DNA of 64,000 nt from Larus michahellis. Lineage: Eukaryota > Chordata > Aves > Charadriiformes > Laridae. This document shows, one piece after another, positions 1 through 64,000 of the stretch. The position numbers were made by a program, and so were the translations under genes. Location of the stretch: assembly GCF_964199755.1 (NCBI RefSeq), contig NC_133910.1, forward strand, positions 4,238,501-4,302,500, read 5' to 3'. The notes below the pieces were generated by a model, which was not told the DNA's origin, made no database searches, and was given only the letters and a program-made list of their open reading frames with translations. How positions within the stretch are numbered: position 1 is the first letter of the stretch; every line of letters begins with the position of its first letter.

Positions 1-2670
1 GAGAGACGTTGTGCCGCCCCACCGGGGTTCCCCCCTCCCTCCGGCCCCCCTCAGCCCGGTGTCGATCCCCCGCCCCCCACTCCGCCCTTCCCGGCGTGGC
101 CGTGCCCCCCACCGCACACGCTGCGGGGGACCCACAGGGTGCGGGGGCACCGGGCGAACCAGCTCCGTCTTGGCACCGGCCTCCTCCGCTCCTGACATTG
201 CTTCATGGGGCCATTGCGACACCCGCTCCTCCCCGTCCCACCTGCGCCCGCACGCCCGGCCCCCCCCCGCAGCCTTCAGCCTCACTCAATGCCCAGGTGG
301 AGGGTGGCCGGGGGACAGTGGGGCAGAGTGGGGGGCAAGCGAGGGGACCCTCTCCCTCCCCACCCTCCGGGCAGCTCTCATCGTGCGGGAGAATGGGATG
401 GAAAAATTCAAGTTGCCTTAAAACACTCTCCAGCCGCGGCTTTTGGACCAGGAGCTGTTTGGCCCTGGGTGGGGGAAGCCAGGAGGGGGCTGGCACCTCC
501 CAAACCAACCAGCATAGTACATTAAAAGTGGGATACTGGAGGCTACACTCCAAGTGGGATACTGGAACCAGTAATGCTGCACCAATCCAGCAAAATCCCC
601 TCGCGCACACGCTGCCAGGGCTGAAAATTGCCCAGCCGCATCCATGGGGTGCTGGTGGGCGGTGGGTGAGCTCCCAGGCCCGGGGCTGCTGGACCGGAGA
701 GGGAAGCAGCCGAGGCTGGGGAGCTGGAGGAAGCGGTGGAAAAGCTCCTCCTTCCTCCTCCTTCCTCCACTGTTGCTGCAGCTCCTCTCCCCAGAGCAAC
801 AGGCGGAAACAGCCCTCGCAGGATCCTCCGCGCTCTGCCTGGGCAGGATCCGGCGGGAGGAAAGGCCTGGCCTCCATCGTTCCCAGACCCCTGGGCACAG
901 CGAGCAGCCGGGGTGTGACGAAGGCAGAGGAAGAGGAGGAGGAAGGCGGAGGACGTGGCGGCGTGGCTAGAAAGTTCAGGCTGTTCCCAGCTGTAGGGCG
1001 GCTCCGGGGGCTCGCTGCCGAGGTGGATCCATGCTTTGGGATTGCTCCGATCCCCGGATGCTTCCAGACCGCTGGGAGCTTGGGCTGGAGCTGGGCAACA
1101 CTCGGCTCAACCATGGCCAGTTTTCTTGGCTGGGTCCAGTCCAGCCGGCGTGGAAACGTCTTGGAGGTTGTTCCATGGGTCTTTTCCTGGGCTGGACTGT
1201 TTACCCGGCGGCGGGAGGGAGGAGTGGAGGTGGCCAGCCCTGGAGGAAGGCATCCTGTTTATCCTGCCTGAAATAGCTCTTCTTGGCCGGCCACAGGCTG
1301 CCGGGCTGGGGAGGGGGACGGGAGGCTTCTCCCTGCCAGCTGCCACCAGCCCTGTCCCGAAATGGTACCCACCGCCCCACCGCCTGGCACTGACACCCGT
1401 GCCGGGATGCTGTCACCATGGGGCCAAGCATCCTCCTGGGAGGGGAGGGATGCGGGTGCTCCCACGCCAGGCTGGGATCTGCTGGATACAAACACTCAGC
1501 ACGAGGCATCATCCGGCATCCAGATGCCACCCTGCGTCTGCCCCAGCACCCACAGGAGCCAGGGCAACTGGATCTGGGGTATCCCCTGGGCTGGGCTCAG
1601 CCCCCCGAGGACGCCCACCAGGCATCAGCCCTTTCCGTCTTAACACGTTCCTTACCCCTGCAAGTCATTTCTGCAAGTCATTTCGAAGGGCAAACGGTTT
1701 CAAAGCTGAAATATTTACCTTTTTCTCTTTGCAATGCCCCGTATGAAGGCTTTGCCCTCAGCAGTGGGCTTGTTTGCCGTTTGTTTGCCCAGCCAAAAAA
1801 ATGCTGTTGAAATCAAGGGATTCTCGTGGGAAATTTAGCTTCAATGAAATCTCGTTTCCAACAGAAAATTGTTCCACTGGAGGCTTTTAAACACTTCCCC
1901 CAGCGCTGATCCCTGTGGAGTCTGGCTCTGAATTCATTTGAAAGTCTGCCTTAGTGGGGTGATGTATTTAAAAGGTGGGGAAAATGCATCCACCTCCCTC
2001 AAAACCAAAAAAAAAAATGGTAATAACTTCATTAGTAGAAATGAAGCTTCGTTCCTCTAAAAGAATCAATGTCTGGAATATGATTTAGGCAGCGCACACA
2101 CGGTCCTGTTAAATAGACCAAGTGGTACAAACCCCTTATTTTTGAAAAATCAATCCACGTAAGCACTGGAGCACTACATACTAAGCCATTACCCGCCTCT
2201 TTTGCCCACTGTCGTATCGCTTAAATAGTAAAAAAAAAAGAAAACCCAACCCTAATTAAAAGGCGAAAAATAGAAAGCGTTGATATGGTTGATCTGCAAA
2301 CAGGAAGGTTGTATTTGTGGCACGCAGGAATAGCGCGTCGACGGAGGCTGGAGGCCGTAACGCAGACACAGAGGCTCTTTCTGGGGCTTGAGAAACCACC
2401 TGCAGATGAGCACGCCGTCCCGGCCCCGTTAGTCAGCACCCTGCGGTGACACAGCACCCAGCTGGTGCCACAGGCCGGCTGGCGGCAGGGACAGGCTCCG
2501 CTGCTCCAGCTTGGGTAAAGGGAGTTTTCTGAAGGGGTTTGTCGCAACAGGAGGCGTTTGGAAGCTCAAAGCTCCGCAGTGGCATCACCTTGAGCACTTC
2601 TCCACGTGCAGAGGAGATTGTCCCCGACACGGTCCTGGGTTTCTTCCATCCCCGCTGGCTGCCCGAGGAA
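1..2670. other. Upstream non-coding DNA, no gene recognised
   Basis: GC-rich up to about 1.7 kb, then AT-richer (1.7-2.3 kb). Long open frames on both strands have the composition of GC-rich shadow frames and match no family I recognise. A 15-base direct repeat (aagtgggatactgga) occurs at about 527 and 552. No splice-bounded coding exon was found. Confidence 0.5.
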
Positions 2671-2905
2671 TCATAGAATCACAGAATGGTTCAGGTTGGA
2701 AGGGACCTTAAAGATCATCTAGTTCCAACCCCTGCCCTGGGCAGGGACACCTCCCACCAGCCCAGGTTGCTCAGAGCCCCGTCCAGCCTGACCTTAAAAC
2801 TTCCAGGGACGGGGCTTCCACCTCCTCTCTGGGCAACCTGTTCCAGTGTCTCACCACCCTCATGGTGAAGAACTTCTTCCTAACGTCCAGTCTGAGGATG
2901 GAGGA
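2671..2905 (-). mobile_element. CR1 LINE fragment (3' end)
   Basis: The + strand begins tcatagaatcacagaatggt and continues with the diagnostic run through gggaccttaaagatcatc, so the element lies on the - strand with its 3' end at 2671. It is 5'-truncated, as most avian CR1 copies are. The similarity fades near 2905. Confidence 0.93.
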
Positions 2906-4738
2906 TGCTGGGGTGATGCTGCTCCCAGGGCTGGAGCTGAGCCCCTCGCTGGGTTTGGGAGCCCTCAGGAGCCCCAACCAGAGGGAATCCAAACACAGCA
3001 GCTCTGGCGCCGCAGATGATGCTCAAATGGGTTTATCAAGCTCAGCCCCGGGTCTGCCCCATGTACCAAGGCTGCGAGCGGACCCAGGCATCCCTCCCGT
3101 TAGAGACCGTGCGGATACGGAGTTTTAAAAAAATCACACCGTGGTAAAGTCTAATCATCTCACATCTCTAATTACATCTCACTAAACAGATGGAAATAAT
3201 GTTTATCTGCCTGGAGCTGGGCTGAATTATCCTAGCTTCGAAATGAAGGATTTCCCTCTGAATACAGGCGAGGAGAATAAACGCTTTCACGGTTGCTGGC
3301 AGCTGCCTGGGGACCGCAGCGATGGCAGCAGCGATCCAGGATTGTCCCCAAATTGTCCAAACCCTCAAAGTGTGTGTGAAGCCTGAGGCCGGTGCAGAAG
3401 TCCACCACGAGAAGTACTCCAAACCTCTCCTTCACCCTCCCGGGGACCCAGCACACCTCCTGGACCATCCTGATGCCCCAATCCATGTCTGTGAAGTAGC
3501 GTTTTTTTTTTTTAATTGATTATCTGGGATATTTTTATACTCACAGCAGGCAAACCAAGCCTGCCAGCTTCTGTGTGCTCAGCTCCCTGCCCCTCCGGCC
3601 CCTTCAGCTGGTCCCCCTGGGTTCGGTACCCGTGGGGAGGATCACCCCTGCCTTGCTCCCCTTGGATTTTCCACGCAGTCATTACCACGGCGTAAAATCT
3701 GACCTCTCGGCAGCAAAGGTGGTTGATGCACCTGCAGAGCTTCCAGAACAGGCTGTTCCTTATCGCTTACCACCTCCAGGACCTGCTGAATTCCTGCAAC
3801 CACTAAGCGCAGGAGTTAAGTCTCTGGGTAAAGCTTTCAGCCCAGTAAATATTTAATTCCCTTTCTCCCACGCAAGGAGCAATCAGTGGAGTTTTCGTTT
3901 CACTCTCATTGACCCCGGGGCCGAGGATCTGTTTTCCACGTGAGCCAGATCACCAGGAAACCAGATCTTTGGGGGAAGAGCCCGGGGGTGTTTGCGGGCA
4001 GGAGGTGCAGCCCGGGGGGGTTTGAGGGTGTCCCTCACAAATAGAGCCACATGCGTTCCTCCGGTGGGCCTGGCAGCCAGCGCAGTGGGGCTCAGGTGCC
4101 CGTCCATGGGGAGACACCCGTGCAAACCCAGCCAGGGTCACCTCTGAGGCTTGGGAGGTGGACAAGCCTTGTCCTTGTTACGGGACTCTGCTGCGACGCA
4201 GGGTCTGAACACGCCAACGTTGGGCAGGAGGGAAAAGCACCCGGCAAACAAGGGCGTGAACGTGGCCTGGGGGCCGCTCGCCTTCATGCGAACCGGCCTT
4301 GGGTGCAATTAGCATCCGTATAATTGCAGTCGTAAAACTTCCTTCTGCTGATAAAGCCCAGGGCAGCTCTGCCGGGCCCCGCAGAGCTGCGGCTGCCGTG
4401 CCCCATGGCTCCGGGGACGGGCCCCGTGGCTTGTGGCACCCTCAGTCCCACTGACTCCAGCGGGATTTGCTGTGTCGGAGCAGCGTTCCCAGATAAGGAG
4501 GTGATTAAGCAGCGCTGAATCAGGCCTGCCACCACCCCGGCTTTTGCTGAATCAGCAGCAATAACCTCCAGCCCCACATCACCCCGCCTGGGCACGCAGC
4601 CCCCGCGCAGAGGGACGGAGCGGACCCGCTCCAAGCCCGGCCTTGGCTGGGGAGCGCTGGGGACCCTGCAAAAACCCCCAAGCCAGTCCCACGGGGGGGT
4701 GGCAGGCGGCACAAGGGGTCGGGGCGTGCCCGGGAGGG
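2906..4738. other. Non-coding DNA, no gene recognised
   Basis: Mixed-composition sequence without a supported exon. Small open frames lack splice context or similarity to a known protein. Confidence 0.45.
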
Positions 4739-4759
4739 TCACACACACACACACACACC
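4739..4759. repeat. (CA)n microsatellite
   Basis: Uninterrupted CA dinucleotide run followed by a C-run. Confidence 0.95.
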
Positions 4760-5027
4760 CCCCTCCGTGGGTGAGCGCCCACCCCTCCTGCGAGCCCCCC
4801 GCTGCGGGGTCAGGGGACCGGCAGGGCCGGGGGACCGCAGTCCCCCCCCGGGGCTTGTAGAGGGCAGGGGTGGGAGGAGAAAGGTGGCTCGTGTGGATCA
4901 CCATTCCCCTCTGCTGGTCGGGACTGGGATAACTGGTCGCCATCAGCCAGGCCTTGGCAGGGAGACGGGGACGGAGCAGTGCTGCCTGCGGAGGGTGCGA
5001 CAGCCTGGCTGCCCCCACACTGCCACC

Positions 5028-5960
5028 GGCATGGCATGGGCACCGGTATGGCATGGGCACTGGCATGGGCATGGGATACCAGCATGGGCACCAGGATGAG
5101 CACACAGTGTGGGCATGGGCACTGGCATGGCATGGGCACCAGGATGGCATGGCACTGGGAGCGGCATGGGCATGGTCATGGGCACCAGCAGCAGCATGGG
5201 TATGGGGTACTGGCACCAGCATGGGCACCAGGATGAGCACACAATATGGGCACGAGCACCAGCATGGCATGGGCACTGGTAGCAGCATGAACTTGGGCAC
5301 CAGCACCAATATAGACATGGGATGCTGGCACCAGCATGGGCACCAGGATGAGCAATGGGTATGGGCATGGGCACCAGCATGGCATGGGCACCAGCATGGC
5401 ATGGGAACCAGTGTGGCATGGACACTGGCAGCAGCATGAGCTTGGGCACCAGCACCAGTACATGGGATACTGGCACCAGCATGGGCACCAGGATGAGAAG
5501 AGGGTATGGGCATGGGCACCAGTGTGGTCATGGGGTACTGGCACCAGCATGGGCACCAGGATGAGCACAGGGTATGGGCAGGGACGCTGTCAGCAGCATG
5601 GGGAATGGGAACGGGAACGGGCATGCGCATGGACACCGGCATGACATGAGCATGGCAGACAGTCTATCTGCCTCGTGCAATGGCACCAACATGGGCAGAG
5701 GCTGTAGGAACAGGCACTGGCAGTGTCATGGGCAGAGGCAGGGGCATGGGGTACCAGCCCGGCATGGGCACGGGGTACTGGCACCAGCACGGGCCCTGGG
5801 ATGAGCACAGGGCATGGGCATGGGCACCAGCATGGTGGGGGACATGGGAATGGACACCGGCATGGGGCATGTTTGTGGGTACAAGCCATGGGCACAGGAC
5901 ACAAGCATGGGACATGGGACATGGGGATGGGAATGGGAATGGGACACGGGCAATGCCTCC
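5028..5960. repeat. Minisatellite built on GCATGG / GGCACC hexamers
   Basis: About 930 bases made almost only of GCATGG, GGCACC(A), ACTGGC and AGCATG blocks. A larger unit, ctggcaccagcatgggcacc followed by aggatgagca, recurs near 5076, 5210, 5325, 5470, 5535 and, diverged, near 5775, so there is higher-order structure. The hexamer period keeps several frames open on both strands. This produces spurious Met/Pro/His/Gly-rich open frames of up to 452 codons that should not be annotated as genes. Confidence 0.93.
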
Positions 5961-6686
5961 CCAGCCCCCCAGCTGCTTGCAGGCTGCTGTGGGGAGCCAG
6001 GAGGGGCTGGGGGCTCTGCCAGCTGCCCGCCTTTCCCGAGGAGCCTACGCTGACGGGCACTGGACACCGATAAACATGGGAACGATGGTCTCGGCCCCTT
6101 TGGCTCCGGTGGCTCTTCCCGGTGTGGATGAGGGCAGGATGCAGCCCTGGCTCTGCCCCTCGCTGTGGGGTGCTCTGAGGGGTGGTTTACTGACCTGTGG
6201 GTCCTGCCCCGCTTCCAAACCCTGAGCAGGGACCGGGCATCGCGTCATGCAAGACCTGGTGCTGGGGCACCGCAGCCGCCGCTCCGGCGTCTGCACCGGG
6301 GAAAGGAAAAAAAAAATATAAGCTTGAGCAATGCTGAACAGCTGGAAACAGTGGGAAAACCCAAAGCCTGGGCCCTGCTGGCACCCAGAGCAAGTGTCTC
6401 TGCTCAGCCACCCCCCCCACACCGCCTCCGGGGAAAACACCGGACACCTGGAGATGATTAACCCCGAGTTTCACCCCAGGCAGCTCATGGGGACGAAAGC
6501 CACATGTGACGCGGTGCCCTCCCTGTCCTTGCAGCCACCTTCCCTTGGGACACGTTCCCGGCCTCGGGGCGAGTCGTTTGCCTTGTCCACACCAGTGTGG
6601 CTCTGCCGGCAGCGGCACCGCGGGTTGGGTGGAAGTAGCCTCCCTGTTTCACGCCCCCCCCGCCCCCGATGGATCATGGGGTCTTT

Positions 6687-7050
6687 TTAGTGTGGAAAAA
6701 AGACGACTGAGGGGGGATCTTATCAACGCTGATAAATACTGAAAGGGGGGGTGTCAGGAGGATGGGGCCAGGCTCTTTTCAGTGGTGCCCGGGGACAGGA
6801 CAAGGGGTAACGGGCACAAACTTGAGCATGGGAAGTTCCACCTAAACATGAGGAGGAACTTCTTTGCTGTGAGGGTGGCAGAGCCCTGGCACAGGCTGCC
6901 CAGAGAGGTGGCGGAGTCTCCGTCTCTGGAGACATTCCAACCCCGCCTGGAGGCGTTCCTGTGCCACCTGCTCTGGGTGACCCTGCTCTGGCCGGGGGTG
7001 GGACTGGGTGATCTCCAGAGGGCCCTTCCAACCCCCACCGTTCTGTGACG
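6687..7050 (+). mobile_element. CR1 LINE fragment
   Basis: Sense-strand CR1 with the conserved aggaggaacttctttgctgt segment, a gcccagagaggtgg segment and a degenerate 3' end (ttccaacccccaccgttctg). It belongs to the same subfamily as the copy at 58.1-58.35 kb, with which it shares long stretches almost unchanged. Confidence 0.93.
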
Positions 7051-9294
7051 CATCCCCCAGCAGGAGGAAGCCTGGGCGGGGGGGGGGGGATGGGTCCCTT
7101 CCCCTGGAGGAGAGGACATCCCCAGGGCTCACCCAGTTTTGCAGACACCCTGCCTGCGCGCCAGCAGCCCCAGGGGATCCAGGGATACGCTCACACTCTC
7201 CCACCGCCATTCTGAGCTCCCAAATGTACCCGGAGGGGGCCCAGTCCCCAGGGGAGGTGGGCAGGACATCAGCAGGAGCTGCTGGTGTTTCCCCCCAAGC
7301 CCCAGCCCCAGCACTCAGGGGCGTGCGGGCCATCCCCGTTTCTCCCAGTTAAACACATTTCCTGCACCTCGACAGTTTTCAACTGAACTTTTTGGGGTTG
7401 AAAAGTTGAAAAGAGCGAGGCCTCCCAGCTCAGAGGCCTTAGGAGAGGACCAGCAAGGAGGGATCAGGATGTGGAAAGCTTCTCCCTCGGTGCCACAGAC
7501 ATCCTCAAACTTGCCTTTCAGGAAAACCAGCTCCAGCCAGCTCCGTCCCATTTCTTGACCCTGGGACCGGTCCCTCGTCTTGCCTCCCAGCTCCCTCCGT
7601 TATTTAGGTGGGGATAAACCCCACGCCAACCGTCGCTACTCTCCACGGAGGTCCCAGCTGCCAGACCCGGCCCCCCCCCGGTTCACATCACTTGGGCCAA
7701 ACCAGCACGGGATGGAGCGGGAGGAGCAGCCACCACCTCTCTCCGTTCACCCTGAGGTTCCTTCTTGGCCCTACGGTGGAAAGAGCCAGGTGAGGAAATG
7801 CTGCTCCCCCTTCCCTTCTCTGTGTGCAGATGTTCCCACCGCCTTCCGCATCCCCCCACCAGGGGGGTCCAGGCTGTTGGGCTCCAGCTCCTCACCCGGA
7901 GCCCCTTGCAGAGGAGGCAGAGGATCCTGGTGGTCTCCAAGGGTCTAAGGCCTGTGGTCAACAACTCATGGTCCCTGCTTGGAGGACCCACCATCCCAAG
8001 GTGTTTCGCGCTCCCAGTAAATGCCTTCCAGTGGGAAGCAGCCTCCAGCCCCAACGCCAGCAGGACCTGGGCTCCCCGTGGGTGGCGGGGCCGAGCCCCC
8101 GCCGCCAGGAGGGCGATGTCAGAGCATCCTTCCCACAAACAGCCCCCTCCCCACCCCACCGTCTACAGGACCCTTCGGTCCCTGCCCTCCCAGCACCTGC
8201 CTCCGGGTCGCGACAGTCCCAGGTTTGGTTGCTTATTTTGCAAATAAAGCAAGTGTCACCCTTTATTTCTTTATTATGTGGTTTTTTTTTTTTTTCCTTC
8301 CAGATGTGAGGGATGCAAGAGAACCACCCGCCTGCCGGGGAGTCAAGTGTCCCCGAGGGCAGGGAGGGGACACACGGCGGGGTCCCGGCTCACCTGCACC
8401 CTCCCTACACGTATTTTTTACGGACAGACAAGCGATGCTCGGCCTCACTGGAAAGATTGACGGGGAGATGGGAAAGCAATATAAATACCTCCCTCTTAAA
8501 TAGCCTGCTGGTATTTATAGCCCGTGGTTGGCAGAGTCCGGCGGCTCTGACAAACTCCACTCCGGCTTATTTTTAAGGAGAAGAGGTTTGAAAGCCAAGG
8601 ATGGAGACGCGTATCTGCCTGGTCGGGGGCTGCAGGGATCCCAGGCGGCCGAGCCCTTGTCACCCCGCCATCCCTCCAGACACTCCTTTGCTGTCCTTTG
8701 TCCCCAGGGACCCCCTGTCCTGCCTCGAGCGACAGGGTGAACACTTATATGGCCATATATATTATATACATATATCTATATATATCCATACCTGCGGGCA
8801 GAGCCCGTCTGGAGCCCGCAGGAGCTCAGGCTCTGCGCCAGCATCGCGCCCTTTCCCACCTCCTTTCCCATTTTTCCCTCTTCACCCCATCGCACCCTGC
8901 CCAGGATTTGGAAAGGGGGGAGCACAGAAACCCCCAAACCCCCTCAGCGCGGCCCTGGGAGCCAGCTCGGGGGGGTGGTGGGGGGTGGGGGGTCGCGGCC
9001 CCAGCATGCCCCCTACACCCCCGGTATGCTCCCTGCACCCCCGGCTGAGAGGAGAAGCCCCCCCCTCCCGCAGCAGCGCCCGGTGCCAGGGTAGCCTTTA
9101 GCCCGAGATTTACAGCCCCGGCCGTGCCCGTCCTGGGTGGGTGGCCACGGGGTGTCTGCGCGGGGTGGGGGGAAATTTGTCTGCGTCCCCTGCATGGGGC
9201 AGGGGGGGCATATTTTGCTGGGAAATAAGCCTGAGACACCATAGGGACACCCCCGCAACGCTGTTCCAGGCATGGCCTCTCGCCACAGGCCGAT
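7051..9294. other. Non-coding DNA upstream of the G-rich array
   Basis: No exon recognised. An AT-rich stretch with short TATA/ATAT blocks lies at 8743-8786. From about 9.0 kb the composition shifts to C/G homopolymers leading into the minisatellite. Confidence 0.45.
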
Positions 9295-10760
9295 GCTGCA
9301 GCCCTGGCGGGGGGGGGCAGGTTTCCTGCAGCCCCATGGTGGTGGTGGGGGGATGCTGGGTGCAGGGGGGATGGTGGATGGTGCAGTCCTGGTGGGGGGG
9401 GGGAAGGTTTCCTACAGTCCCATGGTGGTGGGGGAATGGCAGGTGCAGGGGGGGGGTATGCTGGGTGCTGGGGGGGGGGATGCCAGGTGCGGGAGGGGGG
9501 CTGGTGGATGCTGCAGCCCTGGGGGGGGGGGCAGGTTTCATACAGCCCCATGGGGGGGGTTGCTGGGTGCAGGGGGGTGATGCTGGGCAGGGGGGGGTAT
9601 GTTGGGGGGGGTGTATGTATGCTAGGTGTAGGGGAAGGATATGCTGGGTGCAGAGGGTTGTTGCTGGGTGTGGGGGGGGGTATACTGGGTGTGGGGGCTA
9701 TGATGGGTGCAAGGAGGGTGATGGGTGCCGGGGGGGCATGCTGAGGGGGGGGTATGCTGGGTGCGGAGTGGGGTTGCTGGGTGCGGGAGTGTATGGTGGG
9801 GGGTATGCTGGGTGTAGGGGGAGTGGGGGGGATATGTTGGGGGGGCTATGCTGGGTGCAGGGGTAGTGCAGGGGGATATGCTGGGGGGGCTATGCTAGGT
9901 GTGTGTGGGGGGTGTGCTGGGTGTGGGGGGTATGCTGGGGGGCTATGCTGGGTGCAGGGGGGTATGCTGGGGGGGCTATGCTGGGTGCAGGGGGGGTTGC
10001 TGGGTGCGGGGGGGTATGCTGGGGGGGCTATGCTGGGTGCAGGGGGGTATGCTGGGTGCGGGGGGGTATGCTGGGGGGGCTATGCTGGGTGCAGGGGGGT
10101 ATGCTGGGTGCGGGGGGGTATGCTGGGTGCGGGGGGGTGTGCTGGGGGAGGTATGCTGGGCGCAGGGGGGGTTGCTGGGTACGGGGGGGTATGATGGGAG
10201 GGAGGCTATGCTTGGTGCTGGGGGGGGCTGGCTAGGGGCCCTATGCTGATTGCAGGGGGGGGTGCTGGGTGTGAGGGGGTATGCTGGGTGCAGGGGGGGT
10301 TGCTGGGTGCAGGGGAGGTGTGATGGGGGGGGTATGCTGGATGCAGGGGGGGTTGCTGGGTGCGGGTGGGCATGATGAGGGGGGGCTATGCGGGGTGCAA
10401 GGGGGGGGTATGTTGGGGGGGTTATGCTGGGTTCAGAGGGTGGTTGCTGGGTGCGGGGAGGGGGTGTGCTGGGGGGAGGCTATGCTGGGTGCAGAGGGGT
10501 ATGCTGGGGGGGTATGCTGGTAGGCTGGGTGCGGGGGGGCATGATGGGGGGGGCTATGCGGGGTGCAAGGGCGGGGTATGTTGGGGGGGGTTGTGCTGGG
10601 TTCAGAGGGTGGTTGCTGGGTGCGGGGAGGGGGTGTGCTGGGGGCGGAGGGGTATGCGGGGGGGGGTATGCTGGGTGCAGAGGGAGTATGATGAGAGGGG
10701 GGGTTATGCTGGGTGCCTGGGGGGCTAGCTGGGGGGGCTATGCTGGGTGCAGGGAGGGGG
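9295..10760. repeat. G-rich minisatellite upstream of STXBP1
   Basis: Roughly 1.45 kb of degenerate 18-20-base units of the type tatgctgggtgcagggggg. A higher-order duplication is visible: the block starting near 10361 (gggcatgatgagggggggct) recurs near 10528 with the same downstream order of motifs, giving a period of about 165 bases. The + strand carries dense runs of 5-9 G, so G-quadruplex potential is high. The array ends 10-40 bases before the STXBP1 CpG island. Homopolymers make the exact length unreliable in any assembly. Confidence 0.93.
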
Positions 10761-10769
10761 GGGGTGTTC

Positions 10770-11127
10770 CCGGGTGTCGCTGCGCGGCGGCGGGCGGTCC
10801 CTGCGCTGCGGCGCGGGGCGGTGCGGGGGCGGTGCGGAGTGACGCGCGTCCCGCCCCCTCCCCGCCGCCGGTCCCGCCTCCCCTCCGCGCAGTCAGCTGA
10901 GCCTCGACGCGGCCGATCGAGCCCGCCGGCCCCCCCCCCGGCTCCCCCCCCGTTCGTGTCCCCCCCCCTCCCCTCCATCCCTATCCCTCCCTCCGCATCC
11001 TTGCGCCGCCCGGCGCTGCGCCCGCCACCCGCAGCCTCGCCCGGCTGTGTGTGCGTGTGCCCCCCCCCCTTCCCCCTCCCCCAATATCCTTCCCCAGCCG
11101 CTGCGGACCCCCCCCCGGCACGGAGAC
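10770..11127 (+). promoter_or_regulatory. STXBP1: STXBP1 CpG-island promoter and 5' UTR
   Basis: A dense CpG segment directly upstream of the start codon, with GC-box-like blocks (ccgccccctccccgccg) near 10850 and a ctcgacgcggccgatcgag segment near 10911. No TATA box is evident, as expected for a broadly expressed CpG-island promoter. The transcription start cannot be fixed from sequence. The CpG/G-run domain continues into intron 1 to about 13 kb. Confidence 0.7.
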
Positions 11128-34383
<23,256 letters not shown>

Positions 34384-36130
34384 AAGGAAACGCCGCCACC
34401 GACTCGATGCCGAATTCCCTTTTTCCCGGCGGGCGCCCGGCGCGGGCTGCGATGCTGCCCCCGGCCCCGGCATGGCCCAGCTTTTCTCTCTTCTTGTTCT
34501 TGTGTTGACCCCCCCCCTCCCCGCCCCGGCCCCCATCTCCCCTCCCGCCGCCTTCCCCCTCTCATTTTATCCACAGGGAGGGGACAACAGCCGGAAAAAA
34601 AAAAAAAAAAAAAAAATATATTAAGAAAAGAAACGATGCATTGTGTTTAAAAGAGGAAAAGAAAAAAAAAAAATCTATATATTTGTAGCTGCAGCAGGAG
34701 CTCATTGCTGGGTAACCCATCTGCCCATTGCTAGCGAATGATGGTGACACACAAAAAAAAAAAAAAGACAGAAAAAATACCTTTTCCCAGAAGTTTTGCC
34801 CCTTGTTGGGGTCCTGTGTGGACGGAGGGACGGACGGATGGAGGGATGGACGCGCCGCCATCGCTCCAGCCTCTGCTCAGGCCAGCGCCGCGGGCTGCGA
34901 TGGGCTCTCAGCTGGGGGGGGGTGTGTGGTGGGGGGTCCCCGCTTCCATCTCCTGTCCCTTGCCTTCTCGGGGTGGTGGGTGCTCCCGCCAGATGTGCAC
35001 GCTGACATCTGGCACGGGGGGGTTGGGCGGGGGGCAGGGGGGGGCGAGCGCGTGTGCGTGCAGCCGGGATGCTTCACGCTGCGGCGATTCCCATGTGAAA
35101 AAGGGACCAAAAGGGTCAAAACCTGGGGATAGGGCCCCTTTGCTTGCACGGCTGCTCCTCTGCCCCGCTGCAGCCCGGCCTCCCCTTCTCTGGGTAGTCC
35201 TTAAAATACATATATATATATAAAAAATAAAAAAATATTTTTTTTATATATATATATATATATCTATCTCTCTCTCTATATCTCTATGTCTCCATCCATC
35301 CCCACGGAAGCTCGGCATCCCCGCGCCCGGCTCCGCTCGTGTCGTCCCGTGGTGAAGCGTTTCTGAGCGTGCCGTCGCCCCGAGGTTTCCCCCTCCTCCT
35401 CCCACCCCCCCGCCGGACTCTGTGTATATTAATGACTGTGTCTCGTGACGTTCTTACAAGCTTGGTGTATAGTGATTTAACCAAACCTCTGATTTTACTT
35501 GGGTTTTTTTTGGTTTGGTTTTTTTTTTTTATCCCCCCCCCCCCCTCGCCCCGCCCCGCCAAGGATTGCCCCCGCCCTCCCCTGCCATTAGATGCACTGC
35601 AATATTTTGGGGTCCATCGTTTTGTTCTCTCCCCCTGAAGGCTGTGACCCCCTTTTTCCTTTCCCCCCCCCCCCCAAAATCTCTCTTTCTTGCCTCGTTG
35701 GTGGATAGCCCCCCCCCTTTCCCTCCCCGTCTGTTCCTTGCCCATAAAGTTAAATATATATTTTTAGGGCAAAGGCTGTATCATTGCACTGATATTTGTT
35801 GGTTCCCCCTTGGTCCTCCCCCCTCCCTGTTTGAGGTCCCTCTCGGTTTAGCAATGCAAATGCTTCAGGATCTTGTATGTTGGACATTATTATTTTTTTT
35901 TTTTTCTGTTACAGTTATTTATATAAAAAATAATTTATCAAAAAGGAAAACCTAAAAAAAAAAAAAAAATAATAATAATAATCTAGTCTGTCTTGGAACT
36001 TGTTTACCTTGAAATTACTGGAATCTAAATGTTTGAAAGTGTTGAAGCACAAACATGTATCATCTCTGTATATCTGTTCTTCTGTACTAAAGCACTCGAG
36101 TGACTCAATAAAAGCGATCTCCATCCCTAG
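34384..36130 (+). other. STXBP1: STXBP1 3' UTR
   Basis: About 1.75 kb from the stop codon to just past the poly(A) signal. It includes A-runs near 34594, an AT/TATA microsatellite (about 35207-35285), a conserved-looking block acaagcttggtgtatagtga near 35456 and several T- and C-runs. The exact cleavage site is inferred from the AATAAA position. Confidence 0.85.
36107..36112 (+). terminator. STXBP1: STXBP1 polyadenylation signal AATAAA
   Basis: Canonical hexamer in gactcaataaaagcgatctc, in the expected position at the end of a conserved 3' UTR. Cleavage is expected near 36125-36135. Confidence 0.88.
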
Positions 36131-36299
36131 TGCAACCGGGGCTGTGCCGTGCTGCTGGCGCGGGGGGCGAGGGAAAGGCTCGGGGAGGCGGGGGGGAAAA
36201 TATTCTCCCCGAATCCCAGGAGCTTCCAGGGGAGAGATCCTGGCGTGGCGAGGCCAAACCTCAGCCGGGAAACGGCTTGGAAAAAGAAAGAAAATCCCG

Positions 36300-38094
36300 G
36301 CAGCCGAGCAACCGCGTTTATTTCCTTCAAAAATAGGCAATTCTCTTCGTACAAAATACCAGCCGAATGGCTCTGCTGGGCGTTACAAAATAGGAGAGAG
36401 GGGGAAAAAAAAAACCCAAACCCATCATTTTTTGCTCCCAGCTATTGCATTTGGGATAGTTAAATACGCTCCCCACATACTGGGCAGGGGGGGGGGGCCT
36501 CACACCGGCCAGCGCAGCCGTGACCTGGCCCGTCGGCTCGCTTGGGACACAGGAGCAGTTGCCACCAAAGAGACATAAATCTTCTTGAACCACCCCCCCC
36601 GGCCCCGCGTGCCCCCAACCCACCCCTCTCCCCCAAAAAGGGCAGGGGCAACCCCATTCCCAGCCCCTGCCTGTCCCCCCCCGCCCCGGGCCCCGGGTTG
36701 GTTGCAGGATCTGGGCTCAGTGGCTTTGCAGGCGCTTGGGGAGGTTTTAGACCTGAGTTACTCACCGGGGGTGTTAGTGATTCCCGCCACCCCCCCCGCC
36801 ACACCCCCAAAAAAACCTAGGGTTTCGTACCAAAAAAAAAAAAAAAAAAAATTCAAAAATAAATAACTTTGACGCGGGCACTTTAGGTAGGTCCTACACA
36901 TAAACACGGGCAGGGGCACAGCGGGCTGAGATGCTCGGGGATGGAGGGGGGGGGGTTTGGCCGGCCCCATGTTCGGGGGGCACAGGGTGCAGGTCCCACA
37001 TGGGTCCCCCCCCCCCACAGGGCACCTTGCCCTCCCTAAGGGCTGCCCCCACTACATCCATTTCATTAAAAAATAAGCATTAATTCATCATAAAACCAGC
37101 CCCTGCAGGTACAGTGGCTCTGCAGAGTCATCCGTCCCCCCCCGACCCCAGCCAGGGACAGATCCTGCCCCTGTCTCGGTTCACGGGGTGATTTGTCCTC
37201 TACCAGCCCAAATTCCCTGGGAATCCCAAGGAAAACCCCCAAACCTTCTTTTTTGTTCTGGCTGGATGACACCGTGGGCGGCCACGTCCAGGGATGGCCA
37301 AAAAAAAAACCCTCGAATGCCCTAAGGATTAGGCTGGAAATTAAAAAAACCCCGTATATATGTATCTCGCTATAGATACATATACATACACACCACACAC
37401 ACACACACACACTCCATATCACCAATCAACCCTTACAGAGCGATTTAGCTGCTGACTAGCTACCTTGGAGAAAGAAAAATTCACATAACCCCCCCCCAAA
37501 CAAAGCGTTTTCCCAGGGAGGACCCGGCTGGGTTCAAGTCCAAAGGCAGAGCAGGGGGACACATGGGTCGAACCCCCAGCACTGAGCCCCCGGAGGATGC
37601 CCAAAGGCTGGGAAAGGGGATGAACAGGGAATGGCGGGTATTTCTGCCCACGCAGGTAAAGAGAGCTGCCAAGGTGGGGGGTCGACCTGTGTTGCAGGAG
37701 GACCTGCACAAAGTCGGAGCATCCCCAGAAGTGCTCAGCTGGGGGTGGCATCTGCCCTGGGGGACACCCCCTCGGTCCCAGGGGACGGTGGTCTCCTGCC
37801 GGGGCTGTGCTCACACCCCGGGGTGGGGGTCACGGGGACACCTCTGCCTCCCGTCTTGTCCCCCCCCTTCCTGCAGCTTGTGTGGCCCTGAAAACAGACG
37901 GACAGAGGGACAAGCGATGCAGGTCTAGGGCAAGCGGGATGGGGACAGGAGCCGGTGCAGGACCCTGTGGAGATGCCTCCAACGCCGGTGTCCCCAGGTC
38001 TAGCAGGGAGCACCCAACGCCGGGATGCTGATGGAGGGGGACCATCCTCCTCCTCCTCCTGCCCCCGGTGAGGGCGGGGGGTGGTTTGGGACCC
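36300..38094 (-). other. AKNA: Probable AKNA 3' UTR
   Basis: No coding exon is recognised between the AKNA stop and the STXBP1 3' end. It contains a poly-A tract (36831-36850, + strand) and a (CA)n microsatellite (about 37389-37413). It is assigned as AKNA 3' UTR by position and poly(A) signal only. Confidence 0.5.
36317..36322 (-). terminator. AKNA: Probable AKNA polyadenylation signal (AATAAA on - strand)
   Basis: tttatt on the + strand in a quiet region 1.8 kb past the AKNA stop codon. No better canonical signal was noticed between here and 38094. Convergent with the STXBP1 signal about 200 bases away. Confidence 0.5.
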
Positions 38095-38377
38095 TCAGAA
38101 GAGGCAGGAGCCCCGCAGGTGCCGCGCTCGGCTGAGCTCGGCGCCCAGCGCCCGGCTCATGCGGGTGGTGGTGAGCCTCATGCCCTGGGCAGCCTCCACG
38201 GCCCGGCTCAGGGACCGGTTCAGCTCCTCCAGCTCCTCCAGGTCCAGCCTCAGGCAGCGGCGGTGGGCAGCGGCGTGCGGCCGGGGGGGATGCTCTGCCC
38301 CCCCGAGCCCCTCGGGGTGTCGGAGGGGGACCCCGGCCATGGCTGGGGCTGAGGTAGGTACCGCTGGGGAGCAGTAG
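38095..38377 (-). CDS. AKNA: AKNA last coding exon 21 (residues 1231-1324)
   Basis: Starts inside the L1231 codon (LYCSPAVPTSAPAM) and ends with the conserved coiled coil LDLEELEELNRSLSRAVEAA and the terminus RGSCLF, then stop tga (38097-38095). Matches the human end ADLRQAHSLRGSCLF closely. Confidence 0.95.
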
Positions 38378-41300
38378 CTGGGAAGAAGAAGGGGACACGG
38401 GCTCGGCTTTGCTCTGCGGACTGTGTCCCCAACAGGGCTCTGTGCCTCCCCTCTGCCTTGTCTTTCATCCCTCTCCAACCCCCAGCACCCATCTCCCCCT
38501 GCTCACCCCGCCTTGCAGACCCCCCCCCAAAAAGGAGCTGGGGGGACCCGCTCCCAGCCATCTGCCACCAGGGTCCCTGGGGTCCATGGACAAACCCGTG
38601 GGTCCCTGGGGTGGGCACAGCCCCTCCTGGGTTCACTCTCCTCCCCTGGGAGATGCTGACACCCCCCCCCCCCAACCCCCGCCGCCCCCCGCAAGCCGCA
38701 GAGCATCCTTACAGCAGGGGGGGTGCATAAGGCACGAGGGGGACGGGCGCAAGGCAGCCGATGGCGGGGGTGGCACCAGGGCTGGCCACCAAGTACCAAA
38801 CTCCAGGTTGCTCCGGCTTCTCGGCGCGGGGACGGACGTGGGAGCTGGGGGGGGATGTGCCACCGGGGCCACGCTCTGCTGTGGGGAGGAAGGTGGTTAG
38901 ATGTCCCTGGGGGGGTTAGATGTCCCCAAGGGGGCGCAGCCCCAGGTTACCCCCCCCAGCCCTGTGCCATGCTGGGCTGCCACCGCCAGTGGGAATACCC
39001 CACGCCCAGGGGTCTGAGGGTTGTTCCCTGTCCCCAAAAGCTGTGCCAAGCACATGCCACCCCTGTCACCCACCGTGTGTGGCTCCGTCCCTGTCACCAG
39101 AAGCGGGGGCACCCGTGGGTGTGTGGCAGGTGGGGCAGCATGTCCTCCTTGGGGTGCTGTGCCGGGGCGGCCTCGTGGCATCCCCTGCCCGGGAGCCGGC
39201 TACGGAGAGAGGAGCGAGGGTGTCTGGGAACATCCCTGCGCAGAGCAAGCCAGGGCAGTTTGGAAAGAGCAGAGAGGTTTGGGGGGGGGCTGAAAAGGGG
39301 AGGGTCTGCAAAAAGGGGAGGCGTCTGCAAAAAGGAGGGGTCTGAAAAAAGGAGGGGGTGTCTGCACGAAGGGGGAATGTCTGCAAAAAGGGGGGTCGGA
39401 AAAAGGGGGGGGTGTCTGTGAAAAGGGGAAGGGTCTGCAACAGGGGGGATCTGAAAAAAGAGGGGGTGTCTGCAAAAAGTGGGGTCTGAACAGGAGGGTC
39501 TGCAACAGGGGGGATCTGCAAAAAAGGTGGGTCTGGAAAGGGGGAGTCTGCAAAAAGGGGGAGGTCTGCAAAAAGTAGGGGGGGGTCTCCAAAAAGGGGC
39601 ATCTGAAAAGGGGGGGGCTCTGCAAAAAGGGGAGGGTCTGCAAAAAGGTGGGGGGCTGAATAGGAGGGTCTGCAACGGGGGGGGTCTGCAAAAAGGGGGT
39701 GGCTTGAAAAGGAGGAGGTCTGCAAAAAGGATAGTCTGGAAAGGGGGTGTCTGCAAGAAAGGGGGGGTCTGCAAAAAGGGGGGGGGTCTGCAAAAGGGAG
39801 GGAGGGAGTCTGCAAAGGAGACGGGGCGGGGGGGGGCGCTCTTCAAAACAAGGAGGTCTGCAAAAAGCGGGGGGTGCTGCAAAGCACTCTGCCTGCATCC
39901 AGCTCAGTTCCAGGCAGGGGACATGAGGGACAGAGGGGACATGAGGGACAGAGGGGACGGGGGGGGGACACAGCGCTGTCGCCCGGGAACGGGGTGGGTT
40001 AAGCATTATCTAAAGGACGGGGCTGGGGACAGGTTCCCGCTGCTCCCAGTGACACCAGTGGCTGCAGCCAGCAGCAGGGAGCTGGGCAGGCACCCCAGGG
40101 AGGGGGGGCTCTGGCCAAGGGGCAGCGGGGACACCCCCGAGCCTCTGTAATTAACGAATTGAAAGTCATTAGCAGGGACGTTAGAGAAGGCCAGAAGGGG
40201 CCGGGGGCTGTTCCCGGGGCCACTCACCCGATGGCGTCCCGTTCCCGTGGCACCGGGGGCATCCCGGGGCTCCTGGCTCTTCTTGGGGTGCTGGGGGGGC
40301 GCGCGGTGTCCCCACCGGGTACCGTGTCCCTGCCAAAACCCAGCGTGAGCGCGGCCGGGGCACGCCGCCACCGGGGATGCCACCCCCCGGCACTGACCGC
40401 CGCTGGCACCCACCTGTGTACTGTCCCCGAAATGTCACCGCACCTGGGGGGTTCCCAGGGCTGTTCCGCAGGGAGGGGGGGGCCCGGGGCCCGGCAGGCG
40501 AGGGGTCCGACTCGGAGGCTGCGGCGGAGGAGACGGATGCGTGGTGGGATCCGGAGGGTCCGTGCCCAAGGTCTGCAGGATCCGGCCACAGGCTGAGCGG
40601 TGCTGGGTCCCCCGGGGCCACCGGGACCTGCCCCGTCCCCGCGGTCCCCCCACTCCGTTCAGGGAGGGGGAAGCGATGTGCAGGGGGGGTGTCCCCACTG
40701 TCCCCTCCGTCCCCACCCCGGCAGGGTCCCACTTACTGAGGTCCAGCGCCGGCCTGTCCCGCGGCAGCGACGCCGACCTCCCCCTCCTCGTGGGTGCGAC
40801 CCTGGGGGTCACCCTGCCCCGCGCCGGGGGGCTCGGCTCCCTGCGGAGGGGACAGAGCCACTGTCACCACCCAGACCCCTCAGTGTCCCCTCAGGCATCC
40901 CCTTGACCCACCGCCCTGGTGCAGACAGGCTGCCAGTCCTGCGCCCCCCCCGCCAAAGCCCAACCTCTCCCAGGTCACAGCAGAAATGGGACAAACTGGG
41001 GGGTGTCCCCAGGCCCATGGGACACAGTGCTGCCACCAAGCAGGGGTGGCTGCTGCCTTCTTCCCCCCCTCCCCGGGGTCCCTCTTGCCACCTACCCGGA
41101 GGGCGCTGTGTCCCTGGGGGACGATGGTCCACTGGCCGCCGGCTGGCTCCTGGCTGGGGGGGTTCGTGGGGCGGCTTTCCCCTCGGGATAGCTGCGGGAG
41201 CGGTGCAGGCTCTCCTCCAGCCGCCGCCGCAGCCGCCACACCTCGTCCCGCAGCGCCCGGATGGCCTGGCTGCCGCAGGACAGATGCCATGGTGAGGGAC

Positions 41301-44300
41301 GCCTGCAGCCAGCGAAGCTCCCAGCGGTGCTGGCTGTGGCGGGGGGTGCAGCCCTGTCCCCCACACCCCCAGACCCCATGTCCGTCTCCATCCCCACTAG
41401 CCAGGACCTAGCGGCTCATGCAGGGATGCTCCCCAAAACCGAGCCCGGGGCTCGCCTGCGCTGAGGTCCAGTCTCAGCCAGCCCACACGTGTCACAAGTT
41501 TGGAGGACTCAGCTCCAGGTCCTGGCTCTCCCGGAAGGGAAAACCTGCTGCTGCCCGGGGGGAAGAGGCAGGTGCCTTTGGGGACTTTGCTTGGCGGGGG
41601 AGGGGGGGGTGTCCCTGTGTTAGGTGGGGGGGGCAGTTCAGCCCGGTTTTGGGGAGGGTAGGGGTACATAGCCACTCACTCGCGCTCCAGACGGGAGCCC
41701 AGCAGGTCGCAGCGAGCCGGGTGGAGCGACAGCGGGGTGGGGGATGGTGTTTCGGGGGACGCTGTGGGGCTGGCCAGGTCCCTGGCCATGGTGGGGGGGC
41801 GGCCGCCGGTGCTGGTGCAGCTCCTGCCTTCTGCCTCTGAGTCCATGTGAGCTGGGGCTGGGGGGGGGGGAAGGTGAGCTGAGGGACGTGGGGGTATCCC
41901 CCCCTGCCCAGGGAGAGACCTGGGAGAGCAGAGCCAGCAGGCGGGAGGCACCCCCGGGCCAGCACCCCGAGGGGGCTGGGGGACACCACAAACCAGAGCC
42001 CCCCCTCCCTGCAGAGCCAGGGCTCCCCCCCCCCCAAACTCTCTCCCTGGGGACACGTCTCTCCCCGAAACGCTGCCTACTCACTGCCGTCACCGTCACT
42101 GCCGTCACCGTCACCGTCGGGTCCCGCCTCACTGCCCGCGCTCTCGGCCCAGCGGGGGGGGGAGCTGCTCTGTGAAGGGGTGCTGGGGGGCAGGCGGAGC
42201 CCCCCCGTGCCCCTCTGCCTGCCCGCGGGGTAGATGCCCATCAGCGCCGGCTTGGAGGGAAGCGGGGTCACCTCTCTCTTCCGCGGAGGACAGAGGGTCG
42301 TGGGGACGGGAATGGAGGGTCCCGGTGAGCCGGGGGTCCTGGGGACAGGAGGGGTCATGTAGGCAGCTCCCACTGCTCACCCCCTGGCCATGGGCCACCC
42401 TGCACATCTCCAACCCTCCCAGCACCCCCTCCCTGCTCCCCACGTCCTCGTCACCTCTTCCCCCATCCCTGCTCCCCTTCAACGCCCCAAATCCCCCCTG
42501 ACAAAGCTGACAGCCTGTGTCCCCAAATCCCCACCCTGGGATGAGGGCAGGGACCCCGAGCTGTACCCGGTGCCGGGGGGACGGTGTTCAGGGGTGTGCA
42601 CGGGGGGTGACACTCTGCTGGCCTCCGAGCCCACGAAGCCGCTGTCTGTCTCCGGTGACACAATGCGCTGCTCCTGCAGGGGCACCAGGGAGGGCAGGAT
42701 TGGTGCTGCGCACCCCCCGGCGGGGTCTGGGGGTGCTGGGGGACGGGGACCCGCAGTCCTGGGGGACTCACCTTGCGGGGCCGGTGCTGGGTGGCAGAGC
42801 TGCCCACCCCACTGCTGCGGCGGGACAGGGGTGCCAGCGGTGGCTCGGGGAGCCCCAGGAGGGGCTTGGCTACAGCCGGCAGGTCCTCAGCAGTGGCAGG
42901 CGACAGGTGGCCCCGTGTCGCCCCTGGCCATGGGAGCTCCTCGGGGGGCAGCAGAGTGGCTCTCCTCTCCGAGGGGTGCCTGTGGGGGGAGGATGGAGCA
43001 TGAGTGATGGGGCAGAGCACCCCCAAATGTGGAGAAATGCCCTGGTGCAGCCAGCTCTCCCATGGAGGCTGTTAACTCTGAAGCCTATCAATGCCAGTGA
43101 GGTAAAAGCTGAGTCCTGACATAAAACCCCCCACTGGCCCTACCTGGGGCACTTGTCCTCCCACAACACTTACAGGGAGGAGGTCTCGAGGTCGGCCTCC
43201 TCTTCTAGTGACCGTGTCCTGCAGGGGACCTGGCTGGGGCCACTGTCCCCTGCTGCAGGTCCATCCGCCTCCTCCTGGCACCCGCTCTCTGCCACGCTCA
43301 GCTGCTCCAGGCTCAGCGACTCCGGCAAGGACTTGAAGTGCTTGTACCTGGGGGGGGACACACAGGCAGGAGATGGTAGTTTTGGGAAGTGGCTCCCTGC
43401 CCATGTCCCCCCACCGGCCCAGCCCCACCGTGAGGACACTCACTGGGCCAGCAGGTCACCAAAATCCTCCTCCACTTGTAGCTGCTTGTGCCAGAGGCGC
43501 CGGGACAACCCCCCCGTCACCGCCTCGTTGTCCCCCGCTGTCCCCCGGGGACCCTCCGTCAGCGCGGGGCTCTGCAGGGCACAGCGAAAGGGGATGGGAG
43601 AAGCATGACCCCCACCCCAGCCACAGCAGGGTGCCCCCACCCCAGCATCTATGCCCCCCACCCCCCAGCCCCGTCCGCCCCCCCGCAGCCTTGCCCAGCT
43701 CACCTCGGGGCGTGGGGAGACGGCGGTCGGTGGTGGGGAAGGGGCTGGTGGGGAGCGGGGCTGGGCTGGGGGCTGCGGGGGGAGCTTCCCCCCAGCCCCG
43801 GGCTCCAGCCGCTCCTTCAGCTCCTCCAGGCGCAGCCCCAGGTGGAAAATCTCCCCTTCCACCGCCCTGCAAGACAGCAGCCATCGGTGACGGGGAGACA
43901 CCGGACCCCGCAGCACCGGGGTTTGGCTGGGGAGGGGGCGGCGGGGGGCAAGCACTTACCGATCGGGATCGAAGTCCCCCGAGGCCCCCGGGTGCTGGTG
44001 CCGGGCTCGCAGGTACGCCCGCTCCAGAGCGTCCTGAGCATCCTTCAGCTTCCTAAACCTCTGCGGCAGAAGCGCGATGTCCCAGCCTGGTCCCCGCCAC
44101 CCCCCCGGCCTCACCACGCATCCCCGGGCTGGGGGGGTGGGAAGGGGCTGACCCACCTGGAGCTGTTCCTGAGGCGCGGGGCTCCCTGCCCGCATCCAGC
44201 CTTCGAAGGATTCCACCTGGCCGGGAGAGAAAGGGCTGAGCCCCCCCACTATTGCTGCCCCCCACCCTGTGTTCCACCCCCCAACAACCCGGGGCTTGCC

Positions 44301-47300
44301 TGTGCCTGCAGCTTGTGGGTCTGTCCCACCAGTGTCCGTGTCAGCTGGGTCCCCGGGCAGCGGCACAGCCCCGGGCAGGTGGGGCAGCCCCCCCCGGGCG
44401 GAGGGGGGGAAGGAGGCTGGAGTGATCCTGCCCGGTCTGGTGGTCCCAGTGCTGGAGCTGTAAGAATCATAGAATGGTTTGGGTTGGAAGGGACCTTAAA
44501 GACCATCCAGTGCCACCCCCTGCCCTGGGCAGGGACACCTCCCACCAGCCCAGGTTGCTCCAAGCCCCGTCCAACCTGGCCTTGAACCCCTCCAGGGATG
44601 GGGCAGCCACAGCTTCTCTGGGCAACCTGGGACAGCGGCTCACCGCCCTCAGGGTGAACAATTTCTTCCTAATACCTCATCTAAATCTCCCCTCTTTCAG
44701 TTTAAAACCAGCACCCCTCGTCCCATGGCTCCCCTCCCTGCTCCAGAGTCCCTCCCCAGCTTTCCTGGAGCCCCTTTAGGGACTGGAAGGGGCTCGAAGG
44801 TCTCCCCGGAGCCTTCTCTTCTCCAGGCTGAACCCCCCCAGCTCTCTCAGCCTGTCCCCACAGCAGAGGGGCTCCAGCCCTCCCAGCGTCATCATGAGAA
44901 ACACAAGAACAAGGTGTCCCCGTGCCTTGGGGGAAGCTGTGGGTTCGGGATTTTGGCTGAACACCCCCCCACATACCGGAGCGGGAGGGTGATGAGCTGG
45001 ATGGGGGAACACGGTTCAACCCACCTGCGCCCGGTGAGGACGGCGGGGCCGGGGCCATGCTGAAAGCGGCCGTCCTGGCCTGCGGGATGCTGAGGGCCAT
45101 CACCCGGCAGCCGGTGCCCACGGTGCCCACCGAGAGGCTGCGGCTGGGCTGCGGCGGGTCGGCGTACAGGCTCACCTGGGGGCGGCGAGAGGGGATTGGG
45201 GGCGCCCACCCTGCACCCCAACCCTGGCACTGCCCACCCTCAACGCCTGCCCCCATGGGGACAGCAGGCAGCCGGAGGGGAAGGCGGGGGGCACAGCTGG
45301 GCACCGGCCCTGCCTCAGTTTCCCCACCCACGCAGCGGTGCAGGGCGGGAGGTGACACGGGGACACGCTTCCGCCCCGCTCTCCTGCCATGTCGGTGACG
45401 TGCCCGGCAGCCACCCCCGCCATTTCGGGGCTGTTTCGGCACAGCGGAGGGGAACCCGCTGAGGGGGGACACTGGCTTTGCAGCAGCCTCACACCCTCCC
45501 CCCCCCTCCCCGGGCTGGGCTTGCTCAACCGCAGCTCCCTGGGAGGAGGAAGAGTGGGGCCGGGGGAGGAAGACGCCCTGAATAACCCTGGGGAGGGGGG
45601 AGCAGAGCGGGGTTTCCCCCCTCCCCAGTACCCACCCTGGCGCCCAGGCGCAGCTGGTCGATGGTGTTCTCGGCCTCGGCGTACTTGGTCAGCAGCTTGT
45701 GGTAGTCGTCCTGCGGGGAGGGGACACGCAGCGGGTGACGGCACCCGGTGTGGGGACGGGGGCTCGGAGGATGCTCGAGGGGAGGGAGGTAAAGGGGGAT
45801 GCAGCACGCAGGGAGGCAGCCCTGTGTGGGGATGACAGGGCTGGGGGCGGGGGGGGGGTGTCCCATGAGTGGGGGACACCGTGGGGTGCAGAAACCCACC
45901 CCCCAAAGCAGCCAGCCAGTCTGGTGCAGATGTGACCCCCGTTTCTCTGCGTGGGGGACAGCCTCCCGCTCCTCCCAGGGGACAGGAGGGCATCCCAGGG
46001 GACAAGCGTCCCGGGGACAATGAACATTGCAGGGGGGTGGCACAAGCTTACTGGGGGGGCACACGAGCATCCCTGCCTTCATCCCTGAGAGCCATCCACA
46101 TCCCTGCCTGGTCCTTCCCTCCTCGCCAGCACCCATGAAGGACCAGCCCCCCATCGGTGACACAGGGCTGGCTCATGGGGCTGGTGACATCTCCATTTCG
46201 CCTCCACCCCCTGGTCCCCCCCAACCCCGGAGACCCTCCCAGTAAGGCCTCTCTGGCTGAACTGGGGGAACTGGGCGTTACCTGGAGCTGCTGCACCAGC
46301 TGGGTGGCTTGCCTGGGGGACCTGAACTCCTGCGGCAGCCCGGTGGCGGTGGGGGGCTGCGGGGGGACGCCCTCCCCGCTGCTCAGCAGCACCTCCCGCA
46401 CGATTTCGGCCGGGGACTTGAAGCCCACGGGGCCACCCGTGGCCCTGGGGCGAGCGGGCAGGGCTCGGCCCCGCGGCGGCCGGTAGCTCTGGTCGAACTT
46501 CACCCGCGCCTCCACCTTGGAGAGGTCGGGCAGGGGGTGGTTGAGCCGCCCCCGGCCGTACTGGGTGCCATCACCCGTGCCGGTGCCCGATCCCGAGGGA
46601 TGTCTCGCCTGCTTCCCACCCGCGTGCCGCTGCCGGGGGCTCCGGGATGGCGATTGATGGCCGGGTTTGGGGGCCGGCACCGCGGGCGCCACTTTCTTGG
46701 GCAGCCGGGACCTGGGGTGCAGCTGGGGCGCAGGGGGGGTCCCGGTGCCCCAGGGCTCCCCGGTGGGTGCCGAGGCAGCGGTGCCGGGGGCAGCCCCAGC
46801 CGGCTGGGGCTCGGGGACAGGCTGGGTGCTGGCGGTGGCATCACGGAGGTCATCGGTGGAGAGGTGCAGCAGGAGGCTCTGGCTCGGGGTCCAGCCCTGC
46901 CCATGCCCCCCTCCGGCATCCCTGGCTGTGTCCCAGCCCCGGTGACGGCGGGACGGGGTGGCAGGGCCAGGGCTGGCGTCCGACAGCCCCGAGGTGTCCC
47001 CACGGTCCGTGCTGCAGCTGCGGGGCTGGCAGAGAGCCCGGCCGTCCTGCGATGGCTCAGGGCTGGCGCTGGACCCCGAGCCCCACCGGCCCTCGTAGGA
47101 GAGCTCGGGGTAGGGGTCCCCATCGCTCTCTGCCCCCCAGGGCCCCTCGTCCCCCCCGGAGCTGCCCCGCTCCTCGTCCTCCTCCGCCGGGTCCCGCCAG
47201 GGGTGCCAGCAACCCTCCTCCGCCGGGGACCCCTCCTCCAGGTCCTCGCCGTCGCCTGCAAAACACCGGCGCTGCGGGGCTGCTGCCAGCCAGCCCGTGC

Positions 47301-47551
47301 CCCCCCCCAGCCCCCCTCCGCTCCTGGGACCCCCAGCACCCCCCCACGAGGGTCTGTGGGCAGCAGGGAGGGGAGGACTCACCCCACGGTGGGCTCCCAG
47401 CAGCCTCCCCCAGGCCGATGACCCCATCCTCATCCATCCGCCTTCCAAAGTCGTCCTCTTCCTCCTCCTCCTCCTCCTCCTCCTCCTCCTCTCCCTCCCA
47501 GCGCGTCAGCTCTGTTTGTGTCCAGCGCAGCCATGGTGCCGGGCTGGCCAT
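38095..47551 (-). CDS. AKNA: AKNA (AT-hook-containing transcription factor / centrosomal microtubule organiser), complete gene
   Basis: Twenty-one coding exons joined in consistent phase give 1324 residues (human about 1439). Conserved blocks in order: start MASPAPWLRW; poly-Glu tract (about 20-31); YGRGRLNHPLPDLSKV; FKSPAEIVREVLLSSGEG; the AKNA core DDYHKLLTKYAEAENTIDQL; VESFEGWMRAG with RFRKLKDAQDALERAYLRAR; GEIFHLGLRLEELKER; SPETDSGFVGSEASRVSP; RDQAIRALRDEVWRLRRRLE; VTFRGQYTG; two Cys-x2-Cys pairs; and the C-terminus ending RHLRGSCLF. The family acts at subdistal appendages of the mother centriole, recruiting gamma-TuRC and retaining microtubules, and was first described as an AT-hook regulator of CD40/CD40L. 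The RGRP AT-hook core is not seen here. One donor is GC. Bounded by WHRN (same strand, upstream) and STXBP1 (convergent). Confidence 0.95.
38713..38878 (-). CDS. AKNA: AKNA exon 20 (residues 1176-1230)
   Basis: Encodes AERGPGGTSPPSSHVRPRAE and a Pro/Val-rich stretch, GVWYLVASPGATPAIGCLAP then VPLVPYAPPL, matching human GLWYLATAPP...VPIMPYPP. A shorter model starting at 38844 is excluded by phase. Confidence 0.9.
39098..39184 (-). CDS. AKNA: AKNA exon 19 (residues 1147-1175), second cysteine pair
   Basis: Encodes GDATRPPRHSTPRRTCCPTC then HTPTGAPAS, aligning with human LQCPLCGQVGSPPEADG. Acceptor is cgggcag and donor g|gtgaca. The intron upstream carries the decoy-acceptor minisatellite. Confidence 0.85.
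39251..39880. repeat. G/A-rich minisatellite in AKNA intron 18
   Basis: About 630 bases of degenerate units of the type ggggtctgcaaaaaggggg, 15-22 bases long. Read on the AKNA sense strand, the unit is ccccctttttgcagaccccc, i.e. pyrimidine tract plus CAG. About twenty units keep the intact tgcaga core. The array ends about 65 bases upstream of the true exon-19 acceptor. Confidence 0.93.
40228..40329 (-). CDS. AKNA: AKNA exon 18 (residues 1113-1146), first cysteine pair
   Basis: Encodes GTRYPVGTPRAPPAPQEEPG then APGCPRCHGNGTPS, matching human TGHEYHVLSPKAV...CPHC. Acceptor is ttttggcag and donor g|gtgagt. Confidence 0.87.
40414..40572 (-). CDS. AKNA: AKNA exon 17 (residues 1060-1112)
   Basis: Encodes NLGHGPSGSHHASVSSAAAS through to the conserved GAVTFRGQYT (human DRVTFRGQYTG). 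The Ser-rich region corresponds to the human LSLSSESELPSL segment. Confidence 0.92.
40737..40840 (-). CDS. AKNA: AKNA exon 16 (residues 1025-1059)
   Basis: Encodes GEPSPPARGRVTPRVAPTRR then GRSASLPRDRPALDL (human RARSSSVPREVLRLSL). The RGRV here is the nearest thing to an AT-hook core, and its proline is missing. Confidence 0.9.
41096..41269 (-). CDS. AKNA: AKNA exon 15 (residues 967-1024)
   Basis: Encodes (R)DQAIRALRDEVWRLRRRLEE SLHRS and a Pro/Ser-rich tail. It aligns with human RDQAICELQEEVSRLRLRLEDSL, a heptad-like coiled coil. Donor is gg|gtaggt. Confidence 0.92.
41680..41857 (-). CDS. AKNA: AKNA exon 14 (residues 908-966)
   Basis: Encodes TPAHMDSEAEGRSCTSTGGR and LASPTASPETPSPTPLS, ending LGSRLER. 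Ser/Thr-Pro-rich, likely disordered and poorly conserved; accepted because both splice sites and phase fit the flanking exons. Confidence 0.8.
42085..42338 (-). CDS. AKNA: AKNA exon 13 (residues 823-907)
   Basis: Encodes GTPGSPGPSIPVPTTLCPPR through SSSPPRWAESAGSEAG and an acidic DGDGDGSDGDGS end. That end is made by GACGGT/GACGGC repeats visible on the + strand as gtcaccgtcactgccgtcac. Low conservation; phase and sites agree. Confidence 0.82.
42567..42673 (-). CDS. AKNA: AKNA exon 12 (residues 788-822)
   Basis: Encodes EQRIVSPETDSGFVGSEASR then VSPPVHTPEHRPPGT. The SPETDSGFVGSE motif is a hallmark of AKNA. Acceptor is cccctgcag. Confidence 0.95.
42772..42979 (-). CDS. AKNA: AKNA exon 11 (residues 718-787)
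   Basis: Encodes LHPSERRATLLPPEELPWPG through SSGVGSSATQHRPRK. Proline/serine-rich and weakly conserved. Donor is aag|gtgagt. Confidence 0.87.
43174..43347 (-). CDS. AKNA: AKNA exon 10 (residues 660-717)
   Basis: Encodes (Q)YKHFKSLPESLSLEQLSVAE then acidic EEADGPAAGDSG. It aligns with human RYLSVKSLPEAMRM followed by an acidic stretch. Confidence 0.9.
43444..43571 (-). CDS. AKNA: AKNA exon 9 (residues 618-659)
   Basis: Encodes SPALTEGPRGTAGDNEAVTG then GLSRRLWHKQLQVEEDFGDL, corresponding to human LARLRHKELQMEQVYHGLM. Donor is ca|gtgagt. Confidence 0.9.
43704..43866 (-). CDS. AKNA: AKNA exon 8 (residues 563-617)
   Basis: Encodes (R)AVEGEIFHLGLRLEELKERL then a Pro-rich run. Human has LEAEIYRLGSCLEELKEHI, a clear match. 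Confidence 0.93.
43960..44060 (-). CDS. AKNA: AKNA exon 7 (residues 530-562)
   Basis: Encodes RFRKLKDAQDALERAYLRAR and HQHPGASGDFDPD, matching human GFQRLKAAHAALEEEYLKAC...RFDPRR. Donor is cg|gtaagt. Confidence 0.94.
44157..44216 (-). CDS. AKNA: AKNA exon 6 (residues 510-529)
   Basis: Sixty bases encoding VESFEGWMRAGSPAPQEQLQ, aligning with human VESFERLIQAGRLMPQDQVK. Phase 0 at both ends. Confidence 0.94.
44300..44457 (-). CDS. AKNA: AKNA exon 5 (residues 457-509), CR1-abutting acceptor and GC donor
   Basis: Encodes APALGPPDRAGSLQPPSPPP through LTRTLVGQTHKLQAQ; only the last part resembles human QASQFLAK before VESFE. The acceptor ttcttacag (ending 44458) lies 4-5 bases past the 3' end of a sense CR1. 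The donor is cag|gcaagc, a GC-AG intron. The 158-base length is what phase demands. An alternative in-phase acceptor ending at 44437 (ccaccag) would drop seven residues. The exon adds a Cys cluster, CPTCPGLCRC, that I do not recall from human AKNA. Confidence 0.78.
44463..44897 (-). mobile_element. CR1 LINE fragment in AKNA intron 4
   Basis: The + strand starts agaatcatagaatggtttgg, so the element reads in the AKNA sense direction and its 3' terminal ATTCTATGATTCT lies immediately before the exon-5 acceptor. Its 5'-truncated end is near 44897. Confidence 0.95.
45025..45175 (-). CDS. AKNA: AKNA exon 4 (residues 407-456)
   Basis: Encodes VSLYADPPQPSRSLSVGTVG through MALSIPQARTAAFS. Human has VNLFSDPPQPNHSIHTGMVP...LSFTIPQPRSAEW. 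Donor is g|gtgggt. Confidence 0.93.
45636..45710 (-). CDS. AKNA: AKNA exon 3 (residues 382-406), core AKNA motif
   Basis: Twenty-five codons, DDYHKLLTKYAEAENTIDQL plus RLGAR, nearly identical to human EDYHRLLTKYAEAENTIDQLRLGAK. This is the most diagnostic exon of the gene. Confidence 0.98.
46282..47255 (-). CDS. AKNA: AKNA exon 2 (residues 57-381)
   Basis: A 974-base exon. Acidic start (GDGEDLEEGSPAEEG), long disordered Ser/Pro/Gly region, then YGRGRLNHPLPDLSKVEARV, the DQSYRPPRGR block, FKSPAEIVREVLLSSGEG and PQEFRSPRQATQLVQQLQ leading into the coiled core of exon 3. The last third is strongly conserved with human. Confidence 0.95.
47383..47551 (-). CDS. AKNA: AKNA exon 1, coding part (residues 1-56)
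   Basis: The start ATG (47551-47549) sits in ggccatggcc, a good Kozak context, and gives MASPAPWLRWTQTE, resembling human MASSETEIRWAEPG. A Glu run from GAG repeats follows (47458-47492). The same frame stays open upstream, so an N-terminal extension cannot be excluded. Donor is g|gtgagt. Confidence 0.82.
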
Positions 47552-47599
47552 GGCCTGCGGGCACCGCGTCCCTGTCACTTGCGCCGCTTCATGGCCCAG

Positions 47600-47630
<31 letters not shown>

Positions 47631-47694
47631 AGCGGGCTGGGGACCTCCTTGTCACGAATGTAGGTCACATCATCGCCGCCGCGTCCTGGGGGGG
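47552..47694 (-). promoter_or_regulatory. AKNA: AKNA 5' UTR part of first coding exon, with two short uORFs and a (GCC)n tract
   Basis: Upstream of the start there is a strong acceptor (ccctctgcctcag, ending 47695), so a separate non-coding first exon is likely. Between it and the start lie two minimal uORFs on the - strand (ATGATGTGA near 47673 and ATG-AAG-CGG-CGC-AAG-TGA near 47593) and a GCC triplet run (about 47600-47624). These would be expected to lower translation. Confidence 0.55.
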
Positions 47695-49817
47695 CTGAGG
47701 CAGAGGGAGGGATGCTCAGTGGGACACAGCGGGCTCTGTTCGAGGTGTCCCTGTCCATCCCTCCCCTCCACTGCCAGGGCTTCCCCTCTCCCCCAGACCC
47801 TGGGGACAAGAGCAGTCCCCCCATGACGGGGGGGTGACATCCTCGGGCCACCCCCCACCCTGTGTCCCACCATCAGCACCACAAAGCCAGAGCTGCTGCA
47901 TCCCCCATGGCCCCCAAGGTCCCTGTGGAAAGGAGCCCCCCAGGGACACCCTAAAAGGCTTTTTGCCCCTGGGGTGGCACCGGGTGACACGCAGACCATG
48001 CTGGCACCCTCTGGACGTCACCCCAGCCAGGCAGCCACAGCCTGGGGACCGTCAGCGGTGCCATCACGGTGCAGGACAGTGCCGGGGGAGGCAGGAGCAC
48101 CCCGAGGCCCCTCTGGCTCTGGGGGGCTGACAGCGAGAGGGATCACAGCAGAGGCCCGGCACACTCATTTCATTGATGACCGCAAAGCAGGAGCTCACCC
48201 TCACCCCTCTCCTCCATGTGCCTGGATTCCCAGAGCCGCAGCGGCAGCTCGAGAGGCGCCGGATGCCGAAAACCCAACCGCAGGGCCGGTAGCAAGAAAG
48301 GCCCACGGGGTTTTCCCAGCAACGTCCCCTCAGCTGGATTTGAGCCCCCGCAACCCAATTTGGGCCACAGGGGGCTGCTGGAGGCGGCAGCTGCCCCGGT
48401 CCCGGTGGCTGGTACCGAGCACCGCGTGGCATCCCCCGCGGCCACCCCGCAGCATCCCCAACCCAACGCCGGAGCACGGAGGAGCAACCAGCCCCACCAG
48501 GGATGCACTCACCCCCTACCAGCATCCCTGCGACATCTCCATCACCGCCACCCCGCTGGGGGTCCCCGAGGCACCATCCCTCCGAGCGCCCCAAAACCTT
48601 CCTGCGCCTGCGGGGCAGCCGGGCTTTTGCAGAAGTAGGAAACGATGCTCGGGGTGCTTCCTGCAACTTTGCAGGCGGCCGCAAATTTTTTAACCCCATC
48701 AGGCCCTGGGCGGCGGGGGCCGAACCTTCCTCCGGCGCCGCTTTTCATCGAAACCTTTATTTTTTTTTAATCCGGTTCGGAGCAAAACGGCGAAGCTAAA
48801 CCAAGGGGGATCCCTGGGACCATCAGCAGCTGCAGCTTCCAAAAGATAGCAGGATGAGGGTCTTCCAGGAGGACGAGCAGCCCCAAAATTCAGCCGCGCG
48901 GCCGCAAAATTCAGCCAGGCAGACCACCCTCCTTGGAAATCCGGGATATGGGCTTTGCCCATATCCCGGATTTCCAAGGGGGGTGGTCTGCCTGATGCCC
49001 ACCCTGAGGTGCTGCTCGCAGCCATAACCAGACACCATGGAGCATCCTGGCACATTTGCTGGCAGGCAATTAATCCAGCTCGTTACCGTGTAATTAGCGG
49101 CACGCGGAAGAGAGTTTCCACGAGCTGCCGGCTGCTAACGAAGCCACGGCAGGATCCGTGCGGTGGGTGTGTTTAGCCGGAGGGTGCCGCTGGCCGGGGG
49201 ATGGCGGTGACGCAAAAGTACGGCACCCAAATGCTCCGGGAAAAGTCCTCTAACCCAGCTCCCAAGTCTCAGATCTGCAAATTCTTTGGCTTAAATCCTG
49301 CTGTTAGTGGGTTTTTTGGGGTTATTTTCTGGTGCCACCCGGCATCAAGCTCCTCGGGCATCATCTTTGCACCGTCATCCTCGCTCCCAGCCCTGCCTGC
49401 ATCCTTAGGGCTTTATGGGCAGGGAACAAACCCCGAACAAACCCCAAAGCGTCCCTTAGGGTGTTGCGAACCTCCCGGGGAGTTTGCAGGAGGTTTTTCC
49501 CCTTACATCAACCAGGAAAATCCACTTTCTGCACCTGGAGATGCTCCACAGCTTCTCCTGCCCCCAGGGAGGATGGGGTTGCCCATGGGATGCTTCCGGC
49601 TCTGTGGCTTCTCAAAGCGGCTAAAGAGCGATTTTGGCTTTAGCCCCTTTCCAAGTGGGGTGTTCCCAGCCCCGTGCCCTGGCCCACAGCCTGGCCTGGA
49701 GAAGCAGCCCACCAAAACGTCCCCCCGGTCCGCCTCGAGCCCCGCAGCATCCCCGAGAGACGAGGAGCCCCAGACACCAGCCCCGGGGGGGTCCCAGCGA
49801 GTGGGTGGTGGTGAAAG
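47695..49817. other. Sequence upstream of the AKNA coding exons
   Basis: Candidate AKNA 5' intron or intergenic DNA. No coding exon recognised. It includes the first hairpin at 48916-48994. Confidence 0.5.
48916..48994. repeat. Near-perfect inverted repeat, 38-bp arms, 3-base loop
   Basis: Arms 48916-48953 and 48957-48994 pair throughout except one T/G position (48930/48980). The loop is ttt. The core reads gatatgggc-ttt-gcccatatc. Confidence 0.97.
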
Positions 49818-50350
49818 GAATCACAGAACCACAGAGTCGCCCAGGTCGGAAGGGACCTTTCGGATCATCGAGTCCAACCATCAACCTAACGCTGACAAAA
49901 CCCGTCACTAACCCATATCTCTGAGCTCTGTGTCTGCCCGTCTGTTAAACACCTCCAGGGACGGTGCCTCAACCCCTTCCCTGGGCAGCCTGTTCCAGCG
50001 CTTAATAACCCTTTCAGTGTGAAAATTTTCCCTGATATCCAATCTAACCACCTAGCGCAACTTGAGGCCGTTTCCCCTTGTCCCATCGCCTGTTCCCTGG
50101 GAGCAGAGACCGACCCCCCCTGGCTACCCCCTCCTTTCAGGGGGTTGTAGAGAGCGAGAAGGTCTTCCCTCAGCCTCCTCTTCTCCAGGCTGAACACCCC
50201 CAGCTCCCTCAGCCGCTCCTCACCAGACTCCTGCTCCAGACCCCTCACCAGCTCCGTTGCCCTTCTCTGGACCCGCTCCAGCACCTCAGTGTCTTTCTTG
50301 GAGTGAGGGGCCCAAGAGGACCCCCCTGTGGCTCCTCTTGTCTGGGGGCA
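49818..50350 (-). mobile_element. CR1 LINE fragment, older-type subfamily
   Basis: The + strand starts ggaatcacagaaccacagag and carries gggacctttcggatcatcga. It differs from the common copies but matches the subfamily of the copy at 56.6-57.0 kb (shared ccctcctttcagggggttgt / its complement). Confidence 0.92.
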
Positions 50351-50646
50351 AAGAGGGTTAAAAACACTTTCTAGGGGGATTTGTCGGATGTCCCCCCGGC
50401 CCTGCCCGAGCGGCAGCGCCCCGGGGTGCAGCAGCCGCAGCCTGCAGGACCCGCTGGCAAATCCAGCCGCGTTCGTTCGTCGCTTGCCCAGAAAGTCCCT
50501 CCACCGACGGTCACAGCAGTAAGAGAGAAAAATCTGGGATTCCACCCCCCCGCCCCGGCCTTTAAATGAGTTGAGAGGCACAGAAAAGCTCGGGAAATGA
50601 TGTGGCTACGTACTCAGGAACCACAAAGCAAACGCAAACAATCCCA

Positions 50647-50728
50647 TATGTGTATAAATATATATATATTATATATAATAATGTATAAATATATATATAT
50701 AGTGTGTGTATATATGTGTGTGTATAAA
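50647..50728. repeat. AT-rich (TA/TG)n microsatellite
   Basis: Runs of atatat and tgtgtgta between aatcccatatgtg and aaatacatattt. Confidence 0.85.
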
Positions 50729-51438
50729 TACATATTTTTTCTTCTTTTTTTTTTTTTTTAAATCTTGCTCTTTGAACGCCAGGATTTTGCAACGGAGTCA
50801 GCGGAGAAAAGGGATGAAAAGAAATTTAAAAGCCTCAGCTAGAAAATGCCTGGAACGCCTGAATTACACTCTGCTGAGACCCCCAGCCCCTTTACCCCCC
50901 CCCCCACCTCTTTGCCTCCTCACCAGGGGGTGTCCCACGTTATGCTTCGGGGTTGGAGGTGTTGGGGTGAGGGAGGGGATGCTCAGGGCGGTGATGAGTG
51001 CTGCCAGGTCTCTGCCTGTCTCCACCCTCAGCTCCTCATCTCTGACACCCCCCCCGCCCTCCCCAGCCACAGCGATCCCATCCCTGTGTCCTCCCACCCC
51101 CCCCCCCCCCCCCCCGCCCACCAAACCCCCGTGGGACAGAGCGGAGGCGGGAGGCTGAGACCGCCCAACTCATCGCACGCGTGTTGAGGCAGAGGAAAAG
51201 CGGCGCAGTGAGGCCCTTTCGGGTTTTATCCGCGGTGACAGCGGAGGAGAGATGCCACATCCCCCCGCCCCGGGGCTCGCTCGGTGACATGGAAGGTGGG
51301 GGGGGGCAGCGGGGCGGGGGGGACACACACGGGGCCGCTGTCGCTCTGCCTTCGCTGCCTCATCGACCCACGAAGATGATGTTCCCCAAGCGATGGGGAG
51401 TTACCCTCCCTGTACCCCAAAATAAAACAGCCATCCTT

Positions 51439-51536
51439 TGCCCGGGAGGGGGGGTTAAAGCCCCCCCTGCGTCCCAGACGGGCACATTCGTGCCCGTCTG
51501 GGACGCAGGGGGGGCTTTAACCCTCCCTCCCGGGCA
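51439..51536. repeat. Near-perfect inverted repeat, 47-bp arms, 4-base loop
   Basis: Arms 51439-51485 and 51490-51536 pair at all but one position (G/T at 51451/51524). The loop is attc. The core reads gacgggcac-attc-gtgcccgtc. Confidence 0.97.
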
Positions 51537-51927
51537 GAGGACAGATATTTTATTTTCCTAAACCTGATGTCCAAGAGGTTTCACCCGCATCCCCCCAGGG
51601 ATCTACACCCCAGCCCCCGCCTCCAGAGCCCTCCCTGCAGCTGGGGACCCCCCCCGCCCCAGAATTTTTTCTTTCAGCTAAAAAGCCCGGCAGCCCAGGG
51701 CTCGGCAGATAAAAATATACCTTTTTTCTGCTCGAGCGTGAAAAAAAACCCCGCAAGCAGGGTCTGAGGTTTCATCCTGGTGGCCAGCAAGGGGCGGGGG
51801 GGGCTCGGGAGGGCTAGTTTTTAGGGGAATGCGGGTCTCTCGCAGCTTCCCCGCTTTCCCCTTCCCCTCTTCGGCTCGTCTTTTCATCCAAACCCCTCGC
51901 AAGATCGGCGCTGCCATCCGAAAACCT

Positions 51928-51930
<3 letters not shown>

Positions 51931-51958
<28 letters not shown>

Positions 51959-52081
51959 GGGGTGGGGGGGTTGTGTGCGTGTGCGCGGTTTGAAGGAGGC
52001 CAGAAGAACAGCCTGGGGCTGAAACTTGGCAAGAGGCTTCTGCACTCCAGGAGGGAGGAATTCCTGGTTTATAAACCCCTT

Positions 52082-52110
<29 letters not shown>
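51931..52110. repeat. Two poly-T tracts about 150 bases apart
   Basis: T-runs of 28 bases each at 51931-51958 and 52083-52110 flank about 124 bases of unique sequence. They could be poly(A) ends of antisense retrocopies or plain slippage. No source gene is recognised in the sequence between or beside them. Confidence 0.8.
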
Positions 52111-52115
<5 letters not shown>

Positions 52116-53199
52116 CCCAGAGAGTCCCATTTCATGAGCGTGAAAGAGGGCAGAGAAGCGGAAACGCTGCTTTCTTGCTTCCCACTATTTCCCATTAAAA
52201 CAAGGGAGAAACCACCATAGCGAGGAAGAGCCCGACAAACCCCTCCTCGTCCTCCGAAAACACACCCCCCTCCTACCAGCGTTCTAAAACCCACCCGTCC
52301 CCCCAGTTCCTCTGCCCGGAGGGGTCACGTCCCCCCTCGCAGGTCCCCCACATGGGCACATCCCCATGGAGAGGTACAGAAACCCCGTGGAAATGGCATC
52401 TCTCCATCACTCGCACCGAAGCGAAGCCCCGCGGAGGGAGAAGGAGCTGCTCCGGTGGCCGCTTTCCTGCCTCCTCCCCGGCACATGAACCCTCCTTCCC
52501 TGGACGCAGGGCCCTGTCCTCCCTGGGGACGGCCTTGTCCCCTTGTCACCGTGCCCCGGAAAGCTGCGCATTTCCACCCCGGGGCTGAACCCCAATGTGC
52601 CGGGGGGAGCCGGGGGCTGCCGATGGCCGTAATGCCGGCCAAGGGCGGCCTTAATCCCCGTCTGGAGAGAGCTGCCACCGCCACCGAGCCGGTGGCACGG
52701 AGATCCCTTATTAGCAGAGGACAGGGAGAGGCGGCGGGGGATGCGGGGGGGCCCTGAGCAAACGGGAACATGTGATGGGGTTAACGAGCAACGGGATGGA
52801 TCCGGGTAAACAGAGCATCCACCGCTATGTTCTCCGGGGAGTCCTTAAAACACGCGTGTCTGGGGCGCTTCGGAGGAGTGCTGGGGAGTGAGGGAAACCT
52901 GCGACCCCCCCCCCCGGCACCCACTGGCTGCAGGGAACTGACTGTAAGGGTGAGCTCACGGCTGCCCTTTAAATAAAACAAGGAACTGAAGTTGAAGGCA
53001 GCCCGCGCAACTTCCTCAGAGCAGCCGCAGGCAGCGGCAGGGCCTCGCGTCCCGCAACCTCCGGGCGAGCCCCGGCCTTGGCTTCGTGTCCCCCTCGGTG
53101 GCCTCGGCCACGCCAGCCTGATGAAACCCTCCTGAAATCCTCTGGCACAAGCCGGAGGATTGATTCGGGCCCGGATGGGGACAAACCGCCGGAATAAGG

Positions 53200-54110
53200 A
53201 AAGTTATGAGAAGTTTCCTCGGGGCGGTGAAGGCGGTGGCGGCGTGGGGTGGCGTGGGGTGGCATGGGACGGCATGGGCAGGACAGGGATTGGCGACAAG
53301 CGACGCAGCGGCGTGTCCCCCACCCTCCCGCAGCATCCCCTCGGCTGCGGGGACCCCAGCGGGGCAGGCATCCCCTCCTCTGCCCCGGGACCCCAACCGG
53401 CTCCCAGCTGCCACCCACAGCCGGGCTCAGCAGCGCCGGGGGGTGCTGCCTGCAGCCCCCGGGATGGGTCCATCCCCGCGGGCCCCCAGCTGCGCATCCA
53501 GCTGTGCATCCAGCGGTGCCCCCGGGGCCCTGTCCCTCCCTCCAGCTGCAGCGGGCGGCTCGCAGGGAGCAGCCGCGCCGCGCTGTCCCCACGCCCTGAG
53601 CCGGCCCCGGACACCGCCCCGGGGCACAGCTTGGGGAGGGGGGACACACCTGTCCCGGGAGCACCGCTGGGGACACACACGCACATCTGTCCCGAGAGCA
53701 CCGCTGCAGGGGACTCCCCGCCCCCCGCACGCAACAGCTGCCCCGCGGCCGCTGCCCACCTGCAAGGAGGGCCCGGCCAGACCCTCTTCGCCCGGCGCTG
53801 GGCGGCCCCGGTCCGCTCCCGATCCTGGTGCTGGTCCCGATCCCGGCCCCGCTCCCGATCCCGATCCCGCTCCCGGCGCCGCTCCCGGCCCGGCCCCGCC
53901 GGACAATAGCGCGCGCCGCCGGCGGCGGGGGGCGGGGCCCGCGCCCTCATTTGCATCCCCGCCGCTTCCCGCCAATCCGCGCGCGCCGCCGCGCCGGGAG
54001 CGGACGGTCGTTAGCATCAAGCCAGCCCTCCCCGCCCTATTCGCATAGCCCGCGGCGGGCGGCCAATCAGAGCCGCGGAGGGTGGTGCTCATTGTCATAA
54101 TTTATGCAGG
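53200..54110 (-). promoter_or_regulatory. AKNA: CpG island; candidate AKNA promoter
   Basis: A compact CpG-dense island with two CCAAT/ATTGG boxes (about 53974 and 54062) and an octamer ATGCAAAT on the - strand (53956-53949). It lies 6 kb upstream of the AKNA coding exons with no other gene between. On the - strand a donor-like tgcag|gtgggc occurs at 53760, so a non-coding first exon ending there could join the acceptor at 47695. An octamer would suit the known lymphoid expression of AKNA. Promoter identity and direction are inferred. Confidence 0.45.
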
Positions 54111-54144
54111 GAAGGCACCCCCTGGTGGGGCGGAACGGGACCGC

Positions 54145-54236
54145 CGGGGCCGGGGCCGGGGCCGGGGCCGGGGCCGGGGCCGGGGCCGGGGCCGGGGCCG
54201 GGGCCGGGGCCGGGGCCGGGGCCGGGGCCGGGGCCG
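54145..54236. repeat. (GGGGCC)n hexanucleotide tract
   Basis: About 15 uninterrupted copies of GGGGCC on the + strand, the same unit as the C9orf72 repeat. It lies at the upstream edge of the CpG island and can form G-quadruplexes. Every frame is open and codes dipeptides (Gly-Ala, Gly-Arg or Pro-Ala, Gly-Pro). Confidence 0.97.
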
Positions 54237-54536
54237 GGAACGGGAACGGGAACGGGAACGGGAACGGGAACGGGATCGGATGGGACGGGGACGGGGACGG
54301 GACGGGATAGGGATAGATCAGGATGGGGACAGATGGGGATGGGGATAGGAATAGATAGGGATGGGGATAGATGGGGATGGGATGGGGATGGGCGTGGGAT
54401 GGGGATGGGGATAGAGATGGGATGGGGATGGGGATAGATGGGGATGGAGACAGGGATGGCGATGGATGGGGATGGAGACGGGGATGGGTGGAGACGGATG
54501 GGGACAGGGATGGATGGGGATGGGATGGGGATGGTG
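54237..54536. repeat. (GGGAAC)n then (GGGGAT/GGGATA)n degenerate repeat
   Basis: Follows the GGGGCC tract directly: about seven GGGAAC units, then GGGGAC and long GGGGAT/AGAT-type units up to about 54536. This looks like stepwise divergence of one hexamer array. Confidence 0.93.
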
Positions 54537-54689
54537 GACCTCCTCTCTGCGGATGGGTCAGTTTTGCCCATGGCCACCGCACCCCTACCTGCCCTGCTGG
54601 TACTGGGGTGCCCCACAGGCATCCCTGCCCCTCATCTCCCTACCCAACCCCCTGCCCCAGCCCCCAGGAAACCCCCACAAACCCATCCT

Positions 54690-55277
54690 TTTTCTAACCT
54701 GATAGATTTATTGAAAAATTAAAAGCACAAGCTCTGTATATATAAATACGACGATGCTGCCAGCAATTTACAAGGCCTCCGGTTGCTCTCTCCGCATCCC
54801 CACCCGTGGCCCATCCCACCTGCCCGGGCACAGGGGCCAGCGCCCAAGGGAGCAGCGACCACCCGAAAACCCCTCCAGCCTGAGCCACGGGCCCACCTTC
54901 CTCTGCGTGTGGCACTCAAATGACAGCGGGGACACCCAGACCTCCGCCACCCTCCCACCCCGCTCCCCAGCGTGGCCGAGGGGGGAGAGGGTGTCCCCAG
55001 AGGGCAGCCCCCCCACCCCAGAGAGGACAGGGATGAAGACTTTAAGGGACGCGCGCTGAGTTCTGCCCGTTCTCAGCCTGCCCTACCCAGGCAGTGAGAG
55101 TCTGCGGTGGGTGGGGGGGACATCTGGGGACGAGATGGGGGTGTCTGTACGTGCAGGGTAGCGCAGTGGGCGAGGGTTCTGCGTGGTGGGATGCTGCTTT
55201 CCCACCTCGGCGCTGCCTTTCATCCCCGTTCGGGTACTCCCCCTCCCAAGCCACGCTCCCAAAACCCAGTCGGGTTC
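54690..55277 (-). other. WHRN: WHRN 3' UTR
   Basis: From the stop codon (55280-55278) to just past the poly(A) signal at 54712-54707, about 590 bases. Nothing else coding is seen. Confidence 0.82.
54707..54712 (-). terminator. WHRN: WHRN polyadenylation signal (AATAAA on - strand)
   Basis: tttatt on the + strand within tagatttattgaaaaat, 0.57 kb past the stop codon; cleavage expected around 54690. Confidence 0.8.
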
Positions 55278-55460
55278 CTAAAGCGCGACGTTGAATTCTG
55301 TGACCAAGAAATCGATGTAGTCCTTTTCCTTCAGCTTAAAGGCTTCAGCGATGATACGGGCGGCTTCCCGATGCTCTTTGCCCCGCAGCCCCGTCCCGTT
55401 CACCTCCAAAATGACGTGGCCCACCTTCAGCTTCCCGCAGTTGTGCGCCGAACCTCCGCG
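55278..55460 (-). CDS. WHRN: WHRN last exon (second half of PDZ3)
   Basis: Sixty codons plus stop tag: [20 protein letters not shown] then [20 protein letters not shown] and the terminus EFNVAL. Acceptor is ctctcccgcag. Confidence 0.97.
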   Translation of the reverse strand, partial: RGGSAHNCGKLKVGHVILEVNGTGLRGKEHREAARIIAEAFKLKEKDYIDFLVTEFNVAL

Positions 55461-58400
55461 CTGCGGGAGAGAGATGGTCAACTCATGGTCCCAACCGCCC
55501 CCCTGGCTCAACCCAGGGATGAAATAACAGGCGGTTTGGGGAAAATGTGAAATGTTTCATTTCCATCGTGTTCACCCTGCCCCGGCGTTCGCCGGGGCAG
55601 GGTGAACACGATGGAAATGAAACATTTCACATTTTGGAAAGAGGGGATGAATTTGGCTTCCCTCCTGCTTGCTCCTGGAGCGCAGCACCAGCTGGGATGG
55701 CCAAGAATAACCAAGGCGCTGTCAGCTCTGTTTTTCTTTTGCTGCAAATCACTTGAATTTTGCCCCAAGTAAACAGCAGAGGAAAGAGTGCGGGGAGACA
55801 GCACCCGAGGGCTCGGTTCCCCAGCTATCATCCACCATTCCCCCTTCCCAACCCTCTTATCTGAGCAGAAAAAGGGACTTTCCAGACATCTGGAGACACC
55901 AGCCAAGCTTTTGGGGCTGCCCAGACTGCCCCCCTCTCCGAAATGTCTGCAGCAAATCCTTGGCTCCCAGGACGTGCTTTGTGGTATGGGATCATCCACG
56001 GGACATGAATGCAATCCTCAGCAACCCCCCCCCCCGGCAGAATGATGCCTCTGATACCCAGGGAGATGCAGGGCTATTGAGGAGGAAAGCACACCTCCAA
56101 AATCCCCCATGGTCTGGCCGTGGTTGAAGGGCTTTCCTGATGTCCAGGGAGGACAAGTATGGGATATGCACTGAATTCTTCCCATTCTCAGCCTGCCCTA
56201 CCTGGATGGTGACGATGCGGGGCAGCGGCTGCCGCGTGTTTGCTCCACCCTCGATGGCGATCCCCAAGGTCGGTGCGCTCTTGGACACTCGGATGAGACA
56301 CGACGTGGGCTCCAGGAGCCCTGGCTGCGGGGAGAGACGGCAGCGGTGCCAAGGGAGGCCGGGCACTGCGCTTCCTCAGCCGGTGCCCCATGGCAGCTTC
56401 CACGGGAGAGGGACAGACACACTGCCTGCAATTCCTCTAACTCCTGACATCCATGGCCATGATCCCAACAGTGTGCAGGTCTGGAAGGGCTTGGGGAGGA
56501 GTGGAGCAGCGCTCCGACTGCCTCCCTACACCCCTAACCGCGCCACCATCAGAAACCTTCCAATTTACTTCTGATGCCTGATGCCACCTTCCAGGTGATG
56601 TGGGACGTTGTGCCCTGCAGATGTCCCCTCGGAGCCAGGAACGCTGCCATGTGCTGAGGGAGCTGGGGGTGTTCAGCCTGGAGAAGAGGAGGCTGAGGGG
56701 AGACCTTCTCGCTCTCTACAACCCCCTGAAAGGAGGGGGCAGCCAGGGGGGGTCGGTCTCTGCTCCCAGGGAACAGGCGATGGGACAAGGGGAAACGGCC
56801 TCAAGTTGCACTAGGCAGTTAGATCGGATATTGGGAAAAATGTCTTCACTGAAAGGGAAATTAAACATTGGAACAGGCTGCCCAGGGAAGTGATGGAATT
56901 GCCATCCCTGGAAGTATTTAAAAGATATATAGATGTAGCGTAGACATGGTTTAGTGGCAGTGCTGCGTTAACGTTTGGACTTGATGATCTTAAAGGTCTC
57001 TTCCACCCTAAACGATTCTATGACTCTATGTCCCAAGCAGCTGCCTGCTGGAGCTGGGAGGGACTGGATTTACTCAGGATGGGGTGAATCAGCCCCTCTC
57101 AGCCGCTCCCGGCTCCCTTCCCCACAGCTCAGCCCACCAACAAGCTGACTCAGCTCATTGAACAAGAGGATAAATAACCCACCAGAGCACACACGAGAGG
57201 CTGCTGCCCACAGGCAGCGGGAGCAGAACCGGCAGATGGCTGGACGAGGCAGCGGGGACCAGCACTGCCCCTTGGCACCCCCGGGTGCCCACCTCCCACC
57301 CACGGCAGCACCTCGAGGCCCCGGGGCACCCAGCCTCACCGGCTTGGAAGCCCCTTCTGCCGCCCCCTCGTTCCTCGTCGCCTCCTTGAGGCTTCGGCTT
57401 TTCCCAGGGACCGGCTGCCGGCTCTTGTCCTTGCCGCTCATCTCCACCTCCCCGATGTCCACCCCGCTGTCCTCGCTGAGGGTCTGCCCGCTGTCCGACA
57501 GCTGGGAGAGCGTGGAGGCTGGGGAGAGACGAGGGCTGTTAGAGGCTGGGCAGCACGGCTCTGCGGCCAGCCGAGCACCCACAGGGCCACCTACCAGAGG
57601 GAGGACATCTCACCCGCTCCCAGGGCTGGGCAGTTCCCTGGGATTTAGACTTAGAGCGGGGTTCCCCAGCGAACCCCGCCTGAAGAGCAGAGTTGGGCCC
57701 AGGGAGGAACAAGCAGCCTCAAACCCATGTCCAGGATCCAACCCAGATCCTGAACTGGGATGGGAGAAGAGGGTGATGAGCTCAGGGATGCTGCTAGATG
57801 CCAGTTTGAGCCAGCCCATACTCAAGACCAGGGTCTGGGAGGAGACGGAGACAGACCCGAGCAAAGAGGAGATGCCAGGAAGAAGCTTCCTCCCCTTGGA
57901 GGACAAAGACTCTGGATGCAGATCGAAACTCTGGCAATGAGTGTCAGGAACAGCAGGACCTGCAGAAAGGGCTGAGGGTCTGGAAAATCACTCTGGGACT
58001 TGGAGTGGGTGAGGAGTTGGGGGTCACACTGCTGGGACCCCTCGGGCGCTCCAGCCCCTCATCCATCACCCCGGCAGTCGGGAACTCATTGCAGTGGGAG
58101 GACAAGAGGTAACAGGCACAAACTTGAGCATGGGAAGTTCCACCTAAACATGAGGAGGAACTTCTTTGCTGTGAGGGTGGCAGAGCCCTGGCACAGGCTG
58201 CCCAGAGAGGTGGGGGAGTCTCCGTCTCTGGAGACATTCCAACCCCGCCTGGACGCGTTCCTGTGCCACCTGCTCTGGGTGACCCTGCTCTGGCCGGGGG
58301 TGGGACTGGGTGATCTCCAGAGGTCCCTGCCAACCCTATGATTCTATGATTGTGCCACAGGAGGGCGACAATGCCACTCGCATCGGGTCGCACGGAGCCC

Positions 58401-60508
58401 GGACGCAAATCGGGCATTTCCAGGGGGGTGATGGGGTCTTGGGGAAGCTGGGGGTACCCCCAGCCCCAAAGGGTCTCAGCCGAAAGCAGAGCCCATCCTC
58501 CTGGGCACCCTCAGGGTTCCAGGGCCACCCCTCCCATGCCCGCTGGACCAGAGCCATTTGCCAAAGGACCTGTGGAGCCCAGCACGTTCATCCCTCATTT
58601 CCACTCCTTTTTCCTCTGGGATGTGCTCAGGATAAATCTGACCTGCAAGCTCTGTGTGGGTACAACCATTTTTTTTTGGCAACACCTGGAGTTAATGGGA
58701 AAATCCCAGAATTGTTTCTTTTCAAACCCCACTGGAAGCAGATTTTATTAACTAACACAGCAAAGCCCACACAAATAAATTGCAATCAACTGCCTCACAG
58801 AGCTTGGTCTTTAAGTAAAGGCCAGCCTGACTGGCGCTGGAAGCCCAGGGAGGCTTTGGAAAGCTTTGGAGAGCATCCTGAATGCCGATGGGGAGCTGGC
58901 TGCTCTGGCCCTGGGCTTCACAGGTTTTCCAGCGTTGCCAAAACCCAGTGCCGAGGGCTTTATCTCCGAGACTACCAACACTGCCGATGCTAACACTGAG
59001 GAGGCTTTTATACGTTTCCTGGATTTTCACTTTTTTTTTTGGTCATGAGGCTATCAAGCTGTGTTCTGTAATTGAAAATTCATCTCGGGGGGGGGAAAAA
59101 AAGCAAACCGACACACAGCTACCAAACGCTGCCACCAATCCAGGCTCTGTGGCTTTTTACCCTACCCTACCGACCTGCGGTTCGAACCAAAATCAGGACG
59201 TTTGCTCTTGTGACCCCTCCCTGGCAGGCGGTGCCAGCCCAAATCCCTGCCAGGAAGGGAGAGGCCCTGGAACCAACCTGCTGCTCAGGCAGGGACCTGC
59301 AGCTTGACACAGGTCTCCCTCTTCCAAACCTCCCCCCAGTTCCTGCTCTTGAGATCCTTCTCTTCTCCCGTTTCTTGAGGAACACCCCAGAGAAGGTTTT
59401 TTTCACCCCACGGCTGATAACGTTGACACCCACCTCTGGCCTGGGGCAAAGGCCTCACTTCATTGACGTCGGGCTCGCTGTTGGGTTGGTGCACCTCTAC
59501 CATGATGAAATGCTGGTTGGCCACGGCCTGGGGGCTGCCCTTGTCTGGTGGAGGGGGTGCCGGGTGGGATGGGGGAGGAGGAGGGGATGGGGAAGGGGGG
59601 CTCTGAAGCCCACCGGCTGCAGGGCCCTCTGGGGATGGGCTCTTCAACCTTGTTGGGGACTGAACCCTGGGGAAGGGACCAATGGGGTGCTGGTTGACCA
59701 GGGAGAGGTGGGCATCCATTTGCCTCCTGGAGCCATGCAGGGCTGGGGAAATGGTAGCATAGATAGCGCTTGGGGCAGAATCCTCGGTGGACGTGGTAGC
59801 AGTGGAGGTCACGCTGACTGTGTCCTTCTCGGGGAGGCTGGGAGGGGGCGTGGGGTTTCGGGGGGCTACGAAGAAGAGGCCTGACTGAGAGGACTCGGAG
59901 GAAGGGCGCTTGGGCTTGTCTTTCCCTGGGTTCCTGTGCTGGGCAGCGGATGGGTCCAGCATCTGAGGGGCTGAAGGAGGAGGCGGAGGCTTGAAGTTGG
60001 GCGGTTCATCTGGGAAGGAGGAGAGATCATCCTGCCAAACCAAGAATAGAAGCCTTTAGGACACCACGCTCAGCTGCAAAACTTCCCCAGACCTGCAGTC
60101 ACCTGCATCTTCCTTCTCACAGTGACCACGGCAAAATGAGCTGATTTTCATAGAAATGCCTTTCTGACCTCATTGGCACTAAGAACATGACTCACAAATG
60201 AGGACGATTAGAGGACAAACTACCCAACTTTTGCTCTGGTTCGCACAGAAGCTACCCTTATTCAAACAGCCAGAATCCTTCATCCTAACCGGTCTGATTA
60301 ATTCCCTTCAGTGACTGCGGTGACATCCAGGGGCAGGTGATGTAGCAAAGAGCTACAGAAGCTGAGGCAAAACTCGGCATCAGCAATTTGCCTCCAGCTC
60401 CCACCCGAGGCGCAGCAGCACGGCGCAGTGTCTTACCAGGGAGATGTCCGGCAGGGTGTTGATGCTACTTTGGTGGCCATCTCCACCTCCCTCCAATTCC
60501 GACGTGTT
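55278..60508 (-). CDS. WHRN: WHRN (whirlin), last five exons; 5' part outside window
   Basis: PDZ scaffold of stereocilia tips and the photoreceptor periciliary membrane (USH2 complex with usherin and ADGRV1; partner of MYO15A and EPS8). The window holds exons 60508-60437, 60031-59434, 57518-57340, 56324-56202 and 55460-55278. Together they code 384 residues in one continuous frame: NTSELEGGG...INTLPDISL, a Pro-rich linker, [60 protein letters not shown], and the third PDZ domain with binding loop LGIAIEGG and terminus [11 protein letters not shown]. Human ends TEFNVML. Both N-terminal PDZ domains and the harmonin-like domain must lie beyond 64000. The short 3' isoform made from an internal promoter would still include all these exons. 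Confidence 0.96.
55542..55635. repeat. Perfect inverted repeat, 46-bp arms, 2-base loop, in last WHRN intron
   Basis: Arms 55542-55587 and 55590-55635 are exact reverse complements with loop tt (core ccccggcg-tt-cgccgggg). It lies 82 bases upstream of the WHRN last-exon acceptor, so the pre-mRNA would contain an unbroken 46-bp stem. Confidence 0.98.
56202..56324 (-). CDS. WHRN: WHRN penultimate exon (first half of PDZ3)
   Basis: Forty-one codons: [20 protein letters not shown] then [20 protein letters not shown] and Q. Contains the carboxylate-binding loop. Phase 0 at both ends. Human reads [21 protein letters not shown]. Confidence 0.97.
56650..57030 (+). mobile_element. CR1 LINE fragment in WHRN intron
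   Basis: Starts gtgctgagggagctgggggt and ends accctaaacgattctatgac. It lies antisense to WHRN and shares the subfamily of the copy at 49.8-50.35 kb. Confidence 0.94.
57340..57518 (-). CDS. WHRN: WHRN exon encoding the Ser-rich linker before PDZ3
   Basis: Encodes (A)[20 protein letters not shown] then a basic Ser-rich run ([20 protein letters not shown]) to ASKP. Closely matches human. Confidence 0.96.
57519..59433. other. WHRN: WHRN intron with one CR1
   Basis: No exon recognised. A small palindrome gcggggttc-cccagc-gaaccccgc lies near 57657. Confidence 0.5.
58094..58351 (+). mobile_element. CR1 LINE fragment in WHRN intron
   Basis: Carries aacttgagcatgggaagttc and aggaggaacttctttgctgt and ends ccctatgattctatgattgt. 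It is nearly the same sequence as the copy at 6.7-7.05 kb. Confidence 0.95.
59434..60031 (-). CDS. WHRN: WHRN exon encoding the proline-rich linker
   Basis: A 598-base exon: [60 protein letters not shown], a Pro-rich run, and [20 protein letters not shown] with LPQAR. The proline-rich stretch is the family's SH3/WW-type contact region. Human shows [15 protein letters not shown] and [21 protein letters not shown]. Confidence 0.96.
60437..60508 (-). CDS. WHRN: WHRN 24-codon exon
   Basis: Encodes [20 protein letters not shown] then DISL (human NTLDLEETGEAVQGNINALPDVSV). Acceptor is ctttgccctctcag and donor ctg|gtaaga. Confidence 0.92.
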
Positions 60509-63500
60509 CTGAGAGGGCAAAGAAGGAAAAGAAAACCCGGTCACAGCAGCAAGGAGCAACCACCACAGTGCCAGCATGATGGGGAACATGCAGAGTGATG
60601 CATTGCCCAAACCCCCCACGCAAGGCCAGCCTTTCACCCCAAAGGTTTTGGTTTCCTGGGAGGTTCCCTAGAGACTCACATGTATGAGCAAAGCGACTTG
60701 GTTGGGAAAACGAACTCTCCCAAGCTAAGAAGCGTGCTCAAAGCATGCTGTGAACCTGCCCTACCAGGGTAATTTCCTCTGTAGCAGAGGAGCATCCTCC
60801 TCTTAACCCAAATCCCAGCTCCTCTGTAATTTGGAAGGAGGGGAGGAACTCGGTGGGCTGCAGGTTCAATATCTGGATCTTTCCCAGGGGAAGGGCAATG
60901 AAAAAGTTTAAAACTTCCCTCCCTTACAAACCAGAGCAGTTGGTCTCAGATGCGAACAGAAGCCACTGCCTTCCCTTTATGAGTCAAAACGTCATTAGAA
61001 AATGTCACGACACAGCTCTGAACGCGTCACAGCTCTAGAAATCAAGAAGGGCTTCGGAAATCTGTCGGTTTGTCTGCGCAGGGGCAGCTGTCAATCAGGA
61101 TGGACCCAAGGAGAGGACGCTGGATGCTGTCAAGCCGAGCAGAGAGGCACCCTGGCTAAGTAACAGAACTGGGCAGAACTGGGGGGTCGCAGTGGAGGCT
61201 GGGTGTGAAGCTCTGCCCTGGCGAGCCATGCCTGGCCTGGCCCTGAGCAGGGCTGATCCCAGCCCGTCCCGAGTCTCACCCAGAGCCATGGGCTAGACCT
61301 GCTTTGTCCCCAGCAGGCACCAGGTACAGTCCCAGGGGATGCTCTGCCCGCAGGGCACAGTCTCAGCTCTGCCTGGATCCCCTGCAAGGCCCCCTAAGAG
61401 CAAATCTGGACTCAGCACCCGCCTCCCCCAGTAACTCCTGATCCGGAGACATGTCTGCCGCTGCTCAGAAAGGGTGTACTTCATTTCCATCACGTTCACC
61501 GGGATGTTTGTGTGTTTGTGCCGGAATGGGCAGGGTACAGTTTGTGTTTAACTGTCTGTTATTTATTGCAGGGTAAACAACCGATTAGTTGAAACGCTGG
61601 TGCATCTGCATTTTCCCCATCTGCTGGAGGCTGCTGCTGCGCCTGTAAGATGTTAGCGTCCCAAAATAGACATGGGAGACAATTAAGAGCATTAGAGAAG
61701 CAGGAAAAACATTGATGGAAAGTGCTTTTATCTCTGTGGCTTCAGAAGGAACCCTGGAGAACGAGAACTAAAAGAAATGGCTTGTTGAGAGAGTGACAGG
61801 GAAAGTATTAGCTCAGGAAACTTTTGATGAGGGTTGATTTGATCGTCAATTAATCCAATGCAAAGGCAGGTGGCTTTTGAAGGGGAAAATTCCCCCACCC
61901 CTTCTTGGGTTAGTGACTGTGTGGCCAAGCCAGGGCAGAAAATTTGGCTGAAACAGAAAGAAAACTGAAACAAAAATTTGGCAGCAACAGAAAGACTGGG
62001 CTTCAGCTAGACCTGATGTGCCACACGACTGCGCGGGTCCAAGCGCTGGCAGGAAGGACGGGGCGATACCATATGTCTGAGCCTAGAGAAGAGGCAGGTA
62101 GGGCTATTTCAAAAGCAACCTGCCCTTGTATTGATTAAAATGATCATGAACTGCTCCGGGTTGTGCACGCGTGGGCAACAGGACTTCAAATTTGATTGAA
62201 GTGCCAATGAGTTTAAAAAGCTCAAGCGCCACCGTGTCCCTGCGTGACGCCGAGGAGCGGAGATGCTCAGCTGGACAAAACCCAGCGCTGGGGAAATTGC
62301 CCCAAACTGCACCAGCGCGCTCGCCGCAGAGCTCCCCCCTCCTGCCCTCCTGCCCTCTAAGGAGAAGGCTGCTCTGCAGAACCCTGCCCAAGCATCACCC
62401 TCCCGCCCGCACCAGCCCACCTCCAGATGCTGCCCGGAGCATTTAATCCAGCCAAATGGCTGCGTGCACAAGGAAAGGAGCCAAGGCGGAGATGGCGGCA
62501 TTTCAGCAGCGGCCTGGCCGCGTTTGGGAGGATCTCGGCTGTGTCCCTACCTCTTCCCTCTCCAGCCCTGCCCCTGCCAGCCTCAACCTGCCTCCAAGAG
62601 TTCGCTGAACTCCGGGCAAATGCACGAGGAGCAGCGCCCTGCGATATGACCGGGAGCAGCCTGCTGTCGAATAGTCGTAGTTACGTTGCTACTAAAGAGA
62701 GAAGAGTCTGCCCCACGCCCCCGAAAAATCTGCCAGTGTCATCTCCCCCCGTCCTGCCCCTGAACTCTGTGCCCATCACCATGACACCAAGCCCATCACA
62801 GAGCTCATGTGCCATGTCCCAGCCCCAGCCTCATAGCTAGGACCAGTCTGCACTGAGATTTGACTCCTCGTGGCAAACGGAGGGTGGGCACAGCCAGCTG
62901 CGCCCCGTGTGCCCCTGCCAGCCCGGCCAGATGGCCCTAATCCCGCTGCCCCGGCTCCGCTCTCCCGGAACAGCCAGGGACACTAATACTGCTCATCTTC
63001 TTCAGGGCACTTTTTTCTGCTGAACTGTGCAAGCAGGAGATTTGCCTTTCCCCAAGCTTAGGACTTTGGGGGCAAAAGCAATTAAATAGAAATTGCTCTG
63101 GGCTATAAAATGTAATGGCTTTTAAGCCGAGCACATTTGCTTTCAGGAATTGGCTATTTTAAGGCTGTGCTTTCCTGGATTTCCCTTGAAAGACCCATCG
63201 AAGCCACGTGCCACTGCTCTGAAAAATGAGTATTTATTGAAGCTGCTCCCTCCTACTGACTTTCTGCTCCTTTACCCCATTTATTTTCTAGTTATTTATA
63301 GAAATTGGAGGCCAGGCGAGGCCCTTCCAGCCCCTCCGCAGGGTGCAGCTGGAAAACTTTTGTCCTTCCTATCTTACATGGAGTCCATGGCACGAGTGAT
63401 GGAGCCGGAGAGCATCTTTCAGACAGGCAGCCACTTTCCATTCGCAGATTAAGTGGTGGAGAAACTGCCACCTCCCTGGGGAATATAACTCAACCTTTAA

Positions 63501-64000
63501 TTAACCTCACAGCTCCAAATGAGTCCCTTATTTTCCAGTTACTGCTAACGAGAGCTTTGCAGAGCTTCTCGGCTGACTCCCACAGGGTTTATATTTTGAA
63601 CAACTGCGCCAGCCTGAGAATAAGCCCAGCTTTCCTCCTCTCCCTTCTTCCCTCTCCCACCCCAGAACGCATCCGTAGGGCTGGAGGAGCCCGACAGCCC
63701 CCGGCCCTGCCCCAGCCTGAGCACAGACCTCTCAGACTTCGGGGGGCTCTGAGGGTGACACAATGGTGGCCATGCGGTGGCTTCACTGTCTCCATCCTCA
63801 CTGCCTGAAAGGATCATGCCGAGCGCATGGGAACCCTCCACATGGGATGTCTGTGCCTGTCCCGGGGGGAAGGGGGGGACAGAGGACAGCTGGGAGCTGG
63901 AGCAGCTCTGTAACGGGGGGCATAGATAAGGAAGAGGTCCCCTGTTTCTCTGCTCCCCCTCTGGGGACACAGAGATCATCTGCCAGCTGCCAAAGAGCTC
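60509..64000. other. WHRN: WHRN intron reaching the window edge
   Basis: I looked on the - strand for the next upstream exon (human KFSLLSEVRG...YSMVSYSDTGSS) and found none, so this intron is at least 3.5 kb. Composition is mixed and AT-richer than the rest. No repeat family or RNA gene recognised. Confidence 0.6.

Follow-up and report, generated by a model that had tools for sequence, protein, structure and literature searches.

Single-copy, short-loop hairpins on one contig of Larus michahellis fit insertion by self-primed fold-back synthesis

How did three long hairpins, each closed by only a few unpaired bases, come to lie within 7 kb of one another in a bird genome? An inverted-repeat scan of the window, the 64-kb stretch analyzed here, recovered all three hairpins where the initial annotation had placed them. 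The first, h1, has a left arm of 38 bp on the plus strand (48916..48953), a TTT loop of 3 nt (48954..48956), and a right arm on the minus strand (48957..48994) that is an inverted copy with a single mismatch, T versus C, at the 15th base from the outer end. A 21-bp direct duplication (48874..48915, plus strand, 86% identical) ends where the left arm of h1 begins; a random boundary would abut such a repeat by chance in 0.4% of cases per boundary, the left boundary of h1 being the only one tested. In the second hairpin, h2, the 47-bp arms described earlier turn out to be the inner part, with one mismatch, whereas the core really extends to 52 bp with two mismatches and comprises a left arm (51434..51485, plus strand), an ATTC loop of 4 nt (51486..51489), and a right arm (51490..51541, minus strand). 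Decayed pairing continues outward from this core between a left extension (51419..51433, plus strand) and a right extension (51542..51556, minus strand), matching at 11 of 15 positions with a run of 9, and the pairing with extensions amounts to 67 bp with six mismatches (51419-51556). Among h1–h3, only h2 shows homology of this kind outside its arms. The third hairpin, h3, is perfect, as its 46-bp left arm (55542..55587, plus strand) and its inverted copy (55590..55635, minus strand) flank a TT loop of 2 nt (55588..55589) with no mismatch.

These three structures are far beyond chance. The scan found a single match in all, of score 13, in three versions of the window shuffled locally by dinucleotide, whereas the real hairpins scored 49, 46, and 35. 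Likewise, the single-strand DNA folding z-scores of h1–h3 were -14.3, -18.1, and -18.2, and none of 200 shuffles folded equally well in any of the three cases. As had been noted, h1–h3 have no sequence in common: the best cross-match was 8 bp (E = 0.66), which speaks against a common motif.

The earlier remark that no similar hairpin was noticed elsewhere in the window holds, the next-best short-loop inverted repeat there being an 18-bp A/T run. A fourth hairpin, h4 (C19:4190648-4190740; 45-bp arms, loop of 3, one mismatch), lies about 48 kb outside the window and 97 kb from h1, and the class is therefore not confined to the 7 kb. It was the one hairpin in 255 kb scanned outside the window; none was found in 100 kb beyond the opposite end of the window or in eleven 5-kb samples from other contigs. 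Across 264 contiguous kb, an inverted-repeat search that required an exact seed of 16 bp and allowed gaps of up to 2 kb returned ten rows, namely h1–h4, three long-arm pairs (arms of 148-470, gaps >1.1 kb) that fall on inverted copies of a single dispersed repeat, and three short-arm rows (arms of 16-19, gaps of at least 275). None of the ten had a gap of 5-274, and no non-A/T short-loop arms of 15-37 bp were found in these 264 kb. Within this region, h1–h4 form a discrete class with arms of 38, 52, 46, and 45 bp and loops of 3, 4, 2, and 3 nt. With default filters, a generic hairpin covariance model (36 bp, trained on 26 synthetic hairpins of random sequence) was insensitive, giving no match in five sources that contain all four known hairpins.

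Whole-genome DNA searches with each of h1–h4 matched, among the best candidates scored, its own locus alone, in agreement with the earlier description of the arms as inverted copies of unique local DNA. In all four hairpins, the reverse-complement copy adjoins its source. Longer stretches of 701-801 bp surrounding h1 and h3 were also found at one genomic place each, and a search of viral contigs with an exact 24-base segment of the h3 arm gave no match. MITE-like elements, very small palindromic transposons, would share the inverted-repeat form of these hairpins. However, each of h1–h4 was found once in the genome, the ends are not shared among h1–h3, and direct repeats in the flanking 40 bp of h1–h3 did not exceed chance expectation (P = 0.46, 0.99, and 0.10). 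Single copies, together with the lack of a target-site duplication at h1–h3, rule against a MITE, an origin that we consider hardly credible, in keeping with the initial impression that none of the hairpins looks like a transposon. The G+C fraction of the arms is 0.61 in h1, 0.71 in h2, 0.48 in h3, and 0.73 in h4, and a palindromic AT-rich repeat was rejected with arms of 48-73% G+C.

The stretch that holds h1–h3 had been described as non-coding, but it is not wholly so because the last coding exon of WHRN (whirlin; about 55278..55460, minus strand, coordinates read from the sequence) falls in it. Together with the preceding WHRN exon (56202..56324, minus strand), this exon bounds an intron of roughly 741 bp that contains h3, which starts 81 bp upstream of the splice acceptor of the last coding exon. 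Long minus-strand frames at 45.5-47.5 kb, for which no Pfam name was obtained, presumably represent AKNA, to judge from the look of the sequence and synteny. The fourth hairpin is also intronic and lies within a fibrillar-collagen gene. The intronic position of h3 and h4 and the RNA folding energies of h1–h4 (-77.9, -118, -85.4, and -108.7 kcal/mol) would suit functional hairpin RNAs, such as microRNA or hairpin-siRNA precursors. A search of the window with Rfam nevertheless gave no family at its gathering score, and h4 gave sub-threshold matches alone. These sub-threshold matches were to unrelated microRNA models, several of them on both strands with near-equal scores, and the best, with mir-3116, scored 61.5 bits, short of the cut-off of 65. 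The score of h2 with the same model was about 61 bits. Any long perfect hairpin would give such scores. Moreover, microRNA precursors differ from bulge-free stems of 38-52 with loops of 2-4, and we regard RNA genes as a very unlikely explanation. A genome search with mir-3116 gave no match when 64 of 167,111 first-look candidates were scored and missed h2, which makes it uninformative on abundance.

Another explanation is that snap-back molecules from library preparation were built into the consensus, as self-primed copies with near-perfect arms would also be expected from fold-back in the tube, and chimeric reads with inverted sequence have been reported from library preparation (PMC10908179). 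The failure to find decayed examples in the scanned DNA would suit such an artefact. However, three of the four hairpins carry arm substitutions (four in 181 pairs), and the decayed outer extension of h2 matches in register (P = 4.5e-5 against random places; P = 0.03 in a looser 40-nt flank test). A snap-back molecule terminates in the copy, whereas single-copy sequence runs on past it here, as in the stretches around h1 and h3. Because the arms have diverged, the systematic library artefact proposed earlier appears, as judged from the sequence, improbable.

We favor the view that h1–h4 are independent, recent germline insertions made in this bird by self-primed fold-back (snap-back) synthesis, and we consider it probable. 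Intra-strand template switching, which the initial annotation had also suggested, is the best fit to loops of 2-4, the lack of shared sequence, and the single-copy matches. At a stalled fork or a break, a 3' end left single-stranded would fold over 2-4 unpaired bases, with a few G+C-rich bases serving as the seed stem, and synthesis would lengthen it by about 35-50 nt with its own strand as template. Once displaced, the lengthened end would rejoin the original template or the other end, converting X-A-B into X-A-loop-A'-B, and relatives would be expected to lack one arm. The six loop-adjacent bases are G+C-rich (21/24 versus 94/157 elsewhere in the arms; P = 0.011 in a post hoc test). Against the model, the return points showed no clear matching sequence. 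The direct duplication abutting h1 is a sign of repeated template slips. In addition, h2 looks older than the others, its inner part having either been preserved or been restored to perfect pairing when one arm was later copied from the other.

Comparable events are known from other systems. Template switching is reported to make perfect hairpins in one event (PMC8794818), and the four-point model likewise describes a local reverse-complement copy beside its source, a near-perfect hairpin formed in one event, and conversion of a quasi-palindrome to a palindrome as a later step (PMC7954356, PMC8794818). A point against the favored reading is that the bird arms, at 38-52 bp, greatly exceed the typical length of short template switches in apes, where the median is 12 and the maximum 128 (PMC7954356); the only loops found in the bird were of 2-4 nt. 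In yeast lacking Sae2 or Mre11, single-strand hairpins prime synthesis in a similar way, and fold-back inversions have loop medians of 3 and 4 nt; however, gross rearrangements start there, whereas in the bird only about 45 nt are copied before the original sequence continues (PMC7467729). The bird loops of 3, 4, 2, and 3 lie within the short-loop fold-back range (<15 nt, mostly 3-4). The templated insertions described at yeast double-strand breaks are also interstitial inverted duplications in which a self-primed end is extended and the product captured by the other end, but most are 5-34 bp (the majority <14), again much shorter than the bird arms, with an imperfect 10-bp repeat as seed and a 41-nt loop (PMC11724301). 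Avian microinversions, for which intronic rates near 0.25 per Mb per MY are reported away from hotspot loci, are likewise short inverted changes, but they replace sequence in place, whereas the bird hairpins add an adjoining inverted copy (PMC3123225). In literature searches on bird hairpins, bird non-B DNA, and short-loop inverted duplication, the class was absent in birds from the titles and abstract openings of the matches listed. As far as the accessible text of each source goes, one bird assembly paper mentions inverted repeats in GC-rich genes (PMC6792250), another does not mention inverted repeats, hairpins, or palindromes (PMC7757076), and a tree-of-life survey of perfect inverted repeats does not use "bird" or "Aves" in its main text (PMC13155455).

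No decayed hairpins were found in the 264 kb, where about 12 would be expected for four young ones under constant birth without loss (P = 0.004), nor was the series of shorter hairpins expected if lengths were broadly distributed. Since decayed examples were not seen, the hairpins are taken to be young or else quickly lost, and fast loss, a recent burst, or artefact must therefore be added to the fold-back model. One form of that model, which we put forward as a speculative and rather doubtful proposal, is a discrete bird germline mutation class in which a strand snaps back over a loop of 2-4 nt and copies itself for a nearly constant length of about 45 nt, leaving several fresh hairpins per Mb that are erased so fast that only perfect ones are seen. 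A fixed reach, if true, would suggest a definite enzymatic limit, such as flap length, exposed single strand, or the step of one polymerase, rather than random template switching. Such a narrow arm and loop class could be counted in long-read bird genomes, which would make the rate of germline snap-back and the speed of removal measurable and would show which loop sizes evade hairpin-cutting nucleases. Perfect one-step hairpins are also fragile sites and have been proposed as the starting material from which new genes for RNA hairpins arise.

The crowding of h1–h3 could instead reflect a local mutational hotspot, in which some feature of the AKNA-WHRN region (chromatin, replication pausing, or transcription) makes fold-back insertions much commoner than genome-wide. 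Three of the four hairpins lie within 6.7 kb (P = 0.031 for a span this short given three), at least three of four fall in 64 of 319 kb (P = 0.027), and three in 64 kb compare with one in the other 255 kb (P = 0.002), none of the three values being corrected for the choice of the window on account of its cluster. Moreover, the stretch contains a pure GGGGCC hexamer run and two 28-T runs, and microinversion hotspots without stem-loop motifs are reported at two loci in avian introns (PMC3123225). However, h4 lies far outside the cluster in one direction, and the 100 kb scanned in the other direction held no hairpin. The local hotspot suggested at first is weakly supported and in our judgment unlikely; the clustering departs only modestly from expectation (uncorrected P of about 0.03), and the trio reflects in part a chance grouping within a class also present elsewhere on the same contig. 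Should such hairpins occur in the whole assembly here alone, the AKNA-WHRN region would become a testable hotspot. As for G4 or homopolymer richness as a local cause, the stretch makes up 10.5% of the window and holds close to that share of the G4 motifs (20/153) and of homopolymers of 12 or more (4/32), showing no clear enrichment, which weakens this candidate. As a minor observation on the arms, their mismatches, four in three hairpins, might all be read as one wobble type.

The three short-loop hairpins described in the initial annotation were all confirmed. The first (h1, 48916-48994) has 38-bp arms, one mismatch, and the loop TTT; the second (h2, core at 51434-51541) has 52-bp core arms, two mismatches, and the loop ATTC; and the third (h3, 55542-55635) has 46-bp arms, no mismatch, and the loop TT. 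Cross-comparison revealed no sequence in common among the three, as had been claimed. The runner-up short-loop inverted repeat across the 64-kb window is an 18-bp A/T run, and three versions of the window, shuffled locally by dinucleotide, together yielded a single match, with a score of 13, compared with 49, 46, and 35 for the real hairpins. The DNA folding z-scores of the three were -14.3, -18.1, and -18.2. The observation is extended by a fourth case, h4 (C19:4190648-4190740; L007:2148-2240), the one further hairpin found in the 100 kb on either side of the window (20 of 20 stretches scanned), which has 45-bp arms, one mismatch, and a GAA loop. The window itself is C19:4238501-4302500, on a contig of 14.45 Mb in an assembly of 1.4055 Gb and 616 contigs.

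The region holding h1-h3 had been described as non-coding, which is not wholly the case, because exons matching whirlin (WHRN) flank h3. The last coding exon (~55278-55460, minus strand) matches whirlin at its third PDZ domain (PDB, E 1.9e-30; Pfam PDZ), and the preceding, penultimate exon (56202-56324, minus strand) also matches whirlin (E 4e-16). h3 lies in the ~741-bp intron between them, with the splice acceptor, as read from the sequence, 81 bp away. h1 and h2 are located downstream of WHRN and probably within the 5' portion of a gene that we take to be AKNA, an identity for which Pfam gave no confirmation. h4 begins 19 bp past a splice donor and makes up one third of its ~319-bp host intron. 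The exons on either side of this intron match Pfam COLFI (E 1.9e-6 and 5.1e-12), the C-terminal domain of fibrillar collagens, and the gene is presumably COL27A1, judging by synteny. In addition, downstream of the last coding exon (at 55053-55087) there is a 35-bp direct duplicate, 89% identical, of the splice-donor sequence of the penultimate WHRN exon (56168-56202).

Among the best candidates scored in whole-genome searches, h1, h2, h3, and h4 each matched their own place only, in keeping with the claim that h1-h3 are copies of unique local DNA. An Rfam search gave no match at the models' own cut-offs, the sub-threshold matches being to unrelated microRNA models, several of them on both strands, and no target-site-like direct repeats were found around h1-h3. 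Transposon and RNA-gene readings of the hairpins are therefore unlikely, and the earlier impression that none looks like a transposon held. Sequencing libraries do contain fold-back artefacts, as one published account describes (PMC10908179), and an artefact had been proposed as an alternative. However, three of the four hairpins carry substitutions between their arms, h2 has a decayed outer extension, and single-copy sequence continues past the inverted copies, so that this explanation is disfavoured.

The hairpins form a discrete size class. Across 264 contiguous kb, an ungapped scan returned the four hairpins (scores 34-46) followed by five weak rows scoring at most 18, and a gapped scan returned the same four followed by four rows scoring at most 19. 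An independent search of the 264 kb, seeded on exact 16-bp matches and allowing gaps of at most 2 kb, excluding words with fewer than three letters or more than 20 copies, gave ten rows, four of which are h1-h4. Three others (arms 148-470 bp, gaps 1,176-1,930) fall on inverted copies of a single dispersed repeat, and three are short G-rich matches (arms 16-19 bp, gaps 275-1,878). Thus, apart from the dispersed repeat and the G-rich matches, all inverted repeats of this kind in the 264 kb have loops of at most 4 and arms of at least 38.

Self-primed fold-back synthesis would yield such an anatomy, and intra-strand template switching, as initially proposed, is the best available reading of the loops of 2-4, the G+C-rich tips, and the single-copy sequence bordering the hairpins on both sides. 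The arm tips are richer in G+C than the remaining arm (21/24 versus 94/157, P 0.011, post hoc). We infer an origin by insertion. A 21-bp direct duplication (48874-48915, 86% identical) abuts the left arm of h1, the one boundary tested, and also fits this reading; 0.4% of random boundaries are abutted in this way. In the yeast data reported in PMC7467729, fold-back hairpins have median loops of 3 and 4 nt without Sae2 or Mre11, and 36 when both are present. Among 4,017 short template switches inferred in apes, the copied pieces of the gold-standard set have a median of 12, the longest being 128 (PMC7954356), which puts the arms of 38-52 seen here in the tail of ape lengths; yeast fold-back insertions at breaks, as summarized in PMC11724301, are mostly 5-34 bp. 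By these loop sizes and copied lengths, the hairpins resemble short-loop fold-back template switching in manner but not in usual size range.

Arm divergence of the four cores is 4/181 pairs (h1 1/38, h2 2/52, h3 0/46, h4 1/45). If neutral substitutions accrue at 2-3 per 10^9 per year, this would correspond roughly to ages of up to some 8-10 MY. The gapped scan found no hairpins of intermediate divergence in the 264 kb; with 60 simulated hairpins per setting and a score of 15, its recovery was 95-98% when the arms had diverged by 10%, 83-98% when by 15%, and 62-68% when by 20%. Under constant birth and decay only, ~12 older hairpins are expected beside four young ones, and a simple, post hoc simulation gave P = 0.004 for all four being this young (0.008 with h2 scored as 6/67). 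The shortage of old hairpins could reflect quick loss, a recent process, correction of the inner arms, or artefacts. Outside the h2 core, 11/15 places of the two sides pair in register, with a run of 9, which was equalled by 9/200,000 random pairs (0/210 in an A/T-rich subset too small to tell). The six mismatches of the 67-bp h2 arms are skewed to the outer end (P 0.014), and h2 may thus bear a trace of inner-arm correction. In a looser alignment of 40-nt flanks, h2 reached only P 0.03, and h1 (P 0.41) and h3 (P 0.76) showed nothing.

Beyond the window, the 255 kb scanned contained one hairpin. No short-loop hairpin scoring at least 13 was present in eleven 5-kb samples taken at ten other contigs or places, although at this density 55 kb is too small to deny the class on other chromosomes. 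The probability of a span this short given three hairpins is 0.031, that of at least three of four falling in 64 of 319 kb is 0.027, and that of at least three in 64 kb, given a density of 1 per 255 kb, is 0.002, all lower bounds because the window was selected for the cluster. These values weakly support the suggested local hotspot, whereas G4 motifs (20/153) and homopolymers of at least 12 (4/32) in the cluster are close to its 10.5% share of the window. With the ages given above, one per 255 kb would equate, roughly, to 0.4-0.5 per Mb per MY. This is near the 0.25 given for avian microinversions outside hotspots in PMC3123225, whereas 4 per 264 kb would come to several times as much.

The longest homopolymers in the window are two runs of exactly 28 T (51931-51958 and 52083-52110), 124 bp apart. 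Another short tandem duplication (11 bp, exact) is present at 49424-49445. A pure GGGGCC array (54143-54238), a motif known from C9orf72 repeat expansions, has 16 copies of the 6-bp unit, 15 of them uninterrupted in one frame, and adjoins a G+C-rich promoter-like stretch. A dispersed repeat of ~400 bp (44481-45070) is matched by 26 further rows across the 264 kb, and its eight longest further copies (at least 400 bp) are 91-96% identical; it partly shares sequence with an element at 49816-50340 that we take to be CR1-like. Long degenerate G-rich minisatellite arrays occupy 5024-5603, 9292-10754, and 39282-39820.
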